Positions 1 through 64,000 of a DNA stretch of 64,000 nucleotides are shown in pieces; the first letter of the stretch is position 1, and every line of letters starts with the position of its first letter. This DNA comes from Anabaena sp. UHCC 0187 (lineage in GTDB: Bacteria > Cyanobacteriota > Cyanobacteriia > Cyanobacteriales > Nostocaceae). The stretch is taken from the NCBI RefSeq assembly GCF_009712035.1, contig NZ_VILB01000003.1, forward strand, positions 124,001-188,000, in the 5' to 3' direction. Under the pieces are notes generated by a model, which was given only the letters and a program-made list of their open reading frames with translations, had not been told where the DNA came from and made no database searches. A program made the position numbers and the translations under genes.

Positions 1-2
1 AA

Positions 3-290
3 CTTGCAGGTTTACCAGAAGAGTATTTAACTCCTCATGTGATCGAAGATTTTCTCATTCAATCCCGCGAATTTGCTGCTAATAGTGTTGATAGTTTAGA
101 TCAAGTTACGAAAATATTAAGTTATTCAGAATCTAGTCTTTCTTGGTTAGTGATGCGAACTGGGGAATTATTAAAATGGGTTGATTCGGGAGAATATGAT
201 CATGTACTTCAAGGAGAAAATATCAACACTCCAAAAGGAGAAAAAGAAGGAGACGAAAAAGAAGGATGGAACTTTTTAACTTCTTGGTAA
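3..290 (+). CDS. 3' end of an unknown gene (5' end outside the window)
   Basis: The reading frame is open from the first bases of the window to a TAA at 288-290, so this is the C-terminal ~95 residues of a longer protein. A GTG at 39 is in frame but is probably internal. The visible part is acidic and helical-looking and ends in a Lys/Glu/Gly-rich low-complexity tail before a final NFLTSW. I do not recognise the family. It converges on the glucokinase gene, and a strong inverted repeat lies between them. Confidence 0.6.
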   Translation, partial: LAGLPEEYLTPHVIEDFLIQSREFAANSVDSLDQVTKILSYSESSLSWLVMRTGELLKWVDSGEYDHVLQGENINTPKGEKEGDEKEGWNFLTSW

Positions 291-354
291 GTAGATGAAC
301 TGAAATAAATATCAATAAATATCAAATAATATGGTGAACTAGGCTGGGCTAAAA

Positions 355-397
355 GCCCACCCCACAAGAGTTATATATTTGTTATTGTGGGGTGGGC
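355..397. terminator. Bidirectional hairpin between convergent genes
   Basis: A perfect 13-bp inverted repeat (gcccaccccacaa at 355-367, its complement at 385-397) encloses a 17-nt AT-rich loop. It sits between the convergent unknown gene and the glucokinase gene. No long T-run follows, so it could also be a dispersed palindromic repeat serving as a terminator. Confidence 0.55.
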
Positions 398-434
398 ATC
401 CTGCCCGCCCATTTTATATTTAGTTTAATTTTGC

Positions 435-1142
435 CTAATCTTTCCACAAAGCAATACCACCTAACAAACCGGTGATATTAGGAATTAATTTCACATTTAG
501 TGGCAGATTCATATTGATTCGCACTGCTTCACCACCACCAATATAAAGATAATCATAGTTAAATAAATGTTGCAAAGATGCGATCGCTTTTTGTAATCGC
601 TTATTCCATTTTTTCTCACCAATCTTATCTAACGCCGCCCGTCCTAACTGTTCTTCATAAGTTTCTCCTTTCCGAAATGGATGATGTCCCATTTCCATGT
701 TTGGAACTAACTTCCCATCCACAAATAAGGCTGAACCAAAACCTGTACCCAAGGTAATTACCAATTCTACACCTTTACCAGCGATCGCCCCTAGTCCCTG
801 CATATCTGCATCATTAATCACCTTGACAGGTTTGTTTAACCTTGCTGAGAGTATTGTTGCTAAATCAAACCCAATCCAATCACAATGGAGGTTTGCAGCA
901 CTTTCTGTAACTCCAGAACGGACGACACCAGGAAAACCTACGGATACCCGATGATATTCACCTTGAGAAGCTGCTAAGACGACAACAGTATTAATGACTA
1001 CTTCCGGTGTGGCGGGTTGGGGTGTTTCTAATCTACCTCTTTCGGTTAAGGGCTTACCTGTAATATCTAACACCATTGCTTTTACGCCACTACCACCAAT
1101 ATCTACAGATAGAGTCCGAATTGATCCGTTATCTTCTAACAT
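435..1142 (-). CDS. ppgK: Polyphosphate/ATP glucokinase (ROK family)
   Basis: Cytoplasmic sugar kinase expected to phosphorylate glucose to glucose-6-phosphate using polyphosphate and/or ATP. The ROK phosphate-binding motif DIGGSGVK is at residues 14-21. The segment INDAD (109-113) carries the likely catalytic Asp111, LGTGFGSALF (131-140) is the second nucleotide/phosphate loop, and EMGHH (150-154) matches the ROK ELGH-type sugar-binding motif. The length of 235 residues is usual for the polyphosphate glucokinase branch. The HIP1 site at 580-587 lies inside the gene. Assignment to polyphosphate rather than ATP preference rests on family resemblance only. Confidence 0.85.
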   Translation of the reverse strand: MLEDNGSIRTLSVDIGGSGVKAMVLDITGKPLTERGRLETPQPATPEVVINTVVVLAASQGEYHRVSVGFPGVVRSGVTESAANLHCDWIGFDLATILSARLNKPVKVINDADMQGLGAIAGKGVELVITLGTGFGSALFVDGKLVPNMEMGHHPFRKGETYEEQLGRAALDKIGEKKWNKRLQKAIASLQHLFNYDYLYIGGGEAVRINMNLPLNVKLIPNITGLLGGIALWKD

Positions 1143-1473
1143 GAGATTTTCTCTTTTTGCGATAAGTTCTTTGGTTATTATGCGTGACTAAATTAGATTC
1201 CACAGGAGATGTTTTCATAGTCTTTATAATAATGCTGCTTGAAAATCCGTAGTCACTTAAATGGTTAATGCTGTGGGTGGTGATTGAAAGGTAGTTTATA
1301 TAACTACTCCAAGCGCAGAGAACACAGAGAAAAGAGCTAAAAATAAATATATCTTTTTCCCAGTCGTAACTAACCGAACACCAAATTGATTTAAATTTGC
1401 TAACCTGGAAATAGTGTAAATATTGCTGATGGTAGCGTGGTTTTCTATTAAAACTTTTATTTGAGCAAGAATT
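1143..1473. other. Intergenic region between divergent ppgK and 2TM gene
   Basis: This 331-nt AT-rich spacer must hold the promoters of both divergently transcribed genes. I see no convincing regulatory motif, RNA gene or small coding sequence. The long minus-strand reading frame across it has no family resemblance and runs antisense into the 2TM gene. Confidence 0.4.
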
Positions 1474-1974
1474 ATGACGGCGTTTAACTCTGACAGCCTG
1501 CGTTCCTACAGTCAAGATGATGTACAGCAAATTCTGCAATTAGCGATCGCACGTCAAGTGGATGATAATGATCAAGAATTTTCCTATCAGCAGATATTGG
1601 AAATTGCCGCAGAGTTACAAATATCACCTGATACTTTGCAACAAGCGGAACGGGATTGGTTAGTCAAACAAAGCGAAGTTGAACAGCGTAAAGCTTTTAA
1701 TATTTACCGTCAAAGTAAATTTAAAAAACGTCTAGGAAATTACGCAATTATTAATATTTTTTTCCTAGCTATGGATTCTATTAGTGGCGGTCTTTCCTGG
1801 TCACTTTACATCTTATTAGCTTGCGGATTAGCCATAACTCTAGATATTTGGAATACTTTTCAACCAAAAGGTGAAGATTATGAAATCGCCTTTCAAAGAT
1901 GGAATCGTAACCATCAAATTAAACAAACAATCAATACAGTTTTAACTAGATGGTTTAAGGTGTTTAGTCCTTAA
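1474..1974 (+). CDS. 2TM domain-containing protein
   Basis: A 166-residue protein of the 2TM-domain type. The N-terminal ~70 residues are hydrophilic and helical (an SYSQDDVQQIL start, then a helix-turn-helix-like stretch ending ISPDTLQQAERDW). A basic stretch KFKKRL follows, then two closely spaced hydrophobic segments at about residues 90-120, and a soluble tail. The N-terminal half resembles the helical modules that precede 2TM domains in cyanobacterial regulators. Its role is unknown. It is a single gene, divergent from ppgK and convergent with prfA. Confidence 0.7.
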   Translation: MTAFNSDSLRSYSQDDVQQILQLAIARQVDDNDQEFSYQQILEIAAELQISPDTLQQAERDWLVKQSEVEQRKAFNIYRQSKFKKRLGNYAIINIFFLAMDSISGGLSWSLYILLACGLAITLDIWNTFQPKGEDYEIAFQRWNRNHQIKQTINTVLTRWFKVFSP

Positions 1975-2013
1975 ACTTTAACATCATCTATTTCCCTATT
2001 CCCTCGTCCCATA

Positions 2014-2058
2014 AGAAAACCGCCTGTGGGTGCAAAAAATAACAACAAGCGGTTTTCT
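2014..2058. terminator. Hairpin between the 2TM gene and prfA
   Basis: A 10-bp perfect inverted repeat, agaaaaccgc at 2014-2023 and gcggttttct at 2049-2058, with a 25-nt loop. The stem contains A/T runs on both outer flanks, as expected of a bidirectional terminator between convergent genes. It would end the long leftward ribosomal/prfA transcription unit only if placed after prfA, and it is: prfA stops at 2078. Confidence 0.6.
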
Positions 2059-2077
2059 AGAATATTTATGAAATGAA

Positions 2078-3178
2078 TTAGCTACTAGAACCAGAGGAGG
2101 CTAATTCTGCTAACCGTTCTTGTTGATCTTGAGAAATACAAGATTGAATCACCGTCTCTATATCACCTTCCAAAACAGGATTAAGGGTAAAATTTTGACC
2201 TAACCGGTGGTCAGTTACCCGACTATCTTTATAATTGTAGGTGCGAATTTTTTCCGAACGAGAACCCGTACCAACTTGCGATCGCCGCATGGAAGTCACA
2301 GCCTCCTGTTGTTCTCGCAATTTCAACTCATACAACTTAGCCCGGAGAATTTGCATCGCCCGTTCTTTATTCTGCAACTGACTCCGTTCTTCTGTACAGA
2401 AAATCCGAATCCCAGTCGGTTTGTGGAACAAATCAGCGGCTGTTTCCACCTTATTCACGTTTTGTCCACCAGCACCACCAGAACGCGCCGTACTCATTTC
2501 AATATCTTTCGGGTCAATATGGATTTCCACTTCATCCACTTCTGGCATAATGGCTATAGTCGCAGTTGAAGTATGAACCCTTCCCCCCGATTCTGTTGCT
2601 GGTACACGCTGAACACGATGTACACCAGATTCAAACTTTAGCTTACTATAAACACTATCGCCTTGAATTTCTAGAATTACTTCTTTAAATCCGCCCATTT
2701 CCCCCAAGGACTCGCTGACCAGCTTCACCTTCCAACCTTGGACATCAGCATAGCGGGAATACATCCGCAGTAAATCTCCTGCCCAAATACTTGCTTCATC
2801 GCCGCCAGTACCAGCGCGAATTTCCAACATAATGTTTTTATCATCGTTGGGGTCACGGGGTAGCAGCAACACCTTTAAGCGACTTTCTAAATATTCCAGC
2901 TTTTCATCTAATTCACTAACTTCCAAAGCTGCCATTTGTTGTAACTCTAGATCGCTACTAGACTCTTTGAGTACCTGACGCGCCCCTACCAATTCATCCT
3001 GGGCTGTTTTCCAAGTTTCATAGGTATTAACTACCTCTTCCAAAGAAGAACGAGACTTAGCAATTTTTTGATACTCATCAGGATTACTAGCGGTATCCGG
3101 ATCAGCTAAACGGCGTGTTAACTCATGAAAAGTTTGTTCAACAGATTTAAGTTTATCCAGTAAGTATATTTCTGCCAT
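2078..3178 (-). CDS. prfA: Peptide chain release factor 1
   Basis: Class I release factor that reads UAA and UAG and triggers peptidyl-tRNA hydrolysis on the ribosome. The GGQ catalytic motif ([11 protein letters not shown]) is at about residues 233-243 and the PAT codon-recognition tripeptide (VPATESGGR) at about 192-200. The ATG at 3178 ([10 protein letters not shown]) is chosen because it matches the family N-terminus; the frame extends 14 codons upstream with a hydrophobic segment that does not belong to RF1. The resulting length of 366 residues is normal. It is the last gene of the leftward cluster, just downstream of rpmE. Confidence 0.95.
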
Positions 3179-3300
3179 GATGACTATAAATGCTCCTAAA
3201 AAAATAACAAGTTGGCTCAAGCATTAAATGACAAGCGACCCAGCACTATGCAGGGTCGTCTGTGGCTTCCGCCACGCTATCAACAGCTACAGCCAACCAG

Positions 3301-3549
3301 CTACTTTTGATTATCGTCTTCAGTTTGAGTTTCAGTTTGAGTGCTGGACATACCATATTTACGGAGGAAGCGTTCTACACGGCCTTCAGTATCAATCATT
3401 TTCTGAGTACCAGTGTAAAAGGGGTGATTTCCAGACCAAACATCTACGTGTAATTCGGGTTTGGTAGCACCAATGGTCATAATAACTTGACCATTACAGT
3501 AGACTTTAGCGTCTGGATACCATTTGGGATGAATATCAGGTTTAGCCAT
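3301..3549 (-). CDS. rpmE: Ribosomal protein bL31, zinc-free type
   Basis: Large-subunit protein L31. The MAKPDIHPKWYPDAKVYCNG start and the GNHPFYTGTQ core are diagnostic. Zinc-type L31 has a CxxC pair plus further Cys/His; here only one cysteine (in VYCNG) remains, so this is the zinc-independent form usual in cyanobacteria. The C-terminus is an acidic/Thr-Gln-rich tail (about 15 residues). It follows rpsI after a repeat-filled spacer and precedes prfA, an order widely conserved in cyanobacteria. Confidence 0.95.
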   Translation of the reverse strand: MAKPDIHPKWYPDAKVYCNGQVIMTIGATKPELHVDVWSGNHPFYTGTQKMIDTEGRVERFLRKYGMSSTQTETQTEDDNQK

Positions 3550-3575
3550 TGTTTTTTGTTGCGAATCTATATAAA

Positions 3576-3690
3576 TTGGGACTGGGGATTGGGGACTGGA
3601 GACTGGGGATTGGGATTAGGTAAAAGTTTTCTTCCTTCCTTCTTCCCTCTTTCTTTTTCCTCCTGACTCCTGACTCCTGACTCCTGATTC
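3576..3690. repeat. Short tandem repeats in the rpmE-rpsI spacer
   Basis: Three blocks lie side by side: repeats of a GACTGGGGATT-like unit (3576-3617), a pyrimidine-rich run (about 3629-3662), and four copies of a CTCCTGA heptamer (about 3660-3688). They fill nearly the whole spacer, so almost no unique sequence separates the two genes. Confidence 0.8.
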
Positions 3691-3695
3691 CTATC

Positions 3696-4112
3696 TTAAC
3701 GTTTGGAGTATTGAGGAGCTTTGCGGGCTTTGTGCAAACCGTATTTCTTCCGTTCTTTAGCTCGTGGGTCACGAGTTAAATAGCCTTCGGTTTTCAAAGG
3801 TGAACGGTTATCTGGGTCGAGTTGACACAAAGCGCGAGCAACTCCTAGACGAATAGAATCAGCCTGTCCAGTTAAGCCACCACCTTCAGCTTTTACCAAG
3901 ATGTCATATTCGCTTTCTAATCCCAAGGTTTCCAAAGGTGCTTTGATAGCTCCCAAGTAGTTAGGATTGAATTGGAAATACAAATCTCCATCTTTACCAT
4001 TAACAGTCATTTTCCCTTCACCGGGAACTAGACGAACTCTAGCAACTGAGGCTTTACGGCGACCAGTACCCCAGTAAACGGCACGACCGCTGTTAATTTC
4101 TGCTACCTGCAT
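3696..4112 (-). CDS. rpsI: Ribosomal protein uS9
   Basis: Small-subunit protein S9, whose C-terminal tail reaches the P-site tRNA. The [18 protein letters not shown] start and the conserved basic end [14 protein letters not shown] are clear. The length of 138 residues is normal. Its ATG overlaps the rplM stop by one base (TAATG), indicating translational coupling of the L13-S9 pair, as in most bacteria. Confidence 0.97.
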
Positions 4113-4567
4113 TAGTTTTCTCCAGGAATTGTACTAATTGTGATTTCTTTGGGTTGTTGTGCTTCATGCGGGTGGGTTGGCCCTGCATACACTTTCAGTT
4201 TGGTAAATAACTGCTTACCCAAACTATTTTTAGGTAACATACCTTTAATAGCGTGTTCAAGAATTCTTTCTGGTAAGCGCTGTTGCAACTTAGCGAAAGT
4301 TTCTGTTTTCATTCCACCGGGACGGCCGGAATGACGACGATAAACTTTTTGAGTCCGCTTTTTACCTGTAACTGCCACTTTCTCAGCATTGATAATAATG
4401 ACAAAATCCCCTGTATCTAAGTGGGGTGTAAATTCAGGTTTCTTTTTGCCTCTAAGAATCATGGCGACTTCTGTAGCCAGACGACCCAGACGTTTATCTG
4501 TAGCGTCTACTAAGTACCAATCGCGCTCAATAGATTGTTGAGGGGGAAGGTAAGTTTTACTAGTCAT
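4112..4567 (-). CDS. rplM: Ribosomal protein uL13
   Basis: Early-assembling large-subunit protein. It shows the family signature [15 protein letters not shown], then [23 protein letters not shown] and the C-terminal [16 protein letters not shown]. The length is 151 residues. It is co-transcribed with rpsI, with a one-base overlap. Its upstream spacer to truA is a heptamer array. Confidence 0.97.
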
Positions 4568-4570
4568 TTT

Positions 4571-4616
4571 GTTTGTCAGTTGTCAGTTGTCAGTTGTTAG
4601 TTGTCAGTTGTCAATT
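4571..4616. repeat. TGTCAGT heptamer array (truA-rplM)
   Basis: About six head-to-tail copies of TTGTCAG, one variant TTGTTAG. The array runs into the last codons of truA, whose TGA stop (4611-4613 on the minus strand) lies within the repeat edge. Confidence 0.85.
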
Positions 4617-5441
4617 TTCATGACCCATGACTAGGTATGGTTGGGTGTCATACCAGATTTTTGGCGGAAAGGGAAAATCGGGATAACCGACTCTCAACAA
4701 GCATAACCCGTGAGCAGGTGCAGAATATTTCACTTCTTCCCGGCGTTCTTGTTGCCAGATTTCGGTGAAGTCATCTAGAGTCCGCTGACCAGAACCTACT
4801 TGTACTACCATTCCGATTAATAGCCGCACCATGCCATATAAAAATCCATTAGCCTGAATTTCAATATGGATGAATGATCCACTACGACGACATTCTACTG
4901 CTTGCACTTCTACCCAGGAATGCGATCGCGCTGAACCAGCCCGTTCAAAAGCAGATAAATGGTGTTTTCCCAGCAGCGGTTTCAGGGCAGATGTAATTAA
5001 GGCTTCATCTAAAGGAGCATAATAATAATGCCAACTGAAAGGTTGTACGAATAAATTCGGTAAATCTTCAGTATAGATAGTGTAGCGGTATCGTCGGTAA
5101 ACTGCGCTAAAACGAGCGTGCCAACTTTCACTTACACCTGCTGATGCCCTGATTAATATCCCTGGGGGCAAATAGCCATTGAGAACTTTTGCCCACCTGT
5201 GAGCAGGAATTAAAGTTGTAGCTTGAAAATGGGCTACTTGAGCGGCAGCATGGACTCCAGAATCAGTTCTACCTGCTCCGTGGAGTGTCACATGATACCC
5301 TAGAACAGTGGCTATAGCTGTTTCTATCTCTTCTTGGACAGTGCGCTGTCCTTTTTGTCGTTGCCAGCCGTGAAAATGAGTACCTACATACTGAATGACT
5401 AAGGCTACTCGCTGAGTGGCTTGCTGGCGGCTTTCTAACAT
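4611..5441 (-). CDS. truA: tRNA pseudouridine(38-40) synthase
   Basis: Modifies U38-U40 in the anticodon arm of many tRNAs. The catalytic motif GAGRTDSGVHA is at residues 55-65 with Asp60 as nucleophile. YVGTHFHGWQRQ at 18-29 is the family N-terminal motif, and FLYGMVRLLIG is the conserved C-terminal segment. The length of 276 residues is normal. The position between rplQ and rplM is the standard cyanobacterial one. Confidence 0.95.
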   Translation of the reverse strand: MLESRQQATQRVALVIQYVGTHFHGWQRQKGQRTVQEEIETAIATVLGYHVTLHGAGRTDSGVHAAAQVAHFQATTLIPAHRWAKVLNGYLPPGILIRASAGVSESWHARFSAVYRRYRYTIYTEDLPNLFVQPFSWHYYYAPLDEALITSALKPLLGKHHLSAFERAGSARSHSWVEVQAVECRRSGSFIHIEIQANGFLYGMVRLLIGMVVQVGSGQRTLDDFTEIWQQERREEVKYSAPAHGLCLLRVGYPDFPFPPKIWYDTQPYLVMGHEN

Positions 5442-5447
5442 AATTTA

Positions 5448-5535
5448 GTCAGTGGTCAGTGGTCAGTTGTCAGTGGTCAGTTGTCAGTGGATATTCTCCT
5501 CTGTTCCCTGTTTCCTGTTCCCTGTTCCCTCTTGC
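5448..5535. repeat. Heptamer arrays in the rplQ-truA spacer
   Basis: Two adjacent arrays: GTCAGTG/GTCAGTT units at 5448-5490 and a TTCCCTG unit repeated at about 5505-5530. Together they occupy most of the spacer. Confidence 0.8.
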
Positions 5536-5543
5536 CAATAACT

Positions 5544-5894
5544 TTAAACTAGTTCAATAATCGCCATTTCAGCATGATCACCGCGACGGGGGACGGTATG
5601 CAGAATGCGAGTATAACCACCTTGACGGTTAGCATACCGAGTAGGAGCTTGCTCGAATAGTGCATGAACCAGGGCTGTGTCGTAGATATAACCTAATGCT
5701 TTCCGACGTGAAGCTAAAGAGCCATCTTTAGCTAGGGTAATCATTTTATCTACTTCACTGCGGACAACTTTAGCTCTGATTAAAGTTGTCGTAATTCGAC
5801 CATGACGTACCAACTCTGTTGTCAAAGCTCTGAGAAGAGCTTTACGTTGATCCGCTGGTTTACTAAGTTTTTTGACTCGGCAACGATGACGCAT
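5544..5894 (-). CDS. rplQ: Ribosomal protein bL17
   Basis: Large-subunit protein at the tunnel exit. The start [20 protein letters not shown] and the end [22 protein letters not shown] are diagnostic. The length of 116 residues is normal. It follows rpoA by 39 nt, the conserved alpha-operon order. Confidence 0.97.
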
Positions 5895-5933
5895 AACAAT
5901 GCACTAATGAAGTTTCATTTATGAGGTTTTGAT

Positions 5934-6878
5934 TTAGCTAGGCTTAGAGCTTCTTTCTTGAGGTAAAGTAATACCTAAGCGACGCTGTAAAGCTTCCACT
6001 ACTTCTTCCGCTGACTTTTGACCAAAGTTTTTGATTTCCAAAAGGTCTTCTTGGGTATAATCCAATAAATCAGCTACGGAGTTTACTTGAGCGCGTTTTA
6101 GACAGTTATAAGCTCTGACAGATAACTGCAACTCTTCAATGGGAATTTGCGCGGTGGGATCATCTGGGATATCTGAACCTGTATCCGTTGGTTCTAAGGA
6201 GATATCTTTCAATGGGTTGAATAAATCTACCAAAATTCCAGCAGCAGATGATAGCGCCTCTTGAGGAGAAATACTACCATTAGTCCATACTTCCAACAGT
6301 AGTCGGTCTTTCAAAGAACCATCGCCACGGGCTTCTTCAACACTATAGTTGACTTTCCGCACGGGCATAAACACTGAGTCAATTTGGAGAAAATCCAAAG
6401 ATGTGGCTTCTTCTCTGCCTCGTTCTACAGTTCGGTAGCCCTTGCCTCGCTCAATCCGAAATTCCATTTCCAGTTTTCCACCTTCAGCAATGGTGGCGAT
6501 ATACTGGGTCGGGTCAATCACTTCTACTTCACTAGGTAAATCGAAATGTGCCACAGTAACTGTTGCCGGTCCATTCACGAGTAACCGACCAATTTGGGGT
6601 TGAGAAGAATAGTTCTTGAGAATTACATCCTTCATTCGCATGAGGATTTCCAGCACGTCTTCTCTTACCCCTGGAACTGTCGCAAACTCATGACTAACAC
6701 CAGCAATTCTCACTGCTGTCACTGATGTCCCTTCTAAATTAGAAAGTAAAACCCGCCGCAACGCGTTGCCAACAGTTGTCCCTTGACCACGCTCTAGGGG
6801 TTCTAGAACGAATTTACTGTAATAGCTCCGACTTTCTTCAGCATTAGACTCTACACATTCAATTTGAAACTGCGCCAC
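5934..6878 (-). CDS. rpoA: RNA polymerase alpha subunit
   Basis: Scaffold subunit of RNA polymerase. The N-terminal domain carries the dimerisation motif TTVGNALRRVLLSNLEG (about 35-51). The C-terminal domain, about residues 250-305, contains LSVRAYNCLKRAQVNSVADL and the helix-hairpin-helix end EEVVEALQRRLG used for UP-element DNA and activators. The length of 314 residues is normal. There is no rpsD between rpsK and rpoA, as is usual in cyanobacteria. A 207-nt spacer separates it from rpsK. Confidence 0.97.
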   Translation of the reverse strand: MAQFQIECVESNAEESRSYYSKFVLEPLERGQGTTVGNALRRVLLSNLEGTSVTAVRIAGVSHEFATVPGVREDVLEILMRMKDVILKNYSSQPQIGRLLVNGPATVTVAHFDLPSEVEVIDPTQYIATIAEGGKLEMEFRIERGKGYRTVERGREEATSLDFLQIDSVFMPVRKVNYSVEEARGDGSLKDRLLLEVWTNGSISPQEALSSAAGILVDLFNPLKDISLEPTDTGSDIPDDPTAQIPIEELQLSVRAYNCLKRAQVNSVADLLDYTQEDLLEIKNFGQKSAEEVVEALQRRLGITLPQERSSKPS

Positions 6879-7085
6879 GGAGTAGCCTCCCTTGTTAAGG
6901 TGCTGCTAGAAGACAAATTTAATTGCCTCTCGAATTTTCTTGAAAGCGAACTTATTTACCCCACGCGTTTAAATTCAACAAGTATTCGCTTGGGGAAAAT
7001 AGTTCAAAATTAAAAGCCACAGAGGGCATTATTGACGATTTCCCAAGGGTTCTAGCTTTTGGCTGGATGACCCAATAGGTTCTGT

Positions 7086-7481
7086 TTAAACTCGACGGCG
7101 CTTGGGTGGACGGCAACCGTTATGAGGAATTGGGGTAATATCACGAATGAGTGTAATTTCCAATCCTGCACCTTGAAGGGCCCGAATAGCGGTTTCTCTA
7201 CCTGCACCGGGACCACTTACCATAACTTCAATTTGCCGCATTCCTTGGTCTGTGGCTCGTCTAGCTGCACTTTCAGCAGCGGTTTGTGCAGCAAAGGGAG
7301 TTCCCTTTTTTGCCCCTTTAAATCCACTAGAACCAGCACTTGCCCAGGAGATAACATCTCCATTTTGATCGGTAATCGTGACAATGCTATTGTTGAAGGT
7401 AGACTGAATGTAGGCAACCCCATTGGGTACGTTCCGTTTCTGCTTTTTGCTCCCGGATTTTTTCGTTGGTTGTCTGGCCAT
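7086..7481 (-). CDS. rpsK: Ribosomal protein uS11
   Basis: Small-subunit platform protein. Motifs are [20 protein letters not shown] near the N-terminus, the [14 protein letters not shown] loop and the terminal [16 protein letters not shown]. The length is 131 residues with a basic N-terminal tail. It lies 54 nt after rpsM in the alpha operon. Confidence 0.97.
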
Positions 7482-7535
7482 ATTTCTTTAGTGAATTTAA
7501 GGTACAACTTGCGGCAATTAGCAAGTTTAGAAAAA

Positions 7536-7916
7536 TTATTTGCCAGGGGCTTTCTTCTTACCAGCCACTGTCTGTCTTCTACCGCGTCTGGTTCTAGCGT
7601 TGGTACGGGTTCTTTGTCCACGCACTGGTAAGCCCATGCGGTGTCTCCGACCTCTGTAACAGCCAATGTCAACTAAACGTTTAATATTTAGTCCTTCTAG
7701 ACGGCGTAAATCTCCTTCAACCTGATAGTTGCTTTCGATTTCTCCTCTCAGGGCAGCTACATCAGCATCAGACAGGTCTTTTACGCGGGTATCTGGGTTT
7801 ACGCCAGTAGCTGCGAGAATTTGATGTGATCTAGTTAAGCCAATTCCGTAAATGTATGTTAGACCAATTTCAATCCGCTTATCGCGGGGAAGGTCTACTC
7901 CGGAAATCCGTGCCAC
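7536..7916 (-). CDS. rpsM: Ribosomal protein uS13
   Basis: Small-subunit head protein bridging to the large subunit. [26 protein letters not shown] is the typical N-terminus (helix-two-turns-helix), and the basic [22 protein letters not shown] tail contacts the P site. The length is 126 residues. It lies downstream of rpmJ. Confidence 0.97.
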
Positions 7917-8022
7917 AATGAATCTCTCCCTATTGTTTTCGTAGTTGCAGTTCGCAAAGCGCGATAGTGTGGCTTTAGCCGGTTAATTGTCGCGGTTTAA
8001 ACTTTGCTTTGATAGATAATTT

Positions 8023-8136
8023 CTATCCCTGGCGTTGTTTGTGTTTGGGATTTTCACAAATCACCATAACGCGACCACGACGCTTGATCACGCTGCACTT
8101 TTCACAAATTTTCTTAACTGAGGCTCTGACTTTCAT
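8023..8136 (-). CDS. rpmJ: Ribosomal protein bL36
   Basis: A short gene read directly from the minus strand: ATG at 8136, TAG at 8023-8025, 37 residues starting [14 protein letters not shown] and ending [12 protein letters not shown]. The cysteines of [11 protein letters not shown], a later Cys and a His match the zinc-binding form of L36. It lies between infA and rpsM, the conserved position. Confidence 0.95.
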
Positions 8137-8252
8137 GCCTTTTAAAATTGACTCCAAATAGTAAATTATAGCATTTCTAGAAGAAATATTTCAGTTATGT
8201 AACTAGAAAAAGACCAATTGATTTATGTATGGTAAGATTCTCTAGATAGATT

Positions 8253-8477
8253 TTATTTCTTCCGCAGGCGATAGGTGATTCTACCTTTGGTTAAGTCGTA
8301 GGGTGTTAATTCAACTTTGACGCGATCGCCAGGTAAAATCTTGATGTAATTACGGCGAATTTTCCCAGAAATGTGTGCCAGGACATTAAAGCCGTTATCT
8401 AAGTCAACACGAAACATTGCATTAGGCAACGATTCGGTGACAGTCCCTTCCATTTCGATTAGATCTTGCTTAGACAA
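8253..8477 (-). CDS. infA: Translation initiation factor IF-1
   Basis: A 74-residue S1-like OB-fold protein that blocks the ribosomal A site during initiation. The start [20 protein letters not shown] and the end [15 protein letters not shown] are characteristic. It lies between adk and rpmJ, as in most bacterial spc-alpha clusters. Confidence 0.97.
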
Positions 8478-8681
8478 GTTTTTTCCTCAACTCAACAATC
8501 TCCTATTGTCCTTGTACCATGGGCATCAAGAACACAATTAGAGAAAATATCAACAGTTTATTAATATATCTTAGCTAAAATTGACTTGCGCCTGGCTTGG
8601 AAGATAGGGGTGAGGTAATAAAGGCAAGGGAAAATTTGGTTTTTTCTCTCTGCCGACATAGACCGCTACCCCTGAGTTTCT

Positions 8682-9236
8682 TTAAGCAGCTATGATATTT
8701 TTCAAATCAGTAAAAACTTCTTCTTGGGACTGATTACCGTTGACTGTTAGGAGTTTTTGGCGATCGCTGTAATAGTTAATTAAAGGTGCAGTTTCATCGC
8801 GGTAAACTTCTAAGCGCCGACGAATTACTTCTTCAGTATCATCTTTTCGTCCGCGTCCTAGTAACCGAGTAATGACAGTTTCATCTGGTGCATCCAGATT
8901 AACTACCTTTTCACCACCCTGTCCTAGACTTTTAAGTAATTCTGCTAGAAACTCTGCTTGTGTAACTTTACGAGGAAAGCCGTCTAAAATCCAACCTGTT
9001 TTAGTATCTGGTTGTTGCAGGCGTTCCTTAACCATATCTTCTACTAATTTGTCGGGGACTAATTCGCCTTTATCCATGAAACTTTGGGCTTGCATTCCCA
9101 AATTTGTTTTCTCTTGAATAGCTTGACGTAAAATGTCACCTGTAGAAATATGGGGAATCTGCAAAAATGCAGCCAAGGTTTGAGCTTGAGTTCCTTTACC
9201 AGCACCCGGTGGTCCCAAGAAGATTAATCGCGTCAC
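8682..9236 (-). CDS. adk: Adenylate kinase (short type)
   Basis: Interconverts ATP + AMP and 2 ADP. The P-loop [10 protein letters not shown] is at residues 8-17. STGDILR (AMP binding), [12 protein letters not shown] and GRGRKDD (short LID) follow. With 184 residues and no zinc-finger LID it is the short form common in cyanobacteria. Its start overlaps the secY stop by one base, so translation is probably coupled. Confidence 0.96.
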
Positions 9237-10549
9237 TATTGTTTCACCATTCCTTCATAACGCTGAGAGATAACGTAAGTTTGGATTTGTTTAGCCGTAT
9301 CAATTGCCACACCGACTAAAATTAACAAAGATGTTGCACCCAGCCCCTTAAAGGTTGGTACTTTCAAAGCACTTTCTACGGCTGTGGGAATAATTGCCAC
9401 TAAACCTAGAAAGATAGCTCCTAAAAAAGTGAGTCGGTTTGTCACCCGTTCAATATACTCACTAGTAGCTTTTCCGGGACGAATACCGGGAATACTAGAA
9501 CCCATTTTTTTCAAATTCTGAGCCACATCTACTGGGTTGAGAATCAACGAAGAATAGAAGTAGCTGAAAAAAACAATGGAAGTTAAGTAAACGAGGGCAT
9601 ATACCCAAGGTGCAGAACCACCAGGACTTAAATAGGTATTAACGATGTTTGCTAATTCGGGATTTTTAGTGAAATTGGCGACTAAAAGTGGCAAACTCAG
9701 GATTGCGGCTGCGAAAATAATCGGCATTACCCCACCAGAGTTGAGACGTAGGGGTAAATAACTACGCTGTTCTGCTAAAACTCTTCTGCCTACTTGACGA
9801 CGGGCAGAAATAATGGGGATGCGGCGCATTCCTTCCTGTACGAACACAATACCCACGATTGTGAACATAAAAACCACTACAAGCACGATGACGCGCCCGA
9901 CTATTTCCCGTCCACCAACTTGTACCAAGTCAATGGTATCGCCGAGAGACTTGGGTAAAGATGCCACAATGTTGACAAAAATCAACAAAGATGCACCATT
10001 ACCGATACCGCGTTCTGTAATCAGTTCCGATGCCCACATTACGAACATTGAACCAGCAGTGAGAGCTATTGCCGTTTCTGCCACGAATATCGGACCTGGT
10101 GTTTTGGCAAATTGTTGGAGAAATAATGCCGAAAAAGCCACACTTTGAATAATTGCCCAAACTACAGTCACATAGCGGGTAATTTGTGATATTTTCCGCC
10201 TACCTGCTTCGCCTTCATTTTTCTGTAAATTTTCTAAAGATGGCAGAGCAGAAGTGAGTAATTGGATAATAATGGACGCATTAATAAAGGGCAAAATCCC
10301 CAAGGCAAAGACACCCAAAGTAGAGAGTCCCCGCCCAGAGAATATATCCAATAAACCAAAGATGGAATTGTTGCCCGATATAGCTTCAGCAAACTTAGGT
10401 CTATCAATTCCTGGGACAGGTAAAAAGATACCCAGGCGAACCAAAATTAAAATACCGACAGTGACAAGCAGCCTACCTCTCAGTCCGGCTGCTTGCGCCA
10501 TCTGCATAAAAGTTTCTTGAGCCGTTGGGGCTTTGTCTCGACTGATCAT
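9236..10549 (-). CDS. secY: Protein translocase subunit SecY
   Basis: Pore subunit of the SecYEG channel for plasma and thylakoid membranes. About ten transmembrane helices are visible. Conserved pieces include PGIDRP near the first external segment, the plug region, [17 protein letters not shown] (TM5 region) and the cytoplasmic loop [13 protein letters not shown]. The length is 437 residues. It follows rplO, the usual spc order, and overlaps adk by one base. secG is found separately at 31511. Confidence 0.97.
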
Positions 10550-10569
10550 AGAGTTTTCCCTTTGAAGTC

Positions 10570-10715
10570 CTAACTATGATTTACGTGATTCATGTGATGA
10601 AGATGATTAAGTCGTCTGAATTGTGATTTTTGTGATTTATTTGATGAAGATGATTATCAAAATCACATTCATCATCCTAATCATATAAATCATCTTAATC
10701 ATAAAAATCATAGTT
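10570..10715. repeat. Degenerate fold-back repeat (rplO-secY spacer)
   Basis: The spacer is built from degenerate units of GATGAAGATGATTA and GTGATTT on its right-reading half, and from their complements (TAATCATATAAATCATC, AATCAT) in the other half. It could form a long imperfect hairpin in the leftward mRNA between rplO and secY. It does not resemble the TGTCAGT arrays of other spacers. Confidence 0.7.
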
Positions 10716-10722
10716 CAGACTT

Positions 10723-11166
10723 TTATACAGCTTCACAACTTCCACCAGCAGCTTCAATTTTGATCCGAGCTTGGCCTGTGAAAGCAGCAGCTTTTACCTG
10801 AAGAGGAACATTCAATTCCCCATTACCCAAAATTTTCAATTCACCTTTAACAGTGGTTAAGATACCCGCCGCTTTTAAAGATTCCAATGTTACTTCTGAG
10901 TTAGCAGGTAAATCATTTAATTTCTCTACATTAATCGTAGTGTAGATTCTCCGGTTCATCAGGGGGAAACCCTTCAGTTTAGGTATCCGGCGGTACAATG
11001 GCTGTTGACCACCTTCAAAACCTGGTCTTGTCCCACTACCAGAACGGGATTTTTGACCACGCATCCCTAAACCAGCACTAGCACCTTGTCCAGCAGAAAT
11101 ACCTCTACCTACACGCTTACGGCGTTTTTTAGAGCCTTTTTGGGGCTTAACATCATTAAGTCTCAT
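10723..11166 (-). CDS. rplO: Ribosomal protein uL15
   Basis: Large-subunit assembly protein. Motifs are [20 protein letters not shown], the Gly-rich [24 protein letters not shown] segment and [19 protein letters not shown]. The length is 147 residues. It follows rpsE directly; the usual rpmD (L30) gene between them is absent, which is normal for cyanobacteria. Confidence 0.97.
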
Positions 11167-11176
11167 TTTGGTTTGT

Positions 11177-11210
11177 GATTTTAGATTTTAGATTTTGGAT
11201 TTTAGATTGA
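11177..11210. repeat. GATTTTAGATTTT array (rpsE-rplO)
   Basis: Four imperfect copies of an ATTTTAG/ATTTTGG unit upstream of rplO. The same unit fills the rpsS-rplB and rplB-rplW spacers. Confidence 0.75.
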
Positions 11211-11230
11211 GAATCTGATACAAAGGGTGA

Positions 11231-11755
11231 CTAAATATAGAGTTTCTCAATGGCGATACCGCGATCTTCAGCAACTTCACTTAATGTCCGCAGGGTAGAT
11301 AGAGCGTTTACTGCGGCTCTAGCATTATTCAAAGGGTTATTTGAACCTAGTTGTTTAGCCAGAATATTGCGTATTCCTGCTAACTCTAATACAGTCCGTA
11401 CCGCACCCCCGGCAATTACCCCTGTACCTGGTGCGGCTGGGCGCATCATGACTTTAGCCCCGCCACCAACACCGTCAATGGGGTGAGGAATGGAATTGGA
11501 TTTAGTGATAGGAATGTCAATGAGATGTTTTTTACCATCAGCGACACCTTTTTTTACTGCACCAATTACATCTGATGCCTTACCAACTCCGACTCCAACT
11601 TGTCCACGTTCATTACCGACGACGACAATGGCACGGAAGCTGAGTTTTTTACCACCTTTGACGACTTTACTCACCCGGCGGATTTGGATAACTCGCTCTT
11701 GCCAGGTGGTTTCTTCTTTTTTTGTACGGCTTGCTTTACGACGACCGGTTACCAT
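11231..11755 (-). CDS. rpsE: Ribosomal protein uS5
   Basis: Small-subunit protein at the mRNA entry side, important for accuracy. [19 protein letters not shown] and [19 protein letters not shown] form the double-stranded-RNA-binding-like N-domain, and [19 protein letters not shown] marks the C-domain. I chose the ATG at 11755 (MVTGRRKA), which matches cyanobacterial S5. A TTG two codons upstream is possible but less likely. An AGAGAG Shine-Dalgarno-like motif lies about 7-12 nt upstream. The length is 174 residues. Confidence 0.96.
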
Positions 11756-11772
11756 AATCAATGCTCTCTTTT

Positions 11773-11832
11773 AGTTGTCAGTTGTCAGTTGTCAGTTGTC
11801 AGTTGTCAGTTGCTACTGACTATTGACTACTG
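11773..11832. repeat. TGTCAGT heptamer array with inverted tail (rplR-rpsE)
   Basis: Five TTGTCAG units (11773-11812) are followed by ACTGACTATTGACTACTGAC. The tail contains ACTGAC, the reverse complement of GTCAGT, so the transcript can fold back. Confidence 0.85.
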
Positions 11833-11838
11833 ACGGAC

Positions 11839-12201
11839 TTAGAATTCTAAACCAGCCTCGCGTGCCGCCTCGGCCAGGGCTTTAACGCGACCATGATAAA
11901 GGTTGCCACCACGGTCAAAAACGACCTTAGTGATCCCTTTTTCTAGGGCGCGGACAGCTACCAATTTACCAACTTGCACTGATGCGTCACAGTTAGCGCC
12001 AGAAGCTATGTTAGATTTCAATTCTGGTTCTACAGTGGATGCGGCTACTATAGTTTCCTGCTTGGCATCATCAATTACTTGAGCATAAATATGCTCATTA
12101 GATCGGAATATAGCCAAGCGTGGACGTTCTGGGGAACCGTTGACTTTGCCACGAACGCGCCGATGACGACGTTGTTTTGATTCTTTGCGTGTAAGTTTCA
12201 T
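11839..12201 (-). CDS. rplR: Ribosomal protein uL18
   Basis: 5S rRNA-binding protein. Conserved pieces are [33 protein letters not shown] and the end [25 protein letters not shown]. The length of 120 residues is normal. It begins 2 nt after the rplF stop, so it is tightly coupled to rplF. Confidence 0.97.
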
Positions 12202-12203
12202 AT

Positions 12204-12752
12204 TTACTTCTTACCACCCTTACCAGTCTTACCAGCTTTGCGTCTGACCACTTCACCTGCATAGCGAATACCTTTACCTTTGTAAGGTTCAGGTGGACGG
12301 ACGGCACGAATTTTAGCTGCTGTGTTGCCGACAATTTCTTTGTCATAACCGCTGACTATGACATTAGTAGTCCCTTCTACTGCAAACTGAATTCCTGCTG
12401 GGGGTTCAATTTGAACTTGATGGCTATAACCCATATTTAAAACTAGGTTACTGCCTTGAAGTTGGGCGCGATAACCAACCCCTTGGATTTCCAAGCGACG
12501 TTGAAAACCCTGAGATACTCCCTCCACCATGTTAGCCACCAAGGTGCGGCTCAAACCGTGCATTTGTCTGGAGGTGCGGGTTTCATCACGACGAGTAACT
12601 AGCAATGTTTCTCCGTCTAAGGAGAGTATGACATTGTTAGGTAGTTGACGGGAAAGTTCGCCTTTAGGACCTTTCACCACTACTTTGACACCATCAATCG
12701 CCACTTGCACTTTGGCGGGAATGGTAATTGGACGTTTACCAATACGAGACAT
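12204..12752 (-). CDS. rplF: Ribosomal protein uL6
   Basis: Large-subunit protein near the sarcin-ricin loop. [21 protein letters not shown] starts the first of two similar domains. The C-terminal signature [23 protein letters not shown] is complete. The length is 182 residues. It lies two bases before rplR. Confidence 0.97.
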
Positions 12753-12765
12753 GATTTTTTGTTCT

Positions 12766-12838
12766 TTGTCAGTTGTTTTTTGTCAGTTGTCAGTTGTTCG
12801 TTGTTTTGCCACTGACCAATGACCAATGACCAATGACG
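12766..12838. repeat. TGTCAGT array with CCAATGA inverted tail (rplF-rpsH)
   Basis: Copies of TTGTCAG (12776-12800) are followed by CACTGACCAATGACCAATGACCAATGA (from about 12810), itself a tandem of the heptamer ATGACCA. The two halves are partly complementary, giving a potential hairpin in the mRNA between rpsH and rplF. Confidence 0.8.
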
Positions 12839-12839
12839 A

Positions 12840-13241
12840 CTACCAAACGTGGCAAAGCACTTCACCGCCTAGATTTTGGCGACGTGCTTCGCGGTCAGTC
12901 ATAATCCCACTGGATGTAGAAATAATGGCAATACCGATACCGCCTAGCACTCTTGGTAATTCTTTTTTGTTGGAGTAAACACGTAAACCTGGTTTACTCA
13001 CTCGCTTTAGGGCAGTGATTAAGGGTTGGCGATTTTTACCTTTGTATTTCAGGGAAATTACTAGGTTACGCTTGATTCCTTCTCCTGCTTCTTCAACTTC
13101 CGCAATAAAGCCTTCTTCCCGCAGCACCTTAGCAATACTAAGAGTCATTTTTGTAGCTGGTACTTGCGTAGTTTGATGCCTCGCCATATTGGCATTGCGG
13201 ATGCGCGTCAGCATATCTGCAATTGTGTCGTTAGCCGCCAT
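12840..13241 (-). CDS. rpsH: Ribosomal protein uS8
   Basis: Primary 16S rRNA-binding protein and, in E. coli, the regulator of the spc operon. [28 protein letters not shown] and the terminal [27 protein letters not shown] are canonical. The length is 133 residues. It directly follows rplE; rpsN (S14), found between them in E. coli, is absent as in other cyanobacteria. Confidence 0.97.
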
Positions 13242-13261
13242 CGTTCCCTCTTTAGATGAAC

Positions 13262-13810
13262 TTATTGATCGCGAAAGGGCATTCCCATTTCCTTAAGTAA
13301 GGCGCGGCCCTCTTCGTCGGTTTTTGCCGTGGTAATGATAGAAATATCTAAACCCCGGACTTGATCGATTCTGTCGTATTCGACTTCTGGAAAAATTAGC
13401 TGTTCGCGCACACCCAGAGTGTAGTTGCCACGGCCATCAAAGCTTTTGGGGCTGATACCACGAAAGTCTCTGATTCTGGGCAGTGTGAGGTTAATCAGAC
13501 GATCTAAGAAAGCGTACATCCGTTCGCCTCTTAGTGTCACCATAATCCCTACGGGCATACCTTGACGAATTTTAAAGCCGGCGATCGCTTTCTTTGCCCG
13601 TGTTACCACAGGTTTTTGTCCAGTAATCAGGGCAATTTCGCTTAAAGATGCCTCTAGTGATTTAGCGTTTTGAGCAGATTCTCCCAAACCTCTGTTTATA
13701 GTTATCTTAATCACCTTCGGCACTTGATGCACGTTGGTGTATTCAAACTGAGTAATCAATTTGGGAGTAATTGTCTCTTGATATACGGTTTTGAGTCGTG
13801 TTTTCGCCAT
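13262..13810 (-). CDS. rplE: Ribosomal protein uL5
   Basis: 5S rRNA-binding protein at the central protuberance. [37 protein letters not shown] and [19 protein letters not shown] are typical. The length of 182 residues is normal. It lies 20 nt upstream of rpsH in the reading direction. Confidence 0.97.
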
Positions 13811-13857
13811 AGTGTTTGTCCTTATATCCCCTGGGCTTGGTCAGGGATCGCTTCGCT

Positions 13858-13932
13858 CTAATTAAAAATGACAAATTAAAAATTAAAAATCAACAATTTC
13901 AATTTTTTAATTCTTAATTTTTACTTTTTAAT
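13858..13932. repeat. AATTAAAAATT array (rplE-rplX)
   Basis: An AT-only tandem (AAAATGACAAATTAAAAATTAAAAATCAAC) is followed by its inverse (AATTTTTTAATTCTTAATTTTTACTTTTTAATT), so the transcript can form a long A-U hairpin. The right edge provides the stop codon of rplX. Confidence 0.75.
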
Positions 13933-14278
13933 TGTTAAGAATTTCACCTGTTTTTTTGAGCATTCTCACTTTCTTGCCTTCGGCTGTGAAAGTGTAGCAA
14001 ACACGACTAGCGACGTTTTGCTTGGTGGAATAGAGCATCACATTGGAGCTATGAATGGGGTACTCCTGGGTGACTATTTGCCCTGATTCACCTTCTTGTT
14101 GAGGTTTCACGTGCTTGGTTTTAAAGTTAACACCTTTGACAAGCACTTTACTCAGTTGTGGTAGTGCTTTAATCACTTCTCCAACTTTACCTTTATCTTT
14201 GCCAGCGATGACTTGCACAGTATCACCGGTTTTGACGTGCATTTTATGAAAAACTTTGGGTTGTGGGCGCTTTGCCAT
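13928..14278 (-). CDS. rplX: Ribosomal protein uL24
   Basis: Assembly initiator protein of the large subunit. The KOW motif is visible in [20 protein letters not shown] (about residues 16-35). [20 protein letters not shown] follows. The length is 116 residues. Its ATG overlaps the rplN stop by one base. Confidence 0.97.
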
Positions 14279-14646
14279 TACAGCACCTCCGGAGCCAGAG
14301 AAACAATTTTAGTAAAGTTTTTGTCGCGCAGTTCACGAGCTACGGGACCAAATACCCGTGTACCTCTAGGATTACCTTCTTTATTGATAATCACTGCGGC
14401 GTTATCGTCAAAACGGATAGCCATGCCACTGTCACGACTAATAGCTTTACGAGTACGGACAATTACTGCTTCTACAACATCTGACTTTTTTACAGCCATG
14501 TTGGGTGAAGACTCTTTGACAACAGCGATAATTCTATCGCCTACGCCACCATAACGGCGGTTACCTGCACCTAATACGCGGATGCACATTAGTTTTTTAG
14601 CACCGCTATTATCTGCGACATTCAGATAAGATTGGGGTTGAATCAC
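14278..14646 (-). CDS. rplN: Ribosomal protein uL14
   Basis: Large-subunit protein at an intersubunit bridge. [22 protein letters not shown] and [18 protein letters not shown] are diagnostic. The length of 122 residues is normal. It is coupled to rplX by a one-base overlap and follows rpsQ. Confidence 0.97.
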
Positions 14647-14694
14647 AACTGGTCTCTCTTTTAGGGTCGTTGTAGCTGATGGTACAACTGTTTA

Positions 14695-14943
14695 CTAAGT
14701 AGCTTTAATGTTCAGGATTTCTTTGACTTGCCAACGCTTGGTTTTGCTCAGGGGTCTAGTTTCCTGAATCCGCACCCGGTCGCCTATTTTGCAAGTATTC
14801 TCTTCGTCGTGAACTTTATAGCGGCGGGTTTGAACTACGATTTTGCCGTACTTGGGGTGAGGAGCGCGGTTTTCTATGGCTACTACCACAGTTTTTTGCA
14901 TTTTATCGCTCACTACCAAGCCAACTCGTTCTTTGACTGCCAT
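14695..14943 (-). CDS. rpsQ: Ribosomal protein uS17
   Basis: 16S rRNA-binding OB-fold protein. [21 protein letters not shown] and [30 protein letters not shown] match the family. The length is 82 residues. It lies 6 nt after rpmC. Confidence 0.97.
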
Positions 14944-14949
14944 AATCTC

Positions 14950-15177
14950 CTACTTTTGTTCTTGGTCTGAAAGACTCGCTGCCCGTTTCCGTTCTCCTTC
15001 TACTGTTAGTAATTGGGAGAGGCGATGGCGTGCGTGTTTGAACTGGTGAGGCTTTTCTAATTGTCTAGTGGCTTTTTGTAAGCGCAACTGGAATAGTTGT
15101 CTTTTCACAGCGACAATTTCCTCAGACAGCCGTTCGTCATTTAATTCTCTAGCTTCTGAAATCTTGGGAAGAGGCAT
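14950..15177 (-). CDS. rpmC: Ribosomal protein uL29
   Basis: Small helical protein near the tunnel exit. LNDERLSEEIVAVKRQLFQLRLQ is the L29 signature. The length is 75 residues with a slightly extended C-terminus, as in other cyanobacteria. It starts three bases after the rplP stop. Confidence 0.95.
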   Translation of the reverse strand: MPLPKISEARELNDERLSEEIVAVKRQLFQLRLQKATRQLEKPHQFKHARHRLSQLLTVEGERKRAASLSDQEQK

Positions 15178-15180
15178 AAA

Positions 15181-15606
15181 CTACTCCTGCTCCTGTGGTT
15201 GAGAGCGGGCAATAAATTTGGTCTTAATTGGCAACTTAGCGTCAGCCAACCGCATAGCTTCGCGGGCAATTTCTTCAGTAACGCCGCCAATTTCAAACAT
15301 GATCCGGCCTGGTTTGACTACGGCTACCCAAAACTCTGGGTTACCCTTACCAGAACCCATCCGGGTTTCAGCAGGACGCATGGTGATTGGTTTGTCAGGG
15401 AAAATCCGAATCCAGATTTTGCCACCCCGGCGAATATAACGAGTCATTGCCCGACGGGAAGCCTCGATTTGCCGTGAGGTAATCCAAGATGGTTCTTGGG
15501 CTTGGAGTCCAAAATCCCCAAAGTTGAGGGTACTTCCACGGGTGGCAAGACCTTCCATGCGTCCGCGTTGTTGTTTGCGGAATTTAGTTCTTCTAGGACT
15601 TAACAT
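15181..15606 (-). CDS. rplP: Ribosomal protein uL16
   Basis: Protein near the A-site finger of the large subunit. [45 protein letters not shown] and [20 protein letters not shown] are diagnostic. The length is 141 residues. It follows rpsC after a heptamer array. Confidence 0.97.
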
Positions 15607-15609
15607 GAT

Positions 15610-15680
15610 TTGTCAGTTGTCGGTTGTCAGTTGTCAGTTGTCAGTTGTCAGTTTTTTTGCCACTGACTATTGAGCATTGA
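15610..15680. repeat. TGTCAGT array with inverted tail (rplP-rpsC)
   Basis: Six TTGTCAG/TCGGTTG units (15610-15653) are followed after a T-run by CCACTGACTATTGAGCATTGACTA. GTCAGT and ACTGAC can pair, giving a hairpin in the leftward transcript. Confidence 0.85.
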
Positions 15681-16460
15681 CTAGGATTCATTGGAGCGGT
15701 CTTCAAACTGTTGACGGCGACGTTGTTGTTGTCGGCGACGGGGTTCTCGTTCACGGTCACGATCACCACGGTCACGGTCTCTAGCTGGTTGAGCGGGAGC
15801 TTGTTCCTGTCCAGGAATAATTTCTCCTTTAAATACCCAAACTTTAATACCGAGAATCCCGTAAATTGTCTTAGCTGTGCAGCCAGAATAGTCAATATCA
15901 GCACGCAAGGTATGGAGAGGAACTCGACCTTCACGAGTCCACTCAGAGCGGGCAATTTCTGCACCGTTGAGCCGACCACCGACTTGAACTTTGATTCCTT
16001 GGACACCTGCTCTTTGAGCGCGTTGAATTGCTTGACGAACAACTCGGCGGAAGGAAACCCGACGTTCTAATTGTTGAGCAATGTATTCAGCAATCAGGTA
16101 GGCATCAGCATCAACTCGTTGGACTTCAACAACGTTAATGCGAATTTGGCGATTACCACCCAAGGCTCCTTGTAGTCCCAACCGTAATGATTCAATACCT
16201 TGACCACCACGACCAACAACCACACCAGGTCTAGCTGTCCGGACTTCCAGGTCGATCTGATCAGCTTTGCGCTCGATTCTCACTTCGGAAATACCGGCGT
16301 TATTTTGAGCGTATCTACCTAGTTTTTGTTCAATGTATTGACGCAGTTTGTAGTCTTCTTGGAGAAGTTCTGGATAACGGTCAGGTTCTGCAAACCAACG
16401 GGATTGGTGTTCTTGAGTTATACCCAGTCGAAAGCCGACTGGATGAATTTTCTGTCCCAC
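15681..16460 (-). CDS. rpsC: Ribosomal protein uS3 with an Arg/Asp-rich tail
   Basis: mRNA-entry protein with KH type II domain. [22 protein letters not shown], the KH motif [16 protein letters not shown] and RGLIDYSG-type end ([16 protein letters not shown]) are present. Residues about 218-259 form a low-complexity tail rich in Arg, Asp, Glu and Gln (repeats of RD and RE, then [11 protein letters not shown]), which makes the protein longer (259 residues) than the E. coli form (about 230). Such tails are common in cyanobacterial S3, but this one is strongly repetitive. It follows rplV. Confidence 0.96.
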
Positions 16461-16517
16461 AAAAGCTTCCTCTAAAATTTCTTACTGTACGCAATTTTCT
16501 TGTGCCTGTATGGCTGT

Positions 16518-16883
16518 TTACTCAGCAGCAGTGCCAGCGGAAACAGCAACAGTGATATGACACGTTGGTTTGCGAATTTGGTAAGCTCGACCTTGCGCTC
16601 TGGGTTGAAACCGTTTTAGCACTGGTCCTTGGTCGGCATAGGCTTGACTAATCACCAAACTGGATCTGTCCAAGCCAGCATTATGCTCTGCATTAGCTGC
16701 GGCACTTCTGAGAACCTTTAAGATGGGGTCACAAGCACCATAGGGCATAAATTCGAGAATAATTAGTGCTTCTCTGTATGAACGCCCGCGAATTTGATCA
16801 AGTACACGGCGCACTTTATAGGGAGAAATGCGTATATAACGGGCGATTGCCTTAACTTCAGTAGTGTCAGTTGCCATTTTCAT
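16518..16883 (-). CDS. rplV: Ribosomal protein uL22
   Basis: Large-subunit tunnel protein. [22 protein letters not shown] and [24 protein letters not shown] are typical. Two ATGs are possible: 16883 (MKMATD) and 16877 (MATDTT). I keep 16883 because a GAG-containing Shine-Dalgarno-like motif is about 6 nt upstream, although [14 protein letters not shown] is the commoner cyanobacterial N-terminus. Confidence 0.95.
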
Positions 16884-16896
16884 AACTTACTCTATG

Positions 16897-16968
16897 TTTG
16901 TCAGTTGTCTGTTGTCAGCGGTTGTCAGTTGCAAGAGGACTAAATGACCACTGACTACTGACTAAAGA
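16897..16968. repeat. TGTCAGT array with inverted tail (rplV-rpsS)
   Basis: TTGTCAG units (16897-16930) are followed by GACCACTGACTACTGACTAAAGACTA. As in the other spacers, the first half and the ACTGACT half are mutually complementary. Confidence 0.8.
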
Positions 16969-17247
16969 CTATCTCCCTGATTTTTTGTCACTTTTACCAT
17001 GACCTCTGTAGGTACGGGTAGGAGCAAATTCTCCTAACTTATGACCGACCATTTGTTCATTGACAAATACGGGAACGTGCTGCCGTCCATTGTGAACAGC
17101 GATAGTATGACCTACCATCAAGGGCAAAATTGTCGAAGCTCTCGACCAAGTTTTGACTACTTGTTTTTCATCTTTTGCGTTTAACTTCTCAATTTTCTTG
17201 AGCAGATGGTCAGCAACAAAAGGACCTTTTTTTAAAGAACGACCCAT
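16969..17247 (-). CDS. rpsS: Ribosomal protein uS19
   Basis: Small-subunit head protein. [45 protein letters not shown] and [21 protein letters not shown] are diagnostic. The length is 92 residues. The 15-20 bases before its ATG (...AATTGAACT) are the same as those before rplB. Confidence 0.97.
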
Positions 17248-17393
17248 AGTTCAATTTTTGATTTTGGATTTTGGATTTTGAATTTCTTAATTTTGGATTT
17301 TGGATAACTAAGCTGTCTTCATATTAGGCTTCAAAAACTTTGAACGCTTAAAAATAGACTCAATCTAAAATCCAAAATTTAAAATCTAAAATT
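17248..17393. repeat. ATTTTGGATTTTGG array and its inverse (rpsS-rplB)
   Basis: On the plus strand, ATTTTGG units at about 17258-17304 are answered by CTAAAATCCAAAATTTAAAATCTAAAATT at 17363-17392. The two flanks are inverted copies, so the spacer RNA can fold into one long hairpin with a unique loop of about 60 nt. Confidence 0.8.
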
Positions 17394-18257
17394 CTAGGAC
17401 TGACGACCACCACGACCACGTTTAGATGATTTGCGGCGACGACGGATAATCAATTTAGTGCTGGCTTTCTTGCGATTCCGTGTCTTAGCTCCTAAAGTAG
17501 GTTTACCCCAAGGTGTTACAGGGCCGGCTCTACCGATAGGCGCTCTACCTTCACCACCACCATGTGGGTGATCCACTGGGTTCATGGCACTACCTCTAAC
17601 CTTGGGACGACGGCCTTTCCAGCGATTTCGTCCAGCTTTACCAGCACTGAGGTTTCTTGCGTCTGTATTACCTACTTGTCCAATGGTGGCGTAGCAATCA
17701 CGCCGAATCAACCGGACTTCACCTGAAGGTAACTTTAAGGTTACATAGTTGCCTTCTTTAGCGACCACTTGAGCTACTGCACCAGCAGCCCGCACGATTT
17801 GACCACCTTTACCTGGTGTCATTTCGACGTTGTGAACACTAGTACCCAAGGGCATATTCGATAGAGGTAAGGCATTACCATCTTCGATAGGAGATTCAGG
17901 CCCAGCAATTATCTTTGTGCCTACAGTCATGCCATTTGTTTGCAAGATGTAGCGTTTTTCGCCATCTTCATACAACACTAAAGCGATCCGCGCATTTCGG
18001 TTAGGATCGTATTCAATGGCTGTAACTGTAGCGGGCATATTCCGCTTATCTCGCTTAAAGTCGATAATGCGGTATAGTTGTTTGTGTCCGCCACCTCGAC
18101 GACGGCTGGTTATCCGCCCTTGATTGTTCCGACCTTTAGGACGATGAACTGATTCAGTTAATGATTTTTCTGGCTCAGTTTTCGTAATTTCGGCAAAGTC
18201 GGAGATGATAACTTGGCGAGTACTGGAGGTATAAGGGCGATAAGAACGAGTACCCAT
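17394..18257 (-). CDS. rplB: Ribosomal protein uL2
   Basis: Large-subunit core protein close to the peptidyl-transferase centre. [22 protein letters not shown] and the highly conserved [19 protein letters not shown] (with the functionally important His) are present. The length is 287 residues. It lies between rplW and rpsS in S10-operon order. Confidence 0.97.
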
Positions 18258-18345
18258 AGTTCAATTTTGGATTTTGGATTAATCAATTTTGGATTTTGGA
18301 TTTTGGATTTTAGATTGTTTATAATCTCAAATCTCAAATCTCAAA
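18258..18345. repeat. ATTTTGGATT array (rplB-rplW)
   Basis: ATTTTGG units at 18264-18310, then CTCAAATCTCAAATCTCAAATT at about 18326-18347. The left edge (CCCATAGTTCAATTTT) is identical in layout to the one before rpsS, suggesting the repeat and leader were duplicated or converted together. Confidence 0.75.
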
Positions 18346-18348
18346 TTC

Positions 18349-18666
18349 TTAAACTTCTGGGAAGAGAACTTTTCTGATTTTTTCTTCATCCCCAGGGGCT
18401 ACTGTGACAATGGCTCGCTTGTATTGGGGCTTGTAACCAATAAATCTACCTACACGTTTTTGTTTGCGTGGAGGGTTAGCGGTATTGACTTTGACGACCT
18501 TAACTGCAAATAGGTCTTCAATTGCGGCTCTAATTTGTGGCTTAGTGGCTTTAGGAATTACTTCAAATACGTATTTGTTTTGTTCCATGAGCATGGTCGC
18601 TTTTTCGGTGAGAATGGGGCGACGCACTAAATCAGGTAGATCACGGGTGGCAACTACTTTAGGCAC
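18349..18666 (-). CDS. rplW: Ribosomal protein uL23
   Basis: Tunnel-exit protein that docks trigger factor and [24 protein letters not shown] and [25 protein letters not shown] are the family signatures. The length is 105 residues. It overlaps the rplD end by 8 nt, so it is translationally coupled. Confidence 0.97.
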
Positions 18667-19291
18667 TGTAGACCTCCTGGATCTTATCTAGGGTTGATGA
18701 TGTGACGATAATTTTGTCAGCGTGGAGCAAGTCGTAAACGTTTAACTGGTCAGCAGGAATCAGTTTTAAGTTTTCGATGTTACGGGCTGATAAAAGCACG
18801 TTTTCTGCTATTTCAGACAAAATCAACAGTGTCTTTTGTTCTGATGTCGCACCCCATCTAGCTAATGCTGCTACGAGATCCTTGGTTTTAGGACGCTGTA
18901 ACTCATTGCTGAATTCTTCAACAACTATTAAATCTTCAGCACGGCCAATAAATGCTGTCCGCAATGCCAAACGGCGTTCTTTGCGGTTCATTTTCAGGTC
19001 GAAATCTCTGGGTTTTGGTCCAAAGATCACACCACCACCACGCCACAATGGCGAACGGATAGAACCTGCACGGGCGCGACCTGTGCCTTTTTGCCGCCAA
19101 GGTTTACGACCACCACCACGAACTTCTGCACGGGTTTTGGTGCTGGCAGTTCCCTGGCGAGAATTGGTCATTTGTCTGACTAGGGCGCGGTGTACGATAT
19201 GCACCGCTGTTGTTTCTTTGGCAACCCGTAGGTCGAAGTTTGTCTCTCCGACTTGCTCTCCTTGCCAATTTTTAATTACACTCTCTACCAT
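18659..19291 (-). CDS. rplD: Ribosomal protein uL4
   Basis: Tunnel constriction protein and, in E. coli, S10-operon autoregulator. [21 protein letters not shown] and [20 protein letters not shown] form the conserved extended loop. The length is 210 residues. No S10-type leader is evident here because rpsJ is not part of the cluster, so L4-mediated attenuation cannot be assumed. Confidence 0.97.
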
Positions 19292-19301
19292 CTTTGTGTC
19301 C

Positions 19302-19391
19302 TTTGTCAGTTGTCTCTTGTCAGTTGTCGGTTGTCAGGTGTTAGTTATTTTTTTGCCACTAACCAATGACTACTGACCAATGACTAAATGA
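19302..19391. repeat. TGTCAGT array with CCAATGA tail (rplD-rplC)
   Basis: TTGTCAG/TTGTCTC units (19313-19338), a T-run, then CCACTAACCAATGACTACTGACCAATGACTAAATGACTA. This is the same two-part layout as the rplF-rpsH spacer. Confidence 0.8.
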
Positions 19392-20030
19392 CTATTTTTT
19401 ACCAACTATATTTGCAGGAACGACGCTGACTAAAGCTCCTGGTTTGCCAGGAATAGCTCCTTTAACGAGGATTAAGTTGCGTTCTGCATCTACTCGTATT
19501 ACTGTCAGTTTGCGAATTGTGACACGAGTACCGCCTAAACGTCCTGCCATCCTTTTACCGGGATAAACACGACCTGGGGTTGTACCAGCACCGATAGAAC
19601 CTGGCGCTCTATGGTTTTTGGAACCGTGTGACATGGGACCGCGAGCAAAGTTGTTACGCTTCTGGTTACCGGCAAAACCGCGACCAATGCTTGTACCAAC
19701 TACATCTACAATTTCACCAGCACTAAAAATATCTGCTTTAATTTCTTGACCTAAAGCATAATCACCAGTGCTATCGGTGCGATATTCATTCAGATGACGG
19801 ACTGCTGGGGCGGATGATTTAGCCAAATGTCCCAACAATGGTCTGTTCAGTGCCTTGGGTTTAACTTCACCATAACCAACTTGAATGGCAGAGTAACCGT
19901 CGGTCTGTTTCGTTTTAACTTGTGTAACGGTGCATGGACCGGCTTTGATGACAGTAACAGGAATGGAGACTCCTGCTTCATCAAATATTTGGGTCATGCC
20001 CAGCTTGGTGCCGAGAATACCTACAGACAC
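19392..20030 (-). CDS. rplC: Ribosomal protein uL3
   Basis: Early-assembling large-subunit protein. [40 protein letters not shown] and [21 protein letters not shown] are diagnostic. The length is 212 residues. It is the first gene of the leftward cluster in this window. The start MSVGILGTK matches the family. Confidence 0.97.
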
Positions 20031-20905
20031 AGTTACTGGTTCTCCTTTCGTTCTATTTTTTGGGCTGACTGCGGAAATTGAATGGGGATGAAGTTTGTTA
20101 ATGTCGCTTGAGGGTAAAATATACCTCTCAAATTTGGACTGGCGTTAGACAGTGCAAATTCTTGGCGACGCAACAATTTTTGTCCCTTTTGCTTTAGTGA
20201 ATTTGTTTATTTTCACTTACTCAATCACAATAACAGGAATAACTGCCTACTCTATGGAGAAGGTGTTACTTCTGCAATCCAATGCGAGGCTTGATGGCTT
20301 TGCGCTGTGTGCAGCAATGCTTTCGTCCAAGCAGTTGCTTTGGCACTCTACCGTGGTAGCAGGACTTAAGTGGTTATTTCCTCTCAGTATCCTTTTCCTC
20401 AGACTTAACATAATGCCATAAAACCAACGACATTATTGCTCAAGAACTACTTCTTTTAATACCTTAAACTATTGTTTGAGGTCTTGCCTAATTTTTTTTA
20501 GGATTTACGGGAGTGTTTTGGTGTGGGAGCTTAAATATGACTTTGGCTCTTGATTTGACCTGAAAGCCTTTTTAGTTTAGCAGTCTCTTATGGAGTAAGC
20601 CAGTTTTATTCTTTTGGGGAAACTAACTAGAAACTCAGATGCTAGGACTAACTAGAAACTCGAAATAAGAAAGATGGCTATCTAATTATACTATTCGGTC
20701 ACAATCTAATACTATAAATCATTGATTAATTTTTGTCTAGTATTTTTTTTGCTATGTTATGGGGTACTGAGGCGGGGGTGGGTGATTTTGCCCAAATTCC
20801 GACTGGGAATTTTCAAGATTTTTGAAAATATGCAGCTTCATTTAACTTAATCTACCACTAGAGAGTGAATAATAGAGATATCTAAGTGGGATAGGAAGAA
20901 AATCT
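20031..20905. other. Divergent intergenic region rplC-ndhN
   Basis: This 875-nt region separates the leftward ribosomal cluster from rightward ndhN and must carry the main cluster promoter. An AT-rich TATATT on the minus strand at 20118-20123 is a possible -10, without a good -35. A 15-bp direct repeat, ACTAACTAGAAACTC, occurs at 20622-20636 and 20647-20661 (25-nt period). A short inverted repeat AAATTCC/GGAATTT is near 20800. An 89-codon plus-strand frame (20152-20421) shows no family resemblance, and I do not call it a gene. Confidence 0.5.
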
Positions 20906-21382
20906 ATGGCACTAATTACCACTGGCAACAGTTTCATCCGCAATTTGGAGAAATTTGGGGCGTTGGGTGTTTATGTTCCTCTGGAGGGGGGTTATGAAGG
21001 TCGGTATCTGCGCCGATTACGTGCGGCTGGCTATATTGGTCTCCATATTACTGCGAGGGGACTAGGTGATGTGGCTGCATATCTTACACAAGTTCATGGT
21101 GTTAGACCACCGCATTTAGGCAAAAGAAGCAATAGTAGTGGTGCGGCTGTGGGTGACGTATATTATTTACCACCAATGATCAGTTCTCATTTGGAACAAC
21201 TACCTCCTAAGTCTAAGGGGTTGGTGTTGTGGATTATTGAGGGACATATTCTTTCTGATCAGGAAGTTGAGTATTTAATGAATTTGCCCAAGCTAGAACC
21301 ACGGGTTAAGGTGGTAATTGAGAGAGGTGGCGATCGCATTTTCCGCTGGACACCTTTAGAAAAGACACTCTTAGCTAGTTAA
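20906..21382 (+). CDS. ndhN: NAD(P)H-quinone oxidoreductase subunit N
   Basis: Peripheral subunit of the cyanobacterial NDH-1 complex, used in respiration and cyclic electron flow around photosystem I. MALITTGNSFIRNLEKFGALGVYVPLEGGYEGRY and the TARGLGDVAAYLTQVHGVRPPHLGK region are clear NdhN signatures. The length is 158 residues. An AGGAAG ribosome-binding site is upstream of the ATG. It has no counterpart in proteobacterial complex I, supporting the cyanobacterial assignment. Confidence 0.95.
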   Translation: MALITTGNSFIRNLEKFGALGVYVPLEGGYEGRYLRRLRAAGYIGLHITARGLGDVAAYLTQVHGVRPPHLGKRSNSSGAAVGDVYYLPPMISSHLEQLPPKSKGLVLWIIEGHILSDQEVEYLMNLPKLEPRVKVVIERGGDRIFRWTPLEKTLLAS

Positions 21383-21392
21383 GAGATTGTAA

Positions 21393-21411
21393 GGGTGGGA
21401 TATTCCCACCC
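21393..21411. terminator. Hairpin after ndhN
   Basis: An 8-bp perfect stem (GGGTGGGA/TCCCACCC) with a 3-nt loop starts 11 nt after the ndhN stop. It is GC-rich but has no T-run. It lies between ndhN and the converging Uma2 remnant. Confidence 0.5.
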
Positions 21412-21428
21412 CTACCGTTCAATTATTT

Positions 21429-21740
21429 CTAATTCTGTATTTCTTGTTGTACCCAAGCACTAAAGGATTTGCTAAATTGCACTTTATCAATTTGACAATC
21501 TTGCAAAAATTGGTAAAGTTGTTCTTTGATTGTTCTAAAAAATGTTGGGCTTTTCTCTACTTCAATATATTGATGATTTTGAAGTTGATAAATTCGGATT
21601 ATTTGGCCGTTATAACGCCAAAATTCTGTTACACCCATGCTGGCATAAAACTTGAGTTTATTGATGTCAGTATGAGTAATATCTACTTCCACAATTAAAT
21701 CTGGTGAGGGAATATAAAGCGAAAATGAGACGTAAATCTT
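21429..21740 (-). pseudogene. 5'-truncated Uma2-family endonuclease remnant
   Basis: The conserved C-terminal part of Uma2/DUF820 is recognisable: IPSPDLIVEVDITHTDINKL, then FYASMGVTEFWRYNGQ. The frame runs into stop codons at about 21741-21749. The N-terminal ~110 residues expected of the family (compare the intact copy at 27739) are missing. Its surviving 5' edge overlaps the start of the opposite-strand DUF3172 gene, suggesting a deletion or rearrangement at that junction. Some PD-(D/E)XK residues in the lost half would be needed for activity, so it should be non-functional. Confidence 0.75.
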
Positions 21741-22267
21741 CTACTACTAGGCCAACTAATACCCCTAAACCCTCTATTTTCCAATCCCCAATGTTTAACT
21801 TCGCCACCATTGCCCTTTTAGGGGGAGTGATGATTTTAGGAATTGGGATTGGGATTGCGTTTAGTTCGACAACTACATTGAGTTCATCAAATGTGGCTTC
21901 CCGTGAGTTTATTGATACTAGAGCGCCAAATCCTGAGATTTGTGTGCAGTATGGATCTAGTGCAATGGTGATGGATGCCAGACTCTTTGTAACTCTTAAT
22001 CCCTTTAATGTCTTTGTTGCCCAGCCAAATATCCGCCCTGGATGTGTAATTCGTCAAAATAACTGGGCAATTTTGGAAAACAAAAAGCTTGTGACATCTG
22101 AGCAGGTACGGGAATGCAAGAATCGCCTGAATACCTTTGGCTTTACAGGGGACTTAAACAGTGAAAAGCCAGATATTAGGTGTATTTATCAAAATGAATC
22201 GGCTCAAAATTTCTTTTTATCTCAACCAGGGGCTGTGGGAACGCCACAAGATACGGAAAGATTTTAA
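21725..22267 (+). CDS. DUF3172 family protein
   Basis: A 180-residue protein with a basic N-terminus (MRRKSSTTRPTNTPKP), one membrane-spanning segment at about residues 30-48 (LGGVMILGIGIGIAF) and a soluble domain with four Cys, including NPEICVQYGSSAMVMDAR and PGCVIRQNNW. This matches the cyanobacterial DUF3172 family of unknown function. The ATG at 21725 is preferred; a GTG at 21704 is in frame but lies inside the Uma2 remnant. It is probably anchored in the membrane with the domain outside. Confidence 0.75.
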   Translation: MRRKSSTTRPTNTPKPSIFQSPMFNFATIALLGGVMILGIGIGIAFSSTTTLSSSNVASREFIDTRAPNPEICVQYGSSAMVMDARLFVTLNPFNVFVAQPNIRPGCVIRQNNWAILENKKLVTSEQVRECKNRLNTFGFTGDLNSEKPDIRCIYQNESAQNFFLSQPGAVGTPQDTERF

Positions 22268-22276
22268 TCACAAAAG

Positions 22277-22316
22277 AAAGTCCCCAACCTATGAGTACAT
22301 TGAGGGTGGGGACTTT
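22277..22316. terminator. Rho-independent terminator after the DUF3172 gene
   Basis: A 13-bp stem with one mismatch (AAAGTCCCCAACC/GGGTGGGGACTTT) encloses a 14-nt loop, followed by CGCGTTTTGTT. It starts 10 nt after the gene's stop codon. Confidence 0.65.
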
Positions 22317-22376
22317 CGCGTTTTGTTAACTCTAGCTAAAATTGATGAGGAACTTGTGAGTTTACCTAAATACATT

Positions 22377-23063
22377 TCATCTCAAATCTAAAATTTTTTG
22401 TATGGGTAGGGGTTGACCAAATTCAATAATGGGAATTTCTTTCAGGTTATGTGGAGAAGTGTTTTTATTATCTGAAGGTGTGGGAAACATGGCAGCAGGT
22501 AGGGGTGAATTGGTAATTGCTGGAGGGGTTTGAGAATTTAAGGGTGGTACGGTGATTAAGGGTTGTTGGGTGTTGGTTGTCAGGTTTGTGGATGGTGGTA
22601 GGGTGGTTGTGGGTGTTGTTAACAGACTGTTAGCGGGAGAAAAGGTAAGATAAGGATTGAATACCCAGCGGGTGGGTTTTTGTGGAGAAAAGGGCTGAAG
22701 TTGGACTTTTTTGGCTTCAAATTTACTGTCTGGTGCTAGGTCGAGAACTATGCGGGTGACATTGGCGTTAAGTTGGGAAATACGAATTCGTTGAATTGCA
22801 CCGGCATATTCTTTTTGGGTGAGGACTTTACCGAGTTTGGTATTGGGTAAGTCAAGAACCAGACGTTGGGGTTGAGAAAGATAGAAATACTGGGGTGTGG
22901 CTGTGGCTGAAAGGCTGATTTCTAATTTTTGTGTTTTGGGGTTAAATTCCCAATTATTCAGTTGTGCTAATGGTTGGGCAAAACTGATGCTAGGGGTGAA
23001 AGCAATCAAGCTAAATAAGCTCACCCCAAGAGATGGAAGAATTTGATTAGTTCTAGTTTTCAT
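22377..23063 (-). CDS. AMIN domain-containing exported protein
   Basis: A signal peptide (MKTRTNQILPSLGVSLFSLIAFTPSISFA, cleavage near residue 29) is followed by an AMIN domain (about 33-125) with WEFNPKTQKLEISL and QRLVLDLPNTKLG. The rest is Thr/Pro/Asn-rich low complexity. AMIN domains bind peptidoglycan and occur in AmiC and type IV pilus secretins. Its stop-to-start distance to the upstream antiporter gene is only 2 nt, so the two are co-translated. No catalytic amidase domain follows, so the protein is likely a periplasmic binding partner of unknown purpose. Confidence 0.75.
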   Translation of the reverse strand: MKTRTNQILPSLGVSLFSLIAFTPSISFAQPLAQLNNWEFNPKTQKLEISLSATATPQYFYLSQPQRLVLDLPNTKLGKVLTQKEYAGAIQRIRISQLNANVTRIVLDLAPDSKFEAKKVQLQPFSPQKPTRWVFNPYLTFSPANSLLTTPTTTLPPSTNLTTNTQQPLITVPPLNSQTPPAITNSPLPAAMFPTPSDNKNTSPHNLKEIPIIEFGQPLPIQKILDLR

Positions 23064-23065
23064 AG

Positions 23066-25264
23066 TTAGGGATTATGAATTACTTCTTGGCTATTAATTG
23101 CTGGTAAGAGAGAATTCAGATGTGAGGTAACTTGACTATAACGACGGGTAATGAGTAACGAAGAACGACATTGGATGGCGAGTTGATCTGTGTATCTTCC
23201 CAGGGTTTGGCGTTCAATTCCCCACAGACGACTAGTACCAACAATGGTTAGATCAACATTTTCTGAGGCAGCAATTACGGTTTGGATTGGTTCTGGGGAT
23301 GTGACGGTTTTGATTTCAATGCGATCGCGCACACTCTTCGGTAATTGCTCAATCATGGCGTTAAGTTCATAACTTAATTCGTCTTGGATATGATTGCCTG
23401 GGAATACCTGTAAAACTTGTAACATACAAGTGTCACGATTAAGCAACATTCTTAAAGCAATAATCAATGCTAAATCGTCATGAATGTTGGCAGAATAGGG
23501 AACGAGGAGACTTTCTAAGCGATCGCCCCCTTTGTCTACAAATACGGCTACATCTACTGGTGTGGTGCTGAGAATTTGCCCGACTCTTCCCCCCAAGCGA
23601 TTGTTACTAAAGGCGGGACGATGCCAACCCACAAGCACTAAATCTGGTTGTTCTATTTCGGCTATCTGTGCGGTTTCTCTGGCTACATTGCTCGATATGC
23701 GAACTATGGGCTGGATATAGGAACGGATTAGTTGTGGTTCTAGGGTATTGATTAATTCTTCTAGTTTTTGACGACGTTCAGCTATGAGTCTATCGGCTTC
23801 CGTGGGGGTACTCTCAAAGCCATAGTTTTCTTCTAGTTCAATTAAGCTAAGGGGATGAATAATGGCTGATTGTCGGTAGTTGATAGCGATCGCTGTTGCT
23901 AACTGTAATAAACCTTTCTGGGTACTGGGATTAGCCACCGGTACTAATATTCGATATTGAGGAATGTAAGGTTCACTGGGTTCTGGTGTAATTTCTGTTT
24001 CTGGTTCTATTTCTATTTTTGGTTCAATGACATCTAATCTAATGAGGCGTTTGGGATAGGTCCATTCCAACAATGGTGAAGTCATAAATGTTGTCACCAA
24101 AGCCATAATGACTAACATCGTAAAAAGCAAAGGTGTAATTACGCCTAACTCTAAACCAATATTTAAGACAATTAACTCAGTTAAACCGCGAGTATTCATT
24201 AACCAACCCAAGGCTGAAGCTTCGCGTTTATCAATGCCACTCATGCGAGCCGCGACATAAGCACCAATAAATTTACCCGCACTGGCTACGACTATAATTA
24301 AGACACATAATAGCCATAATTCAGGACGGTTGAGTAAACCAATTTCCGTCTTTAAACCACTGTAAGCAAAGAATATTGGTAAGAGAAATATGAGGACAAA
24401 ATCTTCAGTTTTGATGGCTAATTCTCTCACTAATTCTTCATCTTTGGGCATGACTGCACCTAATAGGAATGCTCCAAAAATTAGGTGAATACCAATAAAT
24501 TCAGTGATTAAAGCTGAGAAAACAACTCCCATATAAATAACAGCCAGAAGCAATTGACTCAAACGCCCAGCCCGACGATGATGACGGCTGAAACGTTTGA
24601 GAAACCAGCGCCCGACTGTGAACATAAAGCCAATATAAACAAGGCTTTCAATAATGGTGAGAAAAGCTTGCCCGTCAATGCTACCATTGCGGGCGACTGC
24701 GATCGCTACTGCCAAAAGACACCAGGCTGTCACATCATCCACTGCCGCACAAGTTAAGGCTAATGTCCCCAAACGAGTGCGCTGTAAGTTATTTTCCGTA
24801 ATAATTCTAGCCAAGACAGGAAAGGCAGTAATTGACATTGCTGCCCCTAAAAACAAGGCAAAAGGGATAAATTGTACATTGCCACCAGCAACCAAGGGAT
24901 AAAGCAGTAAAGATAAAATAAATGCCGAAGCAAAGGGAACAATAACGCTAAAATTGGAAATAAGAATCGCAGTTTTTAAGTTACCTTTCAGATATTTGGG
25001 ATTTAATTCCAAACCAATCAGAAACATGAAAAATATTAGCCCTATTTGCGACAAAACGTTCAAAAAAGGCATTGTTTCTGGTGGAAACAGGCTATGTGCT
25101 AAACCGGGAGCAATTAAACCGAATAATGATGGACCAAGCATGATACCGGCGAAGATTTCGCCAATTACCAATGGCTGTTTAATCGCTTTGAATCCCAATC
25201 CGACAATTCGGGAGAGTCCAATAACAATTAATACCTCAACTAGAACGAGAATAACTGTGTGCAT
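23066..25264 (-). CDS. CPA2-type cation:proton antiporter with C-terminal Usp domains
   Basis: The N-terminal ~390 residues form about 12 transmembrane helices of the KefB/NapA antiporter family; GEIFAGIMLGPSLFG, ALTCAAVDDVTAW (the ion-binding Asp pair) and NTRGLTELIVLNIG are visible. A Glu/Pro-rich linker (about 410-435) leads to two universal-stress-protein-like modules (about 438-570 and 575-710), with ILVPVANPSTQKG and LTIVGTSRLWG. It should exchange Na+ or K+ for H+ under cytoplasmic nucleotide or stress control. The substrate cannot be read from sequence. It is the first gene of a two-gene operon with the AMIN protein. Confidence 0.85.
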   Translation of the reverse strand: MHTVILVLVEVLIVIGLSRIVGLGFKAIKQPLVIGEIFAGIMLGPSLFGLIAPGLAHSLFPPETMPFLNVLSQIGLIFFMFLIGLELNPKYLKGNLKTAILISNFSVIVPFASAFILSLLLYPLVAGGNVQFIPFALFLGAAMSITAFPVLARIITENNLQRTRLGTLALTCAAVDDVTAWCLLAVAIAVARNGSIDGQAFLTIIESLVYIGFMFTVGRWFLKRFSRHHRRAGRLSQLLLAVIYMGVVFSALITEFIGIHLIFGAFLLGAVMPKDEELVRELAIKTEDFVLIFLLPIFFAYSGLKTEIGLLNRPELWLLCVLIIVVASAGKFIGAYVAARMSGIDKREASALGWLMNTRGLTELIVLNIGLELGVITPLLFTMLVIMALVTTFMTSPLLEWTYPKRLIRLDVIEPKIEIEPETEITPEPSEPYIPQYRILVPVANPSTQKGLLQLATAIAINYRQSAIIHPLSLIELEENYGFESTPTEADRLIAERRQKLEELINTLEPQLIRSYIQPIVRISSNVARETAQIAEIEQPDLVLVGWHRPAFSNNRLGGRVGQILSTTPVDVAVFVDKGGDRLESLLVPYSANIHDDLALIIALRMLLNRDTCMLQVLQVFPGNHIQDELSYELNAMIEQLPKSVRDRIEIKTVTSPEPIQTVIAASENVDLTIVGTSRLWGIERQTLGRYTDQLAIQCRSSLLITRRYSQVTSHLNSLLPAINSQEVIHNP

Positions 25265-25874
25265 ATTTTCCTCGCTAATGATTATCCAGGTTCACTATGA
25301 TAATTCTTTATAAGAGTGTAAATTATCAACCTAACCAGATACATTTTTGGCTATTTATATTGATTGGTGATGTTAATTATTATCGCCTGAATATATCTAT
25401 GCTAACGAAAAATCAGTATTAATTTATTATTCAACTATAAATAAATATGAGAATTAGCCAGAATAAAATGCTTATCAAGAGAATACAATAGTTAAAGCCC
25501 TTGATAAATCAATTATTTCCTGAAAAAAGGTAATAATAACCGATAAATAATGAAATAATAGTATCAGTAATAGTTCAGGACAATGTCTTATTCGTCATCG
25601 CCAATACTTAATAATAAATGTGGAAATGATAAATACAAAATACAAGTGCTGATAGAGATTTTTAGGCAAATATCCCCAGATTTTTGAGATCGCCGGAAAT
25701 TACAGCTATAAATTTCGGGATCAGGTCTAAAAATGACGAAAATGTCATCATTTAAGATTTGTCTAGGAAGGAATTTATATTTATAATCAAAAAATTGTAA
25801 ATAAGGCGTTAAATTTTGTTAAGATTGTACACGGCGTTAGCTTTGCCCCCTGTCCCCTACCTACGAGACGCTTC
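25265..25874. other. Divergent intergenic region antiporter/ABC-F
   Basis: A 610-nt AT-rich region between divergent genes. I see no RNA gene, inverted repeat of note or coding sequence. Promoters for both genes must lie here, but no convincing -35/-10 pair was identified. Confidence 0.4.
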
Positions 25875-27569
25875 ATGCTGCGATTAGAACATATCAGTAA
25901 AATTTATCCTACAGGCGAAGTTCTTAAAGATATCAACTGGGAAGTCAAACCAGGAGATCGTATTGGTTTAGTTGGCGTTAATGGTGCGGGAAAATCCACC
26001 CAACTAAAAATCATCTCCGGGGAGATTGAACCCACCGCTGGGGAAATTATTCGCCCTTCCAGCTTACATATAGCTTATCTTAACCAAGAGTTTGAGGTTG
26101 ACCCCACTCGCACAGTCAGAGAAGAATTTTGGACTGTATTTAAAGAAGCCAACGAAGTGCAGATGGCTTTAGCTCATATTCCCCATGAGATGGAAACGGC
26201 TAATCCAGAAGAGTTAGATGAACTCATTCATCAGTTAGATCGGTTGCAGCGTCAATTTGAGGCTTTAGACGGATATAACTTAGACTCACGGATTGGTAAG
26301 ATTTTACCAGAGATGGGATTTCAACTCGAAGATGGCGATCGCCTAGTTAGTGCCTTCTCCGGTGGTTGGCAAATGCGGATGAGTTTAGGCAAAATTCTCC
26401 TGCAAAAACCTGACTTGTTACTACTGGACGAACCGACAAACCACTTAGATTTAGAAACCATTGAGTGGTTAGAAAATTACCTGCGCGGTTTAATTACCCC
26501 CATGGTGATAGTTTCCCATGACCGGGAATTTTTAGATCGTCTTTGTAACCAAATTGTCGAAACTGAACGGGGTGTTTCCAGTTCTTACCTGGGTAATTAT
26601 TCATCCTATTTACAACAAAAAGCCGAAAATCAATACGCACAACTTAACGCTTACGAACGTCAGCAAAAAGAATTAGAAAAACAACAAGCATTTGTAGATA
26701 AATTCCGCGCTAGTGCAACTCGCAGTACCCAAGCAAAAAGCCGGGAAAAACAACTAGACAAAATTGAACGCATCGAAGCACCGACAGGAGGAATGAGAAC
26801 TCTGCATTTCCGTTTTCCTGATGCCACTCGTAGCGGTAGAGAAGTTGTAGAAATTAAGGATTTAACCCATATTTATGGGGATAAAATTCTGTTTTTATCA
26901 GCAAATCTCCTAGTAGAAAGAGGAGACAGAATTGCGTTTCTCGGTCCCAATGGTGCGGGTAAATCCACACTGTTGAAAATTATGATGGGTGTAGAACCAC
27001 CTACAGAAGGGATTGTGAAATTGGGTGATCACAACGTTATTCCCGGTTACTTCGAGCAAAACCAAGCGGAAGCGTTGGATTTAAATAAAACCGTCATGGA
27101 AACTATTCATGATGAAGTTCCTAATTGGACAAACGAAGAAGTCCGCACACTGTTAGGAAGATTCTTATTTACTGGTGATACCGTATTTAAGAAAGTTGGG
27201 GCATTGAGTGGAGGTGAAAAAGCTCGGTTAGCATTAGCAAAAATGCTTTTACGTCCAGCGAATTTAATCATTCTGGATGAGCCTACCAACCACTTAGATA
27301 TTCCAGCAAAAGAAATGATGGAAGAGGCTTTGCAAAACTATGAAGGTACAGCCCTTGTAGTTTCCCACGACCGTTATTTTATCTCCCAAGTAGCTAATAA
27401 AATTGTGGAAATTCGTGATGGTGAATTCCGCGTTTATTTAGGAGATTATCACTACTATCTCGATAAGAAAGCCGAAGAGAAAGAACTAGCGGAATTAGCA
27501 GCAGCAGAAGCCGAAAAAGCTGCTAAGAAAGCGGCAAAGGCTGCTAAAGCTGGAGCAAAGCAGAAATAG
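25875..27569 (+). CDS. ABC-F family ATP-binding protein
   Basis: A soluble twin-ATPase without membrane domain. The first Walker A is GVNGAGKST (34-42), with signature AFSGGWQMR and Walker B LLLLDEPTNHLD. The second repeats the set: FLGPNGAGKST, GALSGGEKARL, LIILDEPTNHLD. The linker between the domains is the charged helical 'ABC-F linker' (about residues 240-300). The C-terminus is an Ala/Lys/Glu-rich helix. ABC-F proteins act on the ribosome (EttA, Uup and YbiT types) or in resistance. Which subgroup this belongs to cannot be settled here. Confidence 0.9.
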   Translation: MLRLEHISKIYPTGEVLKDINWEVKPGDRIGLVGVNGAGKSTQLKIISGEIEPTAGEIIRPSSLHIAYLNQEFEVDPTRTVREEFWTVFKEANEVQMALAHIPHEMETANPEELDELIHQLDRLQRQFEALDGYNLDSRIGKILPEMGFQLEDGDRLVSAFSGGWQMRMSLGKILLQKPDLLLLDEPTNHLDLETIEWLENYLRGLITPMVIVSHDREFLDRLCNQIVETERGVSSSYLGNYSSYLQQKAENQYAQLNAYERQQKELEKQQAFVDKFRASATRSTQAKSREKQLDKIERIEAPTGGMRTLHFRFPDATRSGREVVEIKDLTHIYGDKILFLSANLLVERGDRIAFLGPNGAGKSTLLKIMMGVEPPTEGIVKLGDHNVIPGYFEQNQAEALDLNKTVMETIHDEVPNWTNEEVRTLLGRFLFTGDTVFKKVGALSGGEKARLALAKMLLRPANLIILDEPTNHLDIPAKEMMEEALQNYEGTALVVSHDRYFISQVANKIVEIRDGEFRVYLGDYHYYLDKKAEEKELAELAAAEAEKAAKKAAKAAKAGAKQK

Positions 27570-27585
27570 GTAATATCGGCAAATG

Positions 27586-27624
27586 GGTGACTGATTGTGA
27601 TTCTGGCTTTCTGTCACCTATTTT
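27586..27624 (+). terminator. Terminator after the ABC-F gene
   Basis: A 6-bp stem (GGTGAC/GTCACC) with a 21-nt loop is followed directly by TATTTTTTAAG. It starts 17 nt after the stop codon. Confidence 0.55.
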
Positions 27625-27738
27625 TTAAGAATGAGATTTTAAGAATTATTGAACGCAGATGAACGCAGATAAACACAGATAAATATTGATGATTATTATT
27701 CTGTGCAGTCTCAGATAAAATTAGTATTACAAGAGAAA

Positions 27739-28359
27739 TTACATAGCAACAACACCCCCGGATGCAAAGACTTGTTTTGCTGTTAATTGTAAGTTGGGAA
27801 AGATTGAGGAAACGAGTTGCTCATTGTTTTGAAACAATCGCTTTTGATACTCATCTTCTACTAATGTACAAATTGTCACTGTTGGCTGTTTGATTTTGCC
27901 AATATATTCTCTACCACCAATGCCTAAATAATCTACAATCCAATATTCAGGAACAGCTAATAGGGCGTAATCTTCAACTTTGCGAGCATAATCATTTTGC
28001 CAGTTTGTACTCACGACTTCAGCAATTAGTTTAATTGATTTTCCTGATGTAATTACAGGCTCTTTTTGCCATAATGGTTCATTGATTAGTTGGGTTTGGT
28101 CTAATACGATTACATCGGGACGAAAGGCTGTGTTTGTTCCCAATAGTTTGATCAAGCAGCGATGGGGGATAAAGTATGGTAAGTCTTGATGATCAATTTG
28201 TACATTCAGTTTTCGCCCAATTAAAGATGATACTTGTTCATGAGGTCCTGTTGGTTCCATCTCGATTAATTCCCCATCAATAAGTTCATAGCACTCATTG
28301 TCGCCATACTGAGCAATAAATTCATTAACTGTGATTAGTTTTAGGGCTGATTGTACCAT
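27739..28359 (-). CDS. Uma2 family (DUF820) endonuclease-like protein
   Basis: A full-length 206-residue member of the cyanobacterial Uma2/DUF820 family, which has a PD-(D/E)XK nuclease fold. Recognisable pieces are ELIDGELIEMEPTGPHEQVS, NTAFRPDVIVLDQTQL, KLIAEVVSTNWQNDYARKVEDYALL and VPEYWIVDYLGIGGREYIG. The Asp in RPDVIV and the Glu in IAEV are the likely metal ligands. Such genes are multicopy in cyanobacteria and their role is unproven. A degraded relative is at 21429. Confidence 0.85.
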   Translation of the reverse strand: MVQSALKLITVNEFIAQYGDNECYELIDGELIEMEPTGPHEQVSSLIGRKLNVQIDHQDLPYFIPHRCLIKLLGTNTAFRPDVIVLDQTQLINEPLWQKEPVITSGKSIKLIAEVVSTNWQNDYARKVEDYALLAVPEYWIVDYLGIGGREYIGKIKQPTVTICTLVEDEYQKRLFQNNEQLVSSIFPNLQLTAKQVFASGGVVAM

Positions 28360-28387
28360 TATTATGTTTCTTGCTAATTAAATAAAG

Positions 28388-28495
28388 ATTATTCGGGCGG
28401 TTGGAAATCGGATCTACACAAATAAAACCCACCTGCATAGATTAAAATTAACAGATTATTCTGGCGATTGGAAACCGCATCTACACGAATAAAAC
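28388..28495. repeat. Two copies of a ~41-bp dispersed repeat
   Basis: GATTATTCGGGCGGTTGGAA... (28388-28428) and GATTATTCTGGCGATTGGAA... (28454-28495) share most positions and both end in CTACAC(A/G)AATAAAAC. The period is 66 nt. They lie in the 311-nt gap (28360-28670) between the Uma2 gene and the psaE-like gene. The unit resembles GC-rich dispersed repeats of Nostocales and is not a CRISPR: there are only two copies, diverged, and the spacer is not bounded cleanly. Nothing else is seen in this gap apart from the AAGGGAAGG ribosome-binding site of the next gene. Confidence 0.7.
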
Positions 28496-28670
28496 TTAAT
28501 TTGAGACTCATGGGCATTGCTAAACCCTTGCAGTGCTTATTGCCTATTTCCCATGCTCTATTCCCGAAAAATAACTTAACAAACCCATTACTAAAGTCCT
28601 TCGAGTTGTAGAGTTAAAACAAGCACTCCTGATTTCTTGGTACTCTTACAATCCAAAGGGAAGGTACAAT

Positions 28671-29723
28671 ATGGTTCAACGTGGTTCTAAAGTTCGGATT
28701 CTCCGCCCTGAATGCTACTGGTTTCAGGATGTTGGTACAGTGGTTTCTATGGACAAAAGCGCCATCAAATACCCTATAATTGTTCGTTTTGACAAAGTTA
28801 ACTATTCTGATCTGAACACTAACAACTTTGCTTTGGATGAACTCGTCGAAGTGGCACACCCATCAGCTACTCAAGCTCCAAATGTAGCACAAACGGCATC
28901 CAATTCTTTATTAGAGATATCCGCAAATGAATTTCAAACCCTTATAAATCAAGCGTCAAAATCTGATTTTTGGATAATTATATTGAGGTCTTTAGCTAGT
29001 GCAGGTGCAATAGCGACTCAAAAATTGGGAGAAATAGCCCGTAACATAAAATTTGATAACTTACCATCAGATTTAAAATCCAAATTTGCGCGGGCAGGAA
29101 TGCGTGGCAATTCGCGGGATATTCAAGCAGCACAAGAAGTGTTTGAAAGTATACCTGCCCAAATTCGCGCCCAGGGACTTGAGGCAGTGCAGCAATTTCT
29201 TCAAGATAAAGACTGGAGTCACATTATTGCCCGTGTTAATGGTGGTAACAATAAAGCTGGTAATGGTATTTTTGAAATCTATCGGCTTAACCGCGCTCGT
29301 GGTGGTGTTAATATGACACCAAAAGAATTAAACGCCGCTAGACAAGTTTTAGCTGATGCTGCTTTTAAAGCCGCAGTTACGGAAATTATTGCAGGAGCGG
29401 TGAAAGGGGGTGTGGTAGCCGCATCTGTAGAATTAGTATTTTCAATTTTTGAAAATTCACTATTATATTCAGAGGGAAAAATTACTAAGGATGAGTTGAT
29501 TAAAAAAGTTGTTTCTGATACTGCTCAAGCGGGGCTGACTGGTAGCATAATTACAGGTATATTGCTCACAATTGGTATGATTTTTCCTCCTATTGCTGCT
29601 GTCTTAAGTGTGGTCGCTATACCTTTAGCTCTTGCTGGTGTGGCTTTGATGGGTAATCGAGTTTGGCAAATTTGTCTCCGCATATATTATAATGTTAAAA
29701 ACATTTTAAAAGAAAATACATAA
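28671..29723 (+). CDS. PsaE (photosystem I subunit IV) domain fused to a large membrane-associated domain
   Basis: Residues 1-61 are a clear PsaE, the SH3-like stromal subunit that helps dock ferredoxin: [33 protein letters not shown] and [14 protein letters not shown]. Normal PsaE ends near residue 70. Here the frame continues without interruption to residue 350. After an Ala/Ser/Thr linker (62-80) comes a mixed helical region. DWSHI (181-185), GGNN (191-194) and NRARGG (207-212) resemble a His-Asn nuclease-like motif set. Hydrophobic helices follow at about 236-262 and 290-328. AAGGGAAGG precedes the ATG. Whether this is the cell's working PsaE or an additional paralogue cannot be told from the window. 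It lies upstream of gpmI on the same strand. Confidence 0.8.
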
Positions 29724-29835
29724 TTATTTTCAATTTCTGTACTCTGTCTCCTGTCTCTTCTTCAATTTATTGCCTCAATTAGTTTTGAGTAGTGGTATTA
29801 TTCAAGTATTACAAAAAGTAAAGGGCAATTTTACT

Positions 29836-31434
29836 ATGACCAAAGCACCTGTTGCTCCTGTGGTGCTAGTCATTCTAGATGGATGGGGCTACTGTGAGGA
29901 AACGCGAGGAAACGCAATTACCGCTGCCAAAACTCCGATTATGGACAGTTTATGGGCAGTCTATCCCCACACCCTCATTCGCACATCAGGAAAAGCCGTA
30001 GGGTTGCCAGAAGGACAAATGGGCAACTCGGAAGTTGGTCATTTGAACATTGGCGCTGGTCGAGTCGTACCCCAAGAACTGGTACGGATCTCAGATGCTG
30101 TAGAAGACGGTTCTTTAGCCGCAAACCCAGCCCTTGTCAAAATTTGCCAAGAAGTGCGTTCTGCTAATGGCAAGTTACATCTAGTGGGGCTTTGTTCTGA
30201 TGGCGGGGTGCATTCCCATATTACCCATCTATTTGGACTACTTGACTTAGCAAAGGAACAGCAACTTTCACAAGTTTGTATCCACGCCATTACTGATGGC
30301 CGTGACACCAAACCGACAGATGCTATCAACGTCATCCAGCAATTGGAAGACTATATAGATAAAGTTGGCATCGGTGAAATCGCTACTATCAGCGGTCGCT
30401 ATTATGCCATGGATCGTGATAACCGTTGGGATCGAGTCCAACGCGCTTACGATGTGATGACGACGGATAGTGCGGGCAATGGACTCACGGCTGTAGAGGT
30501 ATTGCAAGCATCTTACGCTGAAGGTGTGACTGATGAGTTTGTTCTTCCAGTCCGTCTGCAACCAGGCGCGGTAGAATCTGGAGATGGGGTAATATTTTTT
30601 AATTTCCGCCCCGACCGCGCTAGAGAACTAACTCAAGCTTTTGTTAGTCATACTTTTAACGGTTTTGAAAGACAGCCAATTAAGCCGCTTTCTTTTGTAA
30701 CTTTTACTCAGTATGATCCAGAATTGCCAGTTTCTGTGGCTTTTGCGCCGCAAAATCTGAGTAATATTCTCGGTGAAGTTATCGCTAATCGTGGTTTAAA
30801 GCAGTTTAGAACTGCGGAAACTGAAAAATACGCTCATGTCACCTACTTCTTTAACGGGGGACTAGAAGAACCCTGTGAGGGAGAAGACCGGGAATTAGTC
30901 AGTAGTCCCATGGTAGCGACTTATGATCAAGCCCCGGCGATGTCAGCACAAGCTGTGACAGATGTGGCGATCGCTGCCATTAGAAAGGGCATCTACTCCC
31001 TAGTGGTGATGAACTATGCTAACCCAGATATGGTAGGGCATACAGGACAAATCCCCGCTACTGTGACAGCCATTGAAGCCGTAGATCGCTGTTTAGGTCG
31101 TCTGATTGATGCTATTGGTAAAGCTGGTGGTACAGCAATTATTACTGCTGATCACGGCAATGCTGAGTATATGATGGATGAAGGTGGTAATCCTTGGACG
31201 GCGCATACTACTAACCCAGTTCCGTTAATTTTGGTAGAAGGTGAAAAAGCCAAAATACCCGGATATGGAACAGATGTGGAATTAAGAAATGATGGCAAAT
31301 TAGCCGATATTGCCCCAACTATTCTGGATATTTTACAAATATCTAAACCAGAAGAAATGACAGGGCAATCATTACTTAAAGCCGCAGAATATGATTTACA
31401 ACTAACTCGTACTCCTGTACAAATAGGTTTGTAA
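29836..31434 (+). CDS. gpmI: 2,3-bisphosphoglycerate-independent phosphoglycerate mutase
   Basis: Glycolytic/gluconeogenic enzyme interconverting 3- and 2-phosphoglycerate using two Mn ions and a serine. LVILDGWGYC (11-20) gives a metal-binding Asp, QMGNSEVGHLN (61-71) carries the phosphorylated Ser65, and TADHGNAEYM supplies C-terminal metal ligands. The ATG at 29836 (MTKAPVAPVV) is chosen; the frame opens 22 codons earlier with no matching sequence. The length is 532 residues. secG follows 76 nt downstream. Confidence 0.96.
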   Translation: MTKAPVAPVVLVILDGWGYCEETRGNAITAAKTPIMDSLWAVYPHTLIRTSGKAVGLPEGQMGNSEVGHLNIGAGRVVPQELVRISDAVEDGSLAANPALVKICQEVRSANGKLHLVGLCSDGGVHSHITHLFGLLDLAKEQQLSQVCIHAITDGRDTKPTDAINVIQQLEDYIDKVGIGEIATISGRYYAMDRDNRWDRVQRAYDVMTTDSAGNGLTAVEVLQASYAEGVTDEFVLPVRLQPGAVESGDGVIFFNFRPDRARELTQAFVSHTFNGFERQPIKPLSFVTFTQYDPELPVSVAFAPQNLSNILGEVIANRGLKQFRTAETEKYAHVTYFFNGGLEEPCEGEDRELVSSPMVATYDQAPAMSAQAVTDVAIAAIRKGIYSLVVMNYANPDMVGHTGQIPATVTAIEAVDRCLGRLIDAIGKAGGTAIITADHGNAEYMMDEGGNPWTAHTTNPVPLILVEGEKAKIPGYGTDVELRNDGKLADIAPTILDILQISKPEEMTGQSLLKAAEYDLQLTRTPVQIGL

Positions 31435-31446
31435 AATCGTAAAATG

Positions 31447-31475
31447 GTAAGGGTTTAGCATTGCTAAACCCTTAC
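31447..31475. terminator. Perfect hairpin between gpmI and secG
   Basis: A 13-bp perfect stem (GTAAGGGTTTAGC and its complement) with a 3-nt loop starts 12 nt after gpmI. No T-run follows, so it may be a dispersed palindrome or mRNA-stabilising element rather than a classical terminator. GTTTAGCATTGCTAAAC forms its tip. Confidence 0.55.
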
Positions 31476-31510
31476 GAGATTGATAACTTCTTATAACCAA
31501 CATTTCTAAT

Positions 31511-31744
31511 ATGGCAATTACTAACATCATCCAAGGCATTTGGGCGTTTTCCGCCCTCGGTTTGATTATCCTCGTTTTACTACATAGTCCTAAAGGTGAT
31601 GGTATTGGTGCTATTGGTGGACAAGCACAATTATTTAGCAGTACCAAAAGTGCCGAAAATACTTTAAATCGAGTTACTTGGGCATTGGTTGTGGTTTTTC
31701 TGGGTTTAACTGTGGTTTTAAGTGCTAATTGGTTGCCTAAATAA
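31511..31744 (+). CDS. secG: Preprotein translocase subunit SecG
   Basis: Small accessory subunit of SecYEG. It has two transmembrane helices at about 7-27 and 52-74 joined by the conserved loop HSPKGDGIGAIGGQAQLFSS. The length of 77 residues is normal. The gpmI-secG order is common in cyanobacteria. It ends 12 nt before the metallopeptidase start. Confidence 0.95.
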   Translation: MAITNIIQGIWAFSALGLIILVLLHSPKGDGIGAIGGQAQLFSSTKSAENTLNRVTWALVVVFLGLTVVLSANWLPK

Positions 31745-31756
31745 TTGAAACTGAAA

Positions 31757-32521
31757 ATGGGAAAAATTACCCAAAATCAAAACTTTTGGAGACGGTTAAT
31801 AGCAGTTCTGACTTTAGCGATAAGTACAGGACTGCTAGTTATTTTTAGTAATTTCCAAGTTAATGCGATTGTTGATAAATCCTATCTCCAAAAAACCCAT
31901 TCTTTACCACCAACTCTGGCACAGTGGCAAGATAAAACAAATAGTGGTGATTATTTCGACCAAATTAAATCTACTAAAGTTGGTTATTTAATTTGGTCAA
32001 GTTTTCCGGTAAAGGTGAAGATAGAACCGCCACAAAATATTAATGAAAAGCAATCGCAAATATGGGTAAATAGTGTTTTCCAAGCAGTTCAGGAATGGAG
32101 TATTTATTTACCTTTACAGGTAGTGGAAAAATCTGCTATTGCTGATATTACAATTATTCGCAAAGCACCACCTTTACAACTTGAACCTAATGGTAAAATA
32201 CTGCGGGCGCGTTCGGCTTTAACTACCTATGATTTATATACTGAAAATAATATTTTATCTCACCGTTTTACAATTCTGCTGAGTCCTAGTCAAACTGGTG
32301 ATTATGTATTATCAGCCGCACGTCATGAACTTGGCCATGCTTTAGGAATTTGGGGGCATAGTCTTCTGCAAACTGATATTATGTATTTTTCTCAAGTTCG
32401 TAAACCGCCGTTTATTTCTGTGAGAGATGTGAATACTTTGAAGAAGGTTTATGAACAACCTACAAGTTTGGGGCAGAATTTATCTCACGCAGAGGCAAGA
32501 CTAATTGCGTTTATACGATAG
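31757..32521 (+). CDS. Predicted exported zinc metallopeptidase (matrixin-like)
   Basis: An N-terminal hydrophobic segment (about residues 11-35) serves as signal peptide or anchor. The zinc motif HELGHALGIWGH is at about 190-201: two His, catalytic Glu191 and third His201, spaced HExxHxxGxxH as in metzincins. A Met-turn (DIMYF) follows at about 207-211. The ATG at 31757 is preferred over an in-frame TTG at 31745. Substrate is unknown. It may be co-transcribed with secG. Confidence 0.8.
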   Translation: MGKITQNQNFWRRLIAVLTLAISTGLLVIFSNFQVNAIVDKSYLQKTHSLPPTLAQWQDKTNSGDYFDQIKSTKVGYLIWSSFPVKVKIEPPQNINEKQSQIWVNSVFQAVQEWSIYLPLQVVEKSAIADITIIRKAPPLQLEPNGKILRARSALTTYDLYTENNILSHRFTILLSPSQTGDYVLSAARHELGHALGIWGHSLLQTDIMYFSQVRKPPFISVRDVNTLKKVYEQPTSLGQNLSHAEARLIAFIR

Positions 32522-32570
32522 AGATAGTTCTTCCTCATCGGTTTCATAATAACAAATTTATTTTTCTATG

Positions 32571-33170
32571 TCAATAGCTTTGACTCAGTTTATAGGGGTT
32601 ATTGGGATCTTTATTCCAACGCAAAGGATTTTGGAAAATGTATTGACGAGCGATATCTAAAATTTTCTGATTACGAATAATGCGGTCGTAATAATTGCGT
32701 TGCCATATACGCATTCCGGGAGTATCATCAATTTGATTAATAATTTTTGTTGTTTGATATTTGTAATAAGCAATAATTTGTCCCAAGGTCGTTTTCTTCC
32801 GTAGGGGCGGGGTCTCCCCGCCCGCTTCGGTATCCCGGTCCGCTTCGGTTTCCCTGGCTTCTTCGTGATTCTGTTGATGTTTTCTACCTTCATTAAAATT
32901 ATCATTAATCACAATAATTCCATGAACATGATTAGGCATAACAACAAATTCATCTAATTCCACATTAGGAAAATGTTCGGGTATTTTTAACCAAAATTCA
33001 TCAATAATAAAACCTCTGACTGTGAGTTTCATTTCTCCATTAATGATTTCACCTAAGTTACATTCACGGTTTTGGGTACAAATGGTGATGAAATATGCTC
33101 CTGGTTCTGAATAATCATAACCCCGCAAACGAATTGATTGGCGATGATGAATTTTAGGGTTATATTTCAT
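32571..33170 (-). CDS. REP-associated tyrosine transposase (RAYT, Y1 HUH fold)
   Basis: A 199-residue Y1-type protein. The start RQSIRLRGYDYSEPGAYFIT is typical of cyanobacterial RAYTs. CTQNRE, the HUH motif in VVMPNHVHGIIVI (His-U-His), and the C-terminal IDDTPGMRIWQRNYYDRIIRN with the catalytic Tyr are all present. Between HUH and tail, residues about 105-128 are an atypical Glu/Arg/Pro-rich insert (TEADRDTEAGGETPPLRKK) encoded by a REP palindrome plus a short tandem. The frame is intact. RAYTs move or maintain REP palindromes, and a REP array lies directly upstream. Confidence 0.85.
   Translation of the reverse strand: MKYNPKIHHRQSIRLRGYDYSEPGAYFITICTQNRECNLGEIINGEMKLTVRGFIIDEFWLKIPEHFPNVELDEFVVMPNHVHGIIVINDNFNEGRKHQQNHEEARETEADRDTEAGGETPPLRKKTTLGQIIAYYKYQTTKIINQIDDTPGMRIWQRNYYDRIIRNQKILDIARQYIFQNPLRWNKDPNNPYKLSQSY
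32801..32870. repeat. REP-type palindrome and short tandem inside the RAYT coding sequence
   Basis: GGGGCGGGG-TCT-CCCCGCCC (about 32804-32823) is a strong palindrome. Adjacent to it, CGCTTCGGTATCCCGGTC and CGCTTCGGTTTCCCTGG are imperfect direct copies. The block keeps the transposase frame and adds about 24 residues. Confidence 0.75.
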
Positions 33171-33250
33171 GCTAGATATGAGGTGTTGATTTTAGGGTTT
33201 TTGAATAGGATACTGTAGATAAAAGGGCGTGTCATCAATGAACAAAAAGC

Positions 33251-33307
33251 GGGGAAACCCCATCAAGGGCGGGGAAACCCCATCAAGGGCGGGGAAACCC
33301 CGCCCCT
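33251..33307. repeat. REP array next to the RAYT gene
   Basis: A 20-bp unit GGGGAAACCCCATCAAGGGC occurs twice in tandem (33251-33270, 33271-33290) and a third time with the end CGCCCC (33291-33306). Each unit contains the palindrome GGGG-AAA-CCCC, and the last forms GGGCGGGG-AAA-CCCCGCCC. It lies between the RAYT start and the glycosyltransferase stop. Confidence 0.85.
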
Positions 33308-33323
33308 ACATAGGTTAAAAAAT

Positions 33324-34472
33324 TTAAATACCCCAACTCAATGTTAAAGGCCGTTGTGCAAGAACTTGGCTATAAAGTTCTTCTAATTGGGTGATGTTAT
33401 CATGTAGGGTATAACGCTCTAATACTCGCTTTCTCGCCTTTTCTCCTAATAATGTTGTTAACTCTGGATGATCTTGGAATAGTGGTAACAGGGTTTTTAG
33501 CTGCGATCGCACGCTGCTTGTATTAATTGCTACGCCAGCACCCTTTTCTAAAACTTCTCCATCTGCACCGACATCAGTAGCTAAACAAGCCAAACCACAG
33601 GACATTGCCTCTAATAGAGACAAGGATAAACCCTCTACTAAAGAAGGTAAAATAAATACATCTGCTCCCCGTAAAATCTCGATGCGGCGATTTTCGTCAG
33701 CGATAAATCCTAACCAAATGATGCCATGTTCTCGCCCATAAAATGACTCTAGAGAGGGCTTTAATGGACCATCACCTACAATTAGCAATTTGCTATTGAC
33801 TCCCATATCTGACTGTTTCCAAGCACGCAAGAGAGATTCGACGTTTTTCTCTTGGGCGATTCTCCCTTGATAAACAAACAAACGTTCAGCGCCAAATTCG
33901 GCTTTAACTTGGGAAACACCGGGAGAATACTTAACAGGATCTACACCATTAGGAATGACAGCAATCTTCTTTTCCCTCACACCCATACTTGATAATAATT
34001 CCCGCTGAATTTGGGAAAAGATAATTACGCCATCATAATGATCCAAAAAAGGAGCATAGAGTTGATAAGCTAAAAGTTGGGTACTGGATAATAATTTTGC
34101 GCCCTTACCTGCAAATGGAGTGTGAAAAGTTGCAATTAGGGGCAAATTTAATTCTTCGCAAATTTCTGGTAAAACAAAGTCCAAAGTGGATAAAGTCAGA
34201 GAAGCGTGGACTATATCCGGCTTAATTTCCCGTAGCGAATCTTTCAAAACTTTAGTTGCTTTAAAAGAGGGAATTGTGTAAACCTGGGACTTGTAAATAA
34301 ATGGTAAAGGAACTTCTTGACAATTAGGCCAGTTGTCAGTTGTTGCTTCTTCTTGAGCAAAGTGTAGAAAACTAACCTCATGTCCCCTGTCTAGCAATCC
34401 GTTGGTAATTTCTCGACTGTAGGTAACATTACCGCAAAAGGGTGTTTTTTTTCCAATCCAAGCTATACGCAT
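33324..34472 (-). CDS. Family 4 glycosyltransferase
   Basis: A GT-B fold transferase of 382 residues. The N-terminal domain starts MRIAWIGKKTPFCGNVTYSR. The C-terminal nucleotide-sugar site shows VYQGRIAQEKNVESLLRAW, LIVGDGPLKPSLE and the EGLSLSLLEAMSCGLACLATD motif (E-x7-E type). It probably makes an exopolysaccharide, lipopolysaccharide or glycolipid; donor and acceptor are unknown. A single gene, leftward. Confidence 0.85.
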   Translation of the reverse strand: MRIAWIGKKTPFCGNVTYSREITNGLLDRGHEVSFLHFAQEEATTDNWPNCQEVPLPFIYKSQVYTIPSFKATKVLKDSLREIKPDIVHASLTLSTLDFVLPEICEELNLPLIATFHTPFAGKGAKLLSSTQLLAYQLYAPFLDHYDGVIIFSQIQRELLSSMGVREKKIAVIPNGVDPVKYSPGVSQVKAEFGAERLFVYQGRIAQEKNVESLLRAWKQSDMGVNSKLLIVGDGPLKPSLESFYGREHGIIWLGFIADENRRIEILRGADVFILPSLVEGLSLSLLEAMSCGLACLATDVGADGEVLEKGAGVAINTSSVRSQLKTLLPLFQDHPELTTLLGEKARKRVLERYTLHDNITQLEELYSQVLAQRPLTLSWGI

Positions 34473-34745
34473 TCTTCGGTTATCTATAAAAAAGCAAGGG
34501 TAAAATATACTGTTTTTATTATGCAGTTATTATGAGTGAATTTTTGGTGTTCACAAAAACTCAGATATCTCTGACTTTGAAACCTAAATAATCTTAGCAA
34601 TTAAAAATTCAATAAATGGCTTTAATAAATTATTTAACTTGATTACAACTTAATATGCTGATTACTTAGTTTTTCTCCAGCAAGTATTTTGCATCTTGCT
34701 GGATTAAGTTTAGCACGAAACCCAATAGTTTGATGCAGTTTTTGG

Positions 34746-36368
34746 CTATTTGCCATTTGAGGATTCACCAGAATTATACCAGGTAAAGAGACCGCCAACT
34801 AAGACAATGGCAGCTAAGGCAAAAAATACTGCTTTTAAGCCGATAAAAGTTTCAGCTACACCAGCTAAAGCTAGAGGTAGAGTAAGGGCAATATTAATCA
34901 CATTATTTTGCAGTCCAAATACTTTACCTCGCATAGCTGCGGGTGTTTCGGTTTGGATTGCAGTTTGCATGGGTATACCCACTAAAGCCCCAAATACTCC
35001 CACTAAAGCTATGAAGAATAGCACTGGCAATAGTTGAGTTGTAAACAATGATAAACCAATTAAAGATGCTGCCATACCTAGACAACCCCAAAAACTGAGT
35101 TGTTTATAGGAAAAGCGTTGTCCAAATTGACCGAGAATTGTCGCCCCCATAGCAACACCCACACCAGCAGACGCTAGTAAAAAGCCGAATTGAGAAGCTT
35201 TCATATTCGGAATAATTTCTGCCATGCGAACTGCAAGCACAGTCAGGGCTGCAAAGACAGAAAATAAGATAATTAGTTGTAATAAAGCATTGCGGATACG
35301 ATGATTTTCTTGGAGATAACGTAACCCGTCGCGCAAGTCGGAGAAAACATGAGGAAATTCTGTTTCTGGGGGATGAGGTTTTTCGTTAGTTTGGAGTAAG
35401 AATAATATTAACCCAGCGATCGCATAACTACCACCGACCAAAATTTCTTTCCCCAATCCCCCACTACCACCTAATTGCGTCCAGAGTCCATCTGCTAAGG
35501 CCAAAACAGGTTCTCCTACGGCAAAACCCACAATCACCGAAGCCATCATTGTCGTTGTATAGAGAGAATTAGCTGAAAGCAAATCCTGTTCTTTGACTAT
35601 TAAAGGAATAGCAGATTGTTCCGCCGGTGCGAAAAATTGTGTTAAGGTAGAAACCAAAAAAGTCACCCCTAAAATAATCAAAAAACCCACGGGTAAAACT
35701 CCCACAGGCTGCCAATCTTGGGTTAACCATAACAGCGAAGGGACGAGTAAAACCAGAATACCGCGCCAAATATTTGATGCTACTAAAACAACTTTTTTTG
35801 ACCAACGATCTACAAATACCCCAGCGACAGAACCAAATAATACAGCGGGAATTGTAAAGGCCATCATTAAAGCGGAAACCCAACCACTAATACTTTGATC
35901 ACTAGCTTGAAATTGGCTATTAATCAAAGCAATCATCAATACTAAATAAACTTTATCAGCTAATTGACAGAAAACTTGACCTGCCCAAAGAGCGAGAAAA
36001 TTCGGATTTTTCAATACAGGTAAAAAACCTGCCTGTTGATGATTCTCTGAAGTTGTATCCCCAGAATCAGCATCTATTAATGGCTGTGTTTCCGGTGTTA
36101 ATTCCGTTATGGCTGGGACATTTTCCTCAACACTATTAGTTTTACCGTTTGTCTGCGGATTTTCTGATGGTTTGGGGGTGTCAGTCAAGGGAATCTCTGA
36201 GGTGCAATTCCCATTTTCAGAAACCTCCTTTAGTGACATTTCTGGACTATGAATATGACTAACTTTAGGTGAAGAAGCAACATTATGATCTGATGCTTTA
36301 TGCTTTTTTTTAGCGTCGCTAGGTGAGTGAGTTCGGCTTTTTCTATCTAAATCAGACGATTGCATCAT
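34746..36368 (-). CDS. MFS transporter with a long hydrophilic N-terminus
   Basis: Residues about 1-115 are a Ser/Pro/Glu-rich, probably disordered cytoplasmic tail. The rest contains about 12 transmembrane helices, with the loop [21 protein letters not shown] typical of MFS proteins related to macrolide-efflux or lysophospholipid permeases. I prefer the ATG at 36368 ([10 protein letters not shown]); upstream there is only a TTG at 36392. The start overlaps the 3' end of recO by 17 nt in another frame, so translation is probably coupled. Substrate unknown. Confidence 0.8.
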
Positions 36369-37281
36369 GGTTGGTGGCAAAATAGGAGTCAATCAAAGTG
36401 GCAGAGCGAATAGGTTGTCCTAAATGATACTGGGTATACTGGCGCAAAACTTGCTCAACAGCTAACCATCCAGAATCTGAAGCTGCATCTATTTGTATTA
36501 TCTCTGTTTCCGACAGATGTTGAAGCATAACCAGTTGTTTCCCATTCAACCGACGAGAAATAATTGGTAACTCCTGCTGATGAAAAACTGTTTCATAGCT
36601 AGGGTTAGAGGCACAGGTTTGGGGATTGGGAACACTTTTCTTTGTTGTTTCCTCCGTTTCCCTATTTTCCCGTTTTTCCTGCTCTATTTCTTTTCGCAAG
36701 CTTTTCCAGGCATCTAAACAAATTATCCCACCAGAAGGAATACTAAATCCCACTTGCCAATGGGGATTTGTCCAATCTGGAGTTAAAAGCCGTTGAGTTA
36801 AACAACAAGACTCTACTTGTGGGGTGATTCCTGCTAAGGTTAAAAGCTGAAATACACCTTGGACTAAATTCGCAACTACACATTTTATTTCAGTTTTGGG
36901 TATATCATTTAGGCGTTGAAGCTGTTCATTCAATAACTCATAAAGTTCTATTTGGGGAAGTTCGCTTAACGCTTGACATAAGACTATTTCAGCTAAATAT
37001 TGACTAGCAGCTAATTTACCTAAATCTTTAGATAAACCCGGATAAGTTTTTATAGTTTCAGCTTGGGTAATTCTATCGAGATTTCTACCTTGGGAAATTA
37101 GTAATTCATTGACGACAAACATCCCCATTCTCCCGCCCAAGCTGGAGTTTTGTTTTCGCGCTCCCGTGGCAACTGCCCGAATTAGCCCAAATTCTTGAGT
37201 TAAAATTGTAACTATTTTATCAGATTCACCCAGTGCTTGCGCTTTGAGATTAATGCCAGTTGCTTTATAGGTTTTACTCAT
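36352..37281 (-). CDS. recO: DNA repair protein RecO
   Basis: Recombination mediator that loads RecA with RecR on SSB-covered DNA. The N-terminal OB-fold begins [28 protein letters not shown], followed by [12 protein letters not shown]. The central zinc-finger region is reduced in this lineage: a CC pair in VESCCL is present. Residues about 208-230 form a Glu/Lys-rich insert. The length is 309 residues. It overlaps the MFS gene downstream and follows deoC, the common cyanobacterial order. Confidence 0.9.
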
Positions 37282-37286
37282 TTTTA

Positions 37287-37380
37287 GTCCGTTGTCAGTT
37301 GTTAGTGGTCAGTTGTCAGTGGTCAGTGGTCAGTAGTGAAGAAAAAACAACTGACAAAGGACAACTAACAACTGACTACT
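37287..37380. repeat. TGTCAGT array with perfect inverted flank (recO-deoC)
   Basis: TTGTCAG/GGTCAGT units run from 37291 to 37336. GTCAGTTGTTAGT (37294-37306) has a perfect inverted copy at 37364-37376, giving a 13-bp stem in the spacer RNA. The right arm reaches the deoC stop codon. Confidence 0.85.
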
Positions 37381-38062
37381 CACTCTTTTCTTTTTCTGGG
37401 TTATGGCGTTGACGAAGTAAATCCACACCACGAGATGTGCCTAATCTAGTCGCACCAGCCATAATTAAATCTAAGGCATCGTTGTGAGTGCGAATGCCTC
37501 CTGATGCTTTGATTCCTACCCGATCCTTTGCTATCTCTTTTAAAAGCTTAACATCTGCTACAGTTGCGCCACCATTCCAACCTGTACTGGTTTTTAAGAA
37601 TGCTGCACCGGCATCCATAGCTAGTTCCGCAGCTAGTTGTTTCTCTGTATCCGTGAGGAGGCTAGTTTCTAAAATTACCTTGACAGGTTGTCCGGCTTCT
37701 TCGCAAATTGTGGCAATTTCCCGGTGAACTTCCTCGGTTTTCCCGGCTTTTAACCAGCCTATGTTAATAACTACATCCAACTCAGTAGCACCATTGTCTA
37801 CTGCTTCTTTGGCTTCATATAACTTCACTGCTGAAGTGTTTGCACCATTGGGAAAACCAATGACTGTACAAACTTGAGGATTTTTTTTATATAGTAGCTC
37901 TGCTACTTGCTTGACATAACAAGGATTCACACAAACTGCTGCAAAGTTATATCTATATGCTTCGTCGCACCATTGACTAATCTGCTCTGGGGTGGCAATT
38001 GGTAATAGCAGAGAGTGGTCAATAAATGGCGCAATATCAATGTTTGGATAGTCTGCTGCCAT
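37376..38062 (-). CDS. deoC: Deoxyribose-phosphate aldolase
   Basis: Class I aldolase that splits 2-deoxyribose-5-phosphate into glyceraldehyde-3-phosphate and acetaldehyde. [44 protein letters not shown] and the Schiff-base region [14 protein letters not shown] are present, and [14 protein letters not shown] is the second active-site Lys segment. The length is 228 residues. Located just upstream of recO. Confidence 0.95.
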
Positions 38063-38142
38063 TGTTTTTCTTTTGGTGTAGAGTTTATTAAACTTGATGA
38101 AAATTAAAGTATTTCTTATATATTAAACCACAATATCCCCAT

Positions 38143-38171
38143 ATCCTCGACTTCTTTGAGAAGTCGGGGAT
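38143..38171. terminator. Hairpin after the cytosine methyltransferase gene
   Basis: A 13-bp stem with one G-T pair (ATCCTCGACTTCT/AGAAGTCGGGGAT) and a 3-nt loop. It lies directly after the methyltransferase stop. The GACTTCTTTGAGAAGTCGGGGA type of hairpin also occurs at the ends of IS200/IS605-like elements, so it may be an IS scar rather than a true terminator. Confidence 0.5.
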
Positions 38172-38172
38172 C

Positions 38173-39300
38173 TTAATCTTGCGAACCAGTGTTTAAAAAG
38201 TCAAGAATAGTTTGTGCTAATGCTTTTGAGGCTAAGTATGGAACTCCATTGCCAACGGTTTTAAACATATTCGTAAGTGACATATTTTCTGGAAGTGAAA
38301 AATCTTCAGGTAAGGATTGAATTGCTAAGGCTTCTGCTACAGAAATACGTCTAATTTTGTAAGGATGTAAATGGACTTCATTATTACCATAGCAAGCTGT
38401 GGGAGAATAACGCCACCGGTGCAGACGTTTAAATGATTTTTTGGAATCATCTCCTTCTTCAATAGTAGCAAATTTAATTTTACCTGCTCTTGGTTGAAAA
38501 TGATGTTTAGCATTGGGATGGTTAAGAACGTTATTTTTTCTAAACCAATATTCAACAGTGAGTTGTTGAGGAATATTTTCAGGACAAGGAATTATGGAAT
38601 CTTCTTGAAATGGTTCGCATTTATGCCAAGGATAAGCAAATACTTGATTTTGAGGATATAAAATATGTTTTTCCCAAGGAAAGGTAAATTCATCTTTGAT
38701 TTTTATGTCTTTGAGAAAATTATCTTTAAAGCCTATTAAAATAATTCTTTCTCTATCTTGAGGGACACCATATTCAATAGAATTAATTAACTTTTCTGTT
38801 AAGATATAACCTGCTTGTTGTAATTTGATTTTTAGTTCTTCAAAAAATAAACGGTGTTTTGTGGTTCTCCACAAACCTTTGACATTTTCAAATAAAAAGA
38901 AATCGGGTAGATTTTGACAAATTAATTCAATATAAGCAGATGAGAGTTTACCATTATCGCCTAAATGTCCTTTGTTTTTGCCACCAACCGAAAAATCAGG
39001 ACAGGGTGGACCACCAATAAAGCCTATTATATTATTTGATTTTCGTGAATTTTTGACTAATTCATTTAATTGTTGTGCTGGTGTTCCTGTTATTAATTTG
39101 CTTACGTCTGCGGCTTCACCTTCATGATATCCATATTCAGGTTGGGGGAGGTTGAGTTTTTCCCGTGAATAGCGATATGCGGACATGAATGGAGGGAATA
39201 TTTCGTTGACGTAAGCGATGTTATAGCCGCTAGTTTCAAAGCCTAAATCGAGGAATCCTGAACCGGAGAAGAAGGAGAAGATTGTAGAATTATTAATCAT
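38173..39300 (-). CDS. DNA (cytosine-5) methyltransferase
   Basis: C5 methyltransferase with the ordered motifs: SAM-binding FSGSGFLDLGFE (10-21), the GGPPCPDFS loop (96-104) with catalytic Cys100, FFLFENVKGL (134-143), and QDRERIILIG (181-190). The target-recognition region lies at about 200-310, and motif X is near GNGVPYLASKALAQ at the C-terminus. The length is 375 residues. Target sequence unknown. It is the third gene of a leftward operon with a DUF262 and a HEPN gene and has no recognisable conventional restriction enzyme beside it. Confidence 0.9.
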   Translation of the reverse strand: MINNSTIFSFFSGSGFLDLGFETSGYNIAYVNEIFPPFMSAYRYSREKLNLPQPEYGYHEGEAADVSKLITGTPAQQLNELVKNSRKSNNIIGFIGGPPCPDFSVGGKNKGHLGDNGKLSSAYIELICQNLPDFFLFENVKGLWRTTKHRLFFEELKIKLQQAGYILTEKLINSIEYGVPQDRERIILIGFKDNFLKDIKIKDEFTFPWEKHILYPQNQVFAYPWHKCEPFQEDSIIPCPENIPQQLTVEYWFRKNNVLNHPNAKHHFQPRAGKIKFATIEEGDDSKKSFKRLHRWRYSPTACYGNNEVHLHPYKIRRISVAEALAIQSLPEDFSLPENMSLTNMFKTVGNGVPYLASKALAQTILDFLNTGSQD

Positions 39301-39347
39301 TAAGAAAATAATATAATTATAAATAAATACATTAAATAAAATATTTA

Positions 39348-40043
39348 CTATTTGAGATAAGACTTTTCTATAAATCCAGTTTTAATTCTCTCAAACACTA
39401 AATCCATAAGTTTATCAACTACTTTAATTGCTCTTTCTAAATCTTCTCTATTTACAACTATAGAACTTTTTTGTCCATGAGCTACTGCATTTCTAATCTG
39501 TAGTAATTTACCGAGTTCATCTTTCAACGAATAATTATTTTCGTGTGTAGGTATTTTTGCTAAATTAAAGTCATTCAATATTTTATTTAATACATTAAAG
39601 CCAACATTACTTTCTGTATTTATATTTGGATGAATTTGCAAAGTATTGGATTTATAAAACAGTCCTAAAGCATTGAAAAAATCTACCTTCTTTTTAACTA
39701 TTTTAGGCTTATCTTCGTCACTTTTAGGATTTGGATATTGTTTAAATTGCCGGAATGTAGATTCCATATGATAAACCAGAATTGGTTCGCAAACACTGTC
39801 AATGTTAAGTTCTAATCTCGTTAACTCTTTATTCAACTCTCGAATATATATTTGAAAAGAAGTTTGAACAAAACCCTCCCAAATAGAATAAACTATTGGT
39901 ATTGAATAGTTAAGAAATAAGTGTTCATCTTGTTCCGAAAACCCGTATCGTATGTACAGTAATCTTACCCGTGACATTAACTCTTCTCTTTCATCAATGT
40001 CCGACATTATTTCTTGTTCTAAAAGAGTTATATCAGTGGTCAT
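39348..40043 (-). CDS. HEPN-like protein of the MAE_28990/MAE_18760 family
   Basis: An all-helical 231-residue protein. The HEPN R-x4-6-H signature is RNAVAH (residues 184-189) near the C-terminus, preceded by ELGKLLQI. SIPIVYSIWEGFVQTSFQIYI (48-68) is the conserved first-helix segment of MAE_28990-type HEPN proteins. HEPN proteins of this kind are predicted RNases acting in defence or abortive infection. Its ATG overlaps the end of the DUF262 gene by 11 nt, implying translational coupling. The methyltransferase gene follows after 47 nt. Confidence 0.75.
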   Translation of the reverse strand: MTTDITLLEQEIMSDIDEREELMSRVRLLYIRYGFSEQDEHLFLNYSIPIVYSIWEGFVQTSFQIYIRELNKELTRLELNIDSVCEPILVYHMESTFRQFKQYPNPKSDEDKPKIVKKKVDFFNALGLFYKSNTLQIHPNINTESNVGFNVLNKILNDFNLAKIPTHENNYSLKDELGKLLQIRNAVAHGQKSSIVVNREDLERAIKVVDKLMDLVFERIKTGFIEKSYLK

Positions 40044-41124
40044 TATTTTTTATATTTCCAAATATTCGCTTGGCTTCTGTCAGCCGATTTATAATTCTAG
40101 CTTTTTGATTATTTCCTCCTTGTCGTGAGAACTTTCTTAAAGTGGTATCTGTGCGTACTTCTTCGTTTATTTTATCCAAAATAACTTTTTGTTGTTGAGA
40201 TTTGTAATAATCATAATTTTCTGCAACACCAATAGTAATAACATCATAAAGAGCCGTTGCAAAGTTTCCATCTTGCTGGCGAAAAATCTTTTTTCCTAAA
40301 GGTTTCAGCAAAGCAAATACTTCAGAAAATATTTGTTTGTATCGTGCATAATCAAAACTTTCTTTGTCCAACGCATCTTTCATAAACTTAGTCATGTGTT
40401 GTGCAATACTGGTTCGGACATTGTTAAGATTTTGGTAAAGAGAAATAAATCTCAACGCTAACTCTTCATCATATAACTGCTCGTATTGCTCATTACTCAA
40501 ATCAATTAATGTACGAAAATCCTGATTAGCAGCAAGCTCTTTGAGAAAATCATTAAACTTGGGTGAAATATCCCTGTAAATACAATTCCGAATCTCTTGC
40601 GTAGTCAAAGGAGAACCACCTGTATTCAGCCTATTGAACAGTTCAAATCGCATATCATAAGCACTATTCGATCTGAGAATTTCAACTCTACAAGTAGCTC
40701 TCTTTATGTTTAATCGAAACTGATTTGGTATTGTTTCATAAGTGAATCCTTCTAAAGCTTGAACTTTTTCACCTTCTGTTAAAGCCCAATTATTTTTGTC
40801 CCTAATACCTTGATCATCACTACTCAAAACTCCAAAAAAAGAAAGTACAGTCGAAATTCTTTGAAGTCCATCAACTAATTCCCATACCCCATTTCCATCT
40901 TCAGCTACAAATATTGGAGGAATTGGAATGCCTAACAGTATAGACTCAATAAAACGCGTCCTTTGTTCTTCATCCCAGCGAAAATATCTTTGAAACGCAG
41001 GTTTGATAACAATTTCTTTGTCTTCATACAGACGCATTATTTCACCAAAAGACACGTCAAGCCTATCAGTGGTCAATAAGTTTCTCTGTTCTTCAATTTG
41101 TATTTTGAGTTTTTCAGTATCCAT
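40033..41124 (-). CDS. DUF262 (ParB/GmrSD-N-like) protein without a DUF1524 nuclease
   Basis: The N-terminal ParB-like nucleotide-binding fold carries FQRYFRW (44-50), RTRFIESILLGIPIPPIFV (55-73) and DGLQR (85-89), the DGQQR-type motif implicated in NTP hydrolysis in GmrSD-type enzymes. The remaining ~250 residues look helical. No His-Asn-His of DUF1524 is present, so any nuclease activity must come from the partner, here the HEPN gene it overlaps by 11 nt. It is the first gene of the operon. A nucleotide-dependent sensor role is inference. Confidence 0.8.
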   Translation of the reverse strand: MDTEKLKIQIEEQRNLLTTDRLDVSFGEIMRLYEDKEIVIKPAFQRYFRWDEEQRTRFIESILLGIPIPPIFVAEDGNGVWELVDGLQRISTVLSFFGVLSSDDQGIRDKNNWALTEGEKVQALEGFTYETIPNQFRLNIKRATCRVEILRSNSAYDMRFELFNRLNTGGSPLTTQEIRNCIYRDISPKFNDFLKELAANQDFRTLIDLSNEQYEQLYDEELALRFISLYQNLNNVRTSIAQHMTKFMKDALDKESFDYARYKQIFSEVFALLKPLGKKIFRQQDGNFATALYDVITIGVAENYDYYKSQQQKVILDKINEEVRTDTTLRKFSRQGGNNQKARIINRLTEAKRIFGNIKNNDH

Positions 41125-41261
41125 GTTGTGTCTCGTTTAAAAACTTCGTGTAGGTAAGCATTATTGTTTAATTATATCGAGTGTTTATGATGAAATATAA
41201 TATCATCGTATCCTCTACCTATTGGTTATAAAGGTGAATCATACATATAAGGTATAACAAA

Positions 41262-41759
41262 ATGTATAAACTACAAAGAATATTCAGCGGATTTATATTA
41301 CTATCGGTACAAGTAGTATATTGGATATTTAGTTCAATTCTTGAGATTAAATACTTTTACAAAAAACGTGTAGCACTGGCAAAATATCAGGAAATTCTCG
41401 ACTATGTGAAAACTCAAAATATCCCCTTAGATACTAGCCAAGCCTTGAAATTACCTGATCATCTCGTAAATATCAGTCATGATGGGTTAGTTCAAGTCCT
41501 GCATACATCAGAAGATACCTACTGTGTAGCAATCATGATTAAATATACCACAGGGGCAACACAACGAGTTAAAGGTATATTTGCTAGTGATATCCCCTTA
41601 ACTTCCAGATATTTGACCAAAATTCCTGATATTTGTCACCGTATCAATATTTTAGGGGAATATCAAAAGCCATATAAAGTAGCATGGGCATTTACAAATC
41701 TGGAAGTTGACAAGCAATATAATGATTGTTTATTTGAAGTCCATCGTCAGTTGGGCTAA
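41262..41759 (+). CDS. Hypothetical protein with N-terminal membrane segment
   Basis: A 165-residue protein. It starts with a hydrophobic helix (FSGFILLSVQVVYWIFSS, about 9-26), followed by a soluble mixed alpha/beta part with no motif I recognise. It is divergent from the DUF262 operon and upstream of kdpA. The base composition is similar to its neighbours. The function is unknown. Confidence 0.55.
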   Translation: MYKLQRIFSGFILLSVQVVYWIFSSILEIKYFYKKRVALAKYQEILDYVKTQNIPLDTSQALKLPDHLVNISHDGLVQVLHTSEDTYCVAIMIKYTTGATQRVKGIFASDIPLTSRYLTKIPDICHRINILGEYQKPYKVAWAFTNLEVDKQYNDCLFEVHRQLG

Positions 41760-42091
41760 TTAGCTTATAATCAAAATCATATATTTACCCTTAGCAAATT
41801 TATATCTAAAAATATACCAATCACTAGATGATGATATATACTTACGTATACTGGACTAGAATTAAAAGCATATTTTTAGAGAATAGTAAACTATAATCTG
41901 ATGTGCAGTTAAATAAATTAAAAATATATTGTCTAGAATATTTAACTAGAATCAGATAAAACAATACCTGATGGATAAATTGATGTGGTATGAAAATTAT
42001 CTAATCGCTAAAAATTCAATTTACTACTAATTTAGGCGTTATTGTTGAGTGTTGACTGGCTAAAACTTCAGTTGAATAGAGTACAAACTAC
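41760..42091. other. Intergenic region upstream of kdpA
   Basis: This 332-nt, very AT-rich stretch must contain the kdp promoter. I see no clear operator or -35/-10 pair and no RNA gene. Confidence 0.4.
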
Positions 42092-43777
42092 ATGAGTCAA
42101 GGTTTTTTACAAATTGCTTTAACGCTATGTATTGTCGTATTCATTACGCCCATACTAGGAAAATACATAGCCCGCGTTTTCTTGGGAGAAAGGACAATCC
42201 TTGATCCTGTGATGAAGCCAATAGAGGCAATAATTTATATTTTAGGGGGTGTGGGTAAAAAAAATGATATGACGGGTTGGCAGTATATCCGCGCCTTGCT
42301 ATGCAGCAACGCAGTCATGGGTGTGATAGTTTATGCTCTCCTCTATTATCAAAAATTTCTGCCCTGGAATCCCAATGGACTGGGAAGAATGAGATGGGAT
42401 TTATTATTACATACTACTATTTCCTTCCTGACGAATACCGACCAACAACATTACGCCACAGAGAATACCTTTAGTTATTTTAGCCAAACATCAGCTTTAG
42501 GCTTTTTGATGTTTACGTCTGCGGCTAGTGGTTTAGTAGTGGGAATTGCCTTTATTCGCGGGTTGACGGGGAGAAAACTGGGGAATTTTTATGTTGACTT
42601 TACCCAGGCTATCACTAGGATATTACTACCTTTATCTATTATTGGAGCGATCGCTCTAATTATCTCCGGTGTACCCCAAACTTTAGCCAAAACCCTAGTA
42701 GTAGAAACCTTAGAAGGGAGAATTCAGTATATAGCTAGAGGGCCAGTGGCATCCTGGGAAATGATTAAAATGCTAGGTGAAAATGGCGGCGGATTTTTTG
42801 CAGCTAATTCCGCTCATCCTTTTGAAAATCCCAATGGTGCTTCTAACTTAATAGAAATCATCGCCATGTTGGCCATTCCCACCTCCCTAATTTATACCTA
42901 CGGAGTATTTGCCAACAACCTCAAACAAGCCTGGCTACTATATTGGATGGTGTTTATCATCTTTGTCCTTCTCATTGGCGTTACAGCCACAGGAGAATTA
43001 CAAGGAAATCCTCTGATTAACAATGCTTTGCGATTAGAATTACCCAATTTAGAAGGCAAAGAAGTTAGATTTGACTGGGCGCAAACCGTATTATGGGCAA
43101 TTACAACTACCGCCACCATGTGCGGTGCTGTCAATGGAATGCACGATTCCCTCATGCCCAATGGCACATTTTCCACCTTATTCAACCTATTTTTACAAAT
43201 AATTTGGGGAGGACAGGGAATAGGAACGGCTTATCTCTTTATTTACCTGATTTTTACCGTTTTTCTGACTGGTTTAATGGTAGGGCGCACACCGGAAATT
43301 TTTGGGCGCAAAATTGAGAAACGAGAAATTGTTCTCGCTAGTATAGTGCTGTTAATTCACCCAATGATGGTTTTAATTCCCAGTGCCATCGCTTTAGCAC
43401 ATCCCATCTCTCTGGCAGGAATTAGTAACCCAGGTTTTCATGGGATTTCTCAAGTAGTTTATGAATACGCCTCAGCCGCAGCCAACAATGGTTCTGGCTT
43501 AGAGGGATTGAATAACGGTACTTTATGGTGGAACTTAAGTACAACTGTGAGTATTTTGGTAGGGCGTTACATCCCCATTATTGCCCTGTTGCTTCTAGCT
43601 AATGGTATGTCTGAAAAACAAGCTAGTCCAGAAAGCCGGGGAACTTTGAAAACCGATTCTCTGCTATTTACCGGGATTACCGCTGGTGTCACCCTAATTT
43701 TAGGAATTCTGACATTCTTCCCCGTTCTAGCTTTGGGACCAATCGCCGAAGGTTTGAAACTCGCCTCTGGTAGTTAG
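42092..43777 (+). CDS. kdpA: Potassium-transporting ATPase KdpA subunit
   Basis: The K+-selective, channel-like subunit of the high-affinity Kdp pump. It shows multiple membrane spans and the filter-like segments [44 protein letters not shown] and [10 protein letters not shown]. The length of 561 residues is normal. It is the first gene of the kdp cluster. Confidence 0.96.
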
Positions 43778-43816
43778 AAAAAATGAGGGAATAGGACTAA
43801 GAAGATGAAGATAATT

Positions 43817-43898
43817 TTCCTCTTCTTTCTTCTTTCCTCTTCTTTCCTCTTCTTTCTTCTTCTTTCTTCTTCTTTCTTTCTCCTGACTCCTGACTCCT
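43817..43898. repeat. Polypyrimidine tandem tract between kdpA and kdpB
   Basis: About 70 bases built of TCTTCTTTC/TCCTCTTCTTTC units on the plus strand, followed by TCCTGACTCCTGACTCC. The strand asymmetry is almost complete (C/T only), so the region could form an H-DNA-type triplex. It separates two genes that are normally adjacent. Confidence 0.85.
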
Positions 43899-43914
43899 AA
43901 AAAATTACTTATAT

Positions 43915-46017
43915 ATGAACTCAAACGGAACTAACCCCAATTCTAAATCTTCCCGTCCTCGTTATCGTCGCAAGAAACGCAAAAAAGCACGGGTAACGAA
44001 CAAAGGACTCTATATTCGGGCAATTGGCGACGCTTTTATGAAACTGCATCCCCAATCTGCCATCAAAAATCCAGTGATGTTTTTGGTATGGATGGGAACA
44101 ATCATCACTTTCTTTGTTAGCATTTATCCCGAATTATTTGGCCCAATAAATCAAAAAAACCCCCATCTTTTTAACGGACTATTAACGGGAATTTTATTAT
44201 TCACAGTTTTATTTAGCAACTTTGCTGAAGCCCTAGCGGAGGGAAGAGGTAAAGCCCAAGCTGACACTTTACGTTCTACCCAGTCAGCCACCAACGCCAA
44301 AACTATCACCGTTGATGGCAAAATTACAGAAGTTCCTGCCACCAGCTTGAACCGAGGAGATACTATATATGTAGTCTCAGGTGATATTATCCCCGCTGAT
44401 GGTGAAGTGATCATGGGTGTCGCTTCCGTGGATGAATCGGCAATTACTGGAGAATCTGCCCCGGTTCTCAAAGAATTTGGTTCAGATGTTGCCAGTTCTG
44501 TCACAGGTGGTACACGCATTATTTCCGATGAACTAATTATTCGCGTCACGGCTGAACCAGGTAAAGGCTTTATTGACCGGATGATTGCCTTAGTCGAAGG
44601 TGCAGAACGCACTAAAACACCTAATGAAATTGCTTTAACAGTATTATTAGCAGTTCTGAGTTTAGTATTTTTATTCGTAGTGGCAACCCTTCCCGCCTTT
44701 GCCTACTATGTCAATAGTCCTGTTAGTGTACCCGTTCTCATTGCTCTCTTGGTAGCACTCATCCCCACAACCATTGGCGGTTTGCTGAGTACCATCGGGA
44801 TCGCAGGTATGGATAGGGTTGCTCAATTTAACGTCATTGCCACCTCTGGTAGGGCAATAGAAGCCTGTGGAGATATCAACACCTTAGTTCTTGATAAAAC
44901 CGGGACAATTACCCTGGGCAACCGGTTAGCAGAAGAGTTTATCCCCATCAATGGCCACTCAATGACAGAAATTGCTAATGTGGCTTTGGCAGCTAGTATT
45001 TTTGACGATACAACCGAAGGTAAATCTATTGTCCGACTGGCAGAAAAGTTAGGTGCAAATTTCGATTTAGAGCGCAAGCAAGCACAGGGGATAGAATTTT
45101 CCGCTAAAACCCGCATGAGTGGCACTAATTTACCTGGGGGCAGGGAAGTACGGAAAGGCGCAGTAGAAGCAATTAGAGGTTTTGTCCTCTCCCGTCACGG
45201 ACGGGATACACCAGAAGAATTAAATGCTGCTTATGAACAAGTTTCTCACCAAGGCGGTACACCCTTAGCTGTTTGTCTCGATAACGAAATTTACGGTGTG
45301 ATCTATCTCAAAGATATTGTTAAACCTGGTATCCGTGAAAGATTTGACCAACTGCGGCGCATGGGAGTCCGGACAATCATGCTCACGGGAGATAACCGGA
45401 TTACTGCTTCTGTTATTGCCAAGGAAGCTGGAGTAGATGAATTTATCGCTGAAGCTACACCAGAAGATAAAATCAGTGTGATTCAACGGGAACAGGCTGA
45501 GGGTAAAATTGTCGCCATGACAGGGGATGGAACTAATGATGCTCCCGCTTTAGCACAGGCTAATGTAGGTGTGGCTATGAATACGGGAACGCAAGCAGCT
45601 AAGGAAGCTGCGAATATGGTGGATTTGGATTCTGATCCCACCAAATTAATTGATATTGTTAGTATTGGTAAGCAATTGTTAATTACCCGTGGGGCATTGA
45701 CAACGTTTTCTATCGCTAATGATATTGCTAAATATTTTGCGATTATTCCGGTGCTTTTTACGGCTGCTAATCTAGAAAGCTTGAATATTATGAAGTTGAA
45801 TAGCGTTAATTCGGCTATTCTTTCGGCATTGATTTATAATGCTTTAATTATTCCGGCTTTGATTCCCCTCGCATTAAAAGGTATTCAGTTTCGACCTTTG
45901 ACAGCTAATCAACTTCTGCAACGAAACATTTTAATTTATGGCTTAGGTGGGGTAATTGCACCATTTATTGCGATTAAATTAATAGATATGACGATTACAT
46001 TTGTGGGTTTAGTTTAA
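43915..46017 (+). CDS. kdpB: Potassium-transporting ATPase KdpB subunit
   Basis: P-type ATPase that energises Kdp. DKTGT (327-331) carries the phosphorylated Asp327, SAITGESAPV (175-184) is the actuator motif, and MTGDGTNDAPALAQ is the hinge motif. The N-terminal ~28 residues are Arg/Lys-rich and longer than in E. coli. The length is 700 residues. A 137-nt repeat-filled gap precedes it. Confidence 0.96.
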   Translation: MNSNGTNPNSKSSRPRYRRKKRKKARVTNKGLYIRAIGDAFMKLHPQSAIKNPVMFLVWMGTIITFFVSIYPELFGPINQKNPHLFNGLLTGILLFTVLFSNFAEALAEGRGKAQADTLRSTQSATNAKTITVDGKITEVPATSLNRGDTIYVVSGDIIPADGEVIMGVASVDESAITGESAPVLKEFGSDVASSVTGGTRIISDELIIRVTAEPGKGFIDRMIALVEGAERTKTPNEIALTVLLAVLSLVFLFVVATLPAFAYYVNSPVSVPVLIALLVALIPTTIGGLLSTIGIAGMDRVAQFNVIATSGRAIEACGDINTLVLDKTGTITLGNRLAEEFIPINGHSMTEIANVALAASIFDDTTEGKSIVRLAEKLGANFDLERKQAQGIEFSAKTRMSGTNLPGGREVRKGAVEAIRGFVLSRHGRDTPEELNAAYEQVSHQGGTPLAVCLDNEIYGVIYLKDIVKPGIRERFDQLRRMGVRTIMLTGDNRITASVIAKEAGVDEFIAEATPEDKISVIQREQAEGKIVAMTGDGTNDAPALAQANVGVAMNTGTQAAKEAANMVDLDSDPTKLIDIVSIGKQLLITRGALTTFSIANDIAKYFAIIPVLFTAANLESLNIMKLNSVNSAILSALIYNALIIPALIPLALKGIQFRPLTANQLLQRNILIYGLGGVIAPFIAIKLIDMTITFVGLV

Positions 46018-46075
46018 ATTATTAAATCAATAGGTAATGGGTAATTTTTGCCTCTTACCTTTTACCTCTTACCTT

Positions 46076-46300
46076 ATGAAAGTGATCCCATTTATGAGAT
46101 TCTCCTGGTTTAAATATCAATTACCGATCATCATTTTTATAGTGATGTGCTTGATTTTTTTTATTGCTCCCATGGTTTATGCTAGTAGTAGTATCAGTTT
46201 AAATCAAGTTTCTACTTGGGCAATTGGTATTTTGGGTTTGACTACTTTGATGTTAGTAGTCTATTTGTTAATAGTCATTTTTCAGCCAGAACGCTTTTAA
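46076..46300 (+). CDS. KdpF-like/KdpG small subunit
   Basis: A 74-residue protein with two hydrophobic helices (about 14-35 and 47-70). Its C-terminus, TLMLVVYLLIVIFQPERF, matches KdpF, the 29-residue stabilising peptide of Kdp; the N-terminal helix with an ASSS-type end looks like an added signal or anchor. Anabaena kdp operons carry a small gene called kdpG at this position, and this is probably its counterpart. The ATG at 46076 is preferred; an in-frame ATG at 46037 lies in repeat-like DNA, and another at 46094 is possible. Confidence 0.7.
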   Translation: MKVIPFMRFSWFKYQLPIIIFIVMCLIFFIAPMVYASSSISLNQVSTWAIGILGLTTLMLVVYLLIVIFQPERF

Positions 46301-46336
46301 TAATTCACAAGTTAAAATAAAATTCAACCTTAAATT

Positions 46337-46936
46337 ATGTCTATTATTAAAGAAACTATCAGAGCCTTCAGAATCATTCTGGTAATTTGGTTATTAACAG
46401 CAATTATATATCCTCTTTTTATATTGCTAATAGGTCAGTCAATTTTTCCGGGTTCAGCTAATGGTAGCATTATGTTAAATATTAATGCTCAACCCATTGG
46501 TTCAACTTTGATTGGTCAAGGATTTATATCAGAACGTTATTTTCATGGTCGTCCCAGTGCTGTCAGATATAGCCAAGGTAGAAAAGCTCAACCTACTGGT
46601 ATTTCTGGAGGTAGTAATCTTGCTCCTACTAATCCAGAACTCAAGGAACGCATTTTTAAGCAAGTAGAAGAATTTGAGAATGAGAATAAACAACCTGTAG
46701 CTGATTTGATTTATACATCAGGTTCTGGTTTAGATCCCCATATTTCTTTGAAAGCAGCAAGACAACAAATAGAAAGAGTAGCACAGGCACGGGGTATCAA
46801 GGAAGATGATATTATTCCCTTAATTAATAAATATCTTGATGGTAGATTTCTAGGAGTTTTTGGTGAACCAGGGGTAAATATTTTACGCTTAAATTATGCT
46901 CTGGATTTACAAGAGATTAATCGTCAGCAAAATTAG
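46337..46936 (+). CDS. kdpC: Potassium-transporting ATPase KdpC subunit
   Basis: Single-span subunit of the Kdp complex. N-terminal membrane helix at about 12-34, then GSANGSIMLNINAQPIGSTLIGQGF, RPSAVRYSQG and TSGSGLDPHISLKAARQQI, all typical. The length is 199 residues. No kdpD or kdpE follows; the next genes are unrelated. Confidence 0.95.
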   Translation: MSIIKETIRAFRIILVIWLLTAIIYPLFILLIGQSIFPGSANGSIMLNINAQPIGSTLIGQGFISERYFHGRPSAVRYSQGRKAQPTGISGGSNLAPTNPELKERIFKQVEEFENENKQPVADLIYTSGSGLDPHISLKAARQQIERVAQARGIKEDDIIPLINKYLDGRFLGVFGEPGVNILRLNYALDLQEINRQQN

Positions 46937-46990
46937 TTAGTTTTCAGAAAAAGTATCAAGCTTGTATCTCACTCAACCGAGAACCGCTAT

Positions 46991-47452
46991 ATGATAATTA
47001 GAGAATATCAGTTATCTGATACTAAGGCAATAATGAAACTGTTTTATGACACAGTTCATCAAATCAATATTTTTGATTATACTCAAGAACAAGTAAATGC
47101 TTGGACTGGTGAAAATATGGATTATGAATTTTGGCAGGAAAGGTTAAAATCTAAACTTCCTTATATTGCTGAAAATCATGGTGAAATAGTTGGTTTTGCC
47201 GAATTAGAAGCCGATGGACATATTGATTGTTTTTATTGTCATAGTCAATATCAAAGACAAGGTATAGGTTCAAAACTGCTTACTTACATAGAAAATATTG
47301 CAAAATTAAGATTAATTGATCGGCTATATGTAGAAGCAAGTATTACTGCAAAACCATTTTTTCAAGATTGGGGATTTAATATAGTAAAAGAACAAGAAGT
47401 AGAACGGAGAGGAGTAAAATTTAAAAATTATGTAATGGAGAAATATTTATAA
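46991..47452 (+). CDS. GNAT family N-acetyltransferase
   Basis: A 153-residue acyl-CoA-dependent transferase. The acetyl-CoA loop is YQRQGIGSKLL (about 90-100), preceded by GFAELEADGHIDCFYCHSQ and followed by LYVEASITAKPFFQDWGF. It resembles bacterial YafP/PhnO-like GNAT proteins. Substrate unknown. Confidence 0.8.
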   Translation: MIIREYQLSDTKAIMKLFYDTVHQINIFDYTQEQVNAWTGENMDYEFWQERLKSKLPYIAENHGEIVGFAELEADGHIDCFYCHSQYQRQGIGSKLLTYIENIAKLRLIDRLYVEASITAKPFFQDWGFNIVKEQEVERRGVKFKNYVMEKYL

Positions 47453-47473
47453 TTTCTTTTTTGTTACTTTTTA

Positions 47474-47635
47474 ACTTCCATCATCTCCACCGATATTAAT
47501 GGTAATATTCAATCTTTCAATCAAGGGGCTGAAAAACTACTAGGTTATAGTGCAGAAGAATTAGTTGCTCGTGCAGATAGAGAACTGTACTATGCTAAAC
47601 AACAGGGACGCGATCGCATTTCTGCCCAAATTTGA
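47474..47635 (+). pseudogene. Internally deleted PAS-GGDEF relic
   Basis: Translating the frame that ends in TGA at 47633-47635 gives TSIISTDINGNIQSFNQG and AEKLLGYSAEELV, the start of a PAS domain. It then switches without a frameshift to ADRELYYAKQQGRDRI, the extreme end of a GGDEF domain. Everything between (the rest of PAS and nearly all of GGDEF) is missing, and there is no start codon. This is a remnant of a diguanylate cyclase gene after a large in-frame deletion. Confidence 0.75.
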
Positions 47636-47721
47636 CATTAGGAATAGTAGAAGTATTCTTTTGACATGGGTAATAGTATGAATTACACTACCATTGATAA
47701 TCCATAAGAGTATTTGAGTCA

Positions 47722-48873
47722 ATGCAACCGACTCGCGTTATTGGTTTAATGAGTGGTACGTCTGTAGATGGGATAGATACCGCGTTAGTAGACATTTCTG
47801 GAACGGATTTGGATCTAAAGGTGGAATTACTCTCAGGGGAAACATACCCCTACACCCCTCAACTTAGAGAACAGATTCTCCAACTTGGGGCTGGTACTGC
47901 TGTATCAATGGCAGAGTTAGCAGCAGTAGATGATGCCATTGCCCGCGCTTTTGCCCAAGCTGCTCAAAATATTCAAGTTGGTCATCAAGCAGCTACTCTG
48001 ATTGGTTCTCATGGTCAAACTGTTTATCATCGTCCACCCCAGGCAGTGGGGGAATTAGGTTATAGTTTCCAACTAGGCCGGGGGGCGTTGATTGCCTATC
48101 TAACTGGTATTACTACTGTCAGTAATTTCCGAACGGCGGATATTGCTGCTCATGGTCATGGTGCGCCCCTTGTTCCTAGGGTAGATGCTTATTTACTCAG
48201 TGATACCCAGGAAGAACGTTGTATTCAAAATATTGGTGGTATTGGTAATGTAACCTACCTCCCCGCCCGTAGTGATGATTGGTTGTCGCAAATTCGAGGT
48301 TGGGATACAGGTCCCGGCAATAGCCTACTGGATTTAGCCGTACAGCATTTTACCAATGGGGCTAAAAGCTATGATGAGAACGGCGACTGGGCAGCCAGTG
48401 GTACACCATGTTATCCGTTGGTAGCACAATGGCTCGGTCATGAATATTTCCATTTACCACCGCCTAAATCTACTGGACGTGAGTTATTTGGTGTTACTTA
48501 TTTACACCAGTGTTTACAAGATAGCGCAGTCTACGAACTTAATCCCGCAGATTTTTTAGCAACCATAACAGAACTGACGGCAGCTTCTATTGTTCATAGT
48601 TATGACACTTTTCTACCAAGAATGCCACATAAGGTATTATTATGTGGTGGTGGTAGTCGTAATATTTACTTAAAAAATCGGCTAGAGTTATTGTTGGGGA
48701 AAGTGCCAGTTTCAACTACGGATGAATTTGGCTTGAGTGCCGCATTTAAAGAAGCGATCGCCTTTGCGGTTTTAGGATACTGGCGAAACTTATGTATTCC
48801 TGGTAACTTACCTACTGTCACAGGAGCGTCTCAAGAGGTGCTTTTAGGGGAAATTCATGGTAATTATGGCTAA
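47722..48873 (+). CDS. anmK: Anhydro-N-acetylmuramic acid kinase
   Basis: Phosphorylates and opens 1,6-anhydro-MurNAc in cell-wall recycling. [16 protein letters not shown] near the N-terminus is the phosphate-binding motif. [25 protein letters not shown] and [11 protein letters not shown] follow. The length of 383 residues is normal. Start ATG at 47722 ([12 protein letters not shown]). Confidence 0.95.
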
Positions 48874-48968
48874 TTAAGGCAATATTCTCCTAATTTTCTC
48901 TTAAAAGACTATGGTAATACGTAATTCTAAAATTTTACTCTGCTGGCTTAAAACAAGGAATTTAGCAG

Positions 48969-49436
48969 GTGGGTCATACTTTTTTATTAGAACCAGGACG
49001 TTGGGTGATGCAAGGTAGTTGGTTGGAGCGTAATAGTCCACCAATTCCCTTGAAAGGTTTGACATTGGTAGTTTGGAATCGAGATAATTGGTTCTCTATG
49101 GCCACAAAATTAACATTTCCTAACAGTGATCGCGCAGAAATTTCTTTTCAGTACAAGGGACGACTACATGAAGGTGAACGCCAGTATACTTTTTTACTCC
49201 AGCATAATCTTTTAGGACAGGTAGAAGGAGAAGGGTGGATTTGTCCAGATACAATTGTGCAGCGTTATTGGGTATTAGGAGATAGCTCTGCTGACGTTCG
49301 GTTTCGTCAAAGACGTAGTGGTTTTGAAACCTTACATCGAATTAATGATGATCAATACTACTTAACAAGCGGTATCCTCTCTGGTCATTTTTTAGACAGT
49401 ACAATGGAAGCTAATCTAGAACGTCAAATACATTAG
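48969..49436 (+). CDS. Conserved hypothetical protein
   Basis: A 155-residue soluble protein of cyanobacterial character, beginning at GTG (MGHTFLLEPGRWVMQGSW). It appears beta-rich, with AEISFQYKGRLHEGERQYTF and EGWICPDTIVQRYWVLG, and may have a lipocalin- or FABP-like barrel; that is only an impression from the hydrophobic alternation. The start could also be at a downstream ATG (MQGSWLER). The function is unknown. Confidence 0.65.
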   Translation: MGHTFLLEPGRWVMQGSWLERNSPPIPLKGLTLVVWNRDNWFSMATKLTFPNSDRAEISFQYKGRLHEGERQYTFLLQHNLLGQVEGEGWICPDTIVQRYWVLGDSSADVRFRQRRSGFETLHRINDDQYYLTSGILSGHFLDSTMEANLERQIH

Positions 49437-49754
49437 TTACATTCATTAATAGATATATGAATCATCGTGATGATACTCCTATGGAATTTTTAATAGTTAT
49501 GGGACTTAAGCTGTTGTGTCCTCGGTAATTAATTAGCAACCCATATTAGTAAAAGCGTACTAAATGCAAATTTACCAGTTTTACGTAAATATATGGGTAG
49601 AAATGATCAGTTTGCGTAAATCTACCCAAAATGCCAGATAATTATCCCATAAACCCTTGTTTAATCTGGTGTTTATGGCTGAATACGTCCGACTTGTATA
49701 AACAGAATCTACAATATTGCCCCTGAATTGTGAAACATTGGAGTCGAATTTTCT
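49437..49754. other. Intergenic region upstream of the Ser/Thr kinase
   Basis: 318 nt. It contains an 8-bp inverted repeat TGGGTAGA/TCTACCCA (49594-49601 and 49621-49628), interleaved with direct copies of GTAAAT(C/A)TA and TTTAC motifs. This is a plausible operator for the kinase gene, but no regulator can be named. Confidence 0.4.
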
Positions 49755-51383
49755 ATGTCAGACCCCAACATTGGTCGCTTACTCGGAAACCGCTACCAAC
49801 TACAAGAGCTAATTGGCTCTGGAGCAATGGGACGAGTTTATCGTGCTAAGGATACTTTGCTGGGAGGTGTCCCCGTTGCTGTCAAGTTTCTAGCTTTATC
49901 AGTCCAAAATGAAAAAATGCGCTTGCAAGACCGATTTGAGCGAGAAGCAAAAACTTGCGCTTTACTAGGTCAAAAAAGCATCCATATTGTCCGAGTGATG
50001 GACTATGGAGTAGATGAAGCATACTATGTGATGGAGTATCTACAAGGACAAAGCTTGAGTAATATCATTCGCAAGCAGCAGATGAATTTACCAAGATTTC
50101 TGAGTATGGCCAGGCAAATTGGTCTAGGTTTACAGTGCGCTCATGATGGTATTCCTGTGGATGGAGTAATTTGTCCCATCATCCATCGTGATATTAAACC
50201 AAGCAACATGATGGTGATTCAAGACCCCAGTTTTGGCGAATTAGTCAAAGTTCTGGACTTTGGTATTGCTAAGTTAATCATGTCTGATAGTGACCATACA
50301 AAGTTCTACTTAGGAACTTTAGCTTATTCTTCTCCTGAGCAAATTGAAGGTAAAGAACTAGATAGTCGTTCTGATATCTACAGTTTTGGCATCATGATGT
50401 TTGAAATGTTCACAGGGAAAATGCCTTTACAGCCACCAACCAACACTTTTGGAGCATGGTATAAAGCCCACACCTTTGAAAAACCTCGTTCATTGACGCA
50501 AACTTCTCCCAATTTGGCAGTACCAAAGCAGTTGGAAGATGTAATTATGAGTTGTTTAGCCAAAAAAGCTAGTGAACGTCCCCAAAGTATCAGGGAAATT
50601 GTTAATATTCTTGCTGCACTAGAACAGCGTCAGGATATACGCAACATCAACCAAGATACTCTTACCATTAGTAATACCGTTGCATATACAGATTCCGAAG
50701 AAACTATCAAAACTAATTTCCCTGTAGTTCCCGCAACGGAAGCGACAAGAAAACCGGGTGTGTGGACATCTCCAATTCCCTATAATAATACACAATCAGA
50801 ACTACGGACATATTCAGTCAATGATGATGTAGCACAGCTTGTTTCCTGGCCACACAATAAACCAATTGCGGATATTGTTTTTATTCAACCCATTTATCAC
50901 AAGAAAAATCTGTTACCAGCACTATGGGTGATGCTACCCCAAGAGGAAATTCAAAAACGTTTAGTTTGTACTCGCTACAATCAATTTTTATTTATTTCTT
51001 CTCCCCATCCAGTAGTGTTATGGATTACGGTTATTTATACTCGTCAAGATGGGGCTAAATGGTTGCCCTACTATTTGGATCTGAAGACAAGTTTTGGTCA
51101 AGAAATCACGCGGTTACTACAACATACTGGGCAATATCGCTTATTGTTCTTTGCCAAAGAAACTCCTAATCCCTGTACACATATATTACCGTCCAGTATT
51201 GCCACTGCTCAACGGGAACGACTACAAGAATGGCTGCAATCTAGTAATTTTTCCAGCTTATCAACGGACGCTCAGATTAGTAAAAAATTATTGAAAACAG
51301 AATATGAAAAGATTAAACCAAAAATATTAGCTAAGTTAGAAACAATTGACACTGATTCTCCATTTGATCTTTCTGGTTTATGA
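49755..51383 (+). CDS. Serine/threonine protein kinase with an unknown C-terminal domain
   Basis: Hanks-type kinase. GSGAMGRVYRA (21-31) is the nucleotide loop, VAVKFL carries the Lys, HRDIKPSNMM the catalytic Asp, LDFGIAKL the DFG, and YSSPEQIEGKELDSRSDIYSFG the activation segment. The kinase ends near residue 290. The remaining ~250 residues have no PASTA, TPR or WD motif and no membrane span, and I do not recognise them. It is upstream of nblA (opposite strand) and of a PP2C phosphatase. Confidence 0.88.
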   Translation: MSDPNIGRLLGNRYQLQELIGSGAMGRVYRAKDTLLGGVPVAVKFLALSVQNEKMRLQDRFEREAKTCALLGQKSIHIVRVMDYGVDEAYYVMEYLQGQSLSNIIRKQQMNLPRFLSMARQIGLGLQCAHDGIPVDGVICPIIHRDIKPSNMMVIQDPSFGELVKVLDFGIAKLIMSDSDHTKFYLGTLAYSSPEQIEGKELDSRSDIYSFGIMMFEMFTGKMPLQPPTNTFGAWYKAHTFEKPRSLTQTSPNLAVPKQLEDVIMSCLAKKASERPQSIREIVNILAALEQRQDIRNINQDTLTISNTVAYTDSEETIKTNFPVVPATEATRKPGVWTSPIPYNNTQSELRTYSVNDDVAQLVSWPHNKPIADIVFIQPIYHKKNLLPALWVMLPQEEIQKRLVCTRYNQFLFISSPHPVVLWITVIYTRQDGAKWLPYYLDLKTSFGQEITRLLQHTGQYRLLFFAKETPNPCTHILPSSIATAQRERLQEWLQSSNFSSLSTDAQISKKLLKTEYEKIKPKILAKLETIDTDSPFDLSGL

Positions 51384-51517
51384 ATTTATGTGATTAATTC
51401 ATAAGGTGAAGCGCGACGGAAGAATCGAAGTTGACACCCCAGCATCCCCAGCTTTTTTCCTTTAGAGGAAACGAGCAAGAGAAGGAGGTCGTCCACTGCG
51501 ACACAAGAATGGCTACT

Positions 51518-51715
51518 CTATGCCATTGTAGAGCCTGAGTCTAGACCCCACTGCTGTTTAAGCATTTCTTGATAAGTTGCTTCACGCACAACCATTTGTT
51601 CATAGAGCTTGACTAAAAAGTCTTGAGCTTGTTCGTGGCTCATGTGTTGAACTTGTGTCGCAAAGGAGCGAATGCTAAATTGCTGTTCCAAAGACAGTTC
51701 CATGGGTTGATTCAT
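51518..51715 (-). CDS. nblA: Phycobilisome degradation protein NblA
   Basis: Small adaptor that brings Clp protease to phycobilisomes during nitrogen starvation. MNQPMELSLEQQFSIRSF, VQHMSHEQAQDFLVKLYEQMVVRE and TYQEMLKQQWG are the NblA signatures. I chose the ATG at 51715 (65 residues); the frame extends 7 codons further. No GTA-N8-TAC NtcA box was found in the 240 nt upstream by inspection. Confidence 0.93.
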   Translation of the reverse strand: MNQPMELSLEQQFSIRSFATQVQHMSHEQAQDFLVKLYEQMVVREATYQEMLKQQWGLDSGSTMA

Positions 51716-52425
51716 AATGAACTCCAAAACAAACAACGTGTAAAACCGAAATTGATCACGGGATTGAAGAGTTAGGAGTCAGATGTTAAAAGTAAAAGAG
51801 GCTTTTGCTTGTTACTTAGATTCTTAACTTCCTTTGTCTGCAATCTGCTTGATTACGTAAAAGTCCGAAGAACTAATTCTTGGGCTAGATTTTGCCTGAA
51901 ATTTGTTTATCTATATTAAGAAAGATAACAAGTGTTTGACAATTTGCCCATCTTTTTGAATTTATTTTTTCTGATGTATATATTTGCACTGAGCTACTGA
52001 TATAGCAATCCACTCCCCCAAAAGCAGGTTTATCCTGAATGGGGAGAGTTTAGTTTTGGTTAAGATTCTTTAAATATCAGTAGTTATGAATTTGCTTCTA
52101 TTCAGAAGTTACAGGATCAGAAATCCAGAGGAAGACAAGTTTGATCCTGGGGTTTTTATCTAGATTATCTAGATTCTGTAAATTATTAACCTGCTATTTG
52201 CTGTTTATTTAAGACAGATTACACTTTGTCATCTGTCAGTTGTGGAAATTATAGAAATTTAAGCTCCTGTGGTAATTGATGGAGATTAAAAATATTTTTA
52301 TCAATTTATTGATAGAAAAAATGCTCAAATTGAACAAATTGTTCAGTATATTTACTTTTTTTGTTTAGGCAAGAGGCAAGAGGTCAGAGGCAAGAGACAA
52401 GGGACTCCTGACTCGGTAACTCCTA
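51716..52425. other. Long region between nblA and the PP2C gene
   Basis: 710 nt. It contains the nblA upstream region and a GC-rich foldback near 52010-52050 (CTCCCCC ... GGGGAG, with an inner CAGG/CCTG), which could be the PP2C terminator or a small RNA structure. The rest is AT-rich. I see no gene. Confidence 0.4.
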
Positions 52426-53154
52426 TTAAATTTCTACAGACACAAGGACAACTGTAATGTTATCGTGTCCTCCTTCCGTCTTAGCAGCTTCAATGAGGTC
52501 ATGAGCAGCTTTTTCTAGAGAAGGTGTGTCCCTGATGTATCCAAGGATTTGCGGATCAATGAGTTCTTCTGTGAGTCCATCACTACATAAGAGAAGGTGA
52601 TCGCCATTTTCTAGATCCAGAAGTTGAATATCAATCTGATTAAGGTCTTGTCTACCTAAACAACTGGATAAAACATGGCGATAAGGATGAACTCTGGCTT
52701 CATCACGAGTAATATCACCGATTTTCATGGCCTTGGCGATCCATGTATGATCTTGTGTAATTTGTTGTAGTTGTGATGCCCGCAGACGGTAGAGACGGGA
52801 ATCGCCAACATGACCACATACAGGGGATTCAGATGGACGAATAACTACGACTACGGCTGTTGTTCCCATATCAGAACGTTCAGGATTATTTTGCTGATCC
52901 TGGATAATGGCTTTATTGGCAGTGGATAAAGCTTGTTCCAATAGTTTTGATGCGGGTTGGGGGGATTCCCAATTTTGCTCTAGATATGAACGAATTTCTT
53001 CAGTAGCGATGCGACTGGCTTCTTCTCCTCCAGCATGACCACCCATACCATCGGCGACTATAAAGAATCGCCCTGTGGGATCAATATAGTAGGAATCTTG
53101 ATTATAAGCACGAATAAGTCCCGGATCTGTACAACCGGTAGAGTCAAGTTTCAT
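52426..53154 (-). CDS. PP2C-type protein phosphatase (PrpC/Stp-like)
   Basis: A 242-residue soluble Mn/Mg-dependent Ser/Thr phosphatase. Metal-binding motifs are [17 protein letters not shown] (about 30-46), NQD near residue 18, [10 protein letters not shown] and [14 protein letters not shown], with [11 protein letters not shown] at the end. It is a natural counterpart to Hanks kinases such as the one at 49755, but the specific pairing is inference. Confidence 0.92.
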
Positions 53155-53451
53155 AGATTTTTCGTGAACAATTCATTAATAGTTGCTAATTATACGGACA
53201 AATACCCAGACTAATTAGTTTAGAAGTTTTAGGGCGGAAATACCCAGACTCTATCTCATTTGCATAAGCATTTGGGATGGTTTTTTTGCACACCTTCCTA
53301 ATTTGATTACCTCACTAATTTAGCACCTGCTGTTGAGATTAGGGGTCAATCTACAGGTAGATAGGCTTTTAGCTTTTTCTTGAATGAGGTCATTGGTTCT
53401 GGGAATTTGTCTATAATTTACCACAAATGGTTAGAGAATCAGCGAAGTTTT

Positions 53452-55137
53452 TTAATACATCCGATCATAACGGTCGAGACGTAAAAGTAACCGGATCAGA
53501 ATGAATGAAACTGAGGCAGCAATTAAACCCATAAAAGCCGCTAACCATACGTAATGGCTAACTAGGAGAATTGTGGCGGCAATTGTAAAACCACTGATGA
53601 TCAGAGCATAGCTCGTTCCCAGTTGAATATTACTCTGTCGCCGAAGTAGGCGTTCAGTTTCTACTGAGCGAACTCGCAGACGGATATCCCCACGTTCTAT
53701 TTTATCTAGGGTATCTTCTAATCTCCGTGGTAATCCTAAAGCAGTGCTACTGACTTGGACTGCTTGACGACTTAATTCATTCAAGAAGCTATTCCCCTCT
53801 GAACTACTGTTATCTGTCATAAGCTGCATTGCATAAGGCTGGGCAACTTCCATAAAGTTAAATTCTGGATCTAGACCTTTACCAACTCCTTCGAGGGTGG
53901 AAAAGGCACGCATGACAAAGGTAAAAGTTGCTGGAAATCTAAATGGTTGATCATAAGCGAGTTCATATAGATCCTCACTGATGGCTGCCACCGATTGGTT
54001 TTCAAAAGGCTTATCCATGAAGTTGTCCAGCATAAACTGGACAGAACGACGGACAGGTCCCATGTCATCAACTGGGGCGATCGCGCCTAAATCAACTAAG
54101 GATTTTACCACGCGATTGCCATCTTTTTGAGCGATGCCAAACAAGGTTTCCATTAATCCTTCCCGGACATTGGATTTAATTGTTCCCATCATCCCGAAGT
54201 CGTAGAAAATCAAAGCCCCGTCGGGACTAACTGCCAGATTACCAGGGTGGGGATCAGCGTGGAAGAAGCCATTATTGAGAAGCTGATGTAAGTAAGCTTG
54301 AGCGCCATAACGAGCGATCGCTTTTCTATCTACACCCGCAGCATCTAAAGCATCATACTGACTAACTTTAATTCCAGGAACATATTCTAAAGTAATTACC
54401 CTAGAAGTCGCATAACGCCAATAAACTCTCGGTACTTTTACCCAGTCATAAGGGCGGAAATTGCGGCGGAAAGTGTCGGCATTGCGTCCTTCATTTAGAT
54501 AATCAATTTCTTCCCAGAGAATGCGACAACATTCTTCATATATACCCATCCAATCTCTGCCTCGTCCCCATCTGGGATGGTTTTGAAAGTAGCGGGCAAT
54601 ACCTTTGAGAATGCCTAAATCAATCTCAAACAGCTTTTTGAGTCCAGGGCGTTGCACTTTCACAACTACTGATTCACCAGTATACAAAATAGCCTTGTGG
54701 ACTTGACCCAAACTAGCAGCAGCCAGGGGAACAGGTTCAAAATCTTGGAACAGAACGGAAATTTCCTTACCTAATTCCTGCTCAATAATTCCTTCTACTT
54801 GTTCATAACTAAATGCTGGGACTCTATCTTGTAACTTAGATAACTCCTCTACATATTCAGCGGAGAAAATATCCGCACGAGTAGAGAACAATTGCCCCAC
54901 TTTGATAAAAGTCGGACCCAAATCTAAGAACGTAGTTCTAATCCAGATTGCTTGGGCTTTGCGTCTAGCTGCTTGCTTGGCTTCTGTTACACCACCGGGG
55001 TAACTCCAAGCCTTGTTATAGCGCCAAATTTTGAACATCAAGGTCAAGACAAAAGACCAAATATCCACAAAGCGGCGTTTGCTAGAGTATTCTTCCCGAT
55101 TCCAACGGTATGCTTTGTCTGAGTAACCTTGTTCCAT
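53452..55137 (-). CDS. ABC1/UbiB-family kinase-like protein
   Basis: Atypical kinase of the ABC1K/AarF family, linked to quinone and tocopherol metabolism or lipid handling. The KxGQ motif (FIKVGQLFSTRAD), AAASLGQVHKA (Ala-rich nucleotide loop), EIDYLNEGRNADTF, LLNNGFFHADPHPGN and FYDFGMMG are present, in family order. Two C-terminal hydrophobic segments follow (about 510-555). The ATG at 55137 (MEQGYSDKAYRW) is chosen; 36 upstream codons come from repeat-like spacer DNA. The length is 561 residues. Confidence 0.9.
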   Translation of the reverse strand: MEQGYSDKAYRWNREEYSSKRRFVDIWSFVLTLMFKIWRYNKAWSYPGGVTEAKQAARRKAQAIWIRTTFLDLGPTFIKVGQLFSTRADIFSAEYVEELSKLQDRVPAFSYEQVEGIIEQELGKEISVLFQDFEPVPLAAASLGQVHKAILYTGESVVVKVQRPGLKKLFEIDLGILKGIARYFQNHPRWGRGRDWMGIYEECCRILWEEIDYLNEGRNADTFRRNFRPYDWVKVPRVYWRYATSRVITLEYVPGIKVSQYDALDAAGVDRKAIARYGAQAYLHQLLNNGFFHADPHPGNLAVSPDGALIFYDFGMMGTIKSNVREGLMETLFGIAQKDGNRVVKSLVDLGAIAPVDDMGPVRRSVQFMLDNFMDKPFENQSVAAISEDLYELAYDQPFRFPATFTFVMRAFSTLEGVGKGLDPEFNFMEVAQPYAMQLMTDNSSSEGNSFLNELSRQAVQVSSTALGLPRRLEDTLDKIERGDIRLRVRSVETERLLRRQSNIQLGTSYALIISGFTIAATILLVSHYVWLAAFMGLIAASVSFILIRLLLRLDRYDRMY

Positions 55138-55206
55138 ATTTTTCTTATACCGTCGGCTTGTTACGGAGTCATCTGATTTGAGGTAGGTGACGGGGTGTAG
55201 GGGGCA

Positions 55207-55239
55207 GGGGAAGAGGGAATTACCCATTACCTCTTCCCC
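55207..55239. terminator. Hairpin between the DUF6825-like gene and the ABC1 kinase
   Basis: A 10-bp perfect stem (GGGGAAGAGG/CCTCTTCCCC) with a 13-nt loop, within a region of ACCCATTA-type tandem repeats. No T-run is evident. It could be a partial attenuator or simply a repeat element. Confidence 0.45.
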
Positions 55240-55266
55240 AATCACCCATTACCCATGACCTATTAA

Positions 55267-55590
55267 CTATTTTGCAGTATTGCGATATTTCTGCAATTCA
55301 CTTCTTAATAGGGCAATTTCTGCCCTTAATTCGTCAATTTCGGTTTGTATGTCTACCGAACCCCCACTAGATGAACTATTACCTGTGGTTGTTCCAGTTG
55401 CAGAAGATTCCGCAGCCCGATTAGCTCGTGCAATCACTTCTTCTGTAAACTGGCGTAGCTGCTCTTTAGCTTCAGCATCAAATTTGCCTAATTCACTTAA
55501 AGCATCAGTCAAGGCGACTTCTACGCGCTCATTAATCACTTCAGCTACTGCTCTACCTACGAAAAAGGCTTGCACAAGGGGATTACTCAT
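55267..55590 (-). CDS. Small cyanobacterial protein with C-terminal coiled coil (DUF6825-like)
   Basis: A 107-residue protein. MSNPLVQAFFVGRAVAEVINER is a conserved amphipathic N-terminus. A Ser/Gly/Thr-rich linker (about 60-78) separates it from a heptad-rich coiled coil ending ELRAEIALLRSELQKY. Plants and cyanobacteria share relatives of unknown function. Located between an ABC exporter and the ABC1 kinase, all leftward. Confidence 0.7.
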   Translation of the reverse strand: MSNPLVQAFFVGRAVAEVINERVEVALTDALSELGKFDAEAKEQLRQFTEEVIARANRAAESSATGTTTGNSSSSGGSVDIQTEIDELRAEIALLRSELQKYRNTAK

Positions 55591-55719
55591 AAATTTTTGT
55601 AAAGTTGCTCCGCAAAAGAATTATAACCTGCATTCAGGCTATGGTGTTCACTATGAGTTAGGAGTTTATCGGTACTTGGTAGACTGGGAAATTAGGGAAA
55701 TCATTTTCGGTACTTTAAG

Positions 55720-57444
55720 TTAGGAAAACTGTTGAGCATAGTATCGTGCATACCGTCCGGCAATTCCTAATAATTCCTCATGATTTCCCGATTCGACAAT
55801 TTGCCCTTTTTCCAAAACTAAAATCCGATCACACTTCCGTACTGTTGACAATCTATGGGCAATAATTAACACTGTGCGATTTGCCATCAATCTTTCCAAA
55901 GCCTCTTGTACTAAAGCTTCTGATTCTGAATCTAAGGCGGATGTAGCTTCATCGAGTATCAATATTTGCGGGTTGAGAAGCACTGCACGAGCGATCGCTA
56001 TTCGTTGTCTTTGTCCTCCTGATAAATTTACACCTCGCTCTCCTACCCAAGTATGATAACCTTCCGGTAGTTGCTGAATAAATTGATGAGCGTTGGCAAT
56101 TTTTGCCGCTGATTCTACTGCATTAATATCAAAATCATTTTGTCCAAAAGCGATATTTTGGGCAATAGTTCCCGAAAACATAATTGTTTCTTGGGGAACA
56201 ATCCCAATTTGTTTTCTTAAACTATTTAAAGTCACATCTCGAATATTTACACCATCAATAAAGATGTCCCCAAATTCAGGATCATAGAATCGAGGTAACA
56301 GATTCACAAAAGTAGTTTTACCAGCACCAGAAGCACCAACAAGGGCAATGGCTTGACCTGGCATGACCAATAAACTAATATTATTTAATACAGGTTCTCC
56401 TGACTTATAGGCAAAAGTAATATGACAATATTCAACTTTGCCATTGACAGCAGGAAGAGTAATAGCATTAACTTTTTCTAACACCGTCGGTTGAATTGCT
56501 AATAACTCAAAAACCCGATCAACTGATGCCTCACCTTGTTTAAATTCATTATAGTTATTCGTAGTATGACCAATAGGATCAATTAACAAAGCTGCTGCTG
56601 TTAAATAACTAAAAAATTCACCTACAGTTAAATTGCGTTGAGATATTTGCCAAGTTCCTACCATTAACAAAGATAAAGCACTCACAGCTTCTAAAAATCC
56701 CACAATGGGAATTTGAATAGCTTTTAATCTTTCGACTGAATATTTAGCTTTAAAACTGCGTTCTGCTTCATGGCTAAATCGGTCTATTTCGTATTTTTCG
56801 GCTGCGAAGGCTTGAATTAACCGAATCCCGCTAAAAACTTCGGTTAAAATAGCCGATAAATCAGAAATACGACTTTGACTTTTGAGAGAATATTTTCGTA
56901 ATCTTTCCCCAAACCAACCAATTAAAATTCCCATAATTGGGGCAACAATTACCGTCGCTAAGGTAAGTTGCCAATTCAAATAAATCATGTAAATGGGAAT
57001 GGCAATTAACTGTAAAGCACAGGGAGTAAAATCATGAAAAAGTTTATTAATAACTTCTCCAACCCTGTCAACATCTTCCGTGAGACGGTAAGATAAATCT
57101 CCAGCTTTAGCAGTTTCAAAATAGCTGAGATTGAGTTTTTGTAAATGTGTATAAACCTGTTGCCGGAGATAAAAAGCCACCCTTAAAGCTGCCCTGGCCA
57201 TGTATAAATCTTGCACAGACTGAAAAAAGCCCCGCACAAGAAATATTGCCGCACTGATTCCGGCTAATTGAGCGATCGCTAATACATTACCATTTCCGAA
57301 AGGAACTGCCAACTTCCCCGCGACATTAATCAGGGTTAAAGTTGCCAGTACATATCCCAAAATGCCCACAAAACCCTTAGCGATAATTTGCCACTGGGTG
57401 CGGACATAGGGTAAAAGTTGCCAATAATTAGAACGTGTTTTCAA
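55720..57444 (-). CDS. ABC exporter half-transporter (fused permease-ATPase)
   Basis: Type IV ABC exporter of 574 residues. The N-terminal six-helix membrane domain (about 15-310) has the coupling region LSYFETAKAGDLSYRLTEDV. The ATPase has Walker A LVGASGAGKTT, Q-loop VPQETIMF, signature LSGGQRQRIAIARAV and Walker B ILILDEATSALD. It is similar to lipid A/MsbA-like or HepA-like exporters of cyanobacteria. Substrate unknown. Confidence 0.88.
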   Translation of the reverse strand: MKTRSNYWQLLPYVRTQWQIIAKGFVGILGYVLATLTLINVAGKLAVPFGNGNVLAIAQLAGISAAIFLVRGFFQSVQDLYMARAALRVAFYLRQQVYTHLQKLNLSYFETAKAGDLSYRLTEDVDRVGEVINKLFHDFTPCALQLIAIPIYMIYLNWQLTLATVIVAPIMGILIGWFGERLRKYSLKSQSRISDLSAILTEVFSGIRLIQAFAAEKYEIDRFSHEAERSFKAKYSVERLKAIQIPIVGFLEAVSALSLLMVGTWQISQRNLTVGEFFSYLTAAALLIDPIGHTTNNYNEFKQGEASVDRVFELLAIQPTVLEKVNAITLPAVNGKVEYCHITFAYKSGEPVLNNISLLVMPGQAIALVGASGAGKTTFVNLLPRFYDPEFGDIFIDGVNIRDVTLNSLRKQIGIVPQETIMFSGTIAQNIAFGQNDFDINAVESAAKIANAHQFIQQLPEGYHTWVGERGVNLSGGQRQRIAIARAVLLNPQILILDEATSALDSESEALVQEALERLMANRTVLIIAHRLSTVRKCDRILVLEKGQIVESGNHEELLGIAGRYARYYAQQFS

Positions 57445-57562
57445 GTCGTAACATCCACAAAAAATATTTTCCTTTGTTTGACGCTACCAGTTTTTGGTTT
57501 AATTTGGTAATTGGTAATGGGGTTATTAACTAACCTACCTATCTGTAACCTGTCACCTTATC

Positions 57563-58186
57563 CTACCTTCCTAACCAACCTTTGATCACATCAAGCAGAC
57601 TAGAACCACCCCACATCAAAGCAAATAGAATTGAGGTAGTTAAAATCGCTCCCATCACACACATCACTAAACCGCCTAAACTGATAGCACCGTCATCCTC
57701 TGATAAACCAAAAGCTGTGACAAAAACACCCATTGCTGGTAACGTGTTAGTTCCAGGGATGGGAATCATCATGGAAATAGCCATCAGAGCGATCGCACTG
57801 CCAATGGTGATTCTACCTGGTAAGGTGGTACAAATATAAGATAGACGCGGCCGAGCGATAGCTTCAATTCTTCGCAACCAAGGCAGTCCCGCTTTTAAGA
57901 ATCCCTGAACTGTAGATAGTTGAAGAGGATAATTAAGCATTTTGTCGGGTAGCCAAGGGGTTTTTTTACCCGCAATTAACTGTATCGCTAACAAAAAAAT
58001 CAGCACACCAAAAGGAGTTGAGTACCCAGGTGCAGGAACTGGTAAAGCTGAAGGTAGAGACAAAATCACCAGCAAAAACCCAAAAATTCTTTCTTGAGCT
58101 AATAGCAAAATATCTGCTAAAGCCACTTTTTCAGGTCTTTCTTCTTCAAAAAAATAGCGTTGCAATTCATTAGACAGTTTAGCCAT
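57563..58186 (-). CDS. ExoD-family membrane protein
   Basis: Exopolysaccharide synthesis ExoD family. A hydrophilic N-terminus is followed by about 4-5 hydrophobic segments. LILSLPSALPVPAPGYSTPFG-type motif (LPSALPVPAPGYSTPFGVLI) and MMIPIPGTNTLPAMGVF are the family signatures. The length of 207 residues is normal. ExoD has been linked to exopolysaccharide production and alkaline tolerance in rhizobia. Confidence 0.8.
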   Translation of the reverse strand: MAKLSNELQRYFFEEERPEKVALADILLLAQERIFGFLLVILSLPSALPVPAPGYSTPFGVLIFLLAIQLIAGKKTPWLPDKMLNYPLQLSTVQGFLKAGLPWLRRIEAIARPRLSYICTTLPGRITIGSAIALMAISMMIPIPGTNTLPAMGVFVTAFGLSEDDGAISLGGLVMCVMGAILTTSILFALMWGGSSLLDVIKGWLGR

Positions 58187-58278
58187 ATATGATCAGAAAT
58201 TATTACAATTTAGTTATGGTTATACATCAAAAAAACAGCTTACCCTAAAGCATAAACTTTAATTAGCCGATTTCATAA

Positions 58279-58881
58279 TTATTTATTAGCTCTGTTTTCT
58301 AGAATTACATGAATAATTGACGGTAATAAAGAAACAACAATAATTAAACCAATTATTGGTAATAGATACTTATCTAATTGTTCTGCTGGTAGAGTTTTTC
58401 CCAAGAAAAATCCTAACAAAGTAATTCCAAATGTCCAAACAAAGCCACCCACCAAATTGTAAGACATAAAAGAGCGATAGTGCATAGCGCCAATTCCTGC
58501 GACAATCGGGGCAAAAGTTCTGACAATTGGCACAAATCTAGCTAAAACAATCGTCTTTTTACCATGCTTTTCATAAAAATCTTGAGTTTTCACAATATGT
58601 TTTTTACGAAATAACCAAGAATCATCTTGAGAGAATAATTTTCTCCCGAATTTATGCCCTGTAAAATATCCGACATTATCACCTAATACAGCACAAACAA
58701 ATGCACCGAAAATCAAAACCCAAATATTCAACAAGTTTTGAGAAGCAACAAATCCTGCCGTAAATAGTAAACTATCACCAGGCAGAAAAAACCCAATCAA
58801 TAAACCAGATTCAGCAAAGATAATTCCCCATACTCCAAAGTAACCCAGCGATTTAATTAATTCTGGTAAATTAAAGTGCAT
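58279..58881 (-). CDS. DedA family membrane protein
   Basis: SNARE-associated/DedA family of lipid scramblase-like proteins. FAESGLLIGFFLPGDSLLF (23-41), the YFTGHKFGRKLF segment and ARFVPIVRTFAPIVAG with the essential Arg are typical. The length is 200 residues. Probably supports membrane lipid recycling, e.g. of undecaprenyl phosphate. Confidence 0.85.
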   Translation of the reverse strand: MHFNLPELIKSLGYFGVWGIIFAESGLLIGFFLPGDSLLFTAGFVASQNLLNIWVLIFGAFVCAVLGDNVGYFTGHKFGRKLFSQDDSWLFRKKHIVKTQDFYEKHGKKTIVLARFVPIVRTFAPIVAGIGAMHYRSFMSYNLVGGFVWTFGITLLGFFLGKTLPAEQLDKYLLPIIGLIIVVSLLPSIIHVILENRANK

Positions 58882-58997
58882 AAAATCCGATTTGCTTAAG
58901 AAGTTGCATTCAACATTTTAACGTTCATAAATTTATAAAAATACCAAATAATATTAAGTTTAGATAAAATTATTTTATATTGGGGTAAAGACCAAAA

Positions 58998-59780
58998 ATG
59001 CAAAGATATCTAAAAGTGCTGAGATTATTTTGGAGTGCTGCCCTTGCAGCGGAAATGGAATACCGTATTAATTTTATCATTGCTGCTTTCAGTAGCTTAG
59101 GTAATTTAATAGGTAGTATCTTTAGCTTATTCCTATTTTACCGCACAGGCTACACTTTTACGGACTGGTCATGGGAAGCAGCTTTAGTAGTCTTAGGAAT
59201 TTTTACCTTATTACAGGGCTTTTCTGCTACCTTCCTCGCTCCCAACTTAAATCGGATTGTTCGCCATGTTCAGGAAGGGACTTTAGACTTTGTATTATTA
59301 AAACCTATTCGCAGTCAGTTTTGGTTATCTATTCATACCCTTTCCCCCTGGGGAATACCAGATTTAATCTTCGGTGTACTCATCATTGGCTACGCTGGTA
59401 CAAAACTTAACGTAAGTATTGATCAATATTTATTGACTATTTTTCCCTTGGGTTGCGGTTTAGTTATTCTTTATAGTCTGTGGTTTATACTAGGGGCAAC
59501 CAGTATTTGGTTTGTGAAAATATACAACGTTACAGAAGTATTAAGAGGGTTGTTAGAAGCCGGAAGATACCCCATTAAGGCCTATCCGGCTGCTTATCGC
59601 TTGTTTTTTACCTTTGTAGTACCAGTAGCTTTTTTAACTACAGTTCCCGCTCAGTTTATGCTAGGACAAATTCAATTTACTTGGTTGATAGGTGGGGGAC
59701 TTTTAGCTCTAATCTTATTTTTTATTTCTACTCAGTTTTGGCGATTTGCTCTCCGTTTTTACACTAGTGCTTCCAGTTAG
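58998..59780 (+). CDS. ABC-2 type transporter permease (DUF990-like)
   Basis: A 260-residue membrane protein with about six hydrophobic helices. RIVRHVQEGTLDFVLLKPI is the family's conserved cytoplasmic loop. Partners of this family, a second permease and an ATPase, are usually encoded beside it, but neither neighbour here is one. Substrate unknown. Confidence 0.8.
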   Translation: MQRYLKVLRLFWSAALAAEMEYRINFIIAAFSSLGNLIGSIFSLFLFYRTGYTFTDWSWEAALVVLGIFTLLQGFSATFLAPNLNRIVRHVQEGTLDFVLLKPIRSQFWLSIHTLSPWGIPDLIFGVLIIGYAGTKLNVSIDQYLLTIFPLGCGLVILYSLWFILGATSIWFVKIYNVTEVLRGLLEAGRYPIKAYPAAYRLFFTFVVPVAFLTTVPAQFMLGQIQFTWLIGGGLLALILFFISTQFWRFALRFYTSASS

Positions 59781-59834
59781 TAACTAAATTTTTTTGTTAA
59801 TCAATACCTTGTCTAAATTGAAAAAAAACCTTGA

Positions 59835-59910
59835 TTTGTAGGTTGGATTGTTCGCGGAGCGTAGCGTATAAATTCGTTGGGTTGCGCTGTCACTTAACCC
59901 AACCTACAAA
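59835..59910. repeat. Long inverted repeat between convergent genes
   Basis: A 12-bp perfect inverted repeat (TTTGTAGGTTGG at 59835-59846, complement at 59899-59910) encloses a GC-richer core containing GCGGAGCGTAGCG and GGGTTGCGCTGTC. It lies between the ABC-2 permease and the MscS gene and can act as a bidirectional terminator. It looks like a dispersed palindromic or MITE-like repeat of the genome. Confidence 0.75.
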
Positions 59911-59950
59911 AAATGGCGAAGGTATTGTTTACCACTAAAATTTTGATTTC

Positions 59951-61603
59951 TTAACCAGTGTAAATATGAGCCAGTCTCAAGCGGCGAATCATCTCTCGAC
60001 GCACTTCATTTTTAACTCGTTCACCACGTCTCCAATGTTCTAATTGAATATTATCAATGTAGAACCTTACAGAAAATTGCATACAAGAACCTTGAATATC
60101 TGTGATTTGAATTTGTGGTTCTTTCCAAGCAGTAGATGACTCTTTAAAGTTGGTTTCTATCCAATCTAAAAATTTGACTGCGTAGTCATCTAATCTAGTT
60201 TCATTAACACCGGGATTGGAAATTGTTTGAAACAATTTACTAAGTTTAATTTTTAAGAGTTCAATCTTTTGTTCCCATTCTTCAGGTAAGATGTTTTGAT
60301 CTTCCAAAACTAAATCCGGATCTTCTAACCAAGCTTCATACCAAACTCTGACTAAGCTAATCAGATTTTGTTTGCCAGTGGATTCTTCTTCTAACCAGGA
60401 GCGTTGTCTTTTACCCTTACGTTCTGTAATCACAACCATTCCCATGAGGTCTAATATCTCTGTATAGTCCTTCATAAGACCTTTCAGTTCTTGTGCATCT
60501 AACCCACCCTTTTCTACAATTAAAATGTCTTCAATTAATTTCTCAAATGCAGTATTGATTTTTTTTAACTGAAGATTGATTTCTTTTTCAACTAATATCC
60601 GCTTCCGTCCAGCTTCTTTTTTAGAAAGCCCATCTTCTTGAGCTTCTTTTAACCCATAAAAACTGTCTAATGATTTAAGTTTGTCATCAAAATCAGCTAA
60701 GGTGTCTGGGTGTCCAGCGACAATTTCTTGTAGGATATTTGTTGCCATCGTTGCATCAGCATCAATCCTCACTGCCACAGGAATTGTATAAGCATAGTGA
60801 GTAGTGGGACGACTAAGGTTGGTGATACTATCATTTCCCAAGGTAGCATTGGGAATATACACCTCACAATGCTGTTCTATTAAGTACAACTTTGTGACTC
60901 GAATACCAATTTGTTTGATAATTGCTAGTGAACCATCAGAAGTAGAAATAACATCTCCGAACTTAAATGGTGTATCAACTAATAGAACCAACCCGCTGAA
61001 AAAGTTGCTTAAAATATCTTTGACTGCTAACCCTAAGACAACCGTGATACTACCTAGAGCTAATCCTATTCCCGATAAATCTACACCAAGGGAACTAAAA
61101 AATAGGGAAATACCAATAATATAAGTGATTACTGGTATAAAATTTTGCAAAAGAGGTATTAAAACATCATCCCAAACAGCCTCTGTTTGCCGAGCGTAGG
61201 CTTTCAAATAGGTAACGGCCGCTTCAGTAAACAACTGGGTAATCCAGTAAGTTAGCACTCCTATGAGGAGCGCCGTCATTCCTTTCTGAACCCATTTAAT
61301 TATTTCTCCTGAACTACTTAAATTGAATAGGGCAATTTTAAGACTGAGCAGGATGAAAATTATAGTTAGAGGAGTTTGCGAAACACCGAGAATGAGAATT
61401 AATGTATCCTTTTCCCATTTGCGAACTAGCGGTCGGAGGACATAAAAAAGTCCTACATAAACTGCAAGAAAGATACCTACACATAAGCCCAAAGTCAATA
61501 AAAACGCACTAAATTGTGCCGCAGTTGGCATAACTATTAGTGATGTAGCTATAGGATTAGTCGTTGGAGGTGGTGATTCTGCTTGAGCAAGAATATAAAT
61601 CAT
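59951..61603 (-). CDS. Mechanosensitive ion channel (MscS family)
   Basis: A 550-residue MscS homologue. Four or more N-terminal membrane helices (about 20-210). The pore-lining/beta-domain start shows GIGLALGSITVVLGLAVKDILSNFF and FKFGDVISTSDG. After YIPNATLGNDSITNLSRP a long, charged cytoplasmic insert (about 300-420, rich in Lys/Glu) is present, and the C-terminal beta-barrel part follows (FSVRFYIDNIQLEHW). The extra coiled-coil-like insert is longer than in E. coli MscS. It should gate osmotic solute release. Confidence 0.85.
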   Translation of the reverse strand: MIYILAQAESPPPTTNPIATSLIVMPTAAQFSAFLLTLGLCVGIFLAVYVGLFYVLRPLVRKWEKDTLILILGVSQTPLTIIFILLSLKIALFNLSSSGEIIKWVQKGMTALLIGVLTYWITQLFTEAAVTYLKAYARQTEAVWDDVLIPLLQNFIPVITYIIGISLFFSSLGVDLSGIGLALGSITVVLGLAVKDILSNFFSGLVLLVDTPFKFGDVISTSDGSLAIIKQIGIRVTKLYLIEQHCEVYIPNATLGNDSITNLSRPTTHYAYTIPVAVRIDADATMATNILQEIVAGHPDTLADFDDKLKSLDSFYGLKEAQEDGLSKKEAGRKRILVEKEINLQLKKINTAFEKLIEDILIVEKGGLDAQELKGLMKDYTEILDLMGMVVITERKGKRQRSWLEEESTGKQNLISLVRVWYEAWLEDPDLVLEDQNILPEEWEQKIELLKIKLSKLFQTISNPGVNETRLDDYAVKFLDWIETNFKESSTAWKEPQIQITDIQGSCMQFSVRFYIDNIQLEHWRRGERVKNEVRREMIRRLRLAHIYTG

Positions 61604-62037
61604 TGATGCCTATCTCAACTATTACAATTTTTAACGAATTCCCAAGAGGAATTATCTCCAGAATGTCAGGAAATAGAAATATGGATAGAGTCATAAATAC
61701 ATGATATTTTCTAGCAGTTTCTACTTTGTCTACCACTAGGTTTGACCATATTTGCTACCTAACTATCCAATCTCAAAATCAACCTCTTGATGTGATTGAT
61801 ATTTGATGTATCTCCTATTTATGTAGGTACAATTTCCAGATAATACTCTATTTTTACTCAACCTCACAAACTAAATTATGGTGGGTTTACTTAAAAAGCT
61901 TTTGTAGTTACAATACCTTGTTATCTATAATATTTATGCAAAAAAAAGTAAATTTATATTGCAATAATGACTGACTATATGCTTTTAATTTTCGCTAAAA
62001 TCAACATCTGACAATTTTTAAACAGGAGAAATCAGGC
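61604..62037. other. Divergent intergenic region mscS-like/pdxJ
   Basis: 434 nt of AT-rich sequence holding the promoters of both genes. An AGGAGA Shine-Dalgarno sequence precedes the pdxJ GTG start. I see no RNA gene, repeat or operator that I could support. Confidence 0.4.
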
Positions 62038-62754
62038 GTGCCTACACTCGGTGTTAATATTGACCATATCGCTACCATTCGGCAAGCACGGCGGACAGTA
62101 GAACCAGATCCCATAGCAGCAGCAATACTAGCAGAACTAGCGGGTGCAGACGGAATTACTGCCCATTTACGCGAAGATAGAAGACATATTCAAGATCGAG
62201 ACGTGCGGTTATTGCGGCAAACTGTGAGAACCCACTTAAACTTAGAAATGGCAGCAACCACAGAAATGTTAGCCATAGCCCTCGATATCAAACCCGATTA
62301 TGTTACCTTAGTACCGGAAAAGCGGGAAGAAGTAACTACAGAAGGTGGTTTAAATATTTTCGGACAAATTGCTAGAATAGGAGAGATAGTTGATAAGTTG
62401 CAAAATGCTGGCATTCCCGTAAGTTTGTTTATTGATGCCGAACCACCACAAATTGAGGCATCTGTCAAGGTAAAAGCTAAATTTATTGAACTGCATACAG
62501 GGCAATATGCAGAAGCCAAAGACGAAACAACTCGGCAAAAAGAACTAGCTTTATTAGCCCAAGGTTGTGAACAAGCCATTAAAGCTGGGTTACGGGTGAA
62601 TGCCGGTCATGGACTCACCTACTGGAATGTTTACCCCATTGCTGCGCTTCCAGGCATGGAAGAACTAAACATTGGTCACACTATCATTAGTCGGGCTGCT
62701 TTAGTAGGGATAGAAAGAGCCGTCCGAGAAATGAAAGAAGCCATGCGGGGGTGA
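62038..62754 (+). CDS. pdxJ: Pyridoxine 5'-phosphate synthase
   Basis: Last step of the DXP-dependent vitamin B6 pathway, condensing 1-deoxyxylulose-5-phosphate and 3-amino-acetonyl-phosphate. [16 protein letters not shown] at the N-terminus, [17 protein letters not shown] and [13 protein letters not shown] carry the family's active-site His, Arg and Glu residues. The start is GTG at 62038, preceded by AGGAGA. The length is 238 residues. Confidence 0.96.
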
Positions 62755-62826
62755 TTGGTAATTGGTAATTGGTAATTATAAAAACTATTCCCCAGTTCCC
62801 AGTCCCCAGTCCCCAGTCCCCAGTCC
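62754..62826. repeat. TTGGTAA and CCCCAGT heptamer arrays (downstream of pdxJ)
   Basis: Three TTGGTAA-type copies (62755-62775) and four CCCAGTC-type copies (62790-62826) in the pdxJ-SnoaL spacer. This is the same class of short tandem arrays as in the ribosomal cluster, but with different heptamers. Confidence 0.8.
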
Positions 62827-62882
62827 TAGAGGGGTGTTAGCTGCGAAATCCTCAAAAGTCACATTTGAAACTTCAAACTTCT

Positions 62883-63602
62883 ATGACTTCTCAACAGTCT
62901 AACAACCTGCCCCTATGGGTACAAGATAGAGCTAAGGTAATTGCAGCCAGCACTGATGCTCAATGGCGTTATCAAAAAGCCCCTGACTATAGCCGTTCTC
63001 AGGAAAACCTAGCGAAAGAGAGTATCCACCACCATCTTGAAGGTACACTGGAAGCTATTGTCGAAAATCTGGTGAGAACCTTTGAAATGGAAGTGTCATG
63101 GAAAACTAACCCCCAACAGTGGTTATCTATCGTTAATGACAAATTCCGGGTTAGTAGCAATGGTGGTCAAGAATACACCGCTGCTGAATTAGGTAAATCA
63201 GGTACTTATAATTTATTTATGGCTGATTCTGAACATTACAAAGCTTCAGAAGAAAGTTTTGAATCATCCCATGATATCTTTCATAGTACCTTTCCTAAAG
63301 GATTTCCCTGGGAAGTATTAGCAGTTTATTCAGGTCCGCCTAATGTTACATTTAAATGGCGACACTGGGGACATTTTCAAGGTAAGTATAAAGGTTATGC
63401 ACCTACAGGGAAAACAGTAGAAATTATCGGTATGAGTATTGCTCAAGTTACCGACGATTTAAAAATTGTTTCCTTAGAACACTATTTTGATAATGCCCTA
63501 TTCTTGGAAAGCCTGACAGCAGGTGGCAAACTAGAAAATAGTGAAAATAAGAGCGGTGGTTGTCCTTTTAGTTCTTGGTTTCAGGGATTGAAGAAAAGTT
63601 AA
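62883..63602 (+). CDS. SnoaL-like/NTF2-fold protein similar to plant pathogen-related proteins
   Basis: A 239-residue protein from ATG at 62883 (MTSQQSNNLPLW); an in-frame TTG at 62865 is less likely. The core FRVSSNGGQEYTAAEL, FPKGFPWEVLAVYSGPPNVTFKWRHWGHF and IIGMSIAQVTDDLKIVSLEHYFD, and the terminal GGCPF, resemble in order the pathogen-related proteins of plants and SnoaL-like polyketide cyclases. Catalytic function is unknown. Located upstream of ycf54. Confidence 0.7.
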   Translation: MTSQQSNNLPLWVQDRAKVIAASTDAQWRYQKAPDYSRSQENLAKESIHHHLEGTLEAIVENLVRTFEMEVSWKTNPQQWLSIVNDKFRVSSNGGQEYTAAELGKSGTYNLFMADSEHYKASEESFESSHDIFHSTFPKGFPWEVLAVYSGPPNVTFKWRHWGHFQGKYKGYAPTGKTVEIIGMSIAQVTDDLKIVSLEHYFDNALFLESLTAGGKLENSENKSGGCPFSSWFQGLKKS

Positions 63603-63665
63603 CTTCTTAGGGTACAGATTCGACACTGTACCCTAAAATTATAGATTAGTCAGCAAACAAAGAAA

Positions 63666-63995
63666 ATGCAAACATACTATTACATTTTGGCCAGTCAACA
63701 CTTCCTTATGGAAGAAGAACCGATAGACGAAGTTCTCAAAGAACGGACTCGTAACTATCATGAACAAGAAAAAGAAATTGATTTTTGGTTAGTTAAGCAA
63801 CCCGCTTTTTTAGAAACACCGAAAATGGCTGATATTAAAAAGAAATGCCCCCAACCTGCGGCAGCCATTATTTCCACCAATGCCCAATTTATTACCTGGT
63901 TAAAATTGCGGTTAGAGTATGTAATTACTGGACAATTCTCCGCCCCTACCGATACCATACCGAATCCATTAGCATCCCTTACCACAGCTTCTTAA
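63666..63995 (+). CDS. ycf54: Ycf54, Mg-protoporphyrin monomethyl-ester cyclase complex protein
   Basis: Small accessory protein needed for assembly or activity of the aerobic cyclase that makes the isocyclic ring of chlorophyll. TYYYILASQHFLMEEEPIDEVLKERTR and EIDFWLVKQPAFLETP at the N-terminus, and WLKLRLEYVITGQFSAPTD with IPNPLASL near the end, match Ycf54 closely. The length is 109 residues. The gene is complete at the edge of the window. Confidence 0.93.
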   Translation: MQTYYYILASQHFLMEEEPIDEVLKERTRNYHEQEKEIDFWLVKQPAFLETPKMADIKKKCPQPAAAIISTNAQFITWLKLRLEYVITGQFSAPTDTIPNPLASLTTAS

Positions 63996-64000
63996 TAGGG

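Follow-up and report, generated by a model that had tools for sequence, protein, structure and literature searches.

The locus described here lies in a 64,000-nucleotide stretch of the genome of Anabaena sp. UHCC 0187, called the window throughout; the genome itself (G000) comprises 5.1 Mb in 57 contigs. Positions 28671-29723 of the window form a single open frame of 350 aa on the forward strand, in which a PsaE domain (residues 2-61) is joined by a linker of about 17 residues to a module that is predicted to be folded. The frame is preceded by a gene which we take to encode an ABC-F type ATPase (25875-27569, forward strand) and by a presumably Uma2-like gene (27739-28359, reverse strand), and it is followed by a phosphoglycerate mutase gene assumed to be of the gpmI type (29836-31434, forward strand). 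The ABC-F and gpmI genes are the left and right borders of a slot (27570-29835) whose contents differ among the congener regions compared (L125-L136), so that it is regarded as variable. The ABC-F gene stands at high identity upstream of gpmI in four of 12 such regions (L126, L132, L134, and L136), and also in a thirteenth (L076); in the other eight it was not found at high identity within the stretch. Read by eye, the slots of the four congeners hold an ATPase gene and a partner in three cases, one of them with an additional toxin-antitoxin-like pair, and a 701-aa protein in the remaining one. A close copy of the module is found in none of the other 15 congeners, and G005 has two distant copies. 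Near the slot, a transposase-like ORF of the REP-associated type was noticed by eye on the reverse strand (32571-33170).

A remnant of the same module is present in a genome of another genus (G055), in a 130-codon open frame between the same ABC-F and gpmI genes; 6.5 kb of that locus contain no match to PsaE. The dS between the fusion and this remnant is 0.19 (106 codons, the first 17 of them doubtfully aligned), far below the values of the flanking genes in the same two genomes (0.73 for gpmI and 1.0 for ABC-F), which points to an exchange of the module between lineages or to its late arrival in one of them.

The N-terminal PsaE domain (residues 1-61; 28671-28853) is a paralogue of the genome's own psaE product. 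Its residues 2-61 match all 60 positions of PF02427 (PSI_PsaE; E 4.7e-32, 109.9 bits, cut-off 27), the fused protein scores 98.8 against the NCBIfam PsaE equivalog (cut-off 88), and its best match in the PDB is a cyanobacterial PsaE (E 2.4e-30). R39, a ferredoxin-related residue of PsaE, is present. The linker (residues 62-78 approximately; 28854-28904) contains no in-frame stop and has an unsure right border in alignment A3; according to the same alignment, the captured module begins with a helical part (residues 79-127 approximately; 28905-29051), at the start of which the structure model has low confidence. There follow a predicted HNH-like beta-beta-alpha core (residues 128-232 approximately; 29052-29366), recognized from an AlphaFold2 model and Foldseek, and a hydrophobic helical C-terminus (residues 233-350; 29367-29720) for which hydropathy and model helices make membrane insertion probable, all on the forward strand. 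A first-pass annotation of this DNA had described a near-standard PsaE fused in frame to a hydrophobic, probably membrane-associated module, and the profile match bears this out; the coordinates of the frame and the motifs DWSHI (181-185), GGNN (191-194), and NRARGG (207-212) are also as it gave them, and the long hydrophobic segments that it reported do exist, at corrected positions of about residues 226-266 and 285-332. It had named two observations that would speak against the fusion, namely a lost PsaE stop codon and separate genes in every close relative. As to the first, PsaE and the C-terminal homology lie in one and the same frame, and the other two frames, inspected by eye for a frameshift, show no PsaE tail; as to the second, both the fusion and a second psaE are absent from the remaining family genomes. 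The protein thus ends neither after the PsaE domain nor in a low-complexity tail: a module follows which the model predicts to be folded.

The fold of the different parts was predicted with unequal confidence. In the AlphaFold2 model of the whole chain the mean pLDDT is 61.4 and the PsaE part, at about 30, is not folded, so its SH3-like fold is taken only from its strong similarity in sequence to PsaE chains of known structure. The model of the C-terminal part (40 sequences) has a pLDDT of 77.1, with blocks of 89-95 over residues 128-227, and its core consists of two strands (180-184 and 199-203) and a helix (204-210), with S183, H184, N198, and N207 as its characteristic residues. Against viral models, Foldseek returns many HNH endonucleases with probabilities of 0.9-1.0 over 34-57 columns, all at E >0.1; against the PDB, the first model gives several Cas9 chains or Cas9 HNH domains below significance (best 0.58) under a designed protein in the top row, and the C-terminal model gives mostly generic helical proteins and three Cas9 rows. 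No HNH chain is found among the best 50 rows of VIA-align with the C-terminal model, a profile search of PDB sequences with the module yields nothing relevant, and Pfam, NCBIfam, and PHROGs provide only weak rows below cut-off for the module, the Pfam HNH family giving no row for either fusion query (P0001 or P0002). Three distant relatives reach 12.4-14.4 bits with Pfam HNH, below its cut-off of 21.4; of five homologues on plasmids, one carries the annotation HNH endonuclease and four are hypothetical. An acidic first metal ligand is usual ahead of the HNH histidine; in the module a serine stands there, in 40/40 rows of alignment A4. Because of this serine, of Pfam scores below cut-off and of weak structure matches, the core is called HNH-like and not an HNH nuclease, a designation that is likely to be right as far as the predicted models go. 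The suggestion of a toxin-like module is not supported, since the core is HNH-like with the serine just named and no toxin family matches at cut-off (weak rows only).

The relatives of the module are stand-alone proteins of about 300 aa found in many cyanobacteria. Among 100 relatives, those of five order-level genomes match over at least 230 residues with 49-62% identity and E values down to 2.3e-90; the match of these five closest begins at residues 85-106 of the fusion in four and at residue 48 in one. Similarity to the stand-alone proteins is weak before about residue 105 and becomes clear from about residue 85-106, so that the border is blurred; PsaE and the linker take the place of an N-terminal stretch of roughly 25-50 residues in those relatives. 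Alignments A1 and A3 extend the homology across the core and the hydrophobic C-terminus of that family, and its native N-terminus is absent from the fusion. Within the taxonomic family, 63/217 genomes have a module match at E <=1e-6 (best 7.4e-93): besides G000, five match at more than 60% over about 230 residues, G055 has the remnant, and the rest stand at 26-36%. A scan of genome contigs provides 35 module loci, 32 of them in cyanobacteria and the other three in Acidobacteriota, Chloroflexota, and Gammaproteobacteria (one in each); in none of the 35 does PsaE lie beside or within the module (flanks up to 6 kb, some shorter), and no conserved partner gene stands out among these close loci. 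Two pattern matches in viral contigs are not relatives of the module. In the Acidobacteriota relative (L122:5218-6396), a PSK_trans_fac match (residues 35-79) precedes the HNH-like core in the same open frame, which is another different N-terminus on the module. Two further observations concern the surroundings of stand-alone homologues: those of Anabaena, Trichormus, and Cylindrospermum (L034-L038) lie near rhomboid-like protease genes, as judged by eye, and a gene of the ParM/StbA family is near the relatives on conjugative Nostoc and Trichormus plasmids (L175 and L176) in two of three regions viewed.

More distant relatives have partners. In 20 of the 23 loci L039-L061, a neighbour gene has a common N-terminal stretch of about 137 aa, which is followed by a dynamin-type GTPase in nine of the 20, by an actin-like protein in seven, and by neither in four within the DNA covered; Pfam assigns Dynamin_N to two and ALP_N to three of five such neighbours. 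These pairs are an apparent cassette with a swappable part. Neither the dynamin, actin-like, nor N-terminal stretches occur in the 44 close loci (35 and nine), and the partner stretches have no match in the window at E 0.01. With PADLOC, the distant relatives match PDC-M09B (best E 2.4e-6) and LeoBC weakly, and the fusion matches no family.

An ordinary psaE had been called for as a check, and one of 71 codons is present in the same genome at a separate locus (G000:C2:63770-63979). The PsaE profile matches 208/217 family genomes, with one copy in 207 and two only in G000. In the phylum sample 181/386 genomes match, and two copies are found in G000, G301, G498, and G523 among the matches listed; the copies read in the last three (one each in G301 and G523, both in G498) are not fused. 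No other C-terminal fusion of PsaE to a folded domain is present among the frames read at nine and 20 loci. The nine, chosen for long frames or second copies, have extra length upstream of the start or encode an ordinary protein, and the 20 further long-frame cases are PsaE proteins with tails. Nor is a further fusion found in the 217 family genomes, the 35 module loci, or the viral contigs, plasmids, and phages searched, and a natural PsaE fusion is reported nowhere in the literature listings searched. The PsaE fusion has been seen in one genome; it is unique on the searches made, and any function that it may have is possibly fading.

The usual length of PsaE deserves a comment. The first-pass annotation had PsaE ending near residue 70, which is too narrow, since PsaE has 102-161 aa in 20/20 genomes chosen for their long frames. 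Chain V (PsaE) of PDB entry 7qco has 126 aa, and the accessible portion of the structure paper does not mention the extension. The added stretches resemble tails of low complexity and not folded domains. Tails of about 35-95 residues are found on many cyanobacterial PsaE proteins (L154-L173). In 16/20 of those read the last three residues (often ESR or DSR) follow NQGT or GQGT, and a middle motif like GGKQTTIDERTRTTGQG is common to many; both features suggest a conserved role.

It is important to note that the fused psaE did not come alone. BLASTN of the fusion against the genome's own psaE locus finds similarity from about 28566 to 28852 (80% over 288 columns); as it begins ahead of the ATG, about 105 bp of upstream DNA came along. 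This psaE-type upstream region (28566-28670, forward strand) carries AAATAACTTAACAA at 28569 and TTGTAGAGT at 28606. The first of these motifs occurs once in the window, is exact in 36/40 psaE upstream rows (from 39 genomes, G056 appearing twice) at 79-88 bases from the ATG, and stands at 88 in the fusion; the second is exact in the fusion and in 20/40 rows. In its 5′ half, the conserved upstream element reads TTGACAAA in the own psaE and CCGAAAAA in the fusion; that half varies among normal psaE genes too. In the coding part, 28/183 bases differ between fused and own psaE, and the nearest of 38 psaE genes compared differs at 21/183. A tree that includes the upstream DNA places the fused psaE beside the clade of congeners (support 69.6/90), a tree of coding DNA places it inside the genus, next to 11/15 congener sequences (83.2/80 on the next split), and a tree of 13 sequences, which has no support values, also puts it among congeners. 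This placement, of modest support, together with the 28 differences indicates a diverged paralogue of the genus or its stem and not a fresh copy. Two synonymous and two non-synonymous sites of the fused psaE are unique against the 38 others, and its C15 and I36 rest on base states absent from those genes. That psaE was captured together with its upstream DNA is very probable. The published RpaB motif (HLR1) was also tried in psaE upstream DNA, in a form with a 4-base spacer (the accessible text of a review, PMC13421787, gives 2 bases), and no claim is built on it: the fusion has four mismatches, the best sites of congeners two to three, and shuffles mostly four to six. Just upstream of the captured region, at 28386-28495, lie two direct repeats of 43 bases which are 88% alike; the pattern used found this repeat at no further place in the genome.

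Whether the two halves are maintained was approached with codon models, run with a custom script; the likelihood-ratio tests (LRT) are approximate (one unrefined psaE fit gave an LRT of -0.007). The PsaE half bears the mark of ordinary purifying selection: compared pairwise with 12 others, the fused psaE has a dN/dS of 0.08-0.24, and a branch model (13 of 39 sequences, 61 codons) gives an omega of 0.115 against a background of 0.119, with omega = 1 rejected (LRT 15.5); this branch is long, so the constraint may largely predate the fusion. The C-terminal part has an omega of 0.125 on the whole long branch (LRT against 1 of 92.3; 14 sequences, 273 codons), a branch that is saturated. For the membrane part (89 codons) after fusion and G055 remnant separated, a joint fit of both end branches gives an omega of 1.38, which does not differ from 1 (LRT 0.46) and lies far above the background (LRT 34.7). 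When each branch is fitted alone, its omega rises beyond 7 and reaches or nearly reaches the bound; the LRT against 1 is then 2.2 for the fusion and 3.9 for the remnant. These values come from a refit: the first fit of the membrane segment, of 106 codons including 17 doubtfully aligned ones, gave 3.9 on the fusion branch (LRT against background 13.7) and a remnant branch at the bound. The fusion has changed 27/127 columns that are invariant in the close family (30/130 counting gaps), nine close members having changed 0-18 of 130-148 columns, and it keeps 19/19 positions conserved in the superfamily. On these estimates the module is one that was long constrained and whose membrane part is now relaxed, which weakens the case for a strongly selected new module of photosystem I. 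A selected function of the chimera today is given somewhat less than an even chance.

The recent omega of about 1 that fusion and remnant show in their membrane segments, and the restriction of the fusion to one genome, are what an accidental chimera on its way to decay would leave, that is, a protein with no selected role whose frame is open because little time has passed. This explanation survives best among the alternatives and has a substantial minority claim. It has to account, however, for 350 open codons (by a substitutions-only estimate the probability of no stop in the C-terminal part is 0.24 at 0.05 changes per site and 0.06 at 0.1), for the unchanged superfamily positions, and for the low omega of the PsaE half.

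An unlikelier alternative, compatible with the other explanations, is that a ready-made fusion formed elsewhere and moved into the slot, the G055 remnant being a truncated descendant that has lost PsaE. The low dS between fusion and remnant relative to the flanking genes agrees with such a transfer, but in the trees the fused psaE falls into this genus or next to it and not with the psaE of G055, so that the addition of PsaE probably took place in the genus or on its stem, and no second fusion was met in any of the collections searched.

Promoter capture is a little less probable still. According to this proposal the module benefits from expression of the psaE type, responsive to light, and the PsaE domain is tolerated only as an N-terminal passenger. 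The copied upstream DNA, with AAATAACTTAACAA intact at its normal distance, fits the proposal, as does the listing of psaE as an RpaB-activated gene in PCC 7942 and PCC 6803 in the accessible part of the review cited above (PMC13421787). Nonetheless, the 5′ half of the upstream element differs, and a passenger should drift, whereas the PsaE half is constrained (on a branch that is perhaps partly older than the fusion). Lastly, an assembly or sequencing artefact joining two genes would suit a single carrier genome and is very improbable, given that the fused psaE is at least 21/183 bases away from each of the 38 psaE genes compared and too different from the own gene to be a mis-assembled copy of it, has its own upstream DNA, and sits inside a contig of 254,913 bases; the fusion is almost certainly real.

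The preferred explanation, held at about even chances, is that a membrane-anchored HNH-like protein captured psaE with both its control region and its docking domain, docking on photosystem I being the inferred part. A psaE paralogue, consisting of about 105 bp of upstream DNA and codons 1-61, lies in frame before the module gene. The copied upstream region would drive photosynthesis-type expression of the chimera, the near-canonical PsaE domain would in some of the complexes occupy the PsaE site at the stromal side of photosystem I, and the hydrophobic C-terminus would lie in the thylakoid membrane; docking and membrane anchoring together would keep the HNH-like core beside photosystem I. From the sequence, expression of the chimera is slightly favoured, and docking on photosystem I is a tentative proposal that would sooner fail than hold. 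The hybrid may dock on photosystem I, or it may be starting to decay. The most far-reaching version, a natural address tag by which a PsaE paralogue under psaE-type light control would bring an HNH-like module, anchored in the membrane, to the stromal face of photosystem I and so couple a variable-slot module to the state of photosynthesis, is improbable and is offered as a speculation. Should the chimera be expressed and docked, the engineered PsaE fusions by which enzymes are tied to photosystem I would have a natural counterpart, the PsaE site would be seen to work as a landing place, and a first handle would be gained on an unnamed and widespread family of HNH-like membrane proteins; if the chimera is not, it would provide a clean case of psaE capture followed by relaxed constraint.

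Compared with known systems, the fusion is closest in its module to the stand-alone HNH-like membrane family of Microcoleus, Planktothrix, Anabaena, and others (L004-L008, L034-L038, and L090-L121), with which it has 45-56% identity, the core motif and the hydrophobic C-terminus in common; unlike the fusion, these proteins have their native N-terminus and no PsaE. With HNH endonucleases (PF01844, Cas9 HNH, and phage HNH) it shares H184, N198, and N207 in HNH-like order in a predicted beta-beta-alpha core, and it differs from them by the serine in place of the acidic residue, by the lack of an above-cut-off Pfam match, and by the attached hydrophobic helical region. LeoBC and PDC-M09B (PADLOC-DB) are weakly matched by the distant relatives of the module and not by the fusion; LeoABC of E. 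coli is described as a set of bacterial dynamins in the accessible text of PMC4159319. PsaE itself (PF02427) is matched at every model position, and psaE-type upstream DNA is likewise present, but the fusion has 350 aa in place of about 70 (or of 102-161 in tailed forms), bears an extra, hydrophobic module with a predicted fold, and is a second genomic copy. The nearest designed parallel is PsaE-16-HoxUYH, an engineered fusion mutant used in Synechocystis, which like the present protein carries a cargo on PsaE and which the accessible part of its report (PMC12887603) describes as stably connected with photosystem I; that construct is man-made and its cargo is a hydrogenase, whereas the fusion is natural and carries a membrane HNH-like module.
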